Of a stretch of DNA of 64,000 nt, positions 1 to 64,000 are shown one piece after another (position 1 is the stretch's first letter; each line of letters begins with the position of its first letter). The position numbers were made by a program, and so were the translations under genes. The notes beneath the pieces were generated by a model that was not told the DNA's origin, did not search any database, and saw only the letters and a list, made by a program, of their open reading frames with translations. The stretch comes from Pseudanabaenaceae cyanobacterium SKYG29. Its GTDB lineage: Bacteria; Cyanobacteriota; Cyanobacteriia; Pseudanabaenales; Pseudanabaenaceae. The stretch is taken from assembly GCA_025055675.1 (NCBI GenBank), contig JANWWT010000004.1:1-64000 (forward strand), read 5' to 3'.

Positions 1-425
1 AGCACACGACCGATGACCTACTGACAGAGGAACCAGCAGAAGCAGAGGTCTTGGCAGCGGTAGAAGAAACCCCAGAGCACACGACCGATGACCTACTGAC
101 AGAGGAACCAGCAGAAGCAGAGGTCTTGGCAGCGGTAGAAGAAACCCCAGAGCACACGACCGATGACCTACTGACACAGGAACCAGCAGAAGCAGAGGTC
201 TTGGCAGCGGTAGAAGAAACCCCAGAGACCACGATCGATGACCTACTGACAGAGGAACCAGCAGAAGCAGAGGTCTTGGCTGCGGCAGAAGAAACCCCAG
301 AGAGCACGATCGATGACCTACTGACACAGGAACCAGCAGAAGCAGAGGTCTTGGCTGCGGTAGAAGAAACCCCAGAGCACACGATCGATGACCTAGTGAC
401 TGAGGAACTGTCAGAAGTAGAGATC
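1..425. repeat. 75-bp in-frame tandem repeat array
   Basis: The same 75-base unit recurs with TTG of its VLAA segment at 51, 126, 201, 276 and 351, and a diverged copy follows at about 426. The array runs off the left edge. Each unit encodes 25 acidic residues containing the pieces EETPE, DDLL and EEPAEAE. Copies differ at a few bases, mostly H/T/S and E/Q exchanges. Because the period is a multiple of three, copy-number change would lengthen or shorten the linker of the kinase without a frameshift. Confidence 0.95.
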
Positions 426-3400
426 TTTGGCGTGGCAGCGGTAGGAGAAACACCAGAGAGCACGACCGATGATTTATTCGCTGGTCAAGAGCTAGCAGGA
501 GAAGATGTCTTTGAGGCAGTTGAAGAGGTAGTAGGCGAGCCTATCGTTACAGCTCCAGAAACAGCAGAAACCCCGCTAGATGATCTACTGGCTGAGCTGG
601 GAGAGGAAGAAGACGAACCCTCTGTTTCTGGAACAGAGTCGGAAATTGACAATATACTTGCTGCGATCGAAGAGGGGGAGACGGAAGAGGTTAGCACAGT
701 AGAGCAACAGATAGAGGCAATTGGCTACTCCGAAGAGGAGGACATGACAATTTTACAAGGTGCACCAGAGTTCTTTGCGACCGTTACAGCAGAGCCTAAG
801 ATACCAGAAGAGTTGATGGAGGAAGTAAGCCTTGAGGATTTGTTACCAGAAGCAGCGGCAGAGGAAAGTACCCCTGAAGAAGACGTAACTACTATCCAAG
901 AAATGCCAGAGTTCTTTGCTACCGTAGAGTCGCAAGAAGAAGAGTCAGGTTTTAACATCCGTGCCTATGACCAACAAACCGACGTAGTAGAATTTACAGA
1001 CCTATTTAGCATGCCAGAGGAATCCTTAAAACCAACTGACATAGAAGAAGAGCTATCCCAGCTACTAGGCGATATGGAAGAACAGGAGATAGAGGAAATT
1101 GCCAGTACCTTTAGCGGGGATGAGGAGGATGAATCAGGTTTTTTTTTCTCTCAGGAGACAATAACTAGGGAGGATGATGAAGGAGAAATTACTCTGATCC
1201 AACTGTTCAACACAGATAATCGAGAAGAAGAACTGCCTGATGCCATTGATGACTTGGTGCAACTACTTGGAGGAAGCTCTACAGCAGAAGGCGAAGATAC
1301 TGGTGCTGAAATGGTGGAAAAAGATGAGCTTATGGAAGCACAGGTAACCTCTGATGTGTTTGCTGAATTAGAGTCCCTCCTGGGGGAGGAAGTAGATGCC
1401 AGTCAATTGCAAGAATTAGAAGCCCTGCTGGAGGAACCAGCCCCTGTCCCTAGCAGCTTTGATGACTTAGATGCCCTCTTGAGTAGCATTCCTCCTTCTC
1501 CTTCTAAAGCAGCAGAAGTTGCATCTCCCGTGGCAGCGAAAGCAGCCCTCAACATTACACCGCCCCCTGGACCTTCCCCCCGATCGACAATGGTGCAAAA
1601 CATGAGGGTAGATGTTCGGTATTTGGACAATATGAACAACCTAGTGGGGGAACTGATTGTCAACCGCAACCTTTTGCAACAAGACCAACAGCGTTTACAA
1701 GCATCCCTGGCTAATTTGTTTAATCAGATCAATAAACTCAACGATGTAGCGCAGAAGGTAAGAGATGAGTTCGACCGTTCTCTAATGGAGCGACGGCTAG
1801 AGGAAACTCTGGGTCATCGTTACCTCAAGGAAGAGCGCAGAGGTTTAACCCTCACTCCTGACAGCAGACATCAGGAACAGGAACATAGTTCGATCATTGC
1901 CAACGACTTGGATAAACATGACAAATTCAATGAACTAGCCTTGGACATTATTGAACTAATCACTAGGGTAAAAGAGTCAGCCTCCGACGTAGAGTTTGTG
2001 ATTGATGAAACAGAGCAAGTCAGCCGCCAACTAGGGACTATTACTGCCCAGATTGAGGACGACCTCAAACAAGTGCGGATGGAACCCTTCTCAGAAATCA
2101 GCGATCGTTTGCCGAAGCAGGTGCGAGACCTGGCATTAAAGCGGAAAAAACAAGCAGACATTGAAATTTCCGGCAGAGAGACTATGATCGACAAGGTGAT
2201 CTTGCAGGGGTTAAACACACCCATCAACCACCTGATCACCAATGCACTGGTACATGGTATTGAGGACCCAGAGACGCGGATAGCCCTGGGGAAACCGCCT
2301 AAAGGGAAGATTACAGTCAAAGCCTATCACCAGGGTAATGAAACGATCATTTCTGTATCTGACGATGGTGCAGGGATCAACCCAGAGAAAGTCAGACAGA
2401 GTGCGATCACGAAGGGTATCTTGACAAGGGCAGAGGCAGCCCTATTATCTGACCAAGACACCTACAGTTTATTGTTCCGCCCTGGATTTTCCACCAAGGC
2501 AGAGGTGGATGAAGAAGGGGGGCGGGGAGTTGGTCTGGATGCAGTAGTTACCCAGTTAAACTCTATTAAGGGTTCGATTCATGTGGAATCCGCAATCGGT
2601 AAGGGGACAACTTTTACAATTAGACTGCCTCTGACTCTGTCTATTTCCAAAGCAATTGTCTGTATATGCAATCGCAATCGCGTTGCCTTCCCCGTTGACA
2701 GCTTTGAGGATGTGGTAGAAATTACCCAAGACAAGGTCTACAAGAATGCAGAAGGGTTACCCTGTTTTATGTGGCGGGATAGGGAGTTAACATTCCGTCC
2801 TTTGCAAGACTTGCTCTTCTACAATAGGCAGATTGGCAGGTTAGGCTTCATCAAGCACAGTGAGGATGACATTATTTCTATCATTGTCTTACGATCGGAA
2901 CGAAATTTCCTAGCACTGCAAGTTGATAAGTTTGAAGGGGAAATTGAAATAGTCATCAAGCAGATTGAGGGACCAGCTCCCAAACCGCCAGGGATTGCAG
3001 GGGTGACAGTGTTAGGGGATGGTCGCGTGATGGCAATTTGTAATGTATTGGAGTTGTTTGCCATTGCAGCAGGCACGATCGCTATACCGAAGTATGAACA
3101 AGTACAGACGGAGGTAGCAGATAAAGACAAGTCAACAACGGTACTGGTGGTAGACGACTCAGTGACGATGCGTAAAGCTCTGGTACAGACCTTTGAAAAG
3201 GCGGGGTATCGGGTGGAAGAAGCCCGCAATGGTAAGGAAGCCTGGGACAAACTCACCAGTGGGTTGTCTTGCGATTTGATCTTCTCCGATGTGGAAATGC
3301 CGCAGATGAATGGCTTCCAGTTGTTGGAAAAACTACAGAAAGACGAACAACTGCGTCGGATTCCTGTTGCCATGTTGACATCCCAAGGTAAGCGGGTGCA

Positions 3401-3536
3401 CATTGAAAATGCTGCTAAGATGGGAGCAAAAGCCTACTTTGTTAAAGCATACACTGACCAAGAGGTACTAGAGGGAGCGAAGAGACTACTGCGGGGACAA
3501 GTAGCAGGCAAGATTTTGGAAATTATGAGTTCCTAG
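1..3536 (+). CDS. CheA-type hybrid histidine kinase / response regulator (5' partial)
   Basis: This is the 3' part of a chemotaxis/phototaxis or pilus-type CheA kinase; the frame is open to the left edge (first full codon at base 3), so the N-terminal Hpt domain is probably outside. In order: acidic repeats (to about 425), a long acidic low-complexity linker with recurring DDLL motifs, a CheA dimerisation helix pair (from about 1589, MRVDVRYLDNMNNLVGEL), HATPase with N box (about 2212), G boxes DDGAGIN (about 2362) and GGRGVGLDAV (about 2521), a CheW-like domain (about 2650-3090) and a C-terminal receiver (about 3140-3500) with phospho-acceptor in FSDVEMPQMNG. The receiver has VKAY where KP is usual. 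This architecture is that of cyanobacterial PilL/TaxAY/PixL-type proteins. Two PstS-like genes follow at 7 and 6 bp, suggesting one transcript. Stimulus unknown. Confidence 0.93.
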   Translation, partial: HTTDDLLTEEPAEAEVLAAVEETPEHTTDDLLTEEPAEAEVLAAVEETPEHTTDDLLTQEPAEAEVLAAVEETPETTIDDLLTEEPAEAEVLAAAEETPESTIDDLLTQEPAEAEVLAAVEETPEHTIDDLVTEELSEVEIFGVAAVGETPESTTDDLFAGQELAGEDVFEAVEEVVGEPIVTAPETAETPLDDLLAELGEEEDEPSVSGTESEIDNILAAIEEGETEEVSTVEQQIEAIGYSEEEDMTILQGAPEFFATVTAEPKIPEELMEEVSLEDLLPEAAAEESTPEEDVTTIQEMPEFFATVESQEEESGFNIRAYDQQTDVVEFTDLFSMPEESLKPTDIEEELSQLLGDMEEQEIEEIASTFSGDEEDESGFFFSQETITREDDEGEITLIQLFNTDNREEELPDAIDDLVQLLGGSSTAEGEDTGAEMVEKDELMEAQVTSDVFAELESLLGEEVDASQLQELEALLEEPAPVPSSFDDLDALLSSIPPSPSKAAEVASPVAAKAALNITPPPGPSPRSTMVQNMRVDVRYLDNMNNLVGELIVNRNLLQQDQQRLQASLANLFNQINKLNDVAQKVRDEFDRSLMERRLEETLGHRYLKEERRGLTLTPDSRHQEQEHSSIIANDLDKHDKFNELALDIIELITRVKESASDVEFVIDETEQVSRQLGTITAQIEDDLKQVRMEPFSEISDRLPKQVRDLALKRKKQADIEISGRETMIDKVILQGLNTPINHLITNALVHGIEDPETRIALGKPPKGKITVKAYHQGNETIISVSDDGAGINPEKVRQSAITKGILTRAEAALLSDQDTYSLLFRPGFSTKAEVDEEGGRGVGLDAVVTQLNSIKGSIHVESAIGKGTTFTIRLPLTLSISKAIVCICNRNRVAFPVDSFEDVVEITQDKVYKNAEGLPCFMWRDRELTFRPLQDLLFYNRQIGRLGFIKHSEDDIISIIVLRSERNFLALQVDKFEGEIEIVIKQIEGPAPKPPGIAGVTVLGDGRVMAICNVLELFAIAAGTIAIPKYEQVQTEVADKDKSTTVLVVDDSVTMRKALVQTFEKAGYRVEEARNGKEAWDKLTSGLSCDLIFSDVEMPQMNGFQLLEKLQKDEQLRRIPVAMLTSQGKRVHIENAAKMGAKAYFVKAYTDQEVLEGAKRLLRGQVAGKILEIMSS

Positions 3537-3543
3537 GTGCTAC

Positions 3544-4611
3544 ATGCAGCAAGAAAAAAGTCATGAGACGATCGTTTTAGCCCTCTCCTTTCTAATCACA
3601 TTGGGGGTAGCAGGGGGGTTACTGTGGATGTTCAGGGGTTCCTTCAACTTCAACAAGCCTGCTGACCAGACGGCAAATGCTCCTGCGGCTCCCAATCCGC
3701 CAGTGAGTCTCGCTCCACCCCCAGCTAGCACTGCTGCTCCCAGTCCCCCTACCCTACCGGTGGGCACTTTTAACTATGGTGGGAGCACAACTTGGGCACC
3801 AATTCGGGCGTTAGTTGACCCAGAAATTGCTAGGGACTATCCCCAGTTTCGCTTGCGTTACCTTGACCCCCTCGATGGCAGTACACCGGGTTCAGGTACA
3901 GGTATTCGCATGGTGATTGACCGCCAGTTATCTTTTGCCCAATCTTCTCGCTCTGTCAAGGATGAAGAACAGGCAAGGGCACAGGCACGGGGATTTCGCC
4001 TGCGGGAAGTGGATGTAGCGATCGACGGCATTGTGGTAGCGGTTAATCCCAATCTGGCAGTAGAGGGAATTACGGTGGAAGAACTACGGGACATCTATTT
4101 AGGTAAAATCCGCAATTGGCGGCAGGTGGGGGGACCAGATTTACCAATTACTCCCTACTCGCGGCGACCGCAGGATGGGGGCACAGTTGAATTCTTCCAG
4201 GAGTATGTGTTGGGTAAACAGAACTTTGGCAGTAATGTCGAGTTTGTCTATAGCACTACGCCTGCTCTCCGCAAGGTAAGTGACAATCCAGGGGGCATTT
4301 ATTACGCTACTGCTCCAGAAGTGGTGCCTCAGTGCAGTATCAAGACGTTGCCCCTAGGTAGAAAGAAAGGTAATTATGTCAAACCCTACGCCGAACCCTT
4401 GGTTCCCCCTAGTCGTTGTCCCCAGGAGCGCAACTCTGTTAATTTTGCTGCTTTTCAGTCGGGGGATTACCCTATTACCCGCAAGCTGTTTGTGATTATG
4501 AGGGATGAAAACAGTCCCGATCGGCAAGCAGCGGATTTTTACGCGGAGTGGTTACTCACTCCCAAAGGTCAAGACTTAATTGCTAAAGCCGGCTATGTCC
4601 CTCTACGGTAA
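3544..4611 (+). CDS. PstS-like substrate-binding protein, membrane anchored (copy 1)
   Basis: A 355-residue protein of the phosphate-type periplasmic binding superfamily (PBP_like_2). Residues about 9-30 form one hydrophobic helix (LALSFLITLGVAGGLLWMF), followed by a Pro/Ala-rich spacer to about residue 75 and then the binding domain, starting GTFNYGGSTTWAPIR. The GSTTWAP, PGSGTGI and SSRS segments correspond to ligand loops of PstS-family proteins. There is no lipobox, so it is probably tethered by an uncleaved N-terminal helix. ATG at 3544, 7 bp after the kinase stop. No Pst permease genes are nearby, so a sensory or scavenging role next to the CheA kinase is an inference; the ligand is not known. 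Confidence 0.85.
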   Translation: MQQEKSHETIVLALSFLITLGVAGGLLWMFRGSFNFNKPADQTANAPAAPNPPVSLAPPPASTAAPSPPTLPVGTFNYGGSTTWAPIRALVDPEIARDYPQFRLRYLDPLDGSTPGSGTGIRMVIDRQLSFAQSSRSVKDEEQARAQARGFRLREVDVAIDGIVVAVNPNLAVEGITVEELRDIYLGKIRNWRQVGGPDLPITPYSRRPQDGGTVEFFQEYVLGKQNFGSNVEFVYSTTPALRKVSDNPGGIYYATAPEVVPQCSIKTLPLGRKKGNYVKPYAEPLVPPSRCPQERNSVNFAAFQSGDYPITRKLFVIMRDENSPDRQAADFYAEWLLTPKGQDLIAKAGYVPLR

Positions 4612-4617
4612 GCAACT

Positions 4618-5628
4618 ATGGCAAAAGAGACCAGCACCAATGAGACGATCGTCCTTGCTCTTTCCTTTCTGATCACGGCAGGCCTGGCGGGGGGGCTATG
4701 GTGGTTATTGCGCGATCGTACTGGTCCTAGTCAGCAAACTCCCCCTATTGTCAATACGGGAAGCAACAGTAGCGTACCAACAGGAACCTTCAACTATGGC
4801 GGCAGTACTACTTGGGCACCGATTCGTGCCATTGTCGATCCAGAGATTACCAAGGACTATCCCCAGTTTAGATTACGCTATGTAGACCCGATCGGGCGAA
4901 CACCAGGTTCGGGTACGGGGATTCAGATGCTGATTGACCGGCAGTTATCTTTCTCCCAGTCTTCCCGCTCGATTAACGACAAGGAACAAGCCAGAGCACA
5001 ACTCAGGGGCTTTAGACTGCGTCAGCTAGATGTAGCGATCGATGGGTTAGTGGTGGCAGTTAACCATAGTTTACCAGTGCAGGGGATTACGGTAGCAGAG
5101 CTGCGGGATATTTATACGGGCAAAATTCGCAACTGGCGGGAGGTAGGCGGTCCTGATTTGCCGATTACTCCCTACTCACGGCGCTTGAGTGATGGGGGCA
5201 CGGTGGAGTTCTTTTGGGAATACGTAATGGATAAGCAGGATTTTGGTAGCAATGTACAGTTTGTCTACAGTACCACTCCTGGTCTAAGGGAGGTGAGCAA
5301 GAATGTGGGGGGAATTTACTATGCCACAGCGCCGGAGGTAGTTCCCCAATGTACGGTCAAAACCTTGCCTTTGGGGAGAACCAGAGGTAACTATGTCAAA
5401 CCCTACACCGAACCTTTCATCCCCCCCACTCGCTGTCCTGGGGAACGCAATTCTATCAACATTACTGCCTTTCAATCGGGGGAGTATCCAATTACCCGTA
5501 AGTTATTTGTAATCACCAGGGATGAAGACAACCTCGATCGCCAGGCGGGGGACTTTTATGCCAACTGGTTACTCACGCCCAAGGGACAGGAACTAATTGC
5601 CAAAGCAGGTTTTGTACCGCTGCGTTAA
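4618..5628 (+). CDS. PstS-like substrate-binding protein, membrane anchored (copy 2)
   Basis: A 336-residue paralogue of the preceding gene, starting 6 bp after it. The N-terminal helix (VLALSFLITAGLAGGLWWLL) and the whole binding domain are closely alike, with shared blocks such as FNYGGSTTWAPIRA, PGSGTGI and SQSSRS; the spacer after the helix is shorter and lacks the Ala/Pro run. This is a tandem duplication within one operon. The copies differ mainly in the linker and scattered surface positions, while the ligand-loop motifs are kept in both, so both are likely functional. Ligand (phosphate or another oxyanion) cannot be told from sequence. Confidence 0.85.
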   Translation: MAKETSTNETIVLALSFLITAGLAGGLWWLLRDRTGPSQQTPPIVNTGSNSSVPTGTFNYGGSTTWAPIRAIVDPEITKDYPQFRLRYVDPIGRTPGSGTGIQMLIDRQLSFSQSSRSINDKEQARAQLRGFRLRQLDVAIDGLVVAVNHSLPVQGITVAELRDIYTGKIRNWREVGGPDLPITPYSRRLSDGGTVEFFWEYVMDKQDFGSNVQFVYSTTPGLREVSKNVGGIYYATAPEVVPQCTVKTLPLGRTRGNYVKPYTEPFIPPTRCPGERNSINITAFQSGEYPITRKLFVITRDEDNLDRQAGDFYANWLLTPKGQELIAKAGFVPLR

Positions 5629-5705
5629 TATCAGCAAATCACTGTACTAGCAGAGCTAAAAGGGGCTAATATAAAAAGATACAGTAACTTAGCTTCCTCT
5701 TACTT

Positions 5706-6491
5706 ATGGATACAATGCAGAACTTCCTGCGGCAGAAGTTGTTGGCAACTAAGAAGTGCCCCCAATGTTACTTAGAAGGTGTCAATCTGGTCTACGCCAA
5801 TTTGAGTGGGGCGGAACTGGAGGAAGCAAATCTGTGTGGGGCTAACTTGAGCAATGCTGACCTGCGGGAAGCCTGTCTGCGTAATGCGGAAATGATTTAC
5901 ATTACCCTAATCAGTACTTATCTGATTGGGGCAGACTTGACGGGAGCGGATTTGACAGGAGCAAACCTAGTAGGAGCAAACCTCCGCTGTGCTAACCTCA
6001 CCAGTGCTGACTTAAAAGGGGCGGATATGCGCGAGACAGTGCTGCGCAATACTAATCTGACAAACACAAACTTGAGCGGTGCCAATCTCTCGGCGGCAGA
6101 TTTGATTTATGGGCTACTAGAAGGGGCTAACCTACAACAGGCAACCATGCGAGAGGTGGATTTAATTTTTGCCAATCTGCGGGGAGCGAATCTCCAGGAG
6201 GCTAATCTCTGTCGTGCCAATCTCAGCGGGGCAAATCTCCAGGGGGCAAACTTGCGGGAGGCGATTTTGGTGGGGACAAAACTCAGTAACGCTAATCTAC
6301 AGGGGGCAGACCTCACAGATGCGATTCTCTGTCGAGCAAATTTAATTGGTGCCAATCTAACAGGGGCGAATTTGACAGGGGCGATTTTACTGGATGCTAG
6401 CACGATCGGGACTGAGTTCAACCATGCTACTTTTAACAATACCACAATGGCAGATGGCTCTAAGTTTACTAATCCAGAGGTGAAGGTGTAA
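5706..6491 (+). CDS. Pentapeptide-repeat protein with CxxC N-terminus
   Basis: A 261-residue protein built of A(D/N)LxX pentapeptide repeats from about residue 24 to 240 (for example GANLSNADL, GADLTGADL), which fold as a right-handed quadrilateral beta helix. The N-terminus LRQKLLATKKCPQCYLEGVN with its CPQC pair is a common start in cyanobacterial members. No signal peptide. Molecular role of this class is mostly unknown. The stop codon (6489-6491) abuts the ATG of cysH at 6492, so the two are probably co-transcribed. The 77-bp upstream gap holds an AT-rich TAATATAAAAAG stretch that could be a promoter. Confidence 0.9.
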   Translation: MDTMQNFLRQKLLATKKCPQCYLEGVNLVYANLSGAELEEANLCGANLSNADLREACLRNAEMIYITLISTYLIGADLTGADLTGANLVGANLRCANLTSADLKGADMRETVLRNTNLTNTNLSGANLSAADLIYGLLEGANLQQATMREVDLIFANLRGANLQEANLCRANLSGANLQGANLREAILVGTKLSNANLQGADLTDAILCRANLIGANLTGANLTGAILLDASTIGTEFNHATFNNTTMADGSKFTNPEVKV

Positions 6492-7208
6492 ATGGAACTA
6501 GCAGATAAATCAACGGTAGAAATACTGCAATGGGCAGTGGACAAATTTGGCGACCGGATTGCCCTTGCCTGTAGCTTTGGGGCGGAGGACATGGTACTGA
6601 TTGATATGTTGTCCCGTTTGGGCAAGTTCAAAGCCTTTACCCTTGATACTGGTAGATTACACGAAGAAACCTATCAATTGATGGCAAAGGCAACCAGGCG
6701 CTATCCCCAGATGGAGCTAAGTATCATGTTTCCCGATCGGGCGGCAGTGGAACAAATGGTGAAAGAAAAGGGTATTAATCTCTTTTATGACAGTGTGGAA
6801 AATCGCAAGACCTGTTGCTATGTCAGAAAAATTGAACCTTTGAGCCGGGCTTTAGCAGACCTAGATGCTTGGATTACAGGGGTACGGGCAGACCAGACCC
6901 CCAATCGGGCTACGATGGATGTAGTGGAAAATGATGTGATACCTGTGAGCAAGCGTCCGATCGTGAAAATAAATCCCCTCTTGCGCTGGAGTCATGAGGA
7001 AGTATGGGAGTACATTAAAACTAATCAAGTACCCTACAATGTTCTCCATGACAGGGGATTTCCCAGTATTGGCTGTGCTCCTTGTACAAGAGCGATCGAG
7101 CCAGGGGAAGATTTACGGGCAGGCAGATGGTGGTGGGAAGAGGATAACAAGGAGTGTGGTTTACACGTCACTGCCCAGGGAGAGCTAGTTCGTGCCAATG
7201 TCACGTAA
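6492..7208 (+). CDS. cysH: Adenylyl-/phosphoadenylyl-sulfate reductase (assimilatory), Fe-S type
   Basis: Reduces activated sulfate (APS or PAPS) to sulfite in assimilatory sulfate reduction, in the cytosol. The 238-residue protein has the PP-loop-type start SFGAEDMVLIDML, LDTGRLHEET, the pair Cys108-Cys109 in KTCCYVRK, the pair Cys195/Cys198 in GCAPCTR, GEDLRAGRWWWE and the catalytic ECGLH (Cys222). The two extra cysteine pairs are the hallmark of the [4Fe-4S] APS-reductase subtype and are absent from E. coli PAPS reductase, so APS is the more likely substrate; many databases label all of these PAPS reductase. Begins directly at the previous stop codon and is followed after 3 bp by the P-type-ATPase-like gene. 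Confidence 0.92.
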   Translation: MELADKSTVEILQWAVDKFGDRIALACSFGAEDMVLIDMLSRLGKFKAFTLDTGRLHEETYQLMAKATRRYPQMELSIMFPDRAAVEQMVKEKGINLFYDSVENRKTCCYVRKIEPLSRALADLDAWITGVRADQTPNRATMDVVENDVIPVSKRPIVKINPLLRWSHEEVWEYIKTNQVPYNVLHDRGFPSIGCAPCTRAIEPGEDLRAGRWWWEEDNKECGLHVTAQGELVRANVT

Positions 7209-7211
7209 GCG

Positions 7212-8951
7212 ATGCAGTCCAGGTGGCACTATTGGGAACTTGACAAGGTCTTTCAGGTATTGCAGTCCCAACCCTCTGGCATCACTTATACAATTGCCCG
7301 CCGCCGTATTCGCCAAGGTCGTCGCAGCAAGTTATTTGGTCTCATACTGGTAATTCTGGCGGGTATCCTACTAGCCTGGGCACCTTTACGCTCAATTTTG
7401 TTGAGCCGCCTAGGCATCATGGTGAGTGTAGTGCTCAGTGGTCATTGGTTGTTCGATCGGGTGCTCACTAGGCGGAGCAAGGGGGACAAGTCTACTTCCC
7501 ACAAGGCGATTGTCAAACGGGACGATCGTTATATTCTCATCCCTAGCAAGAGTTTGGCACCAGGGGACATCATCTGTTTGCAACCGGGCAGTGAAGTAGA
7601 TGTGGATGTTCGCTTAGTAGTTTTGAAGGACTTGGAGGTGGCAAGAGAAGAACATAACCGCTGGCAGATACAGGTCAAAGATACAACAGCTCCCTTGCCA
7701 ATGGACATTCCCCTACCAGAACAGAGCAATATGGTCTATCACAACTCCTTGGTAGTAGCGGGGGAAGCAATGGGGGTAGTAGTCAAGACCTATAAGTCCC
7801 CTCCTTCTGCCTATGCCAATTTGGGGAAGCATTTTCCCCTCTTTTACTACCTGCTAGGAGGCTGGTTGGTCATTGTCTGCCTTTTGGCGGTCTGGCACCT
7901 GGGGGCAGCAAGTACAACAGTTGTTTATCTTTTACTGGCTATCTCTGTACCGTGGCATTGGCAGGGTTTTCTCCGATATTCCCTGGGAGAGGCTATGGGC
8001 AGTTTGTCATCGGAAGCACAGTGTCGATCGCCTTTCCTATTGTGGAGTTTGAGTAAAATAAAAACGATCGTGGTTGACCTCAACACCTACGACATGTCTA
8101 AAGGATTTGACAGTAGTATAGAGTGGCGGGGTTTGTGGCATGGGGAGAAGGGGGAGATAGATATAGACATACCTTTGCATTATTTTGCTGAGGGTGTGGT
8201 CTTGCCGACAGATGCGGCCTTGGTATCTGATAATTCTTTGGACCAAGAACTAATAGCTAAGGTGGCAATAGGAGTGAGTAGCGCTGAAGCTGACCCGGCG
8301 TTACAGAGACGGTGTGGAATAGTTTTAGCTAAACCAGACTTGGGGCTTTTACAGAAGGCAATTCTACATAGTAGGGCGGCAATCGATCGGTTTCGTTATG
8401 TCTTGTTACTCAATTTTAGTACTGGTTTGTCAGCGGTATTACTCTTGACAATAAATAACGGGTTAAAACTTCTCACTGTTACACCTGTACAGATAGTTTG
8501 GTCATCTATCTGTCTGCCTTTGCTTTTGTCATGGTGTCTGTTGGTTGTTCCCGTTGCTCCTGGTGCTGTTACGGTGAGTGGGCAGTTGTTAGATAGGAGT
8601 TGGTGGCAAAAGTTTCTAATTACTACGTTCACAATCTGTGGGTTAACTGCAGTTACCTTTCGCTTCGGTTCTGTCAGTTTGGCATGGACAGTGTTTAACT
8701 TTAGTCTATTGGCCTTGGCTTGTAGCTTTTGCCAGCTATCTTGGCGACAGTCTTATCCCTGGCTAGCAGTAATCGTAATTTGTGTTGTCCTCCAAATGGT
8801 GTGGATACAAACAGGACGATCGGGTATGCTGCCTTTGGGGGTGGGGGGCTGGTTGTTGGCAGGACTGCTGGCCACGGCTGTATTTTGGCTGAGCGATTTT
8901 CTCAATCCCACTGCAGAGAATAATAGGACTCCTGCATCTGCGGCAGACTGA
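7212..8951 (+). CDS. Degenerate P-type (P2-like) ATPase-like membrane protein
   Basis: A 579-residue membrane protein resembling a cation P-type ATPase from which the catalytic domains are largely missing. Residues 1-40 ([14 protein letters not shown]...GIT) look like a cation-ATPase N-terminal domain; 98-195 like the actuator domain ([16 protein letters not shown], then [17 protein letters not shown]), but the TGES loop is replaced (EVAREEHNR). Around 285-295 IVVDLNTYD stands where DKTGT should be, so Asp289 may persist but the motif does not. Only about 100 residues separate this from [16 protein letters not shown] and the C-terminal helices ([15 protein letters not shown], like TPVQILWVN), against about 400 in active enzymes. 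ATP-driven transport is unlikely. It follows cysH by 3 bp; a link to sulfur uptake is only a guess. The 3' end overlaps purL by 50 bp. Confidence 0.72.
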
Positions 8952-11136
8952 CATCTAGTAAATTCTGGACGACAAACCGATCGTGTTCTGCGACTGTACC
9001 CAAACGATAGAAGTGGCCGGCGAGATGGGCTTGTACATGGTTAATCAATTCATCTTCCTGGTCGGGACTGACAGAGACAATGATACGACTAGGACTTTCA
9101 CCAAATAATAAAGACAGGGAAGAAAGGGAGAGGGGTAAGATAGAAAGGTCGATCGTACAGCCTAGACTGCCAGTCAGGCAACATTCCGCCAGAGCCACAG
9201 CTAAACCGCCTTCACTACAATCGTGGGCTGATTTCACGATGCCCTGCTTGATCAAAGCACGACAGACAGATTGCACTTGTCTTTCTAACTGCATATCTAC
9301 CGCCAATGGTCTGCCGGTAATCAATCCTCTGCCAGCTAAATATTCCGACCCCGCTAAACTGGCATCCGCTCGTCCCAGTAAGTAAATGACATCTCCTGGC
9401 TGTTGCCAACCCTGTCTTACCGTTTGTCTGATGTCTGCCACTAAACCAATCATGCCGATTACAGGAGTGGGATAAATGACGTGGGCATGACCCTGGTCAT
9501 CGATCGTTTCGTTGTACAAAGACACATTGCCCCCTGTCACTGGTGTTCCCAATTCCCGACAGGCAGCAGCAATACCACGGCAGGCTTCATGGAGTTGCCA
9601 ATAACCGACAGGGGTTTCCGGGCTACCAAAATTGAGATTGTCCGTAATTGCCAGGGGCTCTGCCCCCACACAGCTGAGATTGCGAGCTGCTTCCGCCACT
9701 GCTAACCGTGCCCCCTCGTAGGGGTCAAGATAAACATACCGCCCGTTGCCATCCACTGTGGCTGCTAATCCCAGATCGGTGTGATGGTCTAAGTTAACAA
9801 CCGATCGCAGACGAATGACTGTGGCATCTGCTTCCCCCGGTAGAATGACCGTATTGTTTAAGACCTGATGGTCATACTGGCGATAGATCCACCGCTTAGA
9901 GGCAATGGAGGGACTAGCAAGTAAAGATAAGAGAATAGCAGAAAACGATCGGTCGTCTGGGGGCAATTCACTTTCTGTCCAACGCCAGCAGGTTTGCACA
10001 TAACTAGGGGTATCAGGCAGGGGACGATGATAAACCGGTGTCTCTTCTGCCAGCGCTCTTGGTGGTACTTCCGCGGCAATTTTACCTTTATGGAAAACCC
10101 GTAAAATCGGTTCAGCAATCACTTCCCCCACTACCTCTGCTGCCAGTCCCCAGCGGTGGAAAATAGCAACTACTTCCGCCACTCTCTCTTTTGCTACAAC
10201 CATCAACATTCTTTCCTGGGATTCCGACAACAGATACTCGTAGGCACTCAGGTTGCTAGCGCGGGCGGGGACACGATCGAGGTCTAGGACAATACCTACC
10301 TTCCCCTTAGCTGCCATCTCCGCACTGGAACAGGTAAGACCTGCTGCCCCCATATCCTGGGCTGCTACCACCGCCCCCGTGGCAAATGCCTCTAAACAAG
10401 CCTCGATCAGCAGCTTTTCCAGAAATGGGTCACCCACCTGCACCGCCGGTCGATCTTTCCCTGAATTGCCACTTAATTCCGCACTGGCAAAACTGGCTCC
10501 CTTGATACCATCTCTCCCCGTTGTTGCTCCCACATACAAGACTGGATTGCCAACCCCCGCTGCCGCCGATTTGACCGGTGTACCTGTTTGCAAAATCCCG
10601 ATCGCCATGGCATTGACCAGGGGATTGCGGTTATACACGGGATCAAAATACACTTCCCCCCCCACCGTCGGTACTCCCACACAGTTGCCATAGTGAGCAA
10701 TGCCCGCTACTACCCCCTTAATGCGAGTTTTCACCCAGGCATCCTGAGGGTCACCAAAGCGCAGGGAATTCAAAATGGCGATCGGTCTAGCTCCCATCGT
10801 CAAGATGTCCCTGAGGATGCCCCCTACCCCCGTTGCCGCTCCCTGGAACGGTTCTACCGCCGAGGGACGATTGTGACTCTCAATCTTAAAACAAACAGCT
10901 ATATCATCACTGATTTTGACCACGCCAGCATTTTCCCCTGGTCCTACTAAAATCCGCTCCCCTTGGGTGGGAAACTGACGCAATAGAGGCCGGGAATTCT
11001 TATAACAGCAATGCTCCGACCACATCACCCCAAACATACCCAACTCCGCCTGATTGGGTTCCCTGCCGAGTTTTTGACAAACTAACTCATATTCCTGGGT
11101 AGTCAAGCCTTCCCGTTTGGTTGGTGATGTAGACAT
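8902..11136 (-). CDS. purL: Phosphoribosylformylglycinamidine synthase subunit PurL
   Basis: Converts FGAR to FGAM in purine synthesis, ATP dependent, working with PurQ and PurS. It is 744 residues, the small-PurL length typical of cyanobacteria and Gram-positives. Visible motifs: [16 protein letters not shown] near the N-terminus, [33 protein letters not shown], and DNLNFGSPE in the second half. I chose ATG at 11136 ([10 protein letters not shown]); a TTG four codons upstream at 11148 would add MSNC, and neither has a strong Shine-Dalgarno sequence. It converges on, and overlaps by 50 bp, the P-type-ATPase-like gene, and diverges from groESL. Confidence 0.97.
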
Positions 11137-11236
11137 ACAATTTGACAAGTAGCACGAGTCCTTACAATTCTATGCCAAATCTGTACGGTAAACCCTACCA
11201 CTGTTGCAATTGCTACTAGCTCTGCTCTTCGTTACA

Positions 11237-11263
11237 TTAGCAGTCGTGGGGGGAGAGTGCTAA
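11237..11263 (+). promoter_or_regulatory. CIRCE operator (HrcA binding site) upstream of groESL
   Basis: TTAGCAGTC, nine bases, then GAGTGCTAA. This matches the CIRCE consensus TTAGCACTC-N9-GAGTGCTAA with one mismatch in the left arm (G for C) and exact spacing. It ends 34 bp before groES, the expected place for HrcA repression of the chaperonin operon. Confidence 0.93.
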
Positions 11264-11297
11264 TCCCCCCAAACTAAAGAGGAAGGAGAGATTAGCT

Positions 11298-11609
11298 ATG
11301 GCGACATTGACTTTAGGTGTAGCCAGCGTGAAACCCCTAGGCGATCGGGTGCTGGTGAAGGTACTAGAGCAAGAGCAAAAGACGGCGGGGGGAATTATTC
11401 TCCCTGACACTGCCAAAGAAAAGCCCCAGATTGGTGAAGTAGTAGCGGTGGGCAATGGCAGAGTCAATGATGACGGCAAGCGCCAACCTGTTGATGTCAA
11501 AGTAGGCGATCGGGTGTTTTATTCCAAGTACGCCGGTACTGACCTCAAGATCGGCAACGATGACTACGTACTGCTGTCAGAGAAAGACATCTTAGCAACT
11601 TTATCTTAA
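11298..11609 (+). CDS. groS: Co-chaperonin GroES
   Basis: The 10-kDa lid of the GroEL chamber, 103 residues, normal length. Contains [14 protein letters not shown], the mobile-loop segment [14 protein letters not shown], and [16 protein letters not shown] at 11298 is preceded by GGAAGGAGAG. groEL follows after 13 bp. Heat-shock control through the CIRCE site upstream is expected. Confidence 0.98.
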
Positions 11610-11622
11610 GGAGGGAATAGGA

Positions 11623-13254
11623 ATGGCAAAACAAGTCATCTACAAAGAAGAAGCACGCCGTGCCCTGGAGCGTGGGATTGATGCCCTGGCAGAAGCGGTA
11701 GCTATTACCCTTGGTCCCAAGGGGCGCAATGTGGTGCTAGAGAAAAAGTTTGGTGCTCCCCAGATCATCAATGATGGTGTGACGATCGCCAAAGAGATTG
11801 AATTAGAAGACCACATTGAAAACACAGGGGTTTCGCTGATTCGCCAAGCTGCTGCCAAGACCAATGACGTAGCGGGGGACGGTACTACCACTGCTACAGT
11901 CCTTGCCCAAGCCATGATCAAGGAAGGGCTACGCAACGTTGCGGCTGGTGCTAATCCCATTCTCCTCAAGCGGGGTATTGACAAAGCCACAGAATACCTC
12001 TGCCAGCGCATCAAAGAACTGAGCCGTCAGGTTGAGGGTTCCACTGGTATTGCCCAAGTAGCCTCTATTTCCGCTGGCAATGATGAGGCGGTCGGTAAAA
12101 TGATTGCCGAAGCGATGGAAAAGGTGGGCAAGGAGGGGGTCATCACCCTAGAAGAAGGCAAGTCCATGACCACCGAGGTAGAGGTCACGGAAGGGATGCG
12201 TTTCGATCGGGGTTACATTTCGCCCTATTTTGTCACCGACTCCGAACGCATGGAAGCAGTTTTGGAAGACCCCTACATTTTAATTACCGATAAGAAGATC
12301 ACTCTCATTCAAGACCTCGTGCCCGTCTTGGAGCAAGTTGCTCGGGCTGGCAAGCCTTTGATGATTATTGCCGAAGACATCGAAAAAGAAGCCCTTGCCA
12401 CTCTGGTGGTAAACAAGCTGCGGGGTGTACTGAGTGTAGCTGCTGCGAAAGCCCCTGGCTTCGGTGACCGCCGTAAAGCTATGCTCCAGGACATTGCCAT
12501 CCTCACTGGTGGGCAGATGATCAGCGAAGACGTGGGCATGAAATTGGAAGCTGTCAAGCTAGACATGCTCGGTCGTGCTCGCCGCGTGACCGTGACCAAG
12601 GAACACACCACGATCGTGGCTGAAGGTCATGAAAAAGAAGTGAAAGCCCGCTGTGAGCAAATTCGCAAGGAGTTAGAAGAAACGGACTCCACCTACGACA
12701 AGGAAAAACTGCAAGAACGCCTGGCTAAGTTGTCGGGTGGGGTAGCTGTGATCAAAGTCGGTGCCGCTACAGAAACAGAATTGAAGGACCGCAAGCTGCG
12801 TTTAGAAGATGCCATCAACGCCACCAAAGCTGCTTTGGAAGAAGGGATTGTGCCCGGTGGTGGTGCTGCCCTCATCCATGCGGCTAAAGGAATGGAAACC
12901 TGGGCGAAAGAACACCTAAGCGGGGAAGAACTCACCGGTGCCATGATTGTGCTGCGGGCTATTTCCGCGCCGGCGCTGCGCATCGCTTACAACGCAGGGC
13001 AAAATGGCGATGTGATTGTAGAACGCCTGAAGGAAAAAGATTATCCCATTGGCTATAACGCTGTTACGGAAGAGTTCGTCGACATGTTTGCCGCCGGTAT
13101 TGTTGACCCTGCTAAGGTGACCCGATCGGCATTGCAAAACGCTGCGTCCATTGCCAGCATGGTTCTGACTACCGAATGTATTGTGGTAGACAAGCCTGAG
13201 CCGAAGAAAGCTGCTCCTGCTGGTGGCGGTGCTGGTGCCGATATGGATTACTAA
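11623..13254 (+). CDS. groL: Chaperonin GroEL (GroEL1 type)
   Basis: ATP-driven 60-kDa chaperonin, 543 residues. It shows [17 protein letters not shown], the ATP-site [11 protein letters not shown], and a C-terminus [10 protein letters not shown] with a short Gly-rich tail. In cyanobacteria the copy paired with groES is GroEL1; a second groEL is usually elsewhere. Shine-Dalgarno AAGGAGGG lies just upstream of ATG 11623. A Rho-independent terminator follows the stop codon. Confidence 0.98.
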
Positions 13255-13279
13255 ACCAAAGCTGTTGTCAAATAGCAGG

Positions 13280-13302
13280 GAGGGGGGATTCCCCCTTTTT
13301 TT
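13280..13302 (+). terminator. Rho-independent terminator of groESL
   Basis: GGGGG and CCCCC arms around a GATT loop, immediately followed by seven T residues. It lies 25 bp after the groEL stop codon. Confidence 0.85.
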
Positions 13303-13348
13303 ATTTGCCCACTGGGGTACACTAGATAGGCAAAACTAAAAGTTGGTC

Positions 13349-16183
13349 ATGGCAGACTACATCCTGGTTAGGGGGGCAAGGCAACACAATCTCAAAAATA
13401 TTGACCTAAAATTGCCGCGCAATCAACTCATAGTATTTACGGGAGTTTCTGGTTCGGGGAAGTCTTCTCTAGCTTTTGATACAATTTTTGCCGAAGGACA
13501 GAGGCGGTATGTGGAGTCTTTGAGTGCCTATGCCCGTCAGTTCCTAGGTCAGCTGGAAAAACCAGAAGTCGACTACATCGAGGGTCTGAGTCCTGCTATC
13601 GCTATTGATCAAAAATCTACATCCCATAATCCCCGCTCCACGGTCGGTACAGTGACAGAAATCTACGACTATCTGCGTCTGCTCTTTGGTCGGGTTGGTG
13701 ACCCCCACTGTTATATCTGCGATCGCAATATTGCCCCTCAGACGATCGATCAAATGGTTGATCAAATCATGGCATTACCTGAGCGCACAAAAATACAATT
13801 ACTGGCACCAGTGGTTAGGGGTAAGAAAGGTACACAACAAAAGTTACTGAGCCAGTTACTGAGTGAAGGATTTGCCAGAGTGCGTATCGATGGCGAAATT
13901 AGGGAACTGACTGACAACATTGAATTGGATAAAAACAAAAAGCATGATATAGAAGTAGTAGTCGATCGGTTAATCATCAAAGCAGGTATACAAGAACGGT
14001 TGACCGATTCTCTATCCACTTGCTTAAAACGGGCAGAAGGAATTGCCATGGTAGAGATTCTGACAGAAGATAAAAGTGAGATTATTACTTTTTCGGAAAA
14101 CTTTGCCTGTCCGGAACATGGGGCAGTGATGGATGAATTATCTCCCCGTCTATTTTCTTTCAATTCTCCCTATGGTGCCTGTCCTGCCTGTCATGGCTTA
14201 GGTTTTGTCAAAACTTTTTCCCCCGATCTACTGATTCCTGACCCCAGTCTGCCCGTCTATGCTGCTATTGCCCCCTGGTCAGACAAAAACCACACCTATT
14301 ATCTTTCCCTGTTGATCAGTGTGGCGGAATATGCAGGTTTTGACATCAAGACTCCCTGGCAAAAACTCTCTGACTATCAAAAAGACATCATTTTGTACGG
14401 CACGACGGAACCAATTCCCCTGTATACCGATTCTCGCTACGATCGGCAAACCTACCTCAAACGCTATGAAGGGGTTATTGCTCTGCTGGAACAACAATAT
14501 CAACAGGCATCGGAAACCTATCAACAAAAACTAGAACAATATCTGGTATCTACTCCCTGTTCTACCTGTCATGGCACGCGACTCAAACCGGAAGCCTTGG
14601 CTGTGCGGGTGGGGGGGTATCGCATCACCGATTTTACCTCTGTCCCCATAGCCACGTGTCTGCATCGGATTAAGAACCTGCAGTTGACCGATCGGGCGGC
14701 GCAAATTGCTGACCAAGTGATCAAAGAACTCAGCACTCGATTGCAGTTTCTGGTGGATGTGGGCTTGGATTACTTGACTCTCGATCGTCCCGCTGCCACG
14801 CTTTCAGGGGGGGAAGCCCAGCGGATTCGCCTAGCGACACAAATTGGCTCAGGGTTGACAGGGGTATTGTATGTGCTAGATGAACCGAGTATAGGACTGC
14901 ATCAAAGAGATAACGATCGGTTGCTCTCCACTTTGGTCAAACTGCGGGATTTAGGGAATACTCTGATTGTCGTGGAACATGATGAAGAAACGATTCGCCG
15001 CGCTGACCATATAGTAGATATTGGACCGGGAGCAGGCATTCACGGGGGGCAGATAGTTGCCCAAGGTACAGTGGCAGATATTTCCGACCATCCTGATTCT
15101 ATTACCGGTGCCTATCTATCTGGCAGAAAACAAATTTATACCCCCGCCACCCGTCGCCCAGGGAATGGCAGACACCTGGAAATCAAAGATGCCTATCGTC
15201 ACAACCTTAAACACATCGATGTCAAGATTCCTTTGGGCCAGTTGGTTTGTATTACGGGCGTATCAGGGTCGGGCAAATCCACGCTTCTCAACGAAATTCT
15301 CTTACCTTACCTGCAACATCATTTTTACAAAAACGTACCCATTCCCCCTGGGGTGAACAGAATTGAAGGACTGCACCACTTGGACAAATTCATAGTTATC
15401 GATCAGTCCCCCATCGGACGCACACCCCGATCGAATCCTGCTACTTACACAGGAGCTTTTGACTTTATCCGCGAAACCTTTGCCCTCACGCCCGCTGCCA
15501 AAGCTAGGGGGTATAAAGCTGGTCAATTCTCTTTCAATGTCAAGGGGGGCAGATGCGAGGCCTGTGGCGGTCAAGGGGTAAATGTCATTTCCATGCAGTT
15601 TTTGCCGGATGTCTATGTCAAGTGCGATGTCTGCAAAGGTGCCAGATACAACCGCGAAACCCTGCAAGTGAAATACAAAGATAAAACGATCGCTGATGTC
15701 CTAGAGATGACCATTGAAGAAGCCATGCACTTTTTTGCGAACATTCCTGCCATTCACAGCCGCTTGAGTATGTTAGTGGATGTCGGTTTAGGCTATATCA
15801 AGTTGGGACAACCCGCTCCCACTCTGTCAGGCGGAGAAGCACAACGAGTCAAGCTGGCAACCGAACTAGCGAAAAAAGCTACAGGCAAAACCCTCTATCT
15901 AATTGACGAACCAACAACAGGATTGAGTTTTTATGATGTGCACAAATTAATTGATGTTTTGCAGAGATTGGTAGACAAAGGTAACAGCATCGTTGTCATT
16001 GAACATAACCTGGATGTCATTCGCTGTGCTGATTGGATCATTGACCTAGGACCGGAAGGCGGCGACAGGGGCGGGCAAATTGTTGCCACTGGTACCCCCG
16101 AATTAGTCGCTACCGTAGAAGCATCCCACACTGGTAGATTTTTACGCCAAGTCCTCGATCGTTATCCTAGAGCGCCACAGTAG
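13349..16183 (+). CDS. uvrA: Excinuclease ABC subunit A
   Basis: Damage-recognition ATPase of nucleotide excision repair; acts with UvrB and UvrC (uvrC is at 61.3-63.2 kb). 944 residues with two ABC modules: Walker A GVSGSGKSS near residue 34 and GVSGSGKST near 636, two LSGGEAQR signatures, and zinc-binding CxxC pairs including CEACGGQG and CDVCKG. ATG at 13349 (MADYILVRGA) is preferred to the in-frame TTG at 13343. The 3' end overlaps the convergent permease by 17 bp. Confidence 0.98.
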   Translation: MADYILVRGARQHNLKNIDLKLPRNQLIVFTGVSGSGKSSLAFDTIFAEGQRRYVESLSAYARQFLGQLEKPEVDYIEGLSPAIAIDQKSTSHNPRSTVGTVTEIYDYLRLLFGRVGDPHCYICDRNIAPQTIDQMVDQIMALPERTKIQLLAPVVRGKKGTQQKLLSQLLSEGFARVRIDGEIRELTDNIELDKNKKHDIEVVVDRLIIKAGIQERLTDSLSTCLKRAEGIAMVEILTEDKSEIITFSENFACPEHGAVMDELSPRLFSFNSPYGACPACHGLGFVKTFSPDLLIPDPSLPVYAAIAPWSDKNHTYYLSLLISVAEYAGFDIKTPWQKLSDYQKDIILYGTTEPIPLYTDSRYDRQTYLKRYEGVIALLEQQYQQASETYQQKLEQYLVSTPCSTCHGTRLKPEALAVRVGGYRITDFTSVPIATCLHRIKNLQLTDRAAQIADQVIKELSTRLQFLVDVGLDYLTLDRPAATLSGGEAQRIRLATQIGSGLTGVLYVLDEPSIGLHQRDNDRLLSTLVKLRDLGNTLIVVEHDEETIRRADHIVDIGPGAGIHGGQIVAQGTVADISDHPDSITGAYLSGRKQIYTPATRRPGNGRHLEIKDAYRHNLKHIDVKIPLGQLVCITGVSGSGKSTLLNEILLPYLQHHFYKNVPIPPGVNRIEGLHHLDKFIVIDQSPIGRTPRSNPATYTGAFDFIRETFALTPAAKARGYKAGQFSFNVKGGRCEACGGQGVNVISMQFLPDVYVKCDVCKGARYNRETLQVKYKDKTIADVLEMTIEEAMHFFANIPAIHSRLSMLVDVGLGYIKLGQPAPTLSGGEAQRVKLATELAKKATGKTLYLIDEPTTGLSFYDVHKLIDVLQRLVDKGNSIVVIEHNLDVIRCADWIIDLGPEGGDRGGQIVATGTPELVATVEASHTGRFLRQVLDRYPRAPQ

Positions 16184-17699
16184 TATCATCCACCGCTGCC
16201 AATTGTTCTTCCGGTGCCTCCGCCACCAGTTGCTTGCGCCCAACAAACCAGAAATAAGCAGTTGCTAATAGAAAAACAATTACCGTACCGTAGACAGCAA
16301 TTCGATAGGTTTCCAAGGTAAAGCAGGCAATAAAAGCGATCGTTGCCAGCACTAATCCCAAGAATGCGCCCAAAATCCCCACGGGACTGCGATAGGGACG
16401 GGGCATCCCCGGACGATCGACCTGTAACTTGATATAACTTGCCAGTAGCAAGATGTAAGTAACCAATGCCGCAATCACAGAAATGGTGACTAAACTATTG
16501 CCAATGGTGCTCTCTTCTCCCCCGGCGAGGACAAAGACAAAGGTCACCAACACCGAGAGAACACCACCCAAAATCGCCCCTCTAGTAGGAATACCCCGCT
16601 CGTTGGTCACAGAAATCCACTGGGGCAAATAGCCCGCCCGTGACAGAGCAAAAAACACCCGGCTATAGGCAAAAACCACCGCTGGTGCGCCAGTAAATAC
16701 AGCGAGGGCATTACCGACTTCGATCAGGCTATGGAGAAATCCCTCCGTACCGAACACAAAATCTAAACCCTGCTTCATCGGTTCTGCTGAAACAGCGAGA
16801 GCGGCTGCTCCCTTGAGAATTGTCCCCCCTTCCTCCACCTGCAAGGGAATCCCTGGGTTAAAAATCAAAACCAACACAGACAACACAATCAAGGTAACCA
16901 TAGCAGTGACCATTGCTTTGGGTAAGTCCCGCTGCGCATCCTTCGCTTCCTCCGCCGTAATGGGCATCGCCTCGATCGCTAGGTAAAACCAAATGGCAAA
17001 GGGAATTGCCTGCAACAATCCCAAGGCACCCCCCGGTAAAAAGTTAGAGGCATCTGCTCTAGCAGAATTGGGAGGGACCGTGAACAACATCTGGGGGTCA
17101 AACTTGCCTGTCAATAGCACTCCCCCCACCAAGAGCAAGATCATAGCTATGCCCAATAGAGCAATCCAGAGGTTCACTTGCAGGCTTAACTCCGTACTGT
17201 AAATTAGGAGGGATGTGAAAAAAGTTGTACAGGCAATCCAGAGAAACATATCCGTCAAATCTACACTCCCCACTAGCAGCGAGGGCAACCCCGTGACATC
17301 ATGGACAAACTTACCCACGTAGAATAAACCCCAACCGTTAATCACCACGTACTCAAACAGCTCAGCAATGCCACAGAGGAAGCCACCTACCGCCCCGAAA
17401 GCCGTGCGCGTGAAAGCATAGAATCCCCCTGCATGGGGCAAAGCCGCTGACAATTCTGCCATGGAAAAGGTAATTGCCATATACATTCCCGCCACTAGGG
17501 CGGTAGCGATCGCCATGCCCCAAAAACCAGCGTAAGCTAGACCTTCATTCCAACCGGCAAAGATACCATCAATGACAATACCAATCCCACAGCCCCACAG
17601 CAGCCAAAAACCGATACCCTGCCGTAACTGTCGCCTTTGGAGGTAATCCGCACTGACACTACCATAGCGGACAATTTTTTTCAGTTTCCGTTCAGCCAT
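16167..17699 (-). CDS. APC-family amino-acid permease (ethanolamine-permease-like)
   Basis: A 510-residue inner-membrane transporter with about 12 hydrophobic segments. Near the N-terminus GFWLLWGCGIGIVIDG and AELSAALPHAGGFYAFTR are typical of the amino-acid/polyamine/organocation superfamily; the latter stretch and EAMPITAEEAKD resemble the Eat (ethanolamine permease) branch. Substrate cannot be assigned. No ethanolamine-utilisation genes are in the window. Transcribed toward uvrA with a 17-bp coding overlap; miaB is divergent upstream. Confidence 0.85.
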   Translation of the reverse strand: MAERKLKKIVRYGSVSADYLQRRQLRQGIGFWLLWGCGIGIVIDGIFAGWNEGLAYAGFWGMAIATALVAGMYMAITFSMAELSAALPHAGGFYAFTRTAFGAVGGFLCGIAELFEYVVINGWGLFYVGKFVHDVTGLPSLLVGSVDLTDMFLWIACTTFFTSLLIYSTELSLQVNLWIALLGIAMILLLVGGVLLTGKFDPQMLFTVPPNSARADASNFLPGGALGLLQAIPFAIWFYLAIEAMPITAEEAKDAQRDLPKAMVTAMVTLIVLSVLVLIFNPGIPLQVEEGGTILKGAAALAVSAEPMKQGLDFVFGTEGFLHSLIEVGNALAVFTGAPAVVFAYSRVFFALSRAGYLPQWISVTNERGIPTRGAILGGVLSVLVTFVFVLAGGEESTIGNSLVTISVIAALVTYILLLASYIKLQVDRPGMPRPYRSPVGILGAFLGLVLATIAFIACFTLETYRIAVYGTVIVFLLATAYFWFVGRKQLVAEAPEEQLAAVDDTTVAL

Positions 17700-17804
17700 G
17701 CCCCAAACCTAAACCTACTGCCCTTGATCATAGAGCATTACTGGAAGGGACTAGCGGGGAGACCTTAAGCTAAGATAAAGGAGTAGACCCTAGTTCCACT
17801 GTCC

Positions 17805-19148
17805 ATGACTGGCAAGTATCACATTGTCACCTTTGGTTGTCAAATGAATAAAGCCGACTCCGAGCGCATGGCGGGGATACTAGAAGCTATGGGTTATGCC
17901 CCCACAGAAAATATTGACGAAGCCAAGCTAGTGCTCTACAACACCTGCAGCATCAGGGACAATGCCGAGCAAAAGGTCTACTCCTACCTAGGCAGACAAG
18001 CAAAGCGCAAACACATAGAGCCAGACCTGACTTTAGTAGTAGCGGGGTGTGTAGCGCAGCAGGAAGGGGAGAAATTGTTGCGTCGGGTGCCAGAGGTTGA
18101 CCTGGTCATGGGACCGCAGTACGCCAATCGGTTGGCGGAATTACTAGAGCAGGTAGCCCAGGGGCGCCAGGTAGTGGCAACGGAAGAGGCTTATATTGAG
18201 GAAGACATCACCAAACCGCGGCGGCAGAGCCAGGTTACAGCTTGGGTAAATGTCATCTATGGCTGCAATGAGAGATGTACTTACTGCATCGTGCCCTTTG
18301 TACGGGGACAGGAACAATCCCGATCGCCTGCTGCTATCAAACGGGAGATAGAAGAGTTGGCCAAGCAGGGTTACAAAGAGGTGACGCTCCTAGGACAGAA
18401 CATTGATGCCTATGGCAGAGACTTACCCCCAGGAGGCATTGGTAGAGGGGTAGGGGGCAAAGTTACTTTTACTGATTTGTTGTATTACATCCACGACGTA
18501 GAGGGAATTGAGCGCATTCGCTTTGCTACTAGCCATCCCCGCTATTTCAGTCGGAGATTGATCCAAGCCTGCTATGAGCTGCCTAAGGTCTGTGAACATT
18601 TCCATATTCCCTTTCAGTCAGGGGACAATGATATTTTGAAGGCAATGGCGAGGGGCTACACCCGGGAAAGATACCGCCAAATCATTGATCAAATCAGAGA
18701 ACTAATGCCCGATGCAGCAATCAGTGCCGATGCGATCGTGGGTTTTCCCGGGGAAACGGAAGAGCAATTTACCAACACAATCAAACTAGTGGAGGAAATT
18801 GGGTTTGACAATGTCAATACTGCTGCCTATTCCCCCCGCCCTGGTACACCAGCTGCCCTATGGGCAAATCAGATTCCTGAAGAGGTGAAAGATGACCGTC
18901 TGCAGAGATTAAATCATGTTGTACAACAGGTAGCAGCACAACGATCGTTACGCTATGCCGATCGTGTAGAAGAGATACTGATTGAAGGTAGACAGCCGAA
19001 GGAACCCTATCCCCTTATGGGGAGGACACGCACCAATCGCATTACTTTCATTCATGCTGACAGACCAGATTTGCTTGGCAAGTTAGTAAAGGTGAAAATC
19101 ACAGAAGTAAGACCCTTTAGTTTGACAGGAACTTTGTTAGATGACTAA
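17805..19148 (+). CDS. miaB: tRNA-2-methylthio-N6-dimethylallyladenosine synthase
   Basis: Radical-SAM methylthiotransferase modifying A37 of tRNAs that read UNN codons. 447 residues: N-terminal cluster domain with [24 protein letters not shown] and VAGCVAQQ; radical-SAM CxxxCxxC in [18 protein letters not shown]-terminal TRAM domain (about 380-445). The last 8 bp overlap the start of selO, indicating translational coupling. Confidence 0.97.
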
Positions 19149-20550
19149 TCCTTTTCTGCAGCTCAATTACGAACCCGCCTTTGAGTCCCTAGGCACTGAA
19201 TTCTACAGTATTGTTGAAGCCGCTGCTTTTCCCCAACATATCTTACGTTGGCGCAACGATGCCCTTTTACCACAAATTGGCTTACAACCAGACCAGGTAA
19301 AAGATGAAGACTTTATTGAAGCCTTTGGGCATTTCCGATCGGTGCGTCCCTTCTTAGCCATGGCCTATCACGGCTATCAGTTTGGCGTGTACAATCCCGA
19401 ACTGGGGGATGGCAGGGGGTTCTTGTACGGGCAGGTGCGGGGCGTAGATGGTAATTTATACGACTTTGGCACTAAGGGATCGGGCAGGACACCCTACTCC
19501 CGTACAGCCGATGGCAGATTGACTTTGAAGGGGGGGGTAAGAGAGATATTGGCAGCGGAAGCCCTGCATCGCTTGGGGGTCAAAACGTCGCGGTGTTTGA
19601 GCATGATTGAGACGGGAGAAGCCCTGATACGCTATGACGAACCTTCCCCCACCCGTTCCTGTGTGATGGTGCGCTTTTCCCTTTCCCATATTCGCTTTGG
19701 CACCTTTGAACGACTGCAGTACCTCAAGCGCCCTGATTTAATCCAAAAGCTGCTAGACCACGTCATCCATTACTACTATAGTCATCTGGCAGACAAAGAA
19801 GATAGGTACATTCTTTTCTATCAGGAGTTGGTGGAACGAATTGCTATACTGTGTGCCCAGTGGATGGCGGCGGGCTTTTGTCATGCTGTCTTAAACACTG
19901 ACAATATGTCGATTACGGGGGAAAGTTTTGACTACGGTCCCTATGCCTTTTTGCCCACCTATGAACCTCGGTTTACCGCTGCCTATTTTGATTACACCGG
20001 TCGTTATGCCTACGCCAATCAGCCCAATGCCTGTTACTGGAATTTAGAAAGGTTACAGGAACCCCTAGCAGCTGTGTTGGATCCCGATGCCATGACTGCT
20101 GCTTTAGCTAAATTTAAGGACTGTTATATTTCTACCTACGAAAGACGGATGGAACAGCGGTTAGGTCTGGCGGGTTTGGATAACAGAGAATTGGAAAATC
20201 TGATTGTTGCTACGATTCAACTCCTCTATGCTACCCAGTGGGGATACAACGAATTCTTTATCGACCTAAAACAGCAAGTCCAGCCCCAGTGGTGGCAGGA
20301 GTCTCACAGTATTCTCGCAGGAAAAGAGGCAGCCCTATCGGATGTAGTTGTCGGTCTGTTGCAAAAATGGCGCGAGATTTACCACACCTACTTGCAGAAA
20401 CAGAACTATCAGGAAGTAGTCGATCGTTTACGGCGCTGGAACCCCAACAAAGCCCTCATTCGTCCGGAAATTGAACGCATTTGGGCAGCGATTACAGAGG
20501 AGGATAATTGGCAACCTTTCTACGAGTTAGTTGAGGAGATTCGCGCCTAG
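19141..20550 (+). CDS. selO: Protein adenylyltransferase SelO (YdiU family)
   Basis: A pseudokinase-fold enzyme that transfers AMP to protein Ser/Thr/Tyr and responds to redox stress in characterised members. 469 residues, near the usual length. [17 protein letters not shown] and [19 protein letters not shown] form the ATP-binding region, and LNTDNMSI with FDYGPY gives the metal-binding Asn and Asp. The C-terminus (ELVEEIRA) lacks the Cys/Sec motif of some SelO proteins. It lies between miaB and recN with an 8-bp overlap and a 4-bp gap, so probably one operon. Confidence 0.95.
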
Positions 20551-20554
20551 GGAG

Positions 20555-22309
20555 ATGTTAAAGCAGCTGCAGATTGAGAACTTTGCCTTGATCGAAAAGC
20601 TGTCATTATCTCTATTTCCTGGCTTAAATATTCTCACGGGGGAAACGGGTGCCGGTAAGTCCATTATTCTGGATGCCCTCGATTGCGCCCTAGGGGGGAA
20701 AGTCACTAGTCGGGTGATTCGGCGGGGGAGCGATCGTGCGCTAGTGCAGGCTTTTTTTAGCCTGAATCCCAGGGTAGAAAATTGGTTACAAGCAGAAAAT
20801 ATACCCATAGATACTGCTGATTTAGTTTGTAGTAGGGAAATTACTGTCCGATCGAGTCGCAGCAAAGTCAACGGCATAATCGTCAACAAGCAACAAATGC
20901 AAAGTTTACGGGAATTACTCATAGAAATTACGGCGCAGGGGCAGACAGTATTACTAGCCGAGGCAGATAGGCAAAGGGAATGGTTGGACAACCTTGGCGG
21001 TGAGAAATTATTACAAGTGAAAGAGCAGGTAAAGCAGTTATATTATGCTTGGGAGAAAGCCCATCGCACCCTACAGGAACGCAAACACAGAGAACAAACT
21101 CGGCTGCAACAGATTGATATGTTTCAGTACCAACTAAGGGAACTAGATGAGGCAAATTTAGATGACCCCGACGAACTGGCAAAACTGGAACAGGAACGTA
21201 AACGCCTGTCCTATGTCGTCGACTTACAACAACAAAGCTATACCGTCTATCAGCTTCTCTACCAAAACGACGATTACCCCGCCTGTGTGGATTTGCTAGG
21301 ACAAGCGGAACAGATTTTAAGCAAAATGACAACGATCGATGACTCCCTTGTGCCGATTTGGGAAATGGTTCAAAGTGCTCTTACCCAGGTGGAAGAAGCG
21401 GGCAGGCAAATCAACGCCTATGGTTCTAGTCTGGAGACAGACCCCGATCGGTTAGACTATGTGGAAAAACGACTACGGCAATTAAAACAAATCTGTCGCA
21501 AATACGGACCGACACTAACAGATGCCATTGCTAGCGCCCACAAATTGCGGGCATATCTCCACTCTCTGACGGAAGAAGAACAACCGATCGAGGTACTAGA
21601 AGAGCAATTAAAACTAAAAGCAGAGAAACTACAGGCACTAGCTCAAACCTTGACACAGTTAAGGCAAGAGAGTGCCAAGCTCCTAGAAAGAGAAATGATC
21701 AAAGGGTTACAGTCTTTGGCAATGGAAAAAGTGCAATTTGAAGTCCAGATTACTGCTATTCCTCCCACTCCCAGTGGCTGCGACCAAGTGCAGTTTTTAT
21801 TTAGCCCCAATCCTGGAGAACCTCTACAACCCTTGACAGAAATTGCCTCAGGGGGGGAAATGAGTCGGTTTCTACTGGCATTGAAGACCTGTTTTGCTGC
21901 CACTTCCCCTGTTTCTACCCTAGTGTTTGATGAAATTGATGTGGGTGTATCCGGTCGCGTTGCTCAGTCGATTGCCCATCATCTCTATCGCCTCAGCCGC
22001 AGACAGCAAGTCCTGTGTGTTACCCATCAACCGATCGTGGCTGCCATTGCTGACCATCATTTTCACGTTGCCAAACATATTGTTCCAGAGACGACGGAAG
22101 GGGGTAAGACAAAAGAACGCACCTATGTCACCGTGTCTTACCTAGAAGGGGAAAGCCGTAAACAGGAACTAGCCCAGATTGCTGGGGGTATTGATGTCAG
22201 CGACAAACCAAAACGGGGCAGAAAAAAACAGACCGCCTCTGAGAGTGCCCTTGCCTTTGCTGAATCTTTGTTAGAACAAGCCGATCGGTTAAAACTTGCC
22301 CTGGGTTAA
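20555..22309 (+). CDS. recN: DNA repair protein RecN
   Basis: SMC-like ATPase of recombinational double-strand-break repair, 584 residues. Walker A GETGAGKSIILDAL near residue 30, long coiled-coil arms, signature EIASGGEMSRFLLALK and Walker B LVFDEIDVGVSG. ATG at 20555 follows the selO stop by 4 bp and has GGAG close upstream; the frame is open slightly further but those codons lie within selO. The stop codon is only 2 bp from the end of the convergent amiC. Confidence 0.96.
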   Translation: MLKQLQIENFALIEKLSLSLFPGLNILTGETGAGKSIILDALDCALGGKVTSRVIRRGSDRALVQAFFSLNPRVENWLQAENIPIDTADLVCSREITVRSSRSKVNGIIVNKQQMQSLRELLIEITAQGQTVLLAEADRQREWLDNLGGEKLLQVKEQVKQLYYAWEKAHRTLQERKHREQTRLQQIDMFQYQLRELDEANLDDPDELAKLEQERKRLSYVVDLQQQSYTVYQLLYQNDDYPACVDLLGQAEQILSKMTTIDDSLVPIWEMVQSALTQVEEAGRQINAYGSSLETDPDRLDYVEKRLRQLKQICRKYGPTLTDAIASAHKLRAYLHSLTEEEQPIEVLEEQLKLKAEKLQALAQTLTQLRQESAKLLEREMIKGLQSLAMEKVQFEVQITAIPPTPSGCDQVQFLFSPNPGEPLQPLTEIASGGEMSRFLLALKTCFAATSPVSTLVFDEIDVGVSGRVAQSIAHHLYRLSRRQQVLCVTHQPIVAAIADHHFHVAKHIVPETTEGGKTKERTYVTVSYLEGESRKQELAQIAGGIDVSDKPKRGRKKQTASESALAFAESLLEQADRLKLALG

Positions 22310-22311
22310 TT

Positions 22312-23712
22312 TTAGCGGGAGAGAAACTGATGCACTCCCCGAGCAATCCCTTCCCCCAGTTTTTGCTGATAGACAGGATTAGCCAAATTAGCTGCTTCCT
22401 GGGGATTAGTGACAAACCCCGTCTCCACCAGTATCGAAGGCATGGTAGTTCTATGGACAACATAAAAGCGTGCCGACTTTACCCCCCTGTCCCTTGCTCC
22501 TGTGGCTGCAATGACCTCGTTCTGTACCAATTCCGCTAGCTCTCTCCCCAGGCGGGAACCTGGCGCGAAAAAAGTTTCAATGCCGTTGACATGACTAGAT
22601 TGACTAGCCAGAGAATTAGCATGGACACTGACAAAAACATTAGCTCTCACCTGCTCTGCCAACCGCACACGGGGTTCCAAATCAATTTCCACATCCTGGG
22701 TGCGCGTGTAGTAGACTACATGACCCAAACGTTGCAACTCCCGCCCCACAGCTAAACTAATTGCCAGTACCACATCCTTTTCTTGAACACCGTTGGCTAT
22801 AGCCCCGGGGTCTCCCCCCCCATGACCAGGGTCAACCACAACAATCTTTTTTCCCGCTGTCGGCACCACTTCTGGCAGAGGCGCTTGGGAAGAGGGGGGT
22901 ACAACTTTCGGTAGGGGGGGAATAGTAGAAGGACTACTACTGGGAATCAACTCAAGGATAATCTGATTAAAACTCCCACCTTTCCCTTCCCGCATTTGCC
23001 AACCAGGGGAGAGCTTGAACGAAGCAACCACCGCTTCATGCAACTGTGTAACCCGCACGCGCTCGATCGGCACATGGGCTTCCAACACCGACTTACCCCA
23101 ACTAGGGGATAACTGAGCAGGGGAAATGACCAGATTAAAAGTATTAGTGGCGGTATCCTGGCTGCCTGTGACCGTGGTGGGTTGGTCAGCTTGGATGATC
23201 ACCTTGGTCATCCCTTCCACAACAAAGCCCTGTAAATTAGCAACCACCGATCGGCTAGGCAATGGAACAGGTATGGCAGCAGGGCTAGGAGCGGCAGCAG
23301 CCACCGATGGGGAAATAAGCAAGCCCGACTGGGGTTCAAATCTGGTGATCCACTCCCCCGTTTCCCCCGGCAGTAAATCCAAGACAATACGGGTGACATC
23401 TTTATCAAACTGGGCAATGCGCGCCTGCTGCACACCGAATTGATTGACGGGAATGACCGCCTTATGTAGTTCCTTGGGAATAGCCGTGCTAGAGAGGTCA
23501 ATCACTAAACGATCGGGTTCTACTACCCTTTCCATGCGCACCTGGGGATTGCCGTTAATTAACAACAGCAAACCATTTGCTGTGGAGCGCACACCTTGCA
23601 CACGCAAAAGACTACTGACTTGGACAGAGGGCAACTGTGCCTGTATTGACTGAGCTTGGACAATTCCTTGGGAGAGACAACCCGCTAGACACAGCCACGC
23701 CCACTGCTTCAT
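22312..23712 (-). CDS. amiC: N-acetylmuramoyl-L-alanine amidase (AMIN + Amidase_3)
   Basis: Peptidoglycan amidase acting in daughter-cell separation or septal communication. 466 residues: signal peptide (WAWLCLAGCLSQGIVQA), AMIN-type domains in the first half (DRLVIDLSSTAI; DVTRIVLDLLPGE), a Pro/Ser linker and a C-terminal zinc amidase with VVDPGHGGGDPGA, LEPRVRLAEQ, SVHANS and VETGFVTN. ATG at 23712 chosen over TTG at 23721. It follows murI by 16 bp on the same strand, giving a cell-wall pair. Assignment to AmiC rather than AmiA/B is by domain order. Confidence 0.94.
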   Translation of the reverse strand: MKQWAWLCLAGCLSQGIVQAQSIQAQLPSVQVSSLLRVQGVRSTANGLLLLINGNPQVRMERVVEPDRLVIDLSSTAIPKELHKAVIPVNQFGVQQARIAQFDKDVTRIVLDLLPGETGEWITRFEPQSGLLISPSVAAAAPSPAAIPVPLPSRSVVANLQGFVVEGMTKVIIQADQPTTVTGSQDTATNTFNLVISPAQLSPSWGKSVLEAHVPIERVRVTQLHEAVVASFKLSPGWQMREGKGGSFNQIILELIPSSSPSTIPPLPKVVPPSSQAPLPEVVPTAGKKIVVVDPGHGGGDPGAIANGVQEKDVVLAISLAVGRELQRLGHVVYYTRTQDVEIDLEPRVRLAEQVRANVFVSVHANSLASQSSHVNGIETFFAPGSRLGRELAELVQNEVIAATGARDRGVKSARFYVVHRTTMPSILVETGFVTNPQEAANLANPVYQQKLGEGIARGVHQFLSR

Positions 23713-23728
23713 AGAACTCAATTAAACT

Positions 23729-24553
23729 TTACGAAGTTAATCTTACCGTAGAAGGAACCAACTTTGCCACGATCGGAATTTCCCCGAGCCAGCGACTAGC
23801 TAGTTGGGCGAATTGTTCAGGACAACCACTGACATAAAAAGTCGTTCTACCAGGGGCACAGGGATAGGGATGGCTCAACCCCAGCAGAGATAATTCCTGG
23901 AGAGCCGACTGGGTCACAAACACTGCAGGGTCAACTAAGCGCACAGAAGCAGGCAAAATTTCCCTGATTACAGGGGCAAGATGGGGATAGTGGGTACAGC
24001 CAAATACGAGAGTATCAATGTGACGGTCAATGAGAGGATGTAAATAGGAACGAGCAACAGCGATCGTACAGGGGTCAAAGATTCTGCCCTGTTCAATCAA
24101 GGGGACAAATTCGGGACAAGCCACCTGCCACACCCGCGCCCTTCCCTGACTACTCTCTAGGATGGCATCCCGATAGGCATTACTTTTGACAGTAGCGGGG
24201 GTAGCCAACACACCAATCCTTTGCCCCACCTGCACTGCTGCCCTTGCCCCAGGCAAAATTAACCCTAGAATGGGAAAGTCATAGAGGGGGCGGACCACCT
24301 CCAAAGCCAATGCCGAACTGGTATTGCAAGCCATGATCACCATTTTTACCTGTTGGGCAGCAAACCAAGTCAGAATCTCCTGCACAAAAGAAATAATTTC
24401 GCCAGGAGTACGATCCCCGTAGGGCACCCGCGCGGTATCACCAAAGTAGATAACCGACTCCCAGGGCATTTGCCGATAGATTTCCTTTAATACCGTCAGA
24501 CCGCCGACCCCGCTATCAAACACACCAATGGGGAACTGTGGATTATTTCCCAT
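23729..24553 (-). CDS. murI: Glutamate racemase
   Basis: Makes D-glutamate for peptidoglycan. 274 residues with both catalytic cysteine loops: MACNTSSALAL and FGCTHYPHL, and the N-terminal GVFDSGVGGLTVL. It is upstream of amiC. The 139-bp gap to the next gene shows no recognisable site. Confidence 0.97.
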   Translation of the reverse strand: MGNNPQFPIGVFDSGVGGLTVLKEIYRQMPWESVIYFGDTARVPYGDRTPGEIISFVQEILTWFAAQQVKMVIMACNTSSALALEVVRPLYDFPILGLILPGARAAVQVGQRIGVLATPATVKSNAYRDAILESSQGRARVWQVACPEFVPLIEQGRIFDPCTIAVARSYLHPLIDRHIDTLVFGCTHYPHLAPVIREILPASVRLVDPAVFVTQSALQELSLLGLSHPYPCAPGRTTFYVSGCPEQFAQLASRWLGEIPIVAKLVPSTVRLTS

Positions 24554-24692
24554 TCACTGCCTCACGCATCACTGGGAGATAGTAAAGCACATTTTTTTGC
24601 CTGTTTCTACTCCTGCCCTTGCCGAGAGGGGTGCCGAGTCGCAGTTTATGAAGCAAGAAAGGGCGGAATAACAATTCCCAACCCTGCTTGAC

Positions 24693-26003
24693 CTATTTCC
24701 AAATCCGTTCCCAAAAAGGTCGATCGTTATTGACTGGTTTGTATTGGGTGAGCAGAGCCTTCCGCCTCACTTCATCGATATTCCAGTTAGTCAGACGGAC
24801 AAGATTTTTAATTTCTTCCTCCTGTCGTCTACGCACCATCTTTTCGTAGTTACTCTTTTCCTGGCAAGTAATTTCCCCTGGGAAGGGATGATTGAGCACA
24901 TAACGCCCTTGGAATAACTCTTGGTTTCTGGTTGCGCGGAACCGCAAGTCTTCGGGGAAAGTTTGGCGATTATAGCGCAAGTGCAGACGGGTGACAAAGA
25001 CACGATTGGTATCCCAAAATACTCCCGCTTCTTTTAGCTCTTGGGGGGTAAGGGGTTCGGCAGCACAGGGATCACAACTAGCCATATCCCAGGCATACTC
25101 GACGAAGGCAACATTGCGTCCCTCCCTTTGGTGGACGGTTTGAAACATAGCTTTGTAGAACTCAGCAAATTCCTGTTTAATAAACAGGGGCAAGTTAGTA
25201 TCAGTGGGAATTTTCACCGTGCGATAGTTAGTTAATTCTGCCCGCCCCGTGGGGGAAAGGAGATAGACAATCAAATCTTGGTCCCCATTAGCATTGAGCA
25301 TACCTAAACGAATGGGTAACATAAACTTAGGCGATTCGTAGGCGATCAAGAGGGGGCGGAGAAATTGGGAATCAGACTTTGCCAATTCCTGGAGATTCAC
25401 CTTTGCCACAAAAAATTTCATGTTATCCCGAATGTAGGGACGCAATACTTCCCTAGCCCCCACGGGAATTTTATAGCCATTTTCCCGCAACCAAATTTCT
25501 AACCCCGCTGATTCTTTGGCACTCAAAATTAAAATGTCGTACTCTCCCACGGTAAACTTTTCCTCAATTGTCACCCCTAAACTACTAGCCCTATCTTCTT
25601 TACTTCGACTGGCAGCCATGGGGGCAGACATAGTCCGTTCCATCAGCACGATCGGGGCACAGGGGTCAGGGTCAAAATATTCGACTAGCCGCGGGGCAGT
25701 AAAGGCATCTAGGCGATTGATAATGCGAGAATTTCCCACCCGCACTTGCTCTTTTTTAATCACCACAGGTACGGGTACAACGAGGGCAAATTCTTGTACG
25801 TCTCCCCTATAGTCATTTGCCATAGTTAAAATTGTGCGGTTGCCCTCTCTGGCAATAATCACTTGGGAGGCACGGTTAAACAGATTAGCGTCCGCCTTTG
25901 CCACATAAAAACCACAGAACGCCCCTGCCATTGGCATACAACTTAGCCAAGCCAAACAAGCAATGGCAAAAATACCAATTAATTTCCTTGCAAATTGCAT
26001 CAT
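24693..26003 (-). CDS. DUF2330 domain protein, exported
   Basis: A 436-residue protein beginning with a signal peptide (LIGIFAIACLAWLSCMPMAG/AFCGFYVA). The body has features of DUF2330: FCGFYVAKADANLFNRASQV, ANDYRGDVQEFALVVPVPV and YFDPDPC. The cysteines and Asp-Pro motifs are conserved within that family, whose function is unknown. The start MM at 26003 has GGGAGA upstream. The RnfD-like membrane gene is 15 bp upstream on the same strand, so the two probably form an operon. Confidence 0.85.
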   Translation of the reverse strand: MMQFARKLIGIFAIACLAWLSCMPMAGAFCGFYVAKADANLFNRASQVIIAREGNRTILTMANDYRGDVQEFALVVPVPVVIKKEQVRVGNSRIINRLDAFTAPRLVEYFDPDPCAPIVLMERTMSAPMAASRSKEDRASSLGVTIEEKFTVGEYDILILSAKESAGLEIWLRENGYKIPVGAREVLRPYIRDNMKFFVAKVNLQELAKSDSQFLRPLLIAYESPKFMLPIRLGMLNANGDQDLIVYLLSPTGRAELTNYRTVKIPTDTNLPLFIKQEFAEFYKAMFQTVHQREGRNVAFVEYAWDMASCDPCAAEPLTPQELKEAGVFWDTNRVFVTRLHLRYNRQTFPEDLRFRATRNQELFQGRYVLNHPFPGEITCQEKSNYEKMVRRRQEEEIKNLVRLTNWNIDEVRRKALLTQYKPVNNDRPFWERIWK

Positions 26004-26018
26004 AGTTATCTCCCAAAA

Positions 26019-26816
26019 TTACACTAAAACTGCAGACTGATGCCACTGAAACCGCGGTGCCGATTGCAGCCGATCGAGGCAAATTGTTAGGGGTGATACC
26101 AGGAATAAAGCATAGAAAATGCCATCGGTCTGTTGCCCAACAAATTGCAGGATAAATGCCACTACCGCGATTAAACTCGCCCAGAGCATGCGCATACCTG
26201 AACTGTCAGGAATCGATCGGGGGTCAGTAATCATAAACAGGGCAAACAACAATAGGGAACCACTCATCATTTGATGGAGAAACACATCGAAACTCCACCC
26301 CAAGTACATATTTCTTAACAGTAACAGGGAGCCATAGGAGAGGAGAAACAGGCAAGAGGTATCCCATCGCCCCACTTGGCGCAAAACAATTCCCCCCAAG
26401 CCCAGAAAAAGGAGACATAGCCACAGGTCGTTGCCCCACTGTCCAGGGGAAACCCAGGCATCATTTGGCAATAACAGGGTGAGGACAATACCGAAATTAG
26501 CAGGATTAAACCAATGTTTGCCCTCGTAACGAAAAATAAATTTGCTACTAATAGCCAGGACAGAGGCTAAAACAAGAACCCACCACTGATGGGAACGGAG
26601 CAACAAAGTTAAACTCAAGGCAGTAATTGTAGGACTCTTCCAATTAAAGGGTTGTCCCTGCGCCCACAGCCACTGGGTAATCAGGCAGCTGGGCAATACA
26701 GTGAAAACATGCCAGGGGGCTAAACTCCAATCCCGCCCATAAATGCCGCACAATAGGAAGAGAGAAAGAAATAATATTTGGTAGTCCCGCCCCTCTAGTT
26801 GATAATGTTGTGACAT
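26019..26816 (-). CDS. NqrB/RnfD-like integral membrane protein
   Basis: 265 residues with about eight to ten hydrophobic helices. HWFNPANFGIVLTLLL and FMITDPRSIPDSSGMR match conserved elements of the NQR2/RnfD/RnfE family, whose members carry covalent FMN on a Thr in Na+- or H+-pumping complexes. The usual S(T/G)AT flavin-attachment motif is not evident and no other Rnf/Nqr subunit is present, so an electron-transport role is uncertain. Paired with the exported DUF2330 gene downstream. Confidence 0.8.
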   Translation of the reverse strand: MSQHYQLEGRDYQILFLSLFLLCGIYGRDWSLAPWHVFTVLPSCLITQWLWAQGQPFNWKSPTITALSLTLLLRSHQWWVLVLASVLAISSKFIFRYEGKHWFNPANFGIVLTLLLPNDAWVSPGQWGNDLWLCLLFLGLGGIVLRQVGRWDTSCLFLLSYGSLLLLRNMYLGWSFDVFLHQMMSGSLLLFALFMITDPRSIPDSSGMRMLWASLIAVVAFILQFVGQQTDGIFYALFLVSPLTICLDRLQSAPRFQWHQSAVLV

Positions 26817-26895
26817 AGACAGTTCCTACGGTAAACACCCCCTAGGATAGTAGAGGTAAGAGGCAGGGGCGACGCTGTTCGCAAAAGTGTAACAG

Positions 26896-27252
26896 TTATT
26901 CCCAGCGCAATAGACGTTCTAATTGTTGGCGCATTGCTTCAATTTCTGCCTGGCTTGGCTCCGTTTGCCAATCAGTTTTTTCCACGTTAGTCGGAGGGGG
27001 AGTCATCAATTCATTAGACTCAATTACCCGTAATCGGTAGCTGTACTCAGCACAAAATTCCTCTAGCTCCCGCAAATCGATCGCTTCTACTCTGGGGGTA
27101 AAAAAATCCTGGGCCTCCAGCATCAAGCCATAGCGAGTGGCATCATCTTCTGTGGCGAAAGCAACAATCAGGTTTTCGTCATTAACCTTAATACTATAGA
27201 TACCTTCCTGCTCCCCCTCGTTACCAAATAAGAGTACCCAAACTTTGCGCAT
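26896..27252 (-). CDS. DUF3110 domain protein
   Basis: A 118-residue soluble protein of the cyanobacterial and plastid-lineage family DUF3110. WVLLFGNEGEQEGIYSIK, VAFATEDDATRYGLMLEAQ and VEAIDLRELEEFC are characteristic. No function is known. Divergent from exbD with a 49-bp gap that must hold both promoters. Confidence 0.88.
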   Translation of the reverse strand: MRKVWVLLFGNEGEQEGIYSIKVNDENLIVAFATEDDATRYGLMLEAQDFFTPRVEAIDLRELEEFCAEYSYRLRVIESNELMTPPPTNVEKTDWQTEPSQAEIEAMRQQLERLLRWE

Positions 27253-27301
27253 AATTTTCTTAAAACTAGCCTGGAAAATATTGTATCGGTTTGGCTAAAA
27301 T

Positions 27302-27757
27302 ATGACTGAGTTTTCTCTTCCGTCCATGAAGACGCGCTTCGATCATCTATCTACTACCCCCATTGGTATCAACATATTGCCGCTCCTAGATGTTGTACTT
27401 TCTATCTTGGCGTTTTTTGTCTTAGCTTCGGCAGGCTTGGTGACACCAACGCGCTTGGGCATGACTTTGCCTAGGGAGACAAGCAATCCGCAAAAAACTG
27501 TGCCTTTACGATCGGAGCTGTTGATAGTTACCCTAGACAGGGAAGGTAATCCCAGAATTGAGGGAGCGGTAGTGACCAAAGCTGCCCTAGGGACCAAAAT
27601 TAAAACCCATTTCATCAACTATCCCCAGGGCATGGTGGTGCTGAATGCCGAAGATAGTCAAGTCACCTATAAACAATTTGTGGAGTTTTTACAGGAACTC
27701 AAAGCTATAGCAGGAGAGCGAGTGGCAATTGCTACCTCCAGGGCAGTGGAGAAATGA
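27302..27757 (+). CDS. ExbD/TolR-type biopolymer transport protein
   Basis: 151 residues: a short cytoplasmic N-terminus, one membrane helix (INILPLLDVVLSILAFFVLA) holding the conserved Asp of proton-channel ExbD/TolR, and a periplasmic domain ending in AIAT. In characterised systems ExbD works with a pentameric ExbB and TonB to energise outer-membrane import; no ExbB is in the window. The stop overlaps the next ATG by 4 bp (ATGA). Confidence 0.88.
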   Translation: MTEFSLPSMKTRFDHLSTTPIGINILPLLDVVLSILAFFVLASAGLVTPTRLGMTLPRETSNPQKTVPLRSELLIVTLDREGNPRIEGAVVTKAALGTKIKTHFINYPQGMVVLNAEDSQVTYKQFVEFLQELKAIAGERVAIATSRAVEK

Positions 27758-28578
27758 GACAGATTTACTTATCTCTATTGATTTCCCTTGGTTTACATGG
27801 TCTGATTCTGCTGTTTGTACCTAGTCCTTTACCCTGGCGGAAGAACAGCTCTGACCTGGAAATTGTCAGCCTAACTCCTCTAATTGAGCTGACGGAAGAC
27901 AGTCCTTCCTTGCCAGAGTCAGACATTAGTTTGATCCCCCCTATCCAATCCCCTTTAAGTGTACCGCCCCTGGATTTTAGTAGTAAGATTCCCCCACCCC
28001 CCGCTGATTTACCCAGTGACCTATCCTTTGAAAAAATTCCTGAGCCACCCCGTCCAAAATTTAATCCTTCTCCCCCTACTGCTTTGCCACCACCCCCTAG
28101 TTCCCCACCTGCTCAATTAGACATTCCCTTGCCATCAATACCCCCTGCTGCTGCGGAAGTGACTGCGCCTAAACCCTTACCCACTATCGCTCTCGACCCG
28201 GGTGCTTACACTCAGGAATTTGCCAATATCTATGGGGAATTGGTCAGCAAATGTGGCGTAGATAATGTCGTCCGTTTGACTATTCCTGCCCCTGATGAAG
28301 TCGTGTCCCAAGTGAGTGAAACTATTGCTAGTGATGTCCCCTGGCTACCTCCTGTTTACGTGCCCACGGATATTTTAGGGGGGTTAGAAATTGTTATCCC
28401 TGTTACTTTAGTGGTGGAGGGGGATGGTAGTATCAGTCGCCGCCGCTTTATCTCTAGCAATTTAGCTATTATTGATGGCATTATCCTGCAAACGATCGAT
28501 GGCTATGAGGGTAAATTTCCCCCTGCACCAGGGAAGTGTCGCCTGGTAACCACACGATATAAATTTTCAGGCAATTAG
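27754..28578 (+). CDS. TonB-like proline-rich membrane-anchored protein
   Basis: 274 residues: N-terminal helix (IYLSLLISLGLHGLILLFV), a Pro-rich region from about residue 55 to 145 (PPPPADLPSD and similar), then a globular end with VTLVVEGDGSISRRRFISSN and YEGKFPPAPGKC. The order and the final domain resemble TonB, which spans the periplasm. The GLHGLIL segment resembles the SxxxH motif region of TonB helices. Translationally coupled to exbD. It could instead be a cell-envelope protein energised by ExbD in another way. Confidence 0.7.
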   Translation: MRQIYLSLLISLGLHGLILLFVPSPLPWRKNSSDLEIVSLTPLIELTEDSPSLPESDISLIPPIQSPLSVPPLDFSSKIPPPPADLPSDLSFEKIPEPPRPKFNPSPPTALPPPPSSPPAQLDIPLPSIPPAAAEVTAPKPLPTIALDPGAYTQEFANIYGELVSKCGVDNVVRLTIPAPDEVVSQVSETIASDVPWLPPVYVPTDILGGLEIVIPVTLVVEGDGSISRRRFISSNLAIIDGIILQTIDGYEGKFPPAPGKCRLVTTRYKFSGN

Positions 28579-28635
28579 GTTATTGTTTTGCCATTTTTTT
28601 GCTATCTTATTAGGTAAGTTTTATTGGTGAGGAAT

Positions 28636-29064
28636 ATGATTGAACCATCTCCAGTACCCTTGACAGGGAAAGCCCTCCTCCAAAAAATAAAAGAGTGTTC
28701 CCATCTGCCCAAACGAGAACAGGCAAGAATGTGTGGTTACTACTCCAAAAATAGAGTGCGCTTGGTGGAATTTTATGAAGCATCTGTTGCAGCCCGAGGT
28801 ATCGTTCTTAACCCTGAACAATCCCGCGATCGGCGGGGTAGAGAACCCACTCATCGTGTCACCGTTCACAAAAACGGGCAGATAGTCATTGGTGCTACCT
28901 ATACCCAAGCGATGGGACTAAATCCAGGGGATGAATTTGAAATTAAGCTAGGTTACAAGCACATCCATCTACGGCAAATTTCTCCTAACGGTCATAGTGA
29001 CCCTAATGGCAATGCTGAGGCAGAAAATGTTAAACAGGAAGCAAGGAAGAAAGCAGAAGCATGA
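28636..29064 (+). CDS. cyAbrB family transcriptional regulator
   Basis: 142 residues. The C-terminal AbrB/SpoVT-like DNA-binding fold is [18 protein letters not shown] through [18 protein letters not shown]; the N-terminal part ([24 protein letters not shown]) is the segment specific to cyanobacterial AbrB proteins, which regulate carbon/nitrogen balance. ATG at 28636 has GTGAGGA at the right distance; upstream TTG/GTG codons are less likely. Overlaps the TatD gene by 4 bp. Confidence 0.93.
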
Positions 29065-29885
29065 TGCCCTTGGTTGATACCCATGTCCATATAAATTTCC
29101 CAGAGTTTGTCCCCGATCTGGCGGATGTGCAACAGAGATGGCGGGCAGCGGGTATCACTTACCTTGTCCATTCTTGCGTCCATCCCCGTGAATTTCCCCA
29201 ACTGCAGACTCTTGCCGATCGCTTGCCTGAAGTCTACATTGCGGTAGGTTTGCATCCCCTGGATACGGAGCTAAATCAGACAGGTTGGCGGCAGGAATTG
29301 GGGTTAGAAGTTCTGCGTCTAGCGGGTCAACATCCCAAAGTAGTGGCGATTGGGGAAACGGGTTTGGACTTTTACAAAGCGGCGGGGGGGGAGGCGCAAA
29401 GGCAAGCCTTCTGGACGCAGTTGACGGTGGCGGCAGAGTTAAATTTACCTGTGATTATTCACTGTCGGGAGGCAGCCCAAGCTACGCGGGAATTGATTCG
29501 GGAATTTAATCGTTCTCATCCTGCTGTGCGGGGGGTGATGCACTGTTGGTCAGGTACGCCCGAGGAGACGCGCTGGTTTTTAGATTTAGGTCTCTACATC
29601 AGCTTTAGTGGGATTGTCACCTTCAAAAATGCCCGATCGGTGCAGGAATCAGTGCTAGTTGTACCTGATGACCGGTTGTTGGTAGAGACAGATTGTCCCT
29701 ATCTTGCCCCTGTGCCCTGGCGGGGTAAACGGAATGAGCCGAGCTATGTGGTCAAGGTGGCAGAGAAAGTAGCGGCATTGCGGCAACAGCCCCTAGGGGA
29801 ATTGGCAGCACAAACTACGACTAATGCCTGTAAGTTATTTAACTTACCTTCCCCCGCGACTGATGCAGACAGCATTGTTAGTTGA
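29061..29885 (+). CDS. TatD family metal-dependent hydrolase (DNase)
   Basis: 274 residues, TIM-barrel amidohydrolase-type enzyme. [11 protein letters not shown] supplies the HxH metal ligands, with [25 protein letters not shown] and ETDCPYLAP as further ligand motifs. TatD proteins are 3'-5' exonucleases or quality-control DNases. Coupled to cyAbrB upstream; overlaps scpB downstream. Confidence 0.95.
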
Positions 29886-30336
29886 GGCAATTTTATATTT
29901 GAAGGGCAAGCCGCTGCCGATTGAGGAAATAGCGGAGATTGCTGGTTGTCCCAAGACGGAAATTGAACAGGCACTTATTGACCTAATGGCAGAGTACAGC
30001 CGGCGGGAGACTGCCCTGGAAATTGGGGAGACTAATGCTGGGTTTTGCCTCCGTCTGCGCCCTGAGTTCGATGATTTGGTGGCTAGGGTCTTGCCTTTGG
30101 CGATCGGCAAAGCTACGTTGCGTACCCTTGCTATTATTGCTCTGAAACATCCTATCAGTCAGGCAGAAGTGGTGGAGTTGCGGGGTTCGGCTGCCTATCA
30201 GCAAATTCAAGAGCTAGTGGAGCAGGGTTTTGTGAAACGCCGTAAACAGTCTGACGGACGTTCCTATTGGTTGACGGTGACGGACAAGTTCCACCAGTAT
30301 TTTGAAATCGACGATCTATCTCAGTTTATGCGTTGA
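29863..30336 (+). CDS. scpB: Segregation and condensation protein B
   Basis: 157 residues of tandem winged-helix fold; works with ScpA and SMC in chromosome condensation. [45 protein letters not shown] and EQGFVKR are typical. I prefer ATG 29863 ([10 protein letters not shown]), 22 bp inside the TatD gene; ATG 29824 is also in frame but adds 13 residues unlike the family. scpA is not in the window. Confidence 0.92.
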
Positions 30337-30346
30337 CAGCTAAAGC

Positions 30347-32488
30347 TCAAATTCTGGTGCCGTTGTCTTTGATCACCCGCCGCACTGATAAAACATCACT
30401 CATTTTCTGAATCTGACTGCAGACCTTTTCAAATTGTGCCCGATCGGTAATATCTATGGTCAATTTGATCACTGCTGCCTGTCCTGGGGCAGTATCCACA
30501 CTGGCATTTCTCACATTCACTTTGTTGTCTGCCACTCTAGCTAAAATATCCTTCATCACACCCACCCGATCGATGGCTGTCACCTCAATATCAACGGGAT
30601 AGATAGTTGGTTTATTTTGGCATTCGCTCCACCTAATGGGCACTAACCGATCGGGGGGGACTTGCTTAAGATTGCTACAGTCTTGATGGTGAATGGAAAT
30701 ACCGCGATTACTGCCCTGGGTGACAACGCCAATAATGGGTTCCCCTGGTAAGGGTTTACAACAACTGGCGATGTGATGGAGGAGACCTTCTAAGCCAACA
30801 ATAGCGGTTTTGCTGGGAGCAGCGGGGGCACTGGGCAGTTTTAGACTTTGCTGCGCCGGTTGTTCCCGCAGTTTATTGACCACACTTAGAACCGAGATTT
30901 CCCCATACCCCAATGCCGCTAGCAAGTCATCCACAGAGTGGTAGTTGCACCGTTCGGCAATTTTGAGCATTTGATCGGAGCGCAGCAGTACTTCTAAGCC
31001 GTTTTTCCCTAGCTCTTTTTCCAGGAGGCTTGTTCCTCTGGCAATGTTTTCTTCTCGGTGATAGCGTTTGAACCACTGGCGAATGCGATGTTTTGCCGAG
31101 TTAGTGGCAACGAAATTGATCCAATCTAAACTGGGATGGGCGTTGTTATTGCGGAGAATCATCACAATATCGCCGTTTTGTAATTCTGTATTTAGGGGCA
31201 CCATCCTTTGATTGACAATCGCACCGCAGCAGTGATTCCCCAACTCCGTATGCACACGGTAGGCAAAATCAACGGGGGTGGCTCCCCTCGGTAACTGATA
31301 GACATCCCCTTTCGGACTAAAGACATAGACCTCACTGTCAAACAGGTCTTCCTTGACTGACTCTAAGTACTCCTGGTCGTCTTTGTATTCCTTTTGCCAT
31401 TCCACTAGCTGGCGTAACCAAACAAACCGTTCATCGGGCATCATGCCATTATTTGATTCTTTGTACTTCCAATGGGCAGCTACCCCATATTCCGCTACTT
31501 GGTGCATTTCCTGCGTACGGATTTGTACCTCAAGGGGTTGACCAGTGGGAAGCACGATCGTGGTATGTAAGGATTGATAGCGGTTAGCTTTGGGGAGAGC
31601 AATATAGTCCTTGAAGCGCCCAGGGATTGGTTTATAAGCATCGTGGACAACGGCTAGGGCACGATAGCACTCATCGATCGTTGCTGTGATAATCCTCACT
31701 GCCAGGACATCATAGATTTCTTCATAGTCCTTGCCCTGGCGCAGCATTTTGCTATAAATACCATAGAGGTGCTTGGGACGACCATAGACAGAGGCATGGG
31801 TAAGACCTAGACGATCGAGTCTCTCCTTTAGGGCAGCAACCACTTGATTGATTTGCTCTTCTCTTCTAGCCCTTGTATCTGCCACCAAGCTCTGGATGCG
31901 TCGATATTGCTCTGGTTCCAGGTACTTGAAGGCCAGGTCTTCCAACTCCCACTTAAACTGTCCAATCCCCAGACGGTTCGCCAAAGGGGCAAAAATATCC
32001 ATCGTCTCCCTGGCAATTGCCTGTTGTTTTTGGGGGGGTAGATGCTGCAGGGTACGCATATTGTGGAGACGGTCAGCTAGCTTCACAACGATCACCCGGA
32101 AATCCTGGGCCATCGCCATAAACATCCGCCGGAAATTTTCCGCCTGCCGCTCCGTCTTACTGCCAAAGTTGAACTTTGATAACTTTGTTACCCCCTGCAC
32201 CAGCCGCGTCACCTCTACCCCAAATTCCGCTTCCAACTGCTCCGGTGTCGTATCCGTGTCTTCTAGGATGTCGTGCAACAGCCCCGCTGCAATCAGAGCA
32301 CTACTCCCTCCCAGGTCTCGCAATAAACCCGCCACCGCAATGGGGTGGATGATGTAGGGTTCACCAGAAGCACGCAATTGTCCCTTGTGCAACCGATCGG
32401 CAAAGTCAAACGCTTTTTTCACTAGGGGTTCGTTGACAATCCAATCGGGGCAATAGCTGGGCAGGTCATCTTCTACCTCTCTGTCCAT
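30347..32488 (-). CDS. Bifunctional (p)ppGpp synthetase/hydrolase (Rsh)
   Basis: Controls the stringent response. With ATG 32488 (MDREVEDDLPSYC) it has 713 residues: HD hydrolase domain (HPIAVAGLLRDLG, LLHDILEDTD, KLADRLHNMRTL), synthetase domain (FKDYIALPKANRYQSLHT), TGS domain (VYVFSPKGDVYQLP), and a C-terminal ACT domain (from about 640). Both active sites look intact, as in SpoT/Rel. An upstream in-frame start would run into the neighbouring anti-sigma gene. The stop is 10 bp from the end of convergent scpB. Confidence 0.96.
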   Translation of the reverse strand: MDREVEDDLPSYCPDWIVNEPLVKKAFDFADRLHKGQLRASGEPYIIHPIAVAGLLRDLGGSSALIAAGLLHDILEDTDTTPEQLEAEFGVEVTRLVQGVTKLSKFNFGSKTERQAENFRRMFMAMAQDFRVIVVKLADRLHNMRTLQHLPPQKQQAIARETMDIFAPLANRLGIGQFKWELEDLAFKYLEPEQYRRIQSLVADTRARREEQINQVVAALKERLDRLGLTHASVYGRPKHLYGIYSKMLRQGKDYEEIYDVLAVRIITATIDECYRALAVVHDAYKPIPGRFKDYIALPKANRYQSLHTTIVLPTGQPLEVQIRTQEMHQVAEYGVAAHWKYKESNNGMMPDERFVWLRQLVEWQKEYKDDQEYLESVKEDLFDSEVYVFSPKGDVYQLPRGATPVDFAYRVHTELGNHCCGAIVNQRMVPLNTELQNGDIVMILRNNNAHPSLDWINFVATNSAKHRIRQWFKRYHREENIARGTSLLEKELGKNGLEVLLRSDQMLKIAERCNYHSVDDLLAALGYGEISVLSVVNKLREQPAQQSLKLPSAPAAPSKTAIVGLEGLLHHIASCCKPLPGEPIIGVVTQGSNRGISIHHQDCSNLKQVPPDRLVPIRWSECQNKPTIYPVDIEVTAIDRVGVMKDILARVADNKVNVRNASVDTAPGQAAVIKLTIDITDRAQFEKVCSQIQKMSDVLSVRRVIKDNGTRI

Positions 32489-32511
32489 TGCGTACCACTC
32501 TAGGGGTCTGT

Positions 32512-32961
32512 TTATAGTATAAAAGGATGCTTTCCTGATGTGAGATGTTTTTCTAGGTACAGGGTGTGTCCCGACCACTCCACCCGATCGAAAATCTGAT
32601 AGAGGATATACACTCCCCGCCCCTGCTCTGACAGCACATCAGGCACAGAGCATTCCCCCCTAAAACAGTCCACTGTGTCTTCCCCCTGGTCAGTGATCCG
32701 CCAGCTAAAAATCTCCCCCTGGACGCAGTACTCCACTGTAATTTTTTTCTTGGGATCGAGCCTGTTACCATGCCGTGCAGCATTTACTAGGGCTTCCTGT
32801 AGACCCAATCTGATCTCTGCTTGCCACAGCGGGGGCACTGAACTCACCAAAAACGCCAGGACAGGCTGGAAGTATAGGGTAGAGGCAAACTGGAGAGACC
32901 CTGACTGCCTTCTCACTCCCCAGGGAGCGGCTAGACCCACGCAGACAACTCCTTCCCACAC
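32512..32961 (-). CDS. Anti-sigma-factor-type serine kinase (HATPase_c_2)
   Basis: 149 residues resembling RsbW/SpoIIAB-type ATPases, which bind sigma or anti-anti-sigma factors. GLQEALVNAARHGNRLDPKK is the N box, WRITDQGEDT the G1-type motif, and EQGRGVYILYQIFDRVEW the G2 region. Start is uncertain: the first residues are unlike the family and the true start may be internal. It precedes the Rsh gene by 23 bp on the same strand, suggesting joint transcription and stress signalling. Confidence 0.83.
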   Translation of the reverse strand: MWEGVVCVGLAAPWGVRRQSGSLQFASTLYFQPVLAFLVSSVPPLWQAEIRLGLQEALVNAARHGNRLDPKKKITVEYCVQGEIFSWRITDQGEDTVDCFRGECSVPDVLSEQGRGVYILYQIFDRVEWSGHTLYLEKHLTSGKHPFIL

Positions 32962-33020
32962 ACCCCCTCTATTCTACCTAGAGATGTATGGTAAATTAAA
33001 GCCAATTCCGAGGTTAAATC

Positions 33021-33785
33021 ATGGCGATTATTTCCGTCAAAGCGTGGTATCTGCCTGAATATGAACCCCTTAGTGCGATTACCCGCCGACCCCATGATTT
33101 ACGTTTAGCCAAAAATAGCCTCCTCAAATCAGCTCTGCGGGCAGATTTCCTCGATGAAGCCGCGGAAGTAGAAGCCTCGGAATGGTTTCAACGCTATTTG
33201 GGCGGGGACACGATCGAGTTTTACATCGAAGGGAGCGGCACCTACACGATCGCCAACATTGACTTGCGTAGCCACGAAATTTATTTTCTCAAGCAAGAGA
33301 GCAATGCCCGTCTAAACCCTAGTATCTTCTTTTCCTATCAAAGCCAGCGCCCAGAAACTAGCGTCATTATTCGGGAAACCTTAGAAGAAATTGTGCCCGA
33401 ACTCAACAAAAAAACTAGATTTCCCCTCAGCCTAGAGTTTTCCCACCGTCCGAAGGAGGAACCGATTAAATTAAAAAGTAACCTGATGACTAAACTAAAA
33501 CGCAGTCTAATTTTTGTTGCTGATGTCAGCCCCATTGCTATTACCGATGGCGAGCCACCCCAACTACTCCTGAGTCCCCATGTCTGTTTAGAAACGGGTT
33601 ACGCCCTGCAGGCAAAACGACCAGAACAGATAATCTTAATCCAAATTCAAAGTGATCCCCTAGAAGGCCTATTCCCCTTTGATTTGCCTATCCAACAGCG
33701 CTTAATTTATCCCGATCGCCGTTCCCTCACCAAACCCCTCACGGAAGTGCTCAAACGATTACTCGATCGTTTTAATATGATCTGA
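33021..33785 (+). CDS. TIR-like / nucleoside-deoxyribosyltransferase-like domain protein
   Basis: 254 residues. The N-terminal 140 residues are not recognised. The C-terminal part has [13 protein letters not shown] (about 160-172), [20 protein letters not shown] (185-204), IILIQIQ, and [15 protein letters not shown] (218-232). This strand-loop order, with ADxS, NVxxExGyAl, and PFD...R...Y, is the pattern of flavodoxin-like TIR/NDT families; Glu191 sits where the glycosidic catalytic Glu lies in those enzymes. NAD or nucleotide cleavage is an inference. ATG 33021 follows a 59-bp gap; the stop overlaps the TGATG junction with the next gene. Confidence 0.62.
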
Positions 33786-33811
33786 TGCCTATAACAGGAG
33801 AGACAGCCGCA

Positions 33812-34741
33812 ATGATACGTGTAGGAATTTTAGGATTAGGAGGATTAGGCAAAGCTGCCGCCCAGGTGTTGGCGCAAAAACAGGAAATGCGTCTAGTGGG
33901 GGTGTGCGACCGCAGTGGCTATGCCTACGACCCCCAGGGCTTAGATTATCGGCAACTAACTTTGACCCCAGCAGCAAACAGTATCCGCATTTTGCAGGAA
34001 AAACCGATCGATGCTTTTTTCCTAGCCCTGCCCAATTTGCCTAATACCTTCATGGCAGAGGTCGCCCAGGAATTTATAGGATCGGGGTGGCGGGGTGTGT
34101 TGGTGGATGCCCTCAAGCGTACCAGCGCTATGGAGCAGATTTTAGCCCTCAGTGACCGACTACAACAAAGCCAGATTACCTACATGACTGGTTGTGGGGC
34201 AACGCCAGGCTTACTGACCGCCGCGGCAGTAGTGGCAGCCCAGAGTTTTAGCGAAGTGCACAAGGTAGAAATCAGATTCGGTGTAGGCATCGCCAACTGG
34301 ACAGCCTACCGTGCCACTATCCGTGAAGACATTGCCCATATGCCAGGCTACGATGTAGAAACAGCCAGAGCTATGACTGATGCGGAGGTGGAAGCCCTCC
34401 TAGAACAGACCAAGGGCATCCTCACCCTGGAGAACATGGAACATGCTGACGACCTCATGTTAGAGCGCCTGGGCATTTGTCACCGCAGTCAAGTCACGGT
34501 TGGCGGAATTGTAGATACCCGCAATCCTAAAAAGCCCATTAGTACCCACATGAAACTGACAGGGCGCACCTTTGAAGGCAAAATCTCGACCCATACCTTC
34601 ACCCTCGGTGACGAAACCAGTATGGCAGCTAATGTCTGCGGTCCCGCCTTTGGCTACCTCAAAGCAGGCAAACAGTTACACGATCGGGGTATCTACGGCG
34701 TATTCACCGCGGCCGAGGTCATGCCCCAATTTGTGCGTTAG
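33812..34741 (+). CDS. NAD(P)-binding oxidoreductase (saccharopine-dehydrogenase-like, cyanobacterial type)
   Basis: 309 residues. Rossmann motif [15 protein letters not shown] at the N-terminus, then [12 protein letters not shown] and [17 protein letters not shown]. The family is annotated in cyanobacteria as saccharopine-dehydrogenase-like; the substrate is not known to me. ATG 33812 is chosen because it starts at the Rossmann strand and has GGAGAG upstream; ATG 33785 is in frame, but would add nine residues unlike the family. Confidence 0.75.
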
Positions 34742-34802
34742 CCCCCCACCTGCCACTACCCTCGCTACAATTGTAAAAAAATGTAAAACGCAGGAAGGAC
34801 TC

Positions 34803-35399
34803 ATGCAGGTTTTGACCCAGCCCTGGTGTCAGATTCAGCCCCTCTGGATAGGTAACCAGGAAGTTATCCACAAAGGCTTACCCTTCGATCGGCTCTCTCC
34901 CTACTGGCAGATGTTTCTCCTAGGGGATGGCGCGCCTACCCGCCACTTGCAACTCCTGACCCAGCAGGAAATCGTTGTGGATGTAGTGGAGATGATTCCC
35001 ATTGGCAACGATCGGGACAGTGCTCCCCCCGAAATTGATGCTATTGCTGCTCCCCGCGTCCGCCGCCAAATTTGGCTCAAGAGTAGTGCGGGGGAAGTAT
35101 TTTCCCATGCCACCTCCTGGTGGAGTCAAAAAACAATCGGGGATCATCTCCACAACCCCCAACTGCCCATCTGGAAAAGCCTCAACCAAAAACACACAGA
35201 ACTCTACCGCGACCTACGGCAAATCTACTACGGGCACTGTCCTGAGGTAACAGCTACCTTCGGCCACCCTGGACCCTACTGGGGTAGACACTACCTCCTC
35301 TGGCATGGCGGTGCACCCCTGACCCTCATCTATGAAGTCTATTCCCCCCTCCTAGAGAAATACTTGGGCCCGTCCGTCTATAATGTAAATAAATGTTAA
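34803..35399 (+). CDS. Chorismate lyase (DUF98 type)
   Basis: Makes 4-hydroxybenzoate from chorismate, the first step to plastoquinone in cyanobacteria. 198 residues with LPFDRLSPYWQMFLLGDGAP, RQIWLKSSAGEV and HYLLWHGGAPLTLIYEVY. It belongs to the cyanobacterial/algal type rather than E. coli UbiC in overall sequence. ATG 34803 has AGGAAGGA upstream; the longer frame starting within the preceding gene is not used. Confidence 0.85.
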   Translation: MQVLTQPWCQIQPLWIGNQEVIHKGLPFDRLSPYWQMFLLGDGAPTRHLQLLTQQEIVVDVVEMIPIGNDRDSAPPEIDAIAAPRVRRQIWLKSSAGEVFSHATSWWSQKTIGDHLHNPQLPIWKSLNQKHTELYRDLRQIYYGHCPEVTATFGHPGPYWGRHYLLWHGGAPLTLIYEVYSPLLEKYLGPSVYNVNKC

Positions 35400-35411
35400 G
35401 AACTGATCCCT

Positions 35412-36197
35412 ATGGTGTGGTTAATTCGGGTATTGCTAAGCTGCTGTCTGCTGTTGGCTCTGCTGGTGGGGGGAGGACGAGCCTATGCCTACGATGCCCC
35501 AGAGTTGCTGCCAGACCAGCCCACCAATGTAGTGGACTTGGGGAAGTTTCTCACGGAGGCAGAGAGGAGCAGACTCGATCGGCGGTTAGCAGAATTTGAG
35601 CAAAGGACAGGGTGGAAACTGCGGGTGCTAACGCAAGTGGATGTGACACCGGGGCGAGCCGTGAAGGATTTTTGGGGCTTAAACGATCGCAGTATCATGC
35701 TAGTAGCCGACAGTCGGGGGCGCAACCTGTTGAACTTCAGCGTGGGGGATGCTGTCTATGCGCTCTTACCCCGTACTTTCTGGATTGAGTTACAGTCCCG
35801 CTATGGCAATCAATTTTTTGTCCGCGATCGGGGGGAAGACCAATCAATTTTGGCAGCTCTGGATGCCATTATGACCTGTCTCGATCGTAACGGCTGTGCT
35901 GTAGTGCCAGGTTTACCCCAGGAGCAGTGGTTATTAACGCTAATGACCTCAATTTTGGGGGGGTTAGTGTTTGGCTTTGCTGGTCATCCCCGTAAAGAGG
36001 GAGAAATTTTTGCCTGGAAATGGGCACTAGTCCTCGCGCCCCTGTGGGGAATGCTCTTCTTTGCCTTCGGCATTGGTCCAGTAGTGAGCCGTACCAGCGA
36101 CATTCTACCGATCGTGCGCAATTTGGCAGGGTTTGTGGGGGGGAGCATAATTGCCTATTTAATCCCGACACCGAGCAAAAGCGTGAAATCCACTTAA
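35412..36197 (+). CDS. TPM-domain protein, Psb32/TLP18.3-like
   Basis: 261 residues: signal peptide (IRVLLSCCLLLALLVGGGRAYA), a TPM domain (about 35-165; FLTEAERSRLDRRLAEFEQR, VKDFWGLNDRSIMLVAD, VGDAVYALLP), and two C-terminal hydrophobic helices. This layout fits Psb32 and plant TLP18.3, which protect photosystem II during repair. It starts 12 bp after chorismate lyase. Assignment to Psb32 rather than another TPM protein is probable, not certain. Confidence 0.78.
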   Translation: MVWLIRVLLSCCLLLALLVGGGRAYAYDAPELLPDQPTNVVDLGKFLTEAERSRLDRRLAEFEQRTGWKLRVLTQVDVTPGRAVKDFWGLNDRSIMLVADSRGRNLLNFSVGDAVYALLPRTFWIELQSRYGNQFFVRDRGEDQSILAALDAIMTCLDRNGCAVVPGLPQEQWLLTLMTSILGGLVFGFAGHPRKEGEIFAWKWALVLAPLWGMLFFAFGIGPVVSRTSDILPIVRNLAGFVGGSIIAYLIPTPSKSVKST

Positions 36198-36251
36198 AAA
36201 CCGTCCCCCTTTCGCGCTATCCTTAAGCCAAAGGTGTTATGGCACAATTCC

Positions 36252-36701
36252 ATGAAATTCAAAACAGCTGTCCAGCAACAGACCTACGAAAAAATCCGCC
36301 CCTGGCTTACGGAAAATTATGTTAATGTGCAAACTCCCCCTTATGAAATTCCCCTGTTTGTAGTGCCCATGGGTTCAGCGACCGCCATGGTAGAGGTGTC
36401 TCCCCTGGGTGAGGATGAAGCCTTGATTCTAGTGTGGGCTTACGTGGTAACGGGGGCTGACCTACGACCCGACCTCCTGCGGTTCCTGTTGCAAAAAAAC
36501 TACGAATTACAGTTTGGCGTGTTCAGCATTGACGAGGATGGGGACATTCGGGTCCATGCTTCCCTGATTGGCTCTACCTGTGACAAAAAGGAACTGCTGA
36601 CCAGTCTTTCTGCTGTGTTGGAAACCGCCGACCTTTACGATGATGATATAGTCAAAACCTGGGGTGGCAAACGGGCCCTCGATCGGATGATGGAGCAATA
36701 G
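36252..36701 (+). CDS. YbjN-family protein (copy 1)
   Basis: 149 residues of the YbjN / type III chaperone-like fold. VVTGADLRPDLLRFLLQKN, FGVFSIDEDGDIRV, IGSTCDKKELLTSLSAV and TWGGKRALDRM are distinctive. No enzymatic motif. ATG 36252 chosen; the TTG at 36234 is the only alternative. It is followed within 2 bp by a paralogue. Role unknown. Confidence 0.78.
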   Translation: MKFKTAVQQQTYEKIRPWLTENYVNVQTPPYEIPLFVVPMGSATAMVEVSPLGEDEALILVWAYVVTGADLRPDLLRFLLQKNYELQFGVFSIDEDGDIRVHASLIGSTCDKKELLTSLSAVLETADLYDDDIVKTWGGKRALDRMMEQ

Positions 36702-36703
36702 CT

Positions 36704-37165
36704 ATGAATTTACGCACCCAAGCGCAACAAGCCTGCTATGCAAAACTGAAGCAGTGGCTACAGGAGATTTACCAAAACGACGTCTACATGCCCGATGAAG
36801 AGTTGCCAATTTTTGCTCTCCATGCGGGGTCAGCAATCGCGGTAGTGGAAGTGCAAGACTATGGGGATGAGGAAGCCCTGATCAGCATCTGGTCTTACGT
36901 AGTGACCGGGGCGACCGTCAAGCCCGATCTTTTGGATTATCTACTGCGGCAGAACAATAAGATCAAATTTGGCGGCTTTAGCCTTGACCCCGAGGATGAC
37001 ATTCTGTTCCACGCCGAGCTAATCGGCTCCACCTGCGACAAAAAGGAGATCGAGACCTCCGTGAGTACCGTCCTCCAGATTGCAGATGAGTACGACGACA
37101 TTATTGTCAAGACCTGGGGAGGAGAAAGAGCCATCGATCGGATGCTGGAACTGGGGGCAAATTAA
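36704..37165 (+). CDS. YbjN-family protein (copy 2)
   Basis: 153 residues, a paralogue of the previous gene in direct tandem. Shares WSYVVTGATVKPDLLDYLL, FGGFSLDPEDDI, IGSTCDKKEIETSVSTVL and TWGGERAIDRM. The shared Gly-Ser-Thr-Cys-Asp-Lys-Lys stretch is the best-kept part. Tandem members probably form a heterodimer or have split a regulatory role, but nothing in the sequence shows a partner. The 157 bp downstream before folE contain a short inverted repeat AGGGG...CCCCT without a T run. Confidence 0.78.
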   Translation: MNLRTQAQQACYAKLKQWLQEIYQNDVYMPDEELPIFALHAGSAIAVVEVQDYGDEEALISIWSYVVTGATVKPDLLDYLLRQNNKIKFGGFSLDPEDDILFHAELIGSTCDKKEIETSVSTVLQIADEYDDIIVKTWGGERAIDRMLELGAN

Positions 37166-37322
37166 ACTAAATCTGCAGAAGGGGATAGGGACTTGCCCCT
37201 AGGTGTAAAATGTTAAAGAATGGTTATGTCAGCTAGTACCTCAGGTAGAAGACAGTCATTCAAGGGTCAGTGTATCCCAGAATACGTTAACAATGCTCAT
37301 TTAGTTAGGGTAAGCCTTTAGC

Positions 37323-38072
37323 ATGACTATTACTCCCCATCGTTCCACAACCAGCAACGAGCGCAACTGTAAGGATTTTAATTATAAGAGACCGATTTCC
37401 CAAATTATTCGGGAGCGTTTGGAAAGAGAGAACGTATCCTACTTTGCCAACGACTCGATTGCCGAATACATCACTGAAGCAGAGCGGGAGCTACTCAAGC
37501 AAGAAATTGAGGAGAAACTGCAAAGTTTGTTTGACTCCCTCATTATCGACACGGTCAACGACCATAACACCAGGGAAACTGCCCACCGCGTTGCCAAGAT
37601 GTATGTAGATGAGGTATTCAAGGGCAGGTACCACCCCATGCCCAAAATTACAGACTTCCCCAATGCTAAGGAACTAGATGAAATTTACACTCTGGGACCG
37701 ATTACAGTCCGTTCTGCCTGTTCCCACCACTTTGTCCCCATCATCGGTCACGCCTGGGTGGGGATTATTCCCAGCGATCGGGTGATTGGCATCTCCAAAT
37801 TCAACCGCATTGTGGATTGGGTGATGAGTCGTCCCCATATTCAGGAAGAGGCAGCGGTGATGGTGGCAGACATCATAGAAAAGCTCATCAAGCCCAAGGG
37901 GTTGGCGTTTGTCATCAAAGCACAGCATATGTGTATGTCCTGGCGGGGGGTGAAGGAGCCTGAAACCAAGATGATTAATTCCATTGTGCGGGGTGCTTTC
38001 CGTACTGATCCCCATGCCAAGAAGGAGTTTTTTGATTTAATTCGTGCCCATGGTTTCAATGACCGTTGTTAA
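37323..38072 (+). CDS. folE: GTP cyclohydrolase I
   Basis: First step of folate and tetrahydropterin synthesis. 249 residues with a longer N-terminus than E. coli FolE. Zinc and substrate motifs: DHNTRETAHRVAKMYVDEVF, VRSACSHHFVPIIGHAWVG, SKFNRIVDWVMSRPHIQEE and AQHMCMSWRGV. The zinc ligands Cys/His/Cys are present, so it is the zinc-dependent type IA. It opens a tight five-gene cluster with overlapping ends. Confidence 0.96.
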   Translation: MTITPHRSTTSNERNCKDFNYKRPISQIIRERLERENVSYFANDSIAEYITEAERELLKQEIEEKLQSLFDSLIIDTVNDHNTRETAHRVAKMYVDEVFKGRYHPMPKITDFPNAKELDEIYTLGPITVRSACSHHFVPIIGHAWVGIIPSDRVIGISKFNRIVDWVMSRPHIQEEAAVMVADIIEKLIKPKGLAFVIKAQHMCMSWRGVKEPETKMINSIVRGAFRTDPHAKKEFFDLIRAHGFNDRC

Positions 38073-38577
38073 AGCTATATGCCTGCTGTTGCTGGTGGGG
38101 TTATTAACTCTCCCGCCAGTTTATGGAGCAGTTAACGACGACAAGTACGATGGCAATATCTTTGTACTGTACGGGGGTAATGGCTCCCTAGTACCCCCCA
38201 GGGTGACCTTGCAACAGTCGATCGGAGAATTACACCGTCCGGCTTTGCTGTTTTTCTATGTGGACGATAGTGCTGACTGCAAGCGGGTGACCCCCCTACT
38301 GAACCAAGTCCAACTTTATTATTCCAAGCTAGTGAGCATTATCCCGATCAATGTAGACAGCCTAATTGCCGACAAGACGACAGCTCAGTACTACGGTGGT
38401 TTCGTACCCCAGTGGGTTCTAGTAAGCACCGACAGCCAGGTAGTGTATAATTACGAAGGATTGCCAGAGCCAGCGGATTTAGATAAAGCGTTGCGCTCGG
38501 TGGTAGGCATTGACACTCCTAGTCCTATGGCAAAGCTAAAAAATGACTCCCCCTTCTTCAACGAATTCAACCGCTGA
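38056..38577 (+). CDS. Thioredoxin-fold protein, similar to thylakoid PSI accumulation factor
   Basis: 173 residues: signal or anchor helix ([21 protein letters not shown]) and a thioredoxin-like domain ([40 protein letters not shown]). The active-site CxxC is reduced to a single Cys (SADCKRV), so it is not a classical oxidoreductase. Such proteins in cyanobacteria are annotated as thylakoid membrane photosystem I accumulation factor. ATG 38056 overlaps the folE end by 17 bp; GTG 38044 is also possible. Confidence 0.7.
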
Positions 38578-38908
38578 GTTAGAGAACCTCTATCGCAACT
38601 TCGGCATCCCAACCCTGCAATACCACCTATTCCTCTGTGCAGACCAAACCAAGCCCAAGTGTTGTGACAAGGAATTGGGATTAGAAGTGTGGGAGTACCT
38701 GAAGCGGCGGATTACGGAGCTAGGGTTGGAAAAAACTGTTTTTCGTACCAAGGCAAACTGCCTACGCCTCTGTCTCAAAGGTCCAATTATGGTAGTCTAT
38801 CCCCAAGGGGTGTGGTACCATAGCGTCACGATCGAAGTAATTGAGCGCATTTTACAGGAGCATATAATTGGTGGCAAGCCTGTAGAAGAATTTATTATCC
38901 ATGGCTGA
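38543..38908 (+). CDS. [2Fe-2S] thioredoxin-like ferredoxin
   Basis: 121 residues of the (2Fe-2S) ferredoxin family with thioredoxin fold. The cysteines are in [13 protein letters not shown] and [13 protein letters not shown], and the segment [15 protein letters not shown] is typical. ATG 38543 lies 35 bp inside the preceding gene, so it is translationally coupled. Electron partner unknown. Confidence 0.85.
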
Positions 38909-39485
38909 GTTTCGGCGGACGGGGATTGGTTGGGAGATTAACAAACTACGCCGCCACTTCAACGAATGGTGGGAAACCGTCACCCGCTTCTCTAGTGCTA
39001 ACACTACCTACGACCCTCTGCCCCTTTGGCTATCCGAATTACTAACTGGTATTGCCTGGGCAATGTTGCTGGTATTCTTGGCGTGGTTAGGATTAAAACT
39101 CTATCGACTGGGGCGCAACTATTGGCTGGAGAGACAAAGAAGAATTATGGCAGTAGGCACAATCATAACGCCCCAGAAGGGAGTAGCAGAACTGCTAGGG
39201 AAGGCTGAACTAAATTTGCAGCAAGGGGACTATGCCGCTGCCTGTCGCTATCTTTATTTAGCTTTATTACAGTTGCTACACGATCGGGATATTCTTCCCC
39301 AGGAAGCCAGTCGTACCGATGGGGAATACCGTTTATATTTACGCCAAAAACGACTACAACCCCTCACTGATTTTCTGACTATTATTAACCTCCATGAACG
39401 TCTACATTTTAGTAATAGCAGTACATCGGAGCAGGAATTTATCGATTGCAAAAATGCCTTCGATCGGGTAGTTAGTCAGCTATGA
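38901..39485 (+). CDS. DUF4129 domain protein
   Basis: 194 residues: one hydrophobic helix ([22 protein letters not shown]) at about 49-70 and a C-terminal cytoplasmic DUF4129 domain ([32 protein letters not shown]). DUF4129 genes usually accompany DUF4350 and MoxR-type genes. Here it overlaps the neighbours by 8 and 4 bp. Function unknown. Confidence 0.85.
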
Positions 39486-40624
39486 AAAACAAGCGGTTGT
39501 GGATAGTAATTGGCATCATTGTGGCAACCCTTGTTATAGCTACAGTTCTATTTCCACCCCGCAACACTTTGCAAACAGGTTCAACTTATAGTAAATTCCC
39601 AGATGGCTATGGCGCATGGTATAGGTACATGAAAGACCAGGGCTATGACATAAAACAGTGGCGCAAGTCTGAGGCAAAATTCCTAGAAAATCCACCCAAA
39701 CAAAATGCGACTTTAGTGCGGGTCTATCCTGAGCTTAGCTATGGTTACGTTATAGACAAACTGGTAGATTGGGTCAAGGCTGGAAACTGCCTAGTGATGG
39801 TGGGATTATTTGCCCCTGCTAGTAATGCACCATTTGATTCCCATTTTGCGACGAACCAGGGTCTAGTAAAAGTAGAAACAAAACGACGCTTACCCCTAGA
39901 TAATTACCAGTATTACACTTATTACCGCCTTCCCACAATAGAACGAGCACTAACCATAAAATCGCAGCTGCTGCTAACAGATAAGTTCGGTGCTGTAGGT
40001 GTAGATATATCCTTAGGTAAAGGTCATTTAGTTTACATAGTTACGCCTTACTTAGCAGCAAATGCCTATCAAGATTGGCAGGGCAATTTTGCTTTCCTAG
40101 CTGAGCTAGTGCGGGCTAAGACTAACCAGATTTTCGTAGATGAATATCTCCATGGCTACATGGACAAGGAGGAGTTAAAAGAGGAGCGCAATGTCGATGA
40201 TTGGCTCAGTTATTTAGCCCAAACTCCCGTTGCTGTGATGGTATTACAGTTGGGATGTATCCTGTTATTATTGATTTGGGCAAACAATCGCCGCTTTGGC
40301 AACATTATTCCCCTCTTTCCCCCAGTGAAAAATAACAACCTAGATTATATCAATGCCCTTAGTGAAGTCCTGTTTAAGGCTGAAAGATACGAATTTCTCG
40401 TCGATAAAATTGCTAGAGCAGAACAAAACTATCTACAACAAAAATTGGGTCTGGGCTCTTCTCCACTCTCTCTTGGGGAACTAGCAGAAACTTGGAGTCA
40501 AAAAACTAAACGTCCCCCTCAAGAACTGCTAGGAGTTCTACACTTTAACCGATCGGTAAGTGACATCAAGTCTATTTTCAACTGGCTCAAACTTTTATTT
40601 GCGTTAAGAACCCAGCTAGACTAG
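39482..40624 (+). CDS. DUF4350 domain protein
   Basis: 380 residues. N-terminal helix (LWIVIGIIVATLVIATVLF), DUF4350 region (QTGSTYSKFPDGYGAWYRYM, FVDEYLHGYM), a second helix near residue 260 (VAVMVLQLGCILLLLIWA), and a helical C-terminus. It is the usual partner of DUF4129. No MoxR or VWA gene follows, unlike the common arrangement; the next gene is a pentapeptide protein 43 bp on. Confidence 0.85.
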   Translation: MKNKRLWIVIGIIVATLVIATVLFPPRNTLQTGSTYSKFPDGYGAWYRYMKDQGYDIKQWRKSEAKFLENPPKQNATLVRVYPELSYGYVIDKLVDWVKAGNCLVMVGLFAPASNAPFDSHFATNQGLVKVETKRRLPLDNYQYYTYYRLPTIERALTIKSQLLLTDKFGAVGVDISLGKGHLVYIVTPYLAANAYQDWQGNFAFLAELVRAKTNQIFVDEYLHGYMDKEELKEERNVDDWLSYLAQTPVAVMVLQLGCILLLLIWANNRRFGNIIPLFPPVKNNNLDYINALSEVLFKAERYEFLVDKIARAEQNYLQQKLGLGSSPLSLGELAETWSQKTKRPPQELLGVLHFNRSVSDIKSIFNWLKLLFALRTQLD

Positions 40625-40667
40625 CAATACCCTCGCTATCATATCTAGAGTGGTTAAATGAGCCTAT

Positions 40668-41012
40668 ATGTTGAGTGCCAAGGAGTTAATCGATCGGTAC
40701 AAGCAAGGGGAGCGTAATTTTGAACAGAGCAAATTCCATCGCGCCAATTTTTCCCACTGCTGCCTGCACGGCATTGACCTCAGTGAATCAATCCTATGTC
40801 ACTCCGATTTTTCCCATGCTGACCTGCGGGGAGCAGACCTAGGCTGGGCTGACCTCTCCTGTGCCAATTTGGAAGGAGCAGACCTCCGTGGGGCAATTTT
40901 AACCAGAGCAGATTTGAGTCGGGCTAACTTACGGAATGCAGATTTGCGCAAAGCCGACCTCAGCCTTGCTAAGCTAGACCACGCCCATTTGGAAGGAGCT
41001 AGATTTGAATAA
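40668..41012 (+). CDS. Short pentapeptide-repeat protein
   Basis: 114 residues with pentapeptide repeats from about residue 22 to the end ([27 protein letters not shown]). No signal peptide. Its stop codon (41010-41012) is 1 bp from the 3' end of the convergent tmRNA gene. Function unknown. Confidence 0.85.
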
Positions 41013-41013
41013 A

Positions 41014-41396
41014 TGGAACCGGGCAGAGTCGAACTGCCGTCCGCATTAGCGCCTAGCCGCTTATTCCTTCACAGGCTTAGTTACCGTAACCCTGGTAACT
41101 GGGACTACCCCTTATCCCCGGTAGTAGGGATGCTCCTGCTAGTCTTAGGTAGCTGTCCGCAGAAGAAGAGCAACTACCGCATCCGTTGGGGTTTGCCCAA
41201 TAGACTTAACGGAGTCGCCTACTGAGCCTCGAGATCGCTGTCTTGGATCCTTAGGCAGCTACTGCAGCTGCTTTACGAGCAAAGGGTACGATGTTGTTTG
41301 CACTTATTTTTTTGAGCTTTGATTTACGAGAGACACTCCCTCTCGACCTGCCTCATAAGCGAGCTTCTACTAACACGTCGAAACCGTTACGGTCCC
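41014..41396 (-). ncRNA. ssrA: tmRNA (10Sa RNA), trans-translation
   Basis: On the minus strand the gene reads from GGGACCG at 41396 to the discriminator A at 41014. The acceptor stem pairs GGGACCG with CGGTTCC (one G-U), and the T arm is GGCAG-TTCGACT-CTGCC, the classical tRNA-like end of tmRNA. The 3' CCA is not encoded (TTT follows). The 5' part has the conserved GGTTTCGACG segment. A tag ORF sits in the middle. About 383 nt, and one piece, not the permuted two-piece form of some cyanobacteria. Rescues stalled ribosomes with SmpB. Confidence 0.96.
41251..41301 (-). other. tmRNA tag-peptide reading frame
   Basis: From the resume codon GCA (41301-41299) to TAA (41253-41251) the frame encodes ANNIVPFARKAAAVAA, the cyanobacterial-type proteolysis tag ending in the AVAA degradation signal. 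It fixes both strand and identity of the tmRNA. Confidence 0.95.
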
Positions 41397-41403
41397 ACTT
41401 AAC

Positions 41404-41409
41404 ATTATA
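41404..41409 (-). promoter_or_regulatory. -10 element of ssrA
   Basis: TATAAT on the minus strand, 7 nt upstream of the predicted tmRNA 5' end. No good -35 hexamer is visible at 16-18 bp. Confidence 0.6.
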
Positions 41410-41437
41410 AGCTACCGAGCTAAGATCTGGTATTGGA

Positions 41438-41645
41438 ATTTCTCTATGACCACAAGTTCATGCCCAGGAAAGAGCCTACTCACACAACTCGATCTGGTTC
41501 CATCTAAACTAGGTTCATCTACCGTGCCCCTCTAAGTTTGGTTACCTTCTGGGCGGGTAGTATCTGAAGTTGGAGTGCATCCAGTTTTATAGTTGGGGAG
41601 TAGATGGCTGGTTCACTCCCTGGCTGGTATTGGTCGACTTGCCTA
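41438..41645 (+). ncRNA. ssaA: 6S RNA (predicted from rod-like fold and position before purK)
   Basis: No ORF fits this stretch. It folds into the single long hairpin with bulges that marks 6S RNA: 41447-41452 pairs with 41631-41636, 41464-41468 with 41619-41623, 41473-41476 with 41606-41609, 41477-41481 with 41598-41602, 41485-41489 with 41591-41595, and 41494-41497 with 41581-41584, leaving an open centre (about 41502-41570). 6S RNA mimics open promoter DNA and binds RNA polymerase. In Synechococcus the 6S gene ssaA lies just upstream of purK, as here. Ends are approximate; TAAGAT at 41421-41426 may be the -10. Confidence 0.75.
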
Positions 41646-41712
41646 AATTTTTAATATGCAATACTATCTTTTCTTTGTGTTTAATGTCTGCAGAGGCGGG
41701 TTCGGAAAATCT

Positions 41713-42813
41713 ATGACGACAGTAGGAGTAATCGGGGCAGGACAGCTAGCTATGATGACGGCAGAAGCCGCCCGATCGTTATCTATTCCCCTCGCTATTT
41801 TACCTAGTTCCCCTACTGATCCTGCCATTCCTGTAGCCGACTACGTAGCAAAAGATTTAGCAGATTTAGCTCAACGATCGTCTGTTATCACATTTGAAAA
41901 TGAGTTTTGCAGTTTAGAGGAATTGCGTGGATTTGCTGATCGGGGAGTAAAGTTTTCACCTGACCTCAGATGTCTAGCGATTTTAGTCAACAAATATGAA
42001 CAGAGACAATTTCTCCGTCATTACAATCTGCCGACACCTTTGTATGCCCTGCTAGATGACTACCTGCAACAACCTAATCCGTGTTTTCCCGCCGTAGCCA
42101 AGCTTTGTCGTCAGGGTTATGACGGTAAGGGTACGAAAATCGTCAACACAAAAGATGAACTAGTTTCCTATTGGGCAAGCACAGGGAATGCAAGTATAAT
42201 TGTGGAACCTTTTATCCATTTTCAGCAGGAACTAGCAATTATGGTAGCCCGATCGTTAAGCGGGGAAATTAGTCTTTTTCCCGTTGTGACAACACAACAA
42301 ATCGACCAAGTATGCCGTTTTGTTATTGCACCTGCTAGAATCAGCAATAATATTCTAAGCCGCATTAATGAAATAGCCACCACGATCGTGACTAGCCTCA
42401 ACTATGTAGGCATTTTGGGCATTGAATTTTTCCTAACTGATGACCAAGAAATTCTCATCAATGAGATGGCACCCCGTCCCCACAATTCAGGGCATTACAC
42501 GATTGAAGGTTGCCTCACATCTCAATTCAGTCAACTGTTGCGATCGATTTTAGGCATGAATTTAGGTGCAACTGATATGACTGCTCCCGTAGCTGTCATG
42601 GTCAATTTGTTGGGGCTAGATATAACAGACAAACAATACAAAGATAGGCTACAGCAAATACAGCAATTTCCCCGCGCCTATCTCCACTGGTACCATAAAC
42701 AACCCCGATCGGGGCGCAAACTTGGTCATGTCACCATCCTTGCCGATAGCTACGACCAGGCATTAATGACTGCCGCTGCTGTTGAACATCTCTGGTACGC
42801 CCAGACTAGCTAA
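41713..42813 (+). CDS. purK: 5-(carboxyamino)imidazole ribonucleotide synthase
   Basis: ATP-grasp enzyme making N5-CAIR from AIR in purine synthesis. 366 residues: TVGVIGAGQLAMMTAEAA at the start, KLCRQGYDGKGTKIV in the ATP-grasp region, and NEMAPRPHNSGHYTIEG near residue 265. ATG 41713 matches the family start; the frame also opens at 41656, within the leader. It follows 6S RNA. The 3' end overlaps the convergent thioesterase by 51 bp. Confidence 0.95.
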   Translation: MTTVGVIGAGQLAMMTAEAARSLSIPLAILPSSPTDPAIPVADYVAKDLADLAQRSSVITFENEFCSLEELRGFADRGVKFSPDLRCLAILVNKYEQRQFLRHYNLPTPLYALLDDYLQQPNPCFPAVAKLCRQGYDGKGTKIVNTKDELVSYWASTGNASIIVEPFIHFQQELAIMVARSLSGEISLFPVVTTQQIDQVCRFVIAPARISNNILSRINEIATTIVTSLNYVGILGIEFFLTDDQEILINEMAPRPHNSGHYTIEGCLTSQFSQLLRSILGMNLGATDMTAPVAVMVNLLGLDITDKQYKDRLQQIQQFPRAYLHWYHKQPRSGRKLGHVTILADSYDQALMTAAAVEHLWYAQTS

Positions 42814-43197
42814 CCAGTCCAGGATATAGGGGGGAAGCGGAGACCGCTGCCGATTAGCACGATCGATGCAACAATGGCGCAAACTACCCTGGGCTTTTAA
42901 CTCCTCACCAACTTTAACCTGGTAGAAAGTGACAAACTCCGCAAACCCCTCTGGTTTTCCTGTCAGTTCTATTGTTAACAGGTCACCACACAGGATTGGT
43001 CTAACAAAACTCATTTCACAGTTGGTGATGGGAAAGGCGAGAGACTCCCCTGTAAAGAACTCCACCATATTCACACCCCTAGTACGCAGGGACTCCTCAT
43101 AGGCACTATGACAAAAAGCCAAGACATGGGCAAAATAAACAACACCTGCCCCATCGGTATCGGCAAAGTAAACCCGGCGATAACAGATAAATCCCAT
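42763..43197 (-). CDS. 1,4-dihydroxy-2-naphthoyl-CoA hydrolase (hotdog thioesterase)
   Basis: 144 residues, hotdog fold. VYFADTDGAGVVYFAHVLAF holds the catalytic Asp, as in the cyanobacterial DHNA-CoA thioesterase (Slr0204-type) of phylloquinone synthesis; AYEESLRTRGV follows. The C-terminal tail is coded in the 51 bp that overlap purK. No other menaquinone/phylloquinone gene is in the window. Confidence 0.85.
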   Translation of the reverse strand: MGFICYRRVYFADTDGAGVVYFAHVLAFCHSAYEESLRTRGVNMVEFFTGESLAFPITNCEMSFVRPILCGDLLTIELTGKPEGFAEFVTFYQVKVGEELKAQGSLRHCCIDRANRQRSPLPPYILDWLASLGVPEMFNSSGSH

Positions 43198-43264
43198 GGC
43201 GACAATTAAATGATTTCTCTAAAAATACAATCAAAATCAGGAATAGCTACAGAGGGAAAAGTTT

Positions 43265-44017
43265 ATGGTCAATGTAATTAGACGGAGCCAGATTATCGGT
43301 CTGATGTCCTTAGATACTAGTACAGCTAGTCGGTTTGCTACCGTAGAAGAAGTGTGGACAGATAACCATGGCAGAGTAGTTTGTTTCTCCAGTGGCAGCG
43401 GCTACATTCCCCTAGAACAGGTGGCAACGATCGGCATCGATGCCCTTCTCACCTACTCTGATCTTTTGCTAGAGGCAGTGGCAAGTAGTAGTCCCCTTTA
43501 TCGTCGCCTGGTACGCCTACCCAGCGGAGAATCGATCGGGTGGATTGATGACTTTCTGTTTGACTGGGAGACGGGGGAAATAGTGGCCTACATCCTCGCT
43601 GGCAAAATAGCAGAACCCTGGGGGGGCAAGGCAGTGCTCTATCCGGAAGACATTGCCACGATCGAGGCAGAAGCCGTCGTCATCAAAGAAGAGGCACCGC
43701 AAAAACTCAAAGGCGAGGGGGAACTACAGCAATTCCTCAGTGAAAAATCCCAGCAAGTACGGCGTGTAGTGGGGCAGATGGTCAACAAACTGCGCTCCCT
43801 GATTTCTGCCCAAGACAGTCCTGAGGTAGTAAGGGTAAAAATTCGACAAGTACGGGATGACCTAGCCCAGGGTACCACTGACCACAATTTGCTAGAGGAA
43901 GCAGCTAGTTTTCTACAAGAGAAGTGGCAAGCCCTGCAGCAAAGCATCACCAGGACAGCGAGCAGAATGGAGAATGCCCTCCAGCAAGCCTGGCAGAAAT
44001 TGACAGGCAAGCCCTAA
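43265..44017 (+). CDS. PRC-barrel domain protein
   Basis: 250 residues. Two PRC-barrel-like halves (about 5-70, RRSQIIGLMSLDTSTASRFA; and 78-150, RLPSGESIGWIDDFLFDWET) are followed by a charged helical C-terminus. PRC barrels of photosynthetic bacteria include the reaction-centre H subunit and RimM; cyanobacterial stand-alone members are not characterised. Its stop overlaps rdgB on the other strand by 4 bp. Confidence 0.8.
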   Translation: MVNVIRRSQIIGLMSLDTSTASRFATVEEVWTDNHGRVVCFSSGSGYIPLEQVATIGIDALLTYSDLLLEAVASSSPLYRRLVRLPSGESIGWIDDFLFDWETGEIVAYILAGKIAEPWGGKAVLYPEDIATIEAEAVVIKEEAPQKLKGEGELQQFLSEKSQQVRRVVGQMVNKLRSLISAQDSPEVVRVKIRQVRDDLAQGTTDHNLLEEAASFLQEKWQALQQSITRTASRMENALQQAWQKLTGKP

Positions 44018-44589
44018 TCCCAGGGCAGGTTTTGCAGTTGGGGAAGCAGTTGCGCCAAGGCCCGGGCACGGTGACTGATTTGCCCCTTGAGGGCGGGGGA
44101 CATTTCCCCAAAGGTCAGTTGGTATTGGGGGACGTAAAATATGGGGTCATAGCCAAACCCCTGGCTGCCCTTGGGCGTATGGACAATCTCTCCCTCACAA
44201 GTACCGAGGGCTTCCGCCACAATCTGACCCTGGGGATCAGCCACGGCGATAGCACAGACAAAACGGGCAGAGGAAGGGCGATCGCCCAGTTCTGTCAACA
44301 GTCTGCTAATCCGTTCTGCGTCCGTCCGTCCATAGCGAGAGGAATAGACCCCAGGGGCACCCCCCAGGGCATCTACCTCCAGTCCGGAATCGTCAGCGAG
44401 GGCAAAACAGTGGGTGGCAAGGGCAGTATGTGTGGCTTTGAGGCGGGCATTTTCCATAAAAGTTTGTCCCGTTTCCTCAATCTCCAAGTGGTCAGGCTTG
44501 GGGAATAACTCTAATCCCAAGCCCCGCAGATACTCCTCAAATTCTCTGACCTTGCCCTTGTTGCCACTCGCAATAACTAGCTTGCCCAT
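44014..44589 (-). CDS. rdgB: dITP/XTP pyrophosphatase (RdgB/HAM1)
   Basis: Removes non-canonical purine NTPs from the nucleotide pool. 191 residues with LVIASGNKGKVREFEEYL, TFMENARLKATHTA, LADDSGLEVDALGGAPGVYS and QGFGYDPIFY, all expected. ATG at 44589, with the divergent permease start 46 bp away. Confidence 0.95.
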   Translation of the reverse strand: MGKLVIASGNKGKVREFEEYLRGLGLELFPKPDHLEIEETGQTFMENARLKATHTALATHCFALADDSGLEVDALGGAPGVYSSRYGRTDAERISRLLTELGDRPSSARFVCAIAVADPQGQIVAEALGTCEGEIVHTPKGSQGFGYDPIFYVPQYQLTFGEMSPALKGQISHRARALAQLLPQLQNLPWD

Positions 44590-44635
44590 CTCTCCCTTCT
44601 ATGCTGAGAATATACTATCGTTTATTCTTGACACT

Positions 44636-45493
44636 ATGGGGCAGGTTTTACAGGCACTGGTAGATGGGATTGCTGTCGCCAGTATTATGGCTCTGGCGGG
44701 TGTGGGTTTGACCTTGACCTACGGCATTTTGAAATTTGCCAATTTTGCCCATGGTGACTTGCTGACCTGGGGAGCCTATTTCACCCTCCTGGTGACACCT
44801 GTGGTGGGCATATATGGGGCAATACCTATTGGTTGTGTGCTGGTAATTCTACTCACCCTGGCTATCGATCGCACTCTGTGGCAAACTCTGCGGCAGCAGC
44901 GGGCAACGCCAACTACCATGATGATTGCCTCCATCGGTCTGGCTCTTGTCCTGCGGAATTTGATCATTTTGGTGTGGGGGTCAGGTACCCAATCCTACGG
45001 ACTACCGATTTACCCCGGCATAGAGTTGTTCGCGGGAGTCACAATTACGCCCATACGGTTAGTGGCGATCGGACTGGCAATCATGGCGATCGGGGCAGTC
45101 TACTACCTACTGCAGAATACCAAGATTGGCTGGGCAATGCGGGCAGTAGCAGATAATGCGGAATTAGCTCGTGTGTCGGGGATTGCTGTCGATAGAGTAA
45201 TTACCTGGACTTGGGTTTTGGCGGGGGGCTTGACAGCTTTGGGGGGAACTGTCTATGCCCTGATTACGGCTCTCCATCCCAACTTAGGTTGGTTTTTGGT
45301 AGTCCCTCTCTTTGCCAGTGTAATTTTGGGTGGCATTGGCAATCCCTACGGTGCGATCTTGGGAGCACTAATCATTGGTGTTGCTCAGGAATTGGGCACT
45401 CTTTTGATCAATACGCAGTACAAACCTGCCATCGGATTGGCGATAATGATTCTAGTCCTGTTGTTCCGACCGCAAGGATTGTTTAAGGCATGA
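44636..45493 (+). CDS. Branched-chain/neutral amino-acid ABC permease (LivH/NatD type)
   Basis: 285 residues, about eight helices. GVGLTLTYGILKFANFAHGD is the diagnostic N-terminal motif, with RAVADNAELARVSGI and SVILGGIGNPYGAILGAL downstream. It is the size of LivH/NatD, too short for UrtB with its usual N-terminal domain. No other transporter subunit is adjacent, typical of dispersed cyanobacterial Nat genes. ATG 44636 selected; the longer frame upstream overlaps rdgB in antisense. Confidence 0.9.
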   Translation: MGQVLQALVDGIAVASIMALAGVGLTLTYGILKFANFAHGDLLTWGAYFTLLVTPVVGIYGAIPIGCVLVILLTLAIDRTLWQTLRQQRATPTTMMIASIGLALVLRNLIILVWGSGTQSYGLPIYPGIELFAGVTITPIRLVAIGLAIMAIGAVYYLLQNTKIGWAMRAVADNAELARVSGIAVDRVITWTWVLAGGLTALGGTVYALITALHPNLGWFLVVPLFASVILGGIGNPYGAILGALIIGVAQELGTLLINTQYKPAIGLAIMILVLLFRPQGLFKA

Positions 45494-45936
45494 ATCCCCT
45501 CGATCGGCAGGTAAAGCGCCTACTAGAAGAAGCCCCCCTTCACGGTATTCCTGTCCCCGCTATGAAAATTATTGCTAATGTATTGCGGACAGTTGCCGAT
45601 CGCCTAGAGTATCCTACCTACACTATTCTCACTGCCAGTAATGGCGGTTGGCTGCAGGTAACTCTTAGTAATCGACAGTTCCCTGAACTAGAAAAAAAAG
45701 TAGTGTATGCCTACCCCTCCTACGGGATGGCAAAGGCAGAGGCTAATAAATTGGTACAGATGGAACCTGTCTGCCAGGATTTCGGCACGATCGACTTACT
45801 GTTTCAACTATTGGGACTAGCAGAAGTTGATAGCCTGATTTTTCTCAATCACGCCCAGTCAGGCAAGGAAATCAACCGTCGGGAACTGTACAACCTCTGT
45901 CAAAAACACCTGCAATCAAACATACACTTGGCTTAG
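45490..45936 (+). CDS. Conserved hypothetical protein
   Basis: 148 residues, soluble, not recognised. Contains MNPLDRQVKRLLEEAPLHGI, LRTVADRLEYPTYTILT and ELYNLCQKHL; no membrane segment or known motif. The ATG overlaps the permease stop by 4 bp (ATGA), so it is made from the same mRNA. The 3' end overlaps the GGDEF gene by 21 bp on the other strand. Confidence 0.75.
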   Translation: MNPLDRQVKRLLEEAPLHGIPVPAMKIIANVLRTVADRLEYPTYTILTASNGGWLQVTLSNRQFPELEKKVVYAYPSYGMAKAEANKLVQMEPVCQDFGTIDLLFQLLGLAEVDSLIFLNHAQSGKEINRRELYNLCQKHLQSNIHLA

Positions 45937-46977
45937 TAGCTCCTGTGCTTCCCCTAGAGATTGATAGATAACAGCACGATTCCGTCCTGCTTTTTTTGCT
46001 CTATACAGACATTGATCCGCCTGCTCCAATAAAGTTGGAGCATCAGCCAAGTTATCAGTACTAGCTAAACTGGCACCAATACTAACTGTGACAGGAATTA
46101 AGTGATTACCGATAGAAAATCTATGGTGGGAAACAGTATTTAGAATTCCTTGGCAGAGGATGATCATTTCTTCCTCAGTGATATTAGTTGTAACACAGAC
46201 AAACTCCTCCCCCCCATAGCGGTAGATAAAACTATTAGCAAATATGTTATTCTTTAAGCGACCTACTAATGCCTGAAGAATTTGATCTCCTACCAGGTGA
46301 CCATAGTTATCATTTATCTGTTTGAAGTGGTCAATATCAATCATTAAGACTGCTACCGTTCCTATTTCTCCCTGGGCTAAGTCATCTAACAATTTAGGTA
46401 AAGCTTGGTCTAAAGCACGGCGGTTGAGGGCATTAGTCAGGGCATCAGTTAAAGAGAGGGATTCTAGCAATTTGTTCTGTGCCTGTAATTGTTGATTTGT
46501 TCGCAGGAGGGATTGGGTGAGTAAACTCAACCGTAAGCCTGCCCTTACCCTTGCCCGCAATTCCGAGGGATCGAGGGGTTTAGCTAAAAATTCATCTGCC
46601 CCCGCTTCTAGCCCCGCTACTCGATAGGTCATGTTGGCATAGGCAGTCACTAAGATAAAGTAAATCATGCTTAGCTCTGGATGTTCAGCATTTGCCTTGA
46701 CCCGCTGGCACAAAATTAGCCCGGAAATATCAGGCATACACCAGTCACTGATGATGAGATTGGGCGGATTAGTCAAGATGATTTGCCAAGCAGTTTCCCC
46801 CCTGTCTGTTACCTCTATGTCGTAGCCGTCTTCCTGCAGATAACGCTTAATAAGCCGACGGGCACTGGGGTCATCCTCTACGATCAATATGCGGGGCTTG
46901 ATGCCAGATTGAGCTAAGTTGTTACGACGATATATTTGTAAAATTTCGGGCGGAATCGGGGATTTAGCGTTGAGCAT
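45916..46977 (-). CDS. Response regulator with GGDEF diguanylate cyclase domain
   Basis: 353 residues: receiver domain (RILIVEDDPSARRLIKRYL, phospho-Asp in IISDWCMPDISG, Lys in FLAKPLDPSE), a helical linker, and a GGDEF domain with active site YRYGGEEFVCV and LTDALTNALNRRALDQ. It should make c-di-GMP under control of a kinase not seen here. The inhibitory RxxD site five residues before GGEEF is absent, so product inhibition may be lacking. Confidence 0.94.
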   Translation of the reverse strand: MLNAKSPIPPEILQIYRRNNLAQSGIKPRILIVEDDPSARRLIKRYLQEDGYDIEVTDRGETAWQIILTNPPNLIISDWCMPDISGLILCQRVKANAEHPELSMIYFILVTAYANMTYRVAGLEAGADEFLAKPLDPSELRARVRAGLRLSLLTQSLLRTNQQLQAQNKLLESLSLTDALTNALNRRALDQALPKLLDDLAQGEIGTVAVLMIDIDHFKQINDNYGHLVGDQILQALVGRLKNNIFANSFIYRYGGEEFVCVTTNITEEEMIILCQGILNTVSHHRFSIGNHLIPVTVSIGASLASTDNLADAPTLLEQADQCLYRAKKAGRNRAVIYQSLGEAQELLSQVYV

Positions 46978-47022
46978 AGGGTAGGGGCTAAAATAATAAG
47001 AAATATTACTGGAAATTCGGCT

Positions 47023-47715
47023 TTGTACGCTATAGAACAGTGGGTTAATGCCTGGATCAGGATAGGGTTAGGGTCGCCCCTAGCTCTCCTTTTCACTTTT
47101 GCGGCAGGTGCCTTGACCAGTTTCACTCCCTGTACCTTGTCCATGCTGCCGATCACGATCGGCTATTTAGGGGGGTTTGGCAGCCAGCGTCCCTGGAGAC
47201 AGTTGGTCTTATTTGTGTTGGGTTTCTCCACTATTTTAACGTTTCTAGGATTGGCGGCGGCGCTCCTGGGTAAGGTATACGGACAAACGGGGTGGGGTTG
47301 GTCTCTGGTAATGGGGGCAGTTGCGATCCTCATGGGTCTCAGTTTGTTAGAGGTGGTGCAGTTACCCCAATGGCAGGGGATGCCCTGGGAAAAATATGTC
47401 CCCCCTGGACTGCGTTCCTACGGTGTAGGTTTGAGTTTTGGTCTAGGTAGTTCTCCCTGTTCTACCCCTGTCCTAGCGACGTTGCTTGCCTGGGTAGCCC
47501 AATCCCAAAGTTTGGTCTGGGGTGGTCTAGTCCTGTTTACCTACGCCCTAGGTGCCTGTCTGCCTCTGCTCCTAACTGGTCTGTTTGTCGTCAGCCTGCG
47601 GTCTCTGTTGGCACTGCGCCAATGGACTGTCTATATCAACTACGGCAGCGGGGTAGTTCTACTGGGCTTTGGTCTCTACAGCTTGTTGACGCACTTGTAC
47701 CATTTCTACCGCTAA
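47023..47715 (+). CDS. ccdA: Cytochrome c biogenesis protein CcdA
   Basis: Transfers reducing power across the thylakoid/plasma membrane for cytochrome c maturation. 230 residues, six helices, with the two Cys motifs SFTPCTLSMLPITIGY and GLGSSPCSTPVLATLLA. No in-frame ATG lies upstream; TTG 47023 gives the normal N-terminus. The 3' 57 bp overlap pdxA. The partner CcsB/Ccs1 is not here. Confidence 0.9.
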   Translation: MYAIEQWVNAWIRIGLGSPLALLFTFAAGALTSFTPCTLSMLPITIGYLGGFGSQRPWRQLVLFVLGFSTILTFLGLAAALLGKVYGQTGWGWSLVMGAVAILMGLSLLEVVQLPQWQGMPWEKYVPPGLRSYGVGLSFGLGSSPCSTPVLATLLAWVAQSQSLVWGGLVLFTYALGACLPLLLTGLFVVSLRSLLALRQWTVYINYGSGVVLLGFGLYSLLTHLYHFYR

Positions 47716-48708
47716 TTCTACGGCACTAGCTAAACTGCGGTAATCAGCTATTCCCTTGCCTGCTATATCAAAAGCAGTGCCATGGTCAGGAGAGGTGCGC
47801 ACAAAGGGTAGTCCGATCGTGCAATTGACGCATTCGGCAAAGGCGAGTAGCTTCATGGGAATTAAGCCTTGGTCATGGTACATGGCGAGATAGGCATGGG
47901 GAGCAGCGGTGCTGTCTTCATACCAAGCGCGTTTTGCCCCCAACCACACGGTATCAGGGGAAATTGCCTGCCCCTTACCTAACTTCTGGAGGAGGGGATT
48001 GAGCCAGTCCCTTTCCTCGCTGCCTAAATAACCCTCTTCGCCGCTGTGGGGATTGATGCCCACTACTGCCACCTGGGGTTGCCTGATGCCAAAATCCTGC
48101 CCTAGGCTGTGCTCTAGCAATGCCAATTTTTGTCTAATTAAGCCTGGATTTAGCTCCCTGGTTACTTGCCCTAGGGGAATGTGTACTGTTGCTAGGAGAG
48201 TCCGCCAGACCCAGCCCGTATGGGGAGAGCGCGCCACAAATAGCATGCCATAGTCCCTAACCTCCGATCGCTGTGCTAGCACCTCTGTTTGACCAGGAAA
48301 GTGGTAACCTGCTTTGTGCCAAGCGGATTTGGCAATAGGGGCTGTCACAATCCCCTGGAACTCCCCCGCTAATGCCCCCTTGATTGCCCGCTCTAGGTAG
48401 CGAAAACTACATTCCCCACTGTGGCTGTCCCCTTGCCCCCAGGTAATCTCTAGCCCTGTTGCTAGGTCGATAAAATCCACTTGTTCAGGATCGAGGAGGG
48501 GGGAATTAGCTGTGTCTCTGAGGTGGAGAAAAACGGCTTCTGCTTGACAGAAATCGCCAATCACCGTTATCTTGGCAGGTAATTCTCCTCTGTCGCCTCG
48601 GGAGCCTCGCCGACCGAGCACCTGAAACAAGTATTTTAAGACAATTTCTGTCCCTATCCCCGCAGGATCACCTAAAGTTATGGCAATGTGTGGCAAGTGG
48701 TTAGGCAC
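47659..48708 (-). CDS. pdxA: 4-hydroxythreonine-4-phosphate dehydrogenase
   Basis: Step of pyridoxal phosphate synthesis (DXP-dependent route). 349 residues with HIAITLGDPAGIGTEIVLKYL, TAPIAKSAWHKAGYHFPGQTE (zinc His), YHDQGLIPMK and VRTSPDHGTAFDIAG. Start is GTG 48708. Residues about 31-40 (GRRGSRGDRG) are encoded by a 24-bp dispersed repeat also found in dnaA. Divergent from dnaA with a 98-bp gap. Confidence 0.95.
   Translation of the reverse strand: MPNHLPHIAITLGDPAGIGTEIVLKYLFQVLGRRGSRGDRGELPAKITVIGDFCQAEAVFLHLRDTANSPLLDPEQVDFIDLATGLEITWGQGDSHSGECSFRYLERAIKGALAGEFQGIVTAPIAKSAWHKAGYHFPGQTEVLAQRSEVRDYGMLFVARSPHTGWVWRTLLATVHIPLGQVTRELNPGLIRQKLALLEHSLGQDFGIRQPQVAVVGINPHSGEEGYLGSEERDWLNPLLQKLGKGQAISPDTVWLGAKRAWYEDSTAAPHAYLAMYHDQGLIPMKLLAFAECVNCTIGLPFVRTSPDHGTAFDIAGKGIADYRSLASAVELAVEMVQVRQQAVETKAQ
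48594..48617. repeat. 24-bp dispersed repeat, copy in pdxA
   Basis: A 24-base element starting CGCCTCGGGAGC and ending CTCGCCGACCGA on the plus strand. It is identical to copies at 49064 and 49152 in dnaA. Here it is read antisense, giving SVGEAPEA-type complement on the plus strand and a Gly/Arg-rich insert in PdxA. A multiple of three, it preserves the frame. Confidence 0.92.
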
Positions 48709-48806
48709 GACTTCCAGGTTAAACGAGTGTTTAAGTTTGATCCTACAGGTTTCCCCGATCGGTCTGCCGTAGGTTAGTATTGATTTTCCCCTTGAGGAAG
48801 GATACC

Positions 48807-50234
48807 GTGGACATAACGCTAGAAACGCTGTGGAACCGTGTCCTGGAGGAGCTAAAGACCCAGGTGAGTCGTCCTGCCTATGAGACCTGGATTAAGTCGA
48901 TCGTGCCGGAGTCTCTGACGGCGGAGGTATTAACTCTGCGGGTACTCCATTCCTTTGCTAAGATGTGGCTGACCCGTTACTATGCCAATAGTATCAATAG
49001 GATTGTGGCAGATATTCTCGGCTATCCTGTAGAAATTCAGGTGGTCTGTGGGCCAGAGGCGGCCGCCTCGGGAGCCTCGCCGACCGACGCCTCGGGAGCC
49101 TCGTCGACCGAAGCAGAAAAACCAGCAGCGGCAGTCAGTACACCCCCCCGCCGCCTCGGGAGCCTCGCCGACCGATCTCCACACCCTGGTCTCAATCCCA
49201 AATATACCTTTAGCCGGTTTGTCGTAGGTCCCAACAACCGTATGCCCCACGCAGCAGCCTTGGCGGTAGCGGAAGCCCCAGGGCGGGAGTTTAATCCCCT
49301 GTTTTTGTGTGGGGGAGTGGGTTTGGGCAAAACCCATTTGATGCAGGCGATCGCCCATTACCGCTTGGAAATTGTGCCCCAGGCGAAAATTGCCTACGTG
49401 TCTACGGAGCAGTTTACTAACGACCTGATCACCGCCATCCGTAAAGATAGTATGCAGTCCTTTCGCGAGCAGTACCGGGCGATCGATATGATTTTGGTGG
49501 ATGACATCCAGTTCATTGAGGGGAAAGAATACACCCAGGAGGAGTTCTTCCACACGTTTAATGCCCTCTATGAGGCGGGTAAGCAGATTGTTTTAGCCTC
49601 CGATCGTCCCCCTGCCCAAATTCCCCGTCTGCAGGAGCGTTTGTGTTCCCGTTTTTCTATGGGGCTGATCGCTGATATTCAGGCACCTGACCTGGAAACC
49701 CGTATGGCAATTTTGCAAAAGAAGGCGGAGATGGAAAATCTCAAAATTCCGCCCGATGTCATTCACTACATTGCGACCCGTTACACTTCCAATATCAGGG
49801 AACTGGAGGGGGCATTGGTGCGGGTGGTTGCCTACATTTCCATCTCTGGGTTGCCGATGACGGTGGCAAATGTTGCCCCTGTTTTAACTCCCCCAAAGGA
49901 GCCGATCGAGGTATCCCCGGAGTTAGTCCTCAATACGGTCGTGGCAGAACTGAAGGTGAACTTGGAAGACTTGCAGGGAAATTCCCGCCGCCGTGAGATC
50001 AGTCAAGCCCGCCAAATTGCCATGTACTTGATGCGCCAGCACACCAACCTGAGCCTGCCCAAAATTGGGGAAGCCCTAGGCGGCAAAGACCACAGCACGG
50101 TTATGTATAGCTGCGAAAAAATCAGCCAACAGCTTGCCCGCGATGGGGAACTGTCCCAGTTAATCCGACAACTGAGCGATCGGATTTATATCCTCTCCCA
50201 AACGCAAAACCAGTCTATTCCCCCTGCAGGGTAG
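48807..50234 (+). CDS. dnaA: Chromosomal replication initiator DnaA
   Basis: Binds DnaA boxes and opens the origin. With GTG 48807 (GAGGAAGG upstream) it has 475 residues: domain I ([18 protein letters not shown], to about 80), a linker (about 85-125) rich in repeat-derived sequence, AAA+ domain with Walker [16 protein letters not shown] and Walker [15 protein letters not shown], and domain IV with [15 protein letters not shown]. Three copies of a 24-bp repeat lie in the linker. No cluster of DnaA boxes is seen around the gene. The 3' end overlaps the TAXI gene by 20 bp. Confidence 0.97.
49064..49111. repeat. 24-bp dispersed repeat, two tandem copies in dnaA
   Basis: Two head-to-tail copies (49064-49087 and 49088-49111) of the pdxA-type element; the second differs by one base (CTCGTCGACCGA at its end). 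Translated in the dnaA frame they give ASGASPTD and ASGASSTE. Confidence 0.92.
49152..49175. repeat. 24-bp dispersed repeat, third copy in dnaA
   Basis: An exact copy of the element, 40 bp after the tandem pair, but in a different reading frame, giving RLGSLADR in DnaA. The use of two frames argues for independent insertions and not protein-level duplication. Confidence 0.92.
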
Positions 50235-51795
50235 TGAGGGGTTGCCGTGCCACTATGTCCCGCACCGTTTTGTAGGCTTCAATAAAGGTACGGAAGGACT
50301 CCTGGGAAATTTTCTCGTCAATTAGGTCATAGCCGGCTTCCTGCATGATTTTATCTAGGCGATCGAGGGCTTGGGTGCTAGAGAGTTTCTTCTCCTTGGC
50401 TACTTTCAGGACTTCTGTGATGTAATGGTCGGCATTTTCCTTGCGCATGGCTTCCGCTTCTTTGAGGAGGAGTTCCTGTTGTAGAAGTTGTTGTTCTTTC
50501 ATCTGTTGTATGCGCCGCTCTAGCACTTCCCTAGCGGTTTTGTAAGCCTCGTTAAAGGTGCGGAAGGATTCCTCCGAGATTTTTTCGTCTACAAGGTCGC
50601 GGGCAGCTTTCATAAAAATCCGATCGAGTTCCTGGCGGTTCTCCTCTGGGCTAGCGGTCACTTCATCTTGCATCAATTCCACGGCCACATCGATGTAGAT
50701 GTCAGCCGCGTCCTTCTTCCCCCTGTCAATCCAGTTTTTCAGCTCCACCACCCATGACCACACCAGGAGCACAATAGTGATAATGAGTGCTACATAGTCA
50801 GCATTTTCCTGGATAAAGGAGGGCTTGTCTTTGTCGTAGTAGGCAATTGCGCCGGCGTGGATGGGAATGCCGGTACCACCGGTGGCACTGGGACGATCGA
50901 TGCTGGTGACCAAAGGGCGCACATGGGCAAATTCATCGGGAATGGCTCTGGCGAGGTCTTGACGGCGTTCATATAAGACCCTGGTGATCACTTCCACGGT
51001 TTGGAAATCTGCGTCTTTGTCCGCTAGGAGGGTACGTTGGATCGCAATGGTGGGAATATCACTGGCGGGGATGGGGGGATTACCGCGATAGATACCTTGG
51101 GGAATGACAGTGGGGTTAAAAGCTGGGTACTTCGTCTGCAGTGCCTTGCCCTGGTCAATGGGGAGCATTTTACTGTTGGGGATCAACTCTACCACTGCTT
51201 TATTTCCTAGCGCCCGCACGAAAAAAGCGGCATCTGCTCTCCCTTCTTTGTAGGCTTGGTTGGCGGATTTCTGGTCTGTCCCTAGAAAGATAAAATTACC
51301 TTCCTCGTAACCAAAGTGGCGCGCAATTGCCACGAAAGTATCATACTGTCCGCCCTTGGGTTGCAGCGCAATGCGTTTCCCCTTGAGGTCCCCAAATCCT
51401 CTAATAGGAGACTTGTCGGGCACCAACAACTGGGCATAGTCGGTGTAAAGATTGGCAACTAAGCGGGCACGATCCCCGGCAGGAATATCCGCTTGGGCGG
51501 CGGCAAAGGAGACTTCCCCTGCCTGAAGGCGTTTGAGACTGTCGGAAGTACCTGCGGTTTCCACTACTTCGATCGTGAAGCGGGGATAATTTGCCTTGAC
51601 AACCTGGGCTAATGCCTGGGCAATAATATAACTTTCCCCCGTGGTATTCCCAGCGGCAATTCTCACACGGCGGGGGCGGTTCTGCCAAATAATAAAACCG
51701 ATCGTGGCACCGATGACACTAACTGTAATTACACCTAAACCAATACCAACGGCAAGACGAAAAGGGTTAATGTTTTTGGGTATGATCTGCACCAT
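50215..51795 (-). CDS. TAXI-family substrate-binding protein with cytoplasmic helical tail
   Basis: 526 residues. An N-terminal helix ([20 protein letters not shown]) leads to a TAXI-type binding domain ([49 protein letters not shown]), then a second helix (about 340-360, [19 protein letters not shown]). The last 160 residues are helical, with a duplicated motif at about 400-428 and 490-518 ([36 protein letters not shown]). TAXI proteins usually feed a TRAP transporter, none of which is here, so a sensory role across the membrane is plausible. Confidence 0.82.
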
Positions 51796-52076
51796 GCTCT
51801 TACCCTCTTGACTATTGCGATCCTATCGCGAATTTGATCATAGATATATATATGGTTATCTGGTGGCGACTTGTGAATACAGCAACGTCCACTCCTAATA
51901 ATTGTCAGTGTCCACCAGGGGTACTCCACTCTAATTTCTGCTGGTGTACGGTGCAATAGATGATTCCCGCCTGGCTATTTCTGTAGTGAGATGAAGACGG
52001 TCTAGGTATTTCAGGTCAGATAACAGGACAAATTGCAGTAGTCCCACCGCCGAAATAGAGGTCAATTATCACTTCC
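51796..52076. other. Intergenic region, 281 bp, no gene recognised
   Basis: Lies between the start of the TAXI gene and the end of mlaD-like. TATATATATCTA on the minus strand (51843-51854) could be a promoter -10 region for the TAXI gene. CACCAG/CTGGTG (51913 and 51939) form a short inverted repeat. A 35-codon plus-strand frame has no Shine-Dalgarno sequence. Confidence 0.5.
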
Positions 52077-53216
52077 CTACCGCACCTCTAGCTTGTCCCC
52101 CCTGGTCTGGGCAACTGTTGTCGCCGGTATTAATTCATTCCCCGTCGATACTAAATTGCTTAAACCATTGACTAACCGCCGTAAGTCTGACCGAAATTTG
52201 GGGTCACCCGTCAGCTCATTCAAGTCAGTGGTAATTTTTTGGGCATTGGCAAAAGTAGCACGGGCAGAATCTATGGTTTCCCGCAGAGCCACGATCGTGT
52301 TAGGGTCATTGGCAGTGTCAGTAATTTGCCGTAAATTGCGGGCGGTTTTAGCCGCATCTTCCGAGAGAGCTTGCAGATTGTCAATAAATTTACCGTTGTC
52401 CACTAAAGGTCGTACACCAGCAATCAATTTTTGGGTTTCCTTAGCAGTAGCACTGATGGAATCTAAGGTGTTAGCGAGACGCTGTTTATTTTCCACTATT
52501 AAACTGTCGGCGCTTTTAGCGGTCTTACTAATTTGTTGGGCAGCATCACTGATAGATTCCGCTGTTTTGCCAAAGGACTCGATCGTTTCTCCTAACTTAT
52601 CGAAGGGACTGCGAATAGCATCAATGATACTAGAGGCCTGCCCTGTCAATTTCTCTACCCCCTGGGCCGCTCTACCTGCACTTTTAATCGTGGCGCTGAG
52701 ATTTTCTAATATCTTCTCCTCCCGCACTTTACGCAACAAATCTGAACCTTCCTGTAACAAAGCTGTAAAACTAGGCCCTGGTTGCCCCGCCACTGTATCC
52801 CCATTACAAATCACTTTCTCTCGGTCACAGTCAGCACTCATAGGGTTAAATTCTGTCCCTCCCGTTAGGTCTTCCTGGGGCACAATTTGCACGATCGTGT
52901 TCCCCAAAATCCCCGTCTCCAAGGTACGAATACTAGAATTTTTGGGAATAACTAAACTGCTGTCAGTGATACTAATAATTACATCCACGCTGTTCGGCTT
53001 AGGATAAATCCTCTGTACCTTGCCCACTGGTACACCCCGATAACGCACCACTGCTCCCTCTACCAAGCCATCAGCCAAGGGAAATTGGGCAGTAAACTTA
53101 AATCCACTTCTGCCAAACTCTTTACCCCGCAACCACAAAATACCGACAATAGCGGAACTGACTGTCCCCAGAATAAACAGTCCCAACAGACCATCCCGTA
53201 GTAACTTTTTCTGCAT
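52077..53216 (-). CDS. MCE/MlaD-family lipid-transport substrate-binding protein
   Basis: 379 residues: N-terminal anchor helix (LLGLFILGTVSSAIVGILWL), MCE domain (about 40-120; FPLADGLVEGAVVRYRGVPV, GNTIVQIVP), and a long helical C-terminal region (about 150-350). This is the periplasmic part of an Mla/TGD-type phospholipid importer, homologous to plant TGD2. It follows the ATPase gene by 2 bp. The MlaE-type permease is not in the window, commonly scattered in cyanobacteria. Confidence 0.9.
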   Translation of the reverse strand: MQKKLLRDGLLGLFILGTVSSAIVGILWLRGKEFGRSGFKFTAQFPLADGLVEGAVVRYRGVPVGKVQRIYPKPNSVDVIISITDSSLVIPKNSSIRTLETGILGNTIVQIVPQEDLTGGTEFNPMSADCDREKVICNGDTVAGQPGPSFTALLQEGSDLLRKVREEKILENLSATIKSAGRAAQGVEKLTGQASSIIDAIRSPFDKLGETIESFGKTAESISDAAQQISKTAKSADSLIVENKQRLANTLDSISATAKETQKLIAGVRPLVDNGKFIDNLQALSEDAAKTARNLRQITDTANDPNTIVALRETIDSARATFANAQKITTDLNELTGDPKFRSDLRRLVNGLSNLVSTGNELIPATTVAQTRGDKLEVR

Positions 53217-53218
53217 GT

Positions 53219-54022
53219 TTAGACCTCCCTGCCAACAAATTGAATAGGTCCCTCTGTACTGCCTGAAAAAAATTGACGTAGGTAAGGATTATCCGCGCGA
53301 TCGACCTCCTCTGTTGCCCCTTCCCATCTAATTTTACCCTGATATAAAAAAATCACGCGATCGCTAGTGCGTCGGATGGTACTGTGCTGATGGGTAACAA
53401 CCACATAGCTGTCACAGACTTTTTGCCTAACCTTAAGGTCGCGGATTAAATCTTCAATAATGGTGGAAGCGATGGGGTCGAGTCCCGCTGTTGGTTCATC
53501 GTAGAGGAGAATTTTTTGGGCAGTTTGAGAACACCTTGGGTCTTCTGTAATGGCTCTGGCAAAACTCACTCGCTTGCGCATCCCCCCGGATAGCTGACTG
53601 GGATAGCGATCGAGAATACCCGTTAAACCTACCATTGCTAGTTTTTGTTCCACAATTGCTAGAATTTCCTTGGGCTTGAGACAGCCATTTTGCCACAAAG
53701 TAAACCCCACATTTTCTGCTACCGTCAGGGAGTCAAATAGAGCTGCCTGCTGAAATACCATGCCCACATGGACAGAATTACTGCCCCCCACCTGTGTAAT
53801 TTTCTCCCCATTGAGCCACACCTCCCCCGCATCAGGTTCCAGTAAACCACACATGATTTTCAAAACCGTCGATTTCCCAGTCCCCGATGGTCCAATAATT
53901 GCTACTGCTTCCCCCGCATAAATGTCTAAACTAATGCCGTCTAGTACTACATTCTGACCAAAACTTTTTCTGACATCCCTAAGAGAAATGAGGGCAGCCA
54001 TGATAACAATCGGCAAAGGCAT
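53219..54022 (-). CDS. MlaF-type ABC transporter ATPase
   Basis: Energises lipid transport with the MCE protein next to it. 267 residues from ATG 54022: IIGPSGTGKSTVLKIMCGLL (Walker A), LSGGMRKRVSFARAI (signature) and LLYDEPTAGLDPI (Walker B). The start is ambiguous: GGAGGG is only 1 bp before ATG 54022, while TTG 54016 has better spacing and ATG 54001 starts at MAALISLRDV. TGD3/MlaF assignment rests on the pairing with the MCE gene. Confidence 0.9.
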   Translation of the reverse strand: MPLPIVIMAALISLRDVRKSFGQNVVLDGISLDIYAGEAVAIIGPSGTGKSTVLKIMCGLLEPDAGEVWLNGEKITQVGGSNSVHVGMVFQQAALFDSLTVAENVGFTLWQNGCLKPKEILAIVEQKLAMVGLTGILDRYPSQLSGGMRKRVSFARAITEDPRCSQTAQKILLYDEPTAGLDPIASTIIEDLIRDLKVRQKVCDSYVVVTHQHSTIRRTSDRVIFLYQGKIRWEGATEEVDRADNPYLRQFFSGSTEGPIQFVGREV

Positions 54023-54050
54023 ACCCTCCAATTTTAACAAAATTCAATCC

Positions 54051-54560
54051 CTAAAAATCATGCTTGCCCAAATAATCAACTTTGCCTAGCTCTACCCCAT
54101 TGTGGCGCAAAATAGCGTAAGCAGTTGTCATGTGAAAATAAAAGTTCGGTACCATGAAATACAGCAAAAAGTTAATACCGCTCACCTGCAGTGTCCTCTC
54201 CCGCGTGGGGAGGGCGATTTCTGTCGCTTCTTTGCCGTCGATTTGCTCTGGGGTCAGGGTCTCCATAAAGGCGATCGTGTCCTTAATCCGATCGATCAAT
54301 TCACCAAAGGTCGTCTCTTTATCCTCGATAACAGGGACTTCTACGCCTGCCAGTCTGGCTGCACCCCGACGGGCTATATCTGAGGCAATTTGCACCTGCC
54401 GCACGAGGGGGAACATATCGGGAAATAACCGTGCTTGCAGCAATACACTAGGGTCAATCTTCTTTGCCTCGGCATAGGCAGCTCCTTTTTCCAGGATGTT
54501 AATCAAATTTTGCAGAGAACGCACCAAGGACTTCACTACCTGAAACATGGAAATCGGCAT
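54051..54560 (-). CDS. DUF1993 domain protein
   Basis: 169 residues of the DUF1993 family (DinB-like four-helix fold). MFQVVKSLVRSLQNLINILEK, LLQARLFPDMFPLVRQVQIA and YFMVPNFYFHMTTAYAILRH are typical; His residues near the end may bind metal, but that is not shown. It lies 28 bp before the mlaF-like start on the same strand, perhaps co-transcribed. Function unknown. Confidence 0.88.
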   Translation of the reverse strand: MPISMFQVVKSLVRSLQNLINILEKGAAYAEAKKIDPSVLLQARLFPDMFPLVRQVQIASDIARRGAARLAGVEVPVIEDKETTFGELIDRIKDTIAFMETLTPEQIDGKEATEIALPTRERTLQVSGINFLLYFMVPNFYFHMTTAYAILRHNGVELGKVDYLGKHDF

Positions 54561-54612
54561 AACTCACCTCCAAGCATGCCCCGCTATTCTCCCCTCCCCC
54601 GTTTCCCTAAAA

Positions 54613-54639
54613 TGTAAATTTTTATTACAAAATGTAACA
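54613..54639. promoter_or_regulatory. TGTAA/TTACA inverted repeat upstream of cpcG
   Basis: TGTAA (54613-54617) and TTACA (54625-54629) form an inverted repeat with a third TGTAAC at 54633-54638. On the minus strand two TTACATT direct repeats lie 12 bp apart. RpaB HLR1 sites are such direct repeats but 2 bp apart, so the resemblance is partial. Confidence 0.35.
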
Positions 54640-54672
54640 ATCTAGGGGGGGAAATTTGATCAAACCAAGGCG

Positions 54673-54678
54673 TATAAT
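54673..54678 (+). promoter_or_regulatory. -10 element of cpcG
   Basis: TATAAT preceded by G (extended type), about 52 bp upstream of the GTG start, leaving a leader with AAAAAGGAG. No matching -35 at 17 bp; TTGATC at 54656 is too close (11 bp). Confidence 0.55.
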
Positions 54679-54729
54679 ACCTTATGATTGGAGTAATCAA
54701 ATCCCCATAATAAAAAGGAGTTTTTTAAC

Positions 54730-55482
54730 GTGGTACTACCTCTTTTAGAATATGCTCCCTCTAGCCAAAACCAGCGGGTAAAAGGTTTTGAAGTGCCAGG
54801 GGACGAGCAACCCCGTATCTACTCTTCGGAAAATCTCCTGTCTCCCAGTGAAATGGACGAACTAATTGAGGCGGCATATCGGCAGATTTTCTTCCATGCC
54901 TTTGAGTCCGATCGGGAGCGGTTTTTGGAGTCCCAGTTGCGGGCAGGGCAGATTACGGTACGGGATTTCATTCGTGGGTTGCTTCTGTCTAACACCTATC
55001 GCCGTAGCTTCTACGACCTCAACAGCAACTATCGCTTTGTGGAACAGACGGTGCAACGGGTACTAGGTCGGGACGTGTACAACAACGCGGAAAAGTTGGC
55101 ATGGTCGATCGTGGTTGCCCAGAAGGGGATCAAGGGGTTCGTGGATATGCTCCTCGACAGCGAGGAATACATGGAGAACTTCGGCTATGACAAAGTGCCC
55201 TACCAGCGGCGGCGGGTATTGCCTGGTCGTCCTACGGGAGAAATGCCTTTCAATATCAAGTCCCCCCGCTATGATGAATACTATCGGGCTAAGTTTGGCT
55301 TCCCGCAGTTTATTTGGCAGGTTACAGTCAAGAGCTTTGTGCCCCAGGAGAGAAAACTACGGGCAGGCGATCCTGCAGCTTTCCTCAACATGGCGCGGTC
55401 AATCAGTCCCAAAGCCAATTCACCCCAGCGTATTTCCGCCCAAAATATCGACTACGAACGTCTAGTTCCCCGTCGCCGCTAA
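54730..55482 (+). CDS. cpcG: Phycobilisome rod-core linker CpcG
   Basis: Attaches phycocyanin rods to the allophycocyanin core of the phycobilisome. 250 residues with the linker domain at about 15-160 ([75 protein letters not shown]), no membrane helix, so it is the core-binding CpcG1 form and not the PSI-type CpcL. GTG 54730 follows AAAAAGGAG. No cpcBA is in the window. Confidence 0.96.
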
Positions 55483-55503
55483 TTCCCAACCAAAAACTGA
55501 CTG

Positions 55504-55524
55504 AGGGGCAGCTGCCCCTTTTAT
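55504..55524 (+). terminator. Rho-independent terminator of cpcG
   Basis: A perfect palindrome AGGGGCAGCTGCCCCT (55504-55519) followed by TTTT, 22 bp after the cpcG stop. It also touches the end of the opposing HTH gene, but has no T run on that strand. Confidence 0.85.
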
Positions 55525-55913
55525 TTAGGCTTGAAGCCCAATTCCAACAAGGCACGATAGAGCTGGGCACGGGAAGGGACAGTGACAGGGGGTTCCAATT
55601 CCATTTCCCTGACAGTAGCAAGAATTTCCCGCAGGATTAAATCCAAAGTATTATCAGTAGCAGCAGCCACTCGCCCCTCGTAAGCCAGGCTGTAGAGTTC
55701 CAGGTGGTGTTTCCCCATAGCTTTTGCCAGTTTTTGTAGAGTTTCAGGGGTGGGGCAAGTGCCCTTAAAACAAGCTCCCCTTAAACGCGGCTGGGGTATA
55801 CCTGCCAACTCTGCCAAACGATTCATACTCATTCCCTTGCTTTCCAGGTATTGCAGAATGTATTTGCCGAGGGGAGAACAGTCTTCTAATTTGACCTGTA
55901 AACGGGGGGGCAT
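55521..55913 (-). CDS. Small helix-turn-helix (XRE-like) protein
   Basis: 130 residues from ATG 55913 (MPPRLQVKLEDCS); ATG 55952 is in frame and would add 13. The HTH is at about 20-72: YILQYLESKGMSMNRLAELA, with TPETLQKLAKAMGKHHLEL, like XRE/Cro domains. The C-terminal 60 residues are unassigned. The protein could regulate cpcG or a remote target; nothing here shows which. Convergent with cpcG. Confidence 0.65.
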   Translation of the reverse strand: MPPRLQVKLEDCSPLGKYILQYLESKGMSMNRLAELAGIPQPRLRGACFKGTCPTPETLQKLAKAMGKHHLELYSLAYEGRVAAATDNTLDLILREILATVREMELEPPVTVPSRAQLYRALLELGFKPK

Positions 55914-56034
55914 GGTAACAAAAACTACCCTGGTGGCTTTCCAGTCTAGCATTAGGGCACAGAGATAAAACTTAACAATCTAAAAGTGAGGGCTGTTTTA
56001 CACTCAAACCAAAAAGGCAGGGAGTTTAATAACT

Positions 56035-56856
56035 ATGTTTAATCATGTACTTTTAGGGATTGAGGGATCGGGGCGTGCCCGGGAAATGATGAATATGCTG
56101 CTACCGTTGCCCAGTTTTGCTCGCACCAAAATTACTTTGCTCCATGTTGTCCCCAGTCAAATCACTGCTGAAGGAGTAGAGGAGTATCGTCAAGCGGGGC
56201 AGAAGATTTTAGAGCGGGAAAGTGCTGCCCTCAAATTGGGAGCAGAGAACTCCTACACAACTATTTTGGCAGAAGGTGACCCTAAAACTGAGATCTGTCG
56301 TGTGGCAGATGAACTAAAGCCTGATTTTTTGATCATGGGTTCACGGGGTTTAGGCAGAATTCAGGCCATTTTGTCTAATTCTGTCAGTCAGTATGTCTTT
56401 CAGCTTGCCTCTGTACCCATGCTGTTAGTTAAAGATGATATTTACATCCAAACCATTAGACGGGTGTTGATTGCCCTCGATCGTTCTGCTGCTGCGCAAA
56501 AGTGCCTAGAGTTTGCCCTCAATTTTCTGCAAGGGACAAAGGATATAGATGTGTATGTTGTACACGTAACTAACAAAGAAATGGGTCAGGATGAGGTGCT
56601 AGCAGAAGCAGGACTGAAATTACAGAGAATGGGCTTCAGCGCTAAACTCCTGCCTCGTGTGGGTGAGACGGGTAAAGAAATTTGTGCCTGTGCTGAGGAG
56701 AACAACATCAACTTGTTGTTTTTAGCTTCCCCCGAGCGTCGTCCTTCCATTGCCAGGGGTTTACCTGACCTCGATCGGTTGTTGGGCAGTTCTGTTTCCG
56801 ACTATGTAAGGGTTCATGCCCCCTGTGGCGTGATGTTGGTACGGACAGAAGAATAA
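56035..56856 (+). CDS. Universal stress protein, tandem UspA domains
   Basis: 273 residues of two UspA domains: 1-135 (HVLLGIEGSGRA, LIMGSRGLGRIQAILSNSVS) and 143-272 (RVLIALDRSAAAQKCLEFAL). The GSRGxGRxxxxLxGS-like nucleotide motif is clear in the first half and degenerate in the second (ASPERRPSIARGL). ATP-binding stress protein; the target is not known. A 40-bp gap precedes the ParA gene. Confidence 0.9.
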   Translation: MFNHVLLGIEGSGRAREMMNMLLPLPSFARTKITLLHVVPSQITAEGVEEYRQAGQKILERESAALKLGAENSYTTILAEGDPKTEICRVADELKPDFLIMGSRGLGRIQAILSNSVSQYVFQLASVPMLLVKDDIYIQTIRRVLIALDRSAAAQKCLEFALNFLQGTKDIDVYVVHVTNKEMGQDEVLAEAGLKLQRMGFSAKLLPRVGETGKEICACAEENNINLLFLASPERRPSIARGLPDLDRLLGSSVSDYVRVHAPCGVMLVRTEE

Positions 56857-56896
56857 TCTGTTAGAATCTGGGAAGTTTAGCTAGGGTGCCCCTTCT

Positions 56897-57769
56897 ATGA
56901 AAGTAGTTACTGTTTACCACAATAAAGGCGGTGTAGGCAAAACCACTACTGTCGTAAATTTGGGGGCAGGTCTAGCTAGGAGGGGGTATAGGGTTCTACT
57001 AATTGACCTAGATAGTCAAGCCAATACTACCTATGCTACAGGACTGGCGAAGTCTATCTATGAAGAGGATGATTACTTCATAGCTAACAACTTTGTTGCT
57101 CTCTTGGAAAACGTCTATACTGAGGTGAAGGATGTAACCATACGGGCATCTTATTCTTCCTTCCCTGTAGATGTTATTCCCTCTCATATTTCCACTACGG
57201 AATCAGAATCAGAACTTCAGGCTAAGGATGCTGCTTTGACGCAAATTAGACTACGCAAAAAATTAGAGTCAGTATCCTATGATTATGATTTTGTAGTGAT
57301 TGATACTCCCCCTGCCATTGGCTTGTTTGCCAGAGTTGCCCTAGCAACCTGTGATTATCTGATAATTCCTTCTGACCTAAGAGCGTTTGCTACCCAAGGC
57401 TTAAAAAATGTCATTAACTTTATGACAGGACTAAATGAATTTAGACAGGAGGTAGGTAGAACGGAGATTTTAGTATTGGGTGTCTTGCCCTCAAAAATTC
57501 CTACAAACCCTAAGTTCATAGAAAAAACCTTGCCAGGGTTAGAGGAGAAGGTAAGGCAGAGGTATAAGCTTCCCCTTTTTGAGACCAGAATATATGAAAG
57601 AACTGAGCTGGCAAAGTGTCTATCCAATGAGGTAATAATAACTGGAGAGACACCAGAGGACATAGCCTATGTTCCTGACCCTAAGTCGATATTTGACTAC
57701 GCTCCAGATTCTAAATCTGTGGTAGAATTCAGCAGCCTAGTAGAGGAAGTTTTGCGGAAAGTTAAATGA
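56897..57769 (+). CDS. ParA-type partition ATPase
   Basis: 290 residues. Deviant Walker A NKGGVGKTTTVVNLGAG (residues 9-25), A' motif LLIDLDSQANTTY, Walker B VVIDTPPAIG. Short form without the N-terminal HTH of plasmid type Ia. The region is more A+T-rich than its neighbours by eye. The C-terminal part (EDIAYVPDPKSIFDYAP) is unlike chromosomal Soj. The next gene, overlapping by 4 bp, codes a ParB-like partner. Cargo (DNA, carboxysome or other) is not indicated; it is not adjacent to a small McdB-like gene. Confidence 0.87.
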   Translation: MKVVTVYHNKGGVGKTTTVVNLGAGLARRGYRVLLIDLDSQANTTYATGLAKSIYEEDDYFIANNFVALLENVYTEVKDVTIRASYSSFPVDVIPSHISTTESESELQAKDAALTQIRLRKKLESVSYDYDFVVIDTPPAIGLFARVALATCDYLIIPSDLRAFATQGLKNVINFMTGLNEFRQEVGRTEILVLGVLPSKIPTNPKFIEKTLPGLEEKVRQRYKLPLFETRIYERTELAKCLSNEVIITGETPEDIAYVPDPKSIFDYAPDSKSVVEFSSLVEEVLRKVK

Positions 57770-58482
57770 AGAAGCTTTTGGTTAACCTAGTAGAAATTGA
57801 TGCCATTCAATCAACATACAGTAGAAGCGAGTTTAATGAGCAAGAGTTAGAGAGAATTGCTAGACAAGTCCTATCTTGTAGGGGAGTTATAAACCCCATT
57901 CTTTTGAAACGCATTAACTTACTAAAATTTGAAGTTTTGGATGGTCATTTTGAGTATTATGCCGCCGTGAAAGCTAAAGAACTTGACCATACCTTCGATG
58001 AGGTGCAGGCTATAATTTTGCCTGAAGATGAAGCAGTGCAAGCAGCAATTATCGAGCAGTATAAAGAACTGAGGAAAAGCAAAAGTAATGGGGACTCCTA
58101 TAGAGAGTTTTTCCTAGAAATCCAACAAACTCTGAGTCAAATCCAAACAGACATTCATGAATTAAAGACAGTCTTACAAGCTTTAAGTCAGTTGCAAGCA
58201 GATGGCAATAACCCGATTAAAAATCATATTACCAAAAAAGTTCTGCCACCACCTCCCTTGGATTACTCCAATTTGATTGACGCTATGAATACCCTAGACG
58301 AGAGGGCGCTAGAAGATAAATTGTCGTATTTTTATAAGGGACGTTATCCGAGAACACAAGCTAAAAAAGTAATAGATGCCAGGTGCCAGAAACCTTTTGC
58401 TACTGTGGAGGATTTACGCAGGATCTTTGGTAAAGACAAGCTGGCTGAGATGAGAAAAAACTGGGATAAGACTCACCCCTGA
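57766..58482 (+). CDS. ParB-like protein with C-terminal helix-hairpin-helix-like domain
   Basis: 238 residues. The N-terminal 90 residues resemble the ParB/sulfiredoxin-like fold: VEIDAIQSTYSRSEFNEQEL, RQVLSCRGVINPILLKR and VLDGHFEYYAAVKAKEL. The GERR box of CTP-hydrolysing ParB is DGHFEY here. Residues 115-160 are coiled-coil-like. The end (LSYFYKGRYPRTQAKKVIDA, FATVEDLRRIFGKDKLAEM) resembles a ComEA-type helix-hairpin-helix, not the usual HTH. Overlap ATGA with parA couples the two. Confidence 0.7.
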   Translation: MKKLLVNLVEIDAIQSTYSRSEFNEQELERIARQVLSCRGVINPILLKRINLLKFEVLDGHFEYYAAVKAKELDHTFDEVQAIILPEDEAVQAAIIEQYKELRKSKSNGDSYREFFLEIQQTLSQIQTDIHELKTVLQALSQLQADGNNPIKNHITKKVLPPPPLDYSNLIDAMNTLDERALEDKLSYFYKGRYPRTQAKKVIDARCQKPFATVEDLRRIFGKDKLAEMRKNWDKTHP

Positions 58483-58555
58483 CTCAAGTCACACTGCTAT
58501 TTTAGCTATATGCTACGCTGGTATGTATGTGTATACGGGTTGAGGGAGAAATGCC

Positions 58556-59011
58556 GTGAACAGTTCTGAACAGAAGACCCCACGCCATTTACTCGTGATT
58601 ATTGACCATCAGGGCAAGCGCACTTACAATTTGCAGGCAAGTATGTACTCCATTGGTCGGGATGAGAGCAATGCGATCGTCTTAAAATCGGACAAAATTT
58701 CCCGTCAGCACGCTATGTTGATTAGAATGCCTCTCCCTGATGGTAAGGGCTACCGCTATAAGATTCAAGACGGCAATTTAGAGGGTAAGAAAAGTGTCAA
58801 CGGAATTACAGTCAACGGCAAACAGGTGGACTCGGCGGAGCTAAAGAACGGAGATATGATTGTGTTTGGGGGTGTGGCGCAGGCGGCTTACTACTTGAAG
58901 AATCTGACCGATCGGGAACTGGCTGATTACAGCAAGCAACCAGAATACAAAAGTCTCAAGGGTAAGATTACTGACCCAGAAAAGACCGTGGCTATGCTCG
59001 ATGACGATTAA
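58556..59011 (+). CDS. FHA-domain protein
   Basis: 151 residues with one FHA domain (about 12-115) that binds phosphothreonine: MYSIGRDESNAIVLKSDKIS, SRQHAML, VNGITVNG. GTG 58556 has GGGAGA upstream; the nearby ATG is closed by a stop. The C-terminus is a short acidic tail. The last 11 bp overlap sbcD. The partner kinase is unknown. Confidence 0.88.
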   Translation: MNSSEQKTPRHLLVIIDHQGKRTYNLQASMYSIGRDESNAIVLKSDKISRQHAMLIRMPLPDGKGYRYKIQDGNLEGKKSVNGITVNGKQVDSAELKNGDMIVFGGVAQAAYYLKNLTDRELADYSKQPEYKSLKGKITDPEKTVAMLDDD

Positions 59012-60236
59012 AGTCCTCCATTTGGCTGATATTCACCTGGGCAGTTTGGCTCATGGCAAGGTCAACCCCACCACTGGTGTCAATTCTAGGCTGGAAGATT
59101 TCACTCGCAGTCTAAGTTTATGTATCGATCGGGCAATCACGGAACCCGCTGACTTGGTTCTCTTTGCAGGGGATGCTTTCCCGGATGCGGTTCCCCCTCC
59201 CTATGTACAGCAGGCTTTTGCCCAACAGTTTCGCCGTCTTGCTGATGCCCACATCCCTACGGTTTTGTTAGTGGGGAACCATGACCAACATTGCCAGGGA
59301 CTGGGGGGAGCCAGTTTAGTAATTTATCGTAGTTTGGGGGTACCTGGGTTTATTGTCGGAGACACGATCGCTACCCATACTATTTCTACCCGTGGGGGCA
59401 AAATTCAGGTGATTACGGTACCCTGGTTAACCCGATCGGCTTTACTGACCAAACAGGAGACCCAGGGATTATCGGTGGCCGAGGTGGGAGATTTGTTACT
59501 AGAAAAGCTAACGATTGTCCTAGAGGCAGAAATTCGCCGCCTTGATCCCAACCTGCCTACGGTGCTGTTGGGACACATGATGATTGACACGGCTACCTAT
59601 GGTGCGGAGAGGTTTTTAGCGGCGGGCAAGGGATTTACGATCCCTCTGTCCTTAGTAGCCCGATCGGAATTTGCCTATGTTGCCCTGGGGCATGTACACC
59701 GCCATCAAGTCCTGTGTCAAGAACCACCAGTTGTATATCCTGGCAGTATTGAGCGAGTTGATTTTGGGGAAGAAACAGAGGAGAAAGGCTATTGTTGGGT
59801 AGAAATCAGTAAAAGACAGACAAAATTTACGTTTTGTCCCCTCCCCGCCCGCCAGTTTCGTACTATTTCTGTAGACTTGACCAATTCTGAGCAGCCCCTA
59901 CAGGAGTTGTTAAAAACGATCGGGGAACACAATATCACAGACACCATAGTGCGCCTGCGCTACCAAATCAAGCCAGAGCAAGTTTCTTCTCTAGATCAGC
60001 ATCTGATTCACCAAGCCCTTGCCAGTGCCCATACCTACAAAATTATTGCGGAAGTGCAGGAAACTCGCCCCCGCATTCGTCTGCCTGATTTGACGCCAGA
60101 GCAAGTCCTTGACCCCCTCTCTGCCCTGAAACATTATCTGTCCAAGCGAGAAGATTTACGGTCTTTAGAATCTGACCTTATCAGTGCTGCGCAGACTCTC
60201 CTAGAACCAGCAGGGGGGCAGCTCTCCCTGATTTAA
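59001..60236 (+). CDS. sbcD: DNA repair exonuclease SbcD (Mre11-type)
   Basis: Nuclease subunit of the SbcCD complex that processes hairpins and DNA ends. 411 residues with metal motifs LHLADIHLGS, LFAGDAFPD, LVGNHDQH, LGHMMID and ALGHVHRHQV. sbcC is not adjacent. The start lies in the FHA gene, so FHA and SbcD are translationally coupled; this hints at phospho-dependent control but nothing more. Confidence 0.93.
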   Translation: MTIKVLHLADIHLGSLAHGKVNPTTGVNSRLEDFTRSLSLCIDRAITEPADLVLFAGDAFPDAVPPPYVQQAFAQQFRRLADAHIPTVLLVGNHDQHCQGLGGASLVIYRSLGVPGFIVGDTIATHTISTRGGKIQVITVPWLTRSALLTKQETQGLSVAEVGDLLLEKLTIVLEAEIRRLDPNLPTVLLGHMMIDTATYGAERFLAAGKGFTIPLSLVARSEFAYVALGHVHRHQVLCQEPPVVYPGSIERVDFGEETEEKGYCWVEISKRQTKFTFCPLPARQFRTISVDLTNSEQPLQELLKTIGEHNITDTIVRLRYQIKPEQVSSLDQHLIHQALASAHTYKIIAEVQETRPRIRLPDLTPEQVLDPLSALKHYLSKREDLRSLESDLISAAQTLLEPAGGQLSLI

Positions 60237-60293
60237 TTATTGTTTCCTGGAAATAGAATCTGACCTTCCCCTATGATAAAAGCAGGTTAAATC

Positions 60294-61280
60294 ATGTCGA
60301 CCATGGGACGGGCAGTAGCTCTCAGTGTAGTCATATTGTTAAGTGGGTGCGTTCTCACTCACCCCCCTAAGCCCTTTAAGGATGAAATGCCTATTTCTCG
60401 CCCGATTGCCCACCTAGAACAGTCCCAGGCAACTCAAGTTTTATTCCTCAACAGCAAAACCCCTAAGACAACTACAGGAGGGATTGCCCTCCGATCGGGA
60501 GAAATCGTGACAACTGACAGCCAAGGCACAGCCCAAATTCAGTTCCACAATCGCACCCGCAGTCGCCTTGCCCGCCAGACCGAGGTAAAACTACAATCAG
60601 CCCAGAGCTTGGCACTCAGACAGGGAAGCATCATTGTTGATAGCCCTGACTTTTTCCAGGTTAACACCAAATTTGGACGAGTCACTGCCACCAATGCTAC
60701 TTTTTATGTTGAGACCACTCCTGCTCCCTGGCAAAGCAGTCAAATCGTGGTTCTGCGCGGCCAAGTAGAAAGTTTTATTCTCAACTCGGAAGGCAAGATT
60801 GTTATCAAAGGTGGAGAAGCTGTTACTATTACCCCTTTGGGTCTTCCCTGGAAAATTTACCAGCTCCAGGCAAAAGACCGTCAGTATTGGCTACAGAAAA
60901 TTAAACAATTGTTTAAGTTCAGTGACCGTCTACCCGTGGAAGTAGTTTTCCATGCTCCCCTACCTACCCCCAAGCCCAAGCCAAGTCCTACTTTCCGCCC
61001 TGATTCCCCCTTTGTAGAAGCAGCATCGGACTCCTACTACTACTCACCTCCTCCTACATCCTACGAACAGGAACCCTACTACGACTACGCTCCTCCCCAA
61101 CCCGTTGTCAGAGCTGCTCCCCCCCCTCAGGTAGCTCCCCCACCACCGGAACCAGCACCACCCCCCCCTGTAGTATATGAACCACCTCCCCCAGAGCCAG
61201 AGGTGCCCCCCGTTCAGGTGCCTGTAGCACCAGAACCACCGCCGTTGGAGCTGCCAGAACCAAGTGAAAACACTGAATAA
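60294..61280 (+). CDS. FecR-domain lipoprotein with proline-rich tail
   Basis: 328 residues. Lipobox LLSGC (Cys19) gives a lipoprotein; FecR-like domain at about 60-185 (LRSGEIVTTDSQGTAQIQF, LRQGSIIVDSP, VLRGQV); the last 100 residues are Pro/Glu-rich with Tyr. Such proteins may be envelope scaffolds. ATG 60294 or 60303 are equally possible. TATGATAAAAG just upstream may be the -10. No FecI or TonB-receptor gene is nearby. Confidence 0.85.
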   Translation: MSTMGRAVALSVVILLSGCVLTHPPKPFKDEMPISRPIAHLEQSQATQVLFLNSKTPKTTTGGIALRSGEIVTTDSQGTAQIQFHNRTRSRLARQTEVKLQSAQSLALRQGSIIVDSPDFFQVNTKFGRVTATNATFYVETTPAPWQSSQIVVLRGQVESFILNSEGKIVIKGGEAVTITPLGLPWKIYQLQAKDRQYWLQKIKQLFKFSDRLPVEVVFHAPLPTPKPKPSPTFRPDSPFVEAASDSYYYSPPPTSYEQEPYYDYAPPQPVVRAAPPPQVAPPPPEPAPPPPVVYEPPPPEPEVPPVQVPVAPEPPPLELPEPSENTE

Positions 61281-61335
61281 TTTGATATTTCTGTTGCGCT
61301 ATGCCAGTCTGTATTCACTACCCCAAAAGGGGGAA

Positions 61336-63180
61336 TTAAACACCGTAGTCGGGATGAAAGAAGCTATAAACTTTGTAGGCTAACTTTTCCCCAATCCCAG
61401 GGGTGGTAGCAATGTGTTCTAAACTAGCCTGCCGTAAATACTCGACGCTGTGGAACTTCTCTAATAGTAATTTCTGCCGTTGTCTCCCCAAGCCAGGAAT
61501 CTGATCAAGAATGGATTGTTGCATTCTCTGACTGCGTTTTTGCCGATGAAAACTTACAGCAAAGCGATGGGCTTCATCTCGCACTCGCCGTAAAAGTTGC
61601 AGCCCTGGATGTTCCCGATCGATAACTAAAGGTTCACTTTTACCTGGTAGAAAAATCTCTTCTCTTTTCTTTGCCAAGCCAATGACAGTAAAAGCTTCTG
61701 CTAAACCATATTTCCGTAAAACAGACATAACTGCCGAGAGCTGACCTTTACCGCCATCAATCATCACCAGTTCAGGATAGTCATCTTGAGGTTTGCTGGG
61801 ATGAAATCTTCTACTGATTACTTCTGCCATACTGGCAAAATCGTCCGCATGACCTGCTTGCACCTCTGGATGACGAATTTTGTAGTGACGATAGAATTGT
61901 TTGGCGGGCAACCCATCGATAAACACAACTTGACTTGCTACTACATCTGTACCTTGAATGTGGGAAATGTCATAACCTTCGATGCGGCGGGGGATGTCTT
62001 CTAAGCCTAGTATCTCAGTTAAACCCTCTAGGCTAGCTAAATTCCGATCGTTCTGTTTCTGAATACGGGCTAGTTCATACTGGGCGTTCCGTTCCACCAT
62101 TTCAATCAATTCAGCTTTCTGTTGCCTTTGTGGCGTAAAAAGATAGACCTTCTTTTGTTTCCTTTCACTTAACCAGGCTGATAGTAGTTCTCCCTCTGGT
62201 AGTTCTAGTTGGGTGTGAATTTCCGTCGGTATCTCCTGGGGTTCACAGTTTTGGTAATGAGCTTCTAATGTCCGTTGCAAGATCATAGCGGGGTCAGCAC
62301 TCTGGCTGTCAGCTACAAAACCTAAACGACCAACTAAACGCCCTGCACGAATTTGAAATAACTGAATACAGGTGTGGTGTTCATCTTGGGCTAGGGCAAT
62401 AGCATCACGGGAAATAGTGTCATCGGGTAGGGTCACTTTTTGGTCACTGTGCAGTGCTTTTAGGGTATTAATCTGATCGCGAATTTTCGCTGCCTGTTCA
62501 AATTCCAGATTCTCGGCGTGCTGTTCCATCCGTTCTGTCAAACTATCAACCAGCTCTTTGATTCTGCCCTGGAAAACCATTCCTACTTTGTGCATTGTGC
62601 GGCGATACTCTTCTGGACTAATAAGCTTTTGGCACACACCAGGACAAAGTCCAATATCATAGTTTAAGCAGGGTCGGTCTTTGAACAGGGGTTGGGGTCG
62701 CTGCCGTAAGGGAAAAATCCGTTTTACTATCGATAATGTCCGCTTGAGGGCAAAACTGTCTACGTACGGACCATAATAACGATCGCGGGGGTTACCTGTC
62801 TTTCTTCTAGTAATAAAGATGCGGGGATATTCCTCTGACCAGGTAATGCAGACGTAGGGATATTTTTTATCATCTTTTAGTAAAACATTGTAGTAGGGTT
62901 GATATTGCTTAATTAGGTTATCCTCTAGGGCAAGGGCTTCTGCTTCTGTATCTGTGACGATGAATTCAATCTCCCACACTAGCTGTACCATCATGGCAAT
63001 GCGGGGGGAGAGTTCCAAAGACGATCGGAAATATGACCTTACTCTATTTCTTAGGTTTTTCGATTTGCCAATGTAGAGTACCTGATCGTCCTTGCCACGC
63101 ATGAAGTAAACGCCAGGCTCAGGGGGTATTTCTTTTAGTCGCTCTTCTAGTTTGTCTTTGTTTTGCACTAGAGGTGTCAT
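61336..63180 (-). CDS. uvrC: Excinuclease ABC subunit C
   Basis: Makes the dual incision in nucleotide excision repair. 614 residues: GIY-YIG domain ([20 protein letters not shown]), Cys motif [16 protein letters not shown] domain ([13 protein letters not shown]), RNase H-like nuclease ([28 protein letters not shown]) and a C-terminal HhH pair ([24 protein letters not shown]). It starts 3 bp after the VWA-like gene, likely the same transcript. Confidence 0.97.
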
Positions 63181-63183
63181 AGG

Positions 63184-63813
63184 TCAGTCTAAGACTGCAT
63201 CTTTTAGCAAATCTACTAGGCTCATTTTCTGCATCACCCGCCAGTGTTTCGCATCTACCAGGTCTTTGCCTCCTAGGTCTACAATTCGATCGTCCAGGAA
63301 AGCTAAAAATTCCCTCGTTGCTGCATTGTCACCAATCTGTAAGAAGCTAATACCCAATTCGTAGTTGGTTTCATGTTCTTTTTCCTTTCCCAGTTTGTGA
63401 CTAGTCTCTAATAAAATATCAACAATTTGTTCACTCTCAGGGGGAATGTGGTCTATTAAGGTAATAATAATCTCGCCATTGACATTGGCTTTCCAGCCCC
63501 GTCGACTAAAGTAGTAAGTAATTACTTCTCTGATTGCTCCCAGTAAGTTATTCATCACAGGGGGATTCTTCCTTTGGAAAATTTCTGCTAAACCTTTTAG
63601 GTCGCTACATTTTACAAACTCTACAGGGTCAGTCGCCCAGTATATGTTTAACCCATTCCGATCGTATTCTAGACATTTCTTCCCCAATTGAATAATCGCT
63701 GATGGTGCCGATCGCCATTCACTAAAAAAGGGATGGTGGTTATTGTAGGTCTCTATATTGCGACAGATAACAAAGCTAAAATCCCGATCGCGTAGGAGTT
63801 TATTAGTATTCAT
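63184..63813 (-). CDS. Degenerate VWA-domain protein
   Basis: 209 residues with the layout of a short cytoplasmic von Willebrand A domain (RDFSFVICRNIETYNN, NGLNIYWATDPVEF, IFQRKNPPVMNNLLGAI, GEIIITLIDHIPPE, ISFLQIGDNAATREFLAFLD). The MIDAS D-x-S-x-S is replaced by ICRNIET, and the Thr by Asn; only the Asp of LIDH remains, so metal binding is doubtful. A protein-interaction role is inferred. The ATG overlaps the preceding small ORF by 4 bp. Confidence 0.72.
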   Translation of the reverse strand: MNTNKLLRDRDFSFVICRNIETYNNHHPFFSEWRSAPSAIIQLGKKCLEYDRNGLNIYWATDPVEFVKCSDLKGLAEIFQRKNPPVMNNLLGAIREVITYYFSRRGWKANVNGEIIITLIDHIPPESEQIVDILLETSHKLGKEKEHETNYELGISFLQIGDNAATREFLAFLDDRIVDLGGKDLVDAKHWRVMQKMSLVDLLKDAVLD

Positions 63814-63977
63814 TGGGTCAGGTCAACATCAATTATTACTATATTACTATTACGACGATAGCTGATAGCTAAAAACTGGTTCTTAGGCTTGCCGAACACT
63901 CGCTGTGCAGTAAGGATAGCTTCATCCAGTGCTTGGTGTTGTTGGGATGTGCCTTTGAGTTTAGCTTCTCTGACCAA
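63810..63977 (-). CDS. Small ORF coupled to the VWA-like gene
   Basis: 55 codons from TTG 63977 (AGGGGA 7 nt upstream) to TGA 63812-63810, which overlaps the next ATG as ATGA. It reads VREAKLKGTSQQHQALDEA and NIVIIDVDLTQ at the end. An in-frame TAG at 63990-63992 means it is not the tail of a longer frame, unless a frameshift exists. Not recognised. The sequence above 63990 may hold the end of another gene (frame closing at 63961), cut by the window edge. Confidence 0.45.
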   Translation of the reverse strand: MVREAKLKGTSQQHQALDEAILTAQRVFGKPKNQFLAISYRRNSNIVIIDVDLTQ

Positions 63978-64000
63978 AGTAGATTTCCCCTAACCCCACC

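Follow-up and report, generated by a model that had tools for sequence, protein, structure and literature searches.

Sequence comparison places the adjoining ParA and ParB-like genes near one end of the window (the whole 64,000-nucleotide stretch that was analysed) in a two-gene family of Cyanobacteriia, in which a ParA usually fused to a nuclease is paired with a protein built of a ParB_N domain, a coiled coil and a predicted DNA-binding end. The window pair is a member that lacks the nuclease, and with a rough probability of 55% we read it as derived from a nuclease-delivery or defence module. ParA-ParB pairs are by default taken to be DNA partition systems, and the original prediction had proposed a partition or positioning system for a cargo other than the chromosome, possibly acquired by transfer.

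The window locus and its two proteins

The window comes from the chromosome of a cyanobacterium with a genome of 2.56 Mb and contains, by gene names read from the sequence, dnaA at 48780-50234 and a phycobilisome linker at 54730. Open reading frame (ORF) calls confirm the ParA and partner genes at the predicted positions and strand with their 4-bp overlap. The pair lies between a universal stress protein (Usp) gene at 56035-56856 and an FHA-domain gene at 58556-59011, after which comes an SbcD-like gene. The features of the locus are as follows.

56857..56896, no strand: 40-bp gap from the Usp stop to the ParA start, too short for a nuclease remnant (ORF calls)
56897..57769, + strand: ParA-type ATPase, 290 aa, without an N-terminal nuclease domain (ORF calls; Pfam AAA_31 2e-47)
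56924..56947, + strand: deviant Walker A motif KGGVGKTT, intact (sequence)
57766..58482, + strand: ParB-like partner, 238 aa, with ParB_N, coiled coil and HhH (ORF calls, Pfam, AlphaFold model)
57790..58059, + strand: ParB_N (ParB/sulfiredoxin-fold), residues 9-98 (Pfam PF02195 E 4.9e-6; Foldseek to Spo0J/ParB, probability 1.00)
57943..57954, + strand: codons GGT CAT TTT GAG, giving GHFE in place of the GxxR P motif (sequence)
58096..58200, + strand: long helix or coiled coil, residues 111-145 (AlphaFold model, low to moderate confidence)
58261..58479, + strand: HhH-like C-terminal domain of ComEA/HHH_3 type with a degenerate first hairpin, residues 166-238 (model, profile)

Base composition agrees with the A+T-rich region described from the sequence. 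Of the 53 genes in the window, which average 0.49 in GC content, the partner ranks lowest at 0.391 and ParA third from the bottom at 0.411. A promoter and terminator scan gave no signal above shuffled background, and Rfam had no match from position 54000 to 62000.

The window ParA passes for a ParA/Soj protein on both counts, carrying the deviant Walker A motif (KGGxGK[ST]) and the ParA fold. Besides AAA_31 it matches CbiA at 5e-18, and its closest solved relatives in the PDB are Soj proteins. The KGGVGKTT sequence is invariant in its fused homologues (63/63). Neither window protein has a specific family in PADLOC, PHROGs or NCBIfam, and the defence models of PADLOC-DB 2.0 give weak P-loop matches only for ParA and none for the partner.

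Inspection of the partner bears out the domain plan that had been proposed for it. The ParB/sulfiredoxin-like N-terminus scores slightly over the curated Pfam cut-off for ParB_N, a domain matched by 36/36 family members, and the AlphaFold model (mean pLDDT 82, with 90-96 in the ParB_N core and 75-96 in the C-terminal domain) resembles the ParB/Spo0J/Noc/KorB/SbnI/sulfiredoxin fold at Foldseek probabilities of up to 1.00 and weak E-values of 0.005-0.01. The coiled-coil middle corresponds to the long modelled helix. At the C-terminus, profile comparison with the PDB returns the HhH protein AF1531 (7e-7), a DNA-binding protein (1.8e-6) and ComEA (9e-4), and HHH_3 is found at 1e-12 in the partner of one family member, such that the window partner carries, by profile, the nucleic-acid-binding type of module that marks the family. 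No HTH family in Pfam matches the window partner, whose model instead runs from the long helix into the HhH domain.

The GERR motif associated with CTP, reported absent in the original prediction, indeed reads GHFE in the window partner. Its GxxR arginine is missing from all 104 partners compared, 92 of which carry Glu at that position, and its loss is thus, as judged from the alignment, a trait of the family and not decay of the window copy. A survey of ParB-fold proteins describes this arginine as needed for NTP binding, which was abolished by its loss (PMC12704722). The window partner is predicted to be CTP-independent. With neither HTH nor GxxR arginine it departs, as first supposed, from a normal ParB. 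The genome encodes no other ParB_N protein, so that neither of the two observations named as refuting the original prediction, an HTH in the partner or a separate chromosomal pair, was made.

A family of pairs with and without a nuclease

Relatives of the window ParA are present in ~70 of 291 Cyanobacteriia genomes, about a quarter, and are spread across many families. The search for ParA-partner pairs in other genomes that had been recommended thus yielded a chromosomal family, mostly nuclease-fused. Across ~65 loci, a homologous ParA gene, where present, practically always adjoins a partner gene, which lies directly downstream with an overlap or a short gap; judged from these arrangements, the pairing exceeds chance. 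Both window genes are homologous to those of the family and adjacent in the same way, and the window ParA shares 42-54% identity with nuclease-fused ParAs, which are ~430-530 aa long.

That length reflects an N-terminal domain of ~140 aa plus a linker, carried by 75 of the 93 ParAs in the tree set. The domain matches PF13588 (HSDR_N_2) at 3e-6 to 3e-4 as well as PF04313 (HSDR_N), conserves a D and an ExK motif (ExK in 63/63), and has HsdR as its best fold match (Foldseek, probability 0.96, E 0.011). Because comparison of the nuclease profile with PDB sequences gave chance matches only, assignment as a putative nuclease draws on the Pfam HSDR_N_2 match, the motifs and the weak Foldseek match. 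This HsdR-type domain, which most but not all members of the family carry, is absent from the window ParA: where the window has its 40-bp gap, nuclease domain and linker together take up ~140-200 codons in the fused homologues. Beyond the window ParA, the search of its own genome for the nuclease domain matched nothing, an empty result that is weak by itself.

Presence of the nuclease on the ParA tree forces at least 5 changes, one of which (L081) may be a contig-edge artefact. Loss appears simpler than gain as the direction of change because a second, distant subfamily is also fused. A clear example is locus L148, where a clean deletion of ~445 bp took the nuclease and left its first ~15 codons upstream (L148:5872-6000), while the ParA is otherwise about 91% identical at the DNA level to a fused relative. 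The window ParA forms the longest end branch of the tree (1.11 substitutions per site), and its placement is therefore uncertain.

The second subfamily (loci L143, L144, L145 and L169-L178) comprises nuclease-ParAs with ExK plus QxxxY, as in HsdR, in 37/291 genomes. A ParB_N-coil partner lies downstream in 10/10 loci, and these partners end in an SAP/Rho_N-like domain, an HhH-like domain or another small domain. Some genomes (G024, G058, G112, G147) contain both subfamilies. The C-terminal modules of the partners, which thus vary between HhH and Rho_N/SAP, look nucleic-acid-binding where they can be recognised, and their exchange suggests that this module reads the target DNA. Separately, an additional ParB_N protein, ending in a Rho_N-like domain, was observed a few hundred bases 3' of a complete nuclease-ParA pair at two loci (L128:7078-8163 and L159:7272-8363).

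Neighbourhoods, selection and competing readings

Gene neighbourhoods differ between fused and nuclease-less pairs. Several nuclease-less pairs lie inside defence operons. At L134 (2878-7101) and L136 (2621-6840), BrxL, ParA, the partner and a DndA/SspA-like desulfurase form one tight operon, which a kinase-like gene precedes in L134; the arrangement has the look of a BREX/Dnd hybrid with a ParA pair. At L112 (233-12001), L130 and L131 the pair occurs with genes for a DrmMI/type IIG-like methylase, RelE-UvrD (GajB-like) and a DEAD/DruE-like helicase, in the order methylase, ParA, partner, RelE-UvrD and helicase, where L112 has two tandem ParA-partner pairs and L131 a GmrSD-like HEC-05 as well; these loci resemble ARMADA type II as described in PMC12458937. 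At L114 (4624-9664) and L123 (4391-9429), UvrD and a Cas4-like PD-(D/E)XK gene come directly before the nuclease-less ParA and its partner. Overall, defence-type neighbours were counted at 7/13 nuclease-less versus 0-2/28 fused loci (Fisher p 8e-5 to 0.002), where the counts were made by hand and the loci share ancestry, so that the test is indicative only. The distribution suggests that cutting would be supplied to the pair in cis in some members and in trans in others. The window pair itself has no defence neighbour and no nuclease in cis or nearby.

The preferred reading, a nuclease-less derivative of a nuclease-delivery or defence module, would operate as follows. ParA-ATP would coat or bind the nucleoid. 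The partner, without an NTP, would bind certain DNA through its HhH domain, or through SAP/Rho_N in other members, and would dimerise through the coil and stimulate ParA. In fused members, ParA would then bring the HsdR-type nuclease to DNA found by the partner, whereas in other members a neighbouring nuclease or restriction system would supply the cutting. The window copy would retain the ATPase and DNA-binding halves and could at most find, mark or position DNA, with no cutting alone. The sequences themselves show membership of the family, the domain plan, the absence of the nuclease and of GxxR, the constraint on the ORFs and the defence operons around several nuclease-less relatives, whereas DNA binding, ParA stimulation, nuclease activity and a role against foreign DNA are properties that we infer from domain content and context.

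Against this reading, neither protein is covered by a PADLOC model and the Foldseek E-values are weak. Fused pairs also count against it: their neighbours are mostly housekeeping genes with few PADLOC matches, and they can hold one place within a genus (coaX), as can the nuclease-less g34 pairs (clpB), which is unusual for mobile defence genes. What is seen in fused pairs would fit a housekeeping role in DNA maintenance, in which the pair acts on DNA of the cell itself (at replication forks, or in repair, turnover or competence) and not on that of invaders. Such a role could also draw on the strong purifying selection on the family, on the FHA and SbcD-like genes that follow the window pair, and on the searches of plasmids and viral contigs, where the nuclease domain has no relative, and of annotated phages, none of which covers the fusion. 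It is nonetheless rather improbable, given that the family is patchy, that pairs are lost or moved between congeners, and that nuclease-less relatives lie within BREX and ARMADA-II-like operons.

Selection on the family is evident from substitution rates. In a sister genus, omega is ~0.1 for the nuclease, ~0.05 for ParA, ~0.13 for ParB_N and 0.2-0.35 for the partner C-terminus, indicating purifying selection. Nuclease-less pairs in three species of genus g34, which hold one place within the genus (beside clpB), likewise have dN/dS well below 1.

Two congeners bear on the history of the pair within the genus of the window organism. In G165 the corresponding position is occupied by a decayed copy (L110:4888-5569), interrupted by stops and frameshifts, of which fragments corresponding to ParA residues 165-290 and partner residues 46-149 remain between flanking proteins that are mostly 83-94% identical; the G165 genome encodes no ParB_N protein at all. 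G291, in turn, carries its complete nuclease-ParA pair elsewhere, next to a gene resembling a protein kinase. From these comparisons the pair is dispensable and accessory, which argues against essential chromosome segregation. Acquisition by transfer, as originally suggested, is possible, but it was not recent, since G165 retains the remains of the pair at the corresponding position.

This history raises the question of whether the window pair is itself a decaying remnant that has lost its nuclease, has little or no function and drifts to extinction as in the congener. The dead G165 orthologue with its many stops and frameshifts, the missing nuclease, the end branch of the window ParA, by far the longest, and changes at some invariant ParA residues (for example SDLKPFAN to SDLRAFAT) all point in that direction. 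Neutral drift, however, would have left many stops. Flanking genes have dS values of 0.64-1.7 relative to the congener, and neutral copies acquire ~7 stops in simulation after 0.1 substitutions per site and ~19 after 0.5, yet both window ORFs (528 codons) are still open, with overlap and Walker motifs intact. By this measure selection has acted on the window pair during most of the period after its lineage separated from the congener. Other nuclease-less pairs are also kept, as in the three g34 species. We therefore regard a functionless remnant as unlikely, albeit one to be reckoned with, and the window copy may still be on its way out, having no defence neighbour, the longest branch and a congener in which its orthologue is dead.

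A ParABS-type system that partitions the chromosome or a plasmid is the reading that the bare arrangement invites, with a ParA that has an intact KGGVGKTT, a ParB_N partner and adjacent overlapping genes. It becomes very unlikely on closer inspection: the partner has no HTH, the GxxR arginine occurs nowhere in the family, a congener lacks any ParB_N protein, and most homologous ParAs are nuclease-fused. A whole-genome search for canonical parS with up to 2 mismatches found none, where a divergent site would escape the search, and the recommended check for centromere-like or iteron-like repeats around the pair returned only short two-copy chance matches. Among 72,556 plasmids there was no match to the partner or the nuclease domain, and the ParA part alone matches ordinary plasmid ParAs at about 30%. 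Part of the original prediction survives these results, in that the pair, with no parS found and with a ParB_N-free congener, is not a chromosomal segregation pair. Partition of a non-chromosomal cargo finds no support, for want of a centromere-like repeat and of plasmid relatives of partner or nuclease. Instead of partition, a fused nuclease and a place in defence operons point to surveillance or restriction of DNA.

A McdAB-like role in positioning carboxysomes or some other protein cargo is the least probable reading, and we give it hardly any weight. A cyanobacterial ParA with a coiled-coil partner does recall that system, as does, loosely, a Trp near the C-terminus of the window partner and of 70/104 partners, the C-terminal Trp being invariant in McdB (PMC11321042). 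In the present family, however, the Trp is not invariant, the partner has ParB_N and HhH domains, no carboxysome gene is adjacent, and the nuclease fused to ParA in relatives would be out of place in organelle positioning. The genome moreover has, on contig C9 (L034:660-2052), another ParA gene (NKGGTGKST) that overlaps a glutamine-rich coiled-coil gene near a gamma-carbonic-anhydrase-like gene, and this may be its Mcd-type positioning pair.

Phage link, known systems and meaning

In the PDB, the partner profile matches most strongly a segment of ~64 residues in a 1717-aa tail protein of Anabaena phage A-4L (9k3a_B), at E 1.7e-8 versus 1.9e-5 for Noc. The segment, encoded at NC_024358.1 21052-21243 (L168), shares the family-specific residues ARE..PR..E.VN..VI.P, and A-4L is the sole phage match to the partner in 50,697 records. 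Against the window ParA, annotated phages give ordinary ParAs at about 30% only, and none covers the fusion; viral contigs give 22 pattern matches with no nuclease-domain relative among them. The A-4L segment may be a decoy or mimic of the host protein, or a domain borrowed for other reasons. Tentatively, and at somewhat less than even odds, the family would represent an undescribed class of surveillance or defence system, in which a nucleoid-binding nuclease-ParA is steered by a nucleotide-blind ParB-fold partner with an exchangeable end that reads DNA, with BREX/ARMADA-II-like systems as hosts to the pair as an add-on and the cyanophage mimic of ParB_N as a possible counter-measure.

Comparison with known systems sets the architecture apart from each of them. 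Canonical ParABS (Soj, Spo0J/ParB, parS) shares a ParA adjoining a ParB_N partner and an N-domain fold like that of Spo0J/ParB/Noc; the window pair lacks HTH and GxxR, no parS was found for it, and its family has a C-terminal HhH or SAP/Rho_N and a ParA that is usually nuclease-fused. Fusions of the ParB-CTPase fold to an extra domain, as surveyed by Kaljevic et al. 2025 (PMC12704722), are similar in plan. In the searched text of that survey, the only fusion named as consistently parA-linked involves DUF3850 and no HhH or Rho_N fusion is mentioned; the present family differs in adjoining parA and in lacking the arginine needed for NTP binding. ParA-ParT-parS of the Streptomyces plasmid SCP2 (PMC12260392) resembles the family in that its ParA partner has no need of CTP, as predicted here; ParT is without the CTPase fold and keeps an HTH, whereas the family described here keeps the fold, has lost the nucleotide motif and has no HTH.

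On the nuclease side, the N-terminal domain of HsdR from type I restriction (PF13588/PF04313) resembles that of the fused homologues in D and ExK motifs and in fold, but here it is fused to ParA rather than to a translocase, and the window copy does not have it. BREX (BrxL) and ARMADA type II are linked to the family through the several homologous nuclease-less pairs inside such operons, neighbours that the window pair lacks; in the searched text of the BREX and ARMADA papers (PMC12839542, PMC12458937) no ParA-ParB-like pair is mentioned. McdA-McdB shares a cyanobacterial ParA with a coiled-coil partner and differs in that McdB has no ParB_N or HhH, in gene context and in the fused nuclease. 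A search of the open literature turned up no description of a ParA fused to an HsdR-type nuclease and paired with a ParB_N-HhH protein. Because subscription papers fell mostly outside its scope, novelty of the architecture is provisional.

The nuclease-ParA family is of more interest than the single nuclease-less copy in the window. It is a widespread chromosomal family in which ParA is usually joined to a restriction-type nuclease and a ParB fold has no nucleotide switch, and it cautions against labelling such pairs chromosome partitioning genes. Repeated loss of the nuclease, after which the pair is kept alone, kept within other defence operons or dying, provides a natural series for dissecting the two halves. 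If the family acts in defence, it would represent a new use of ParA, that is to say, searching the nucleoid or scanning DNA on behalf of a nuclease.
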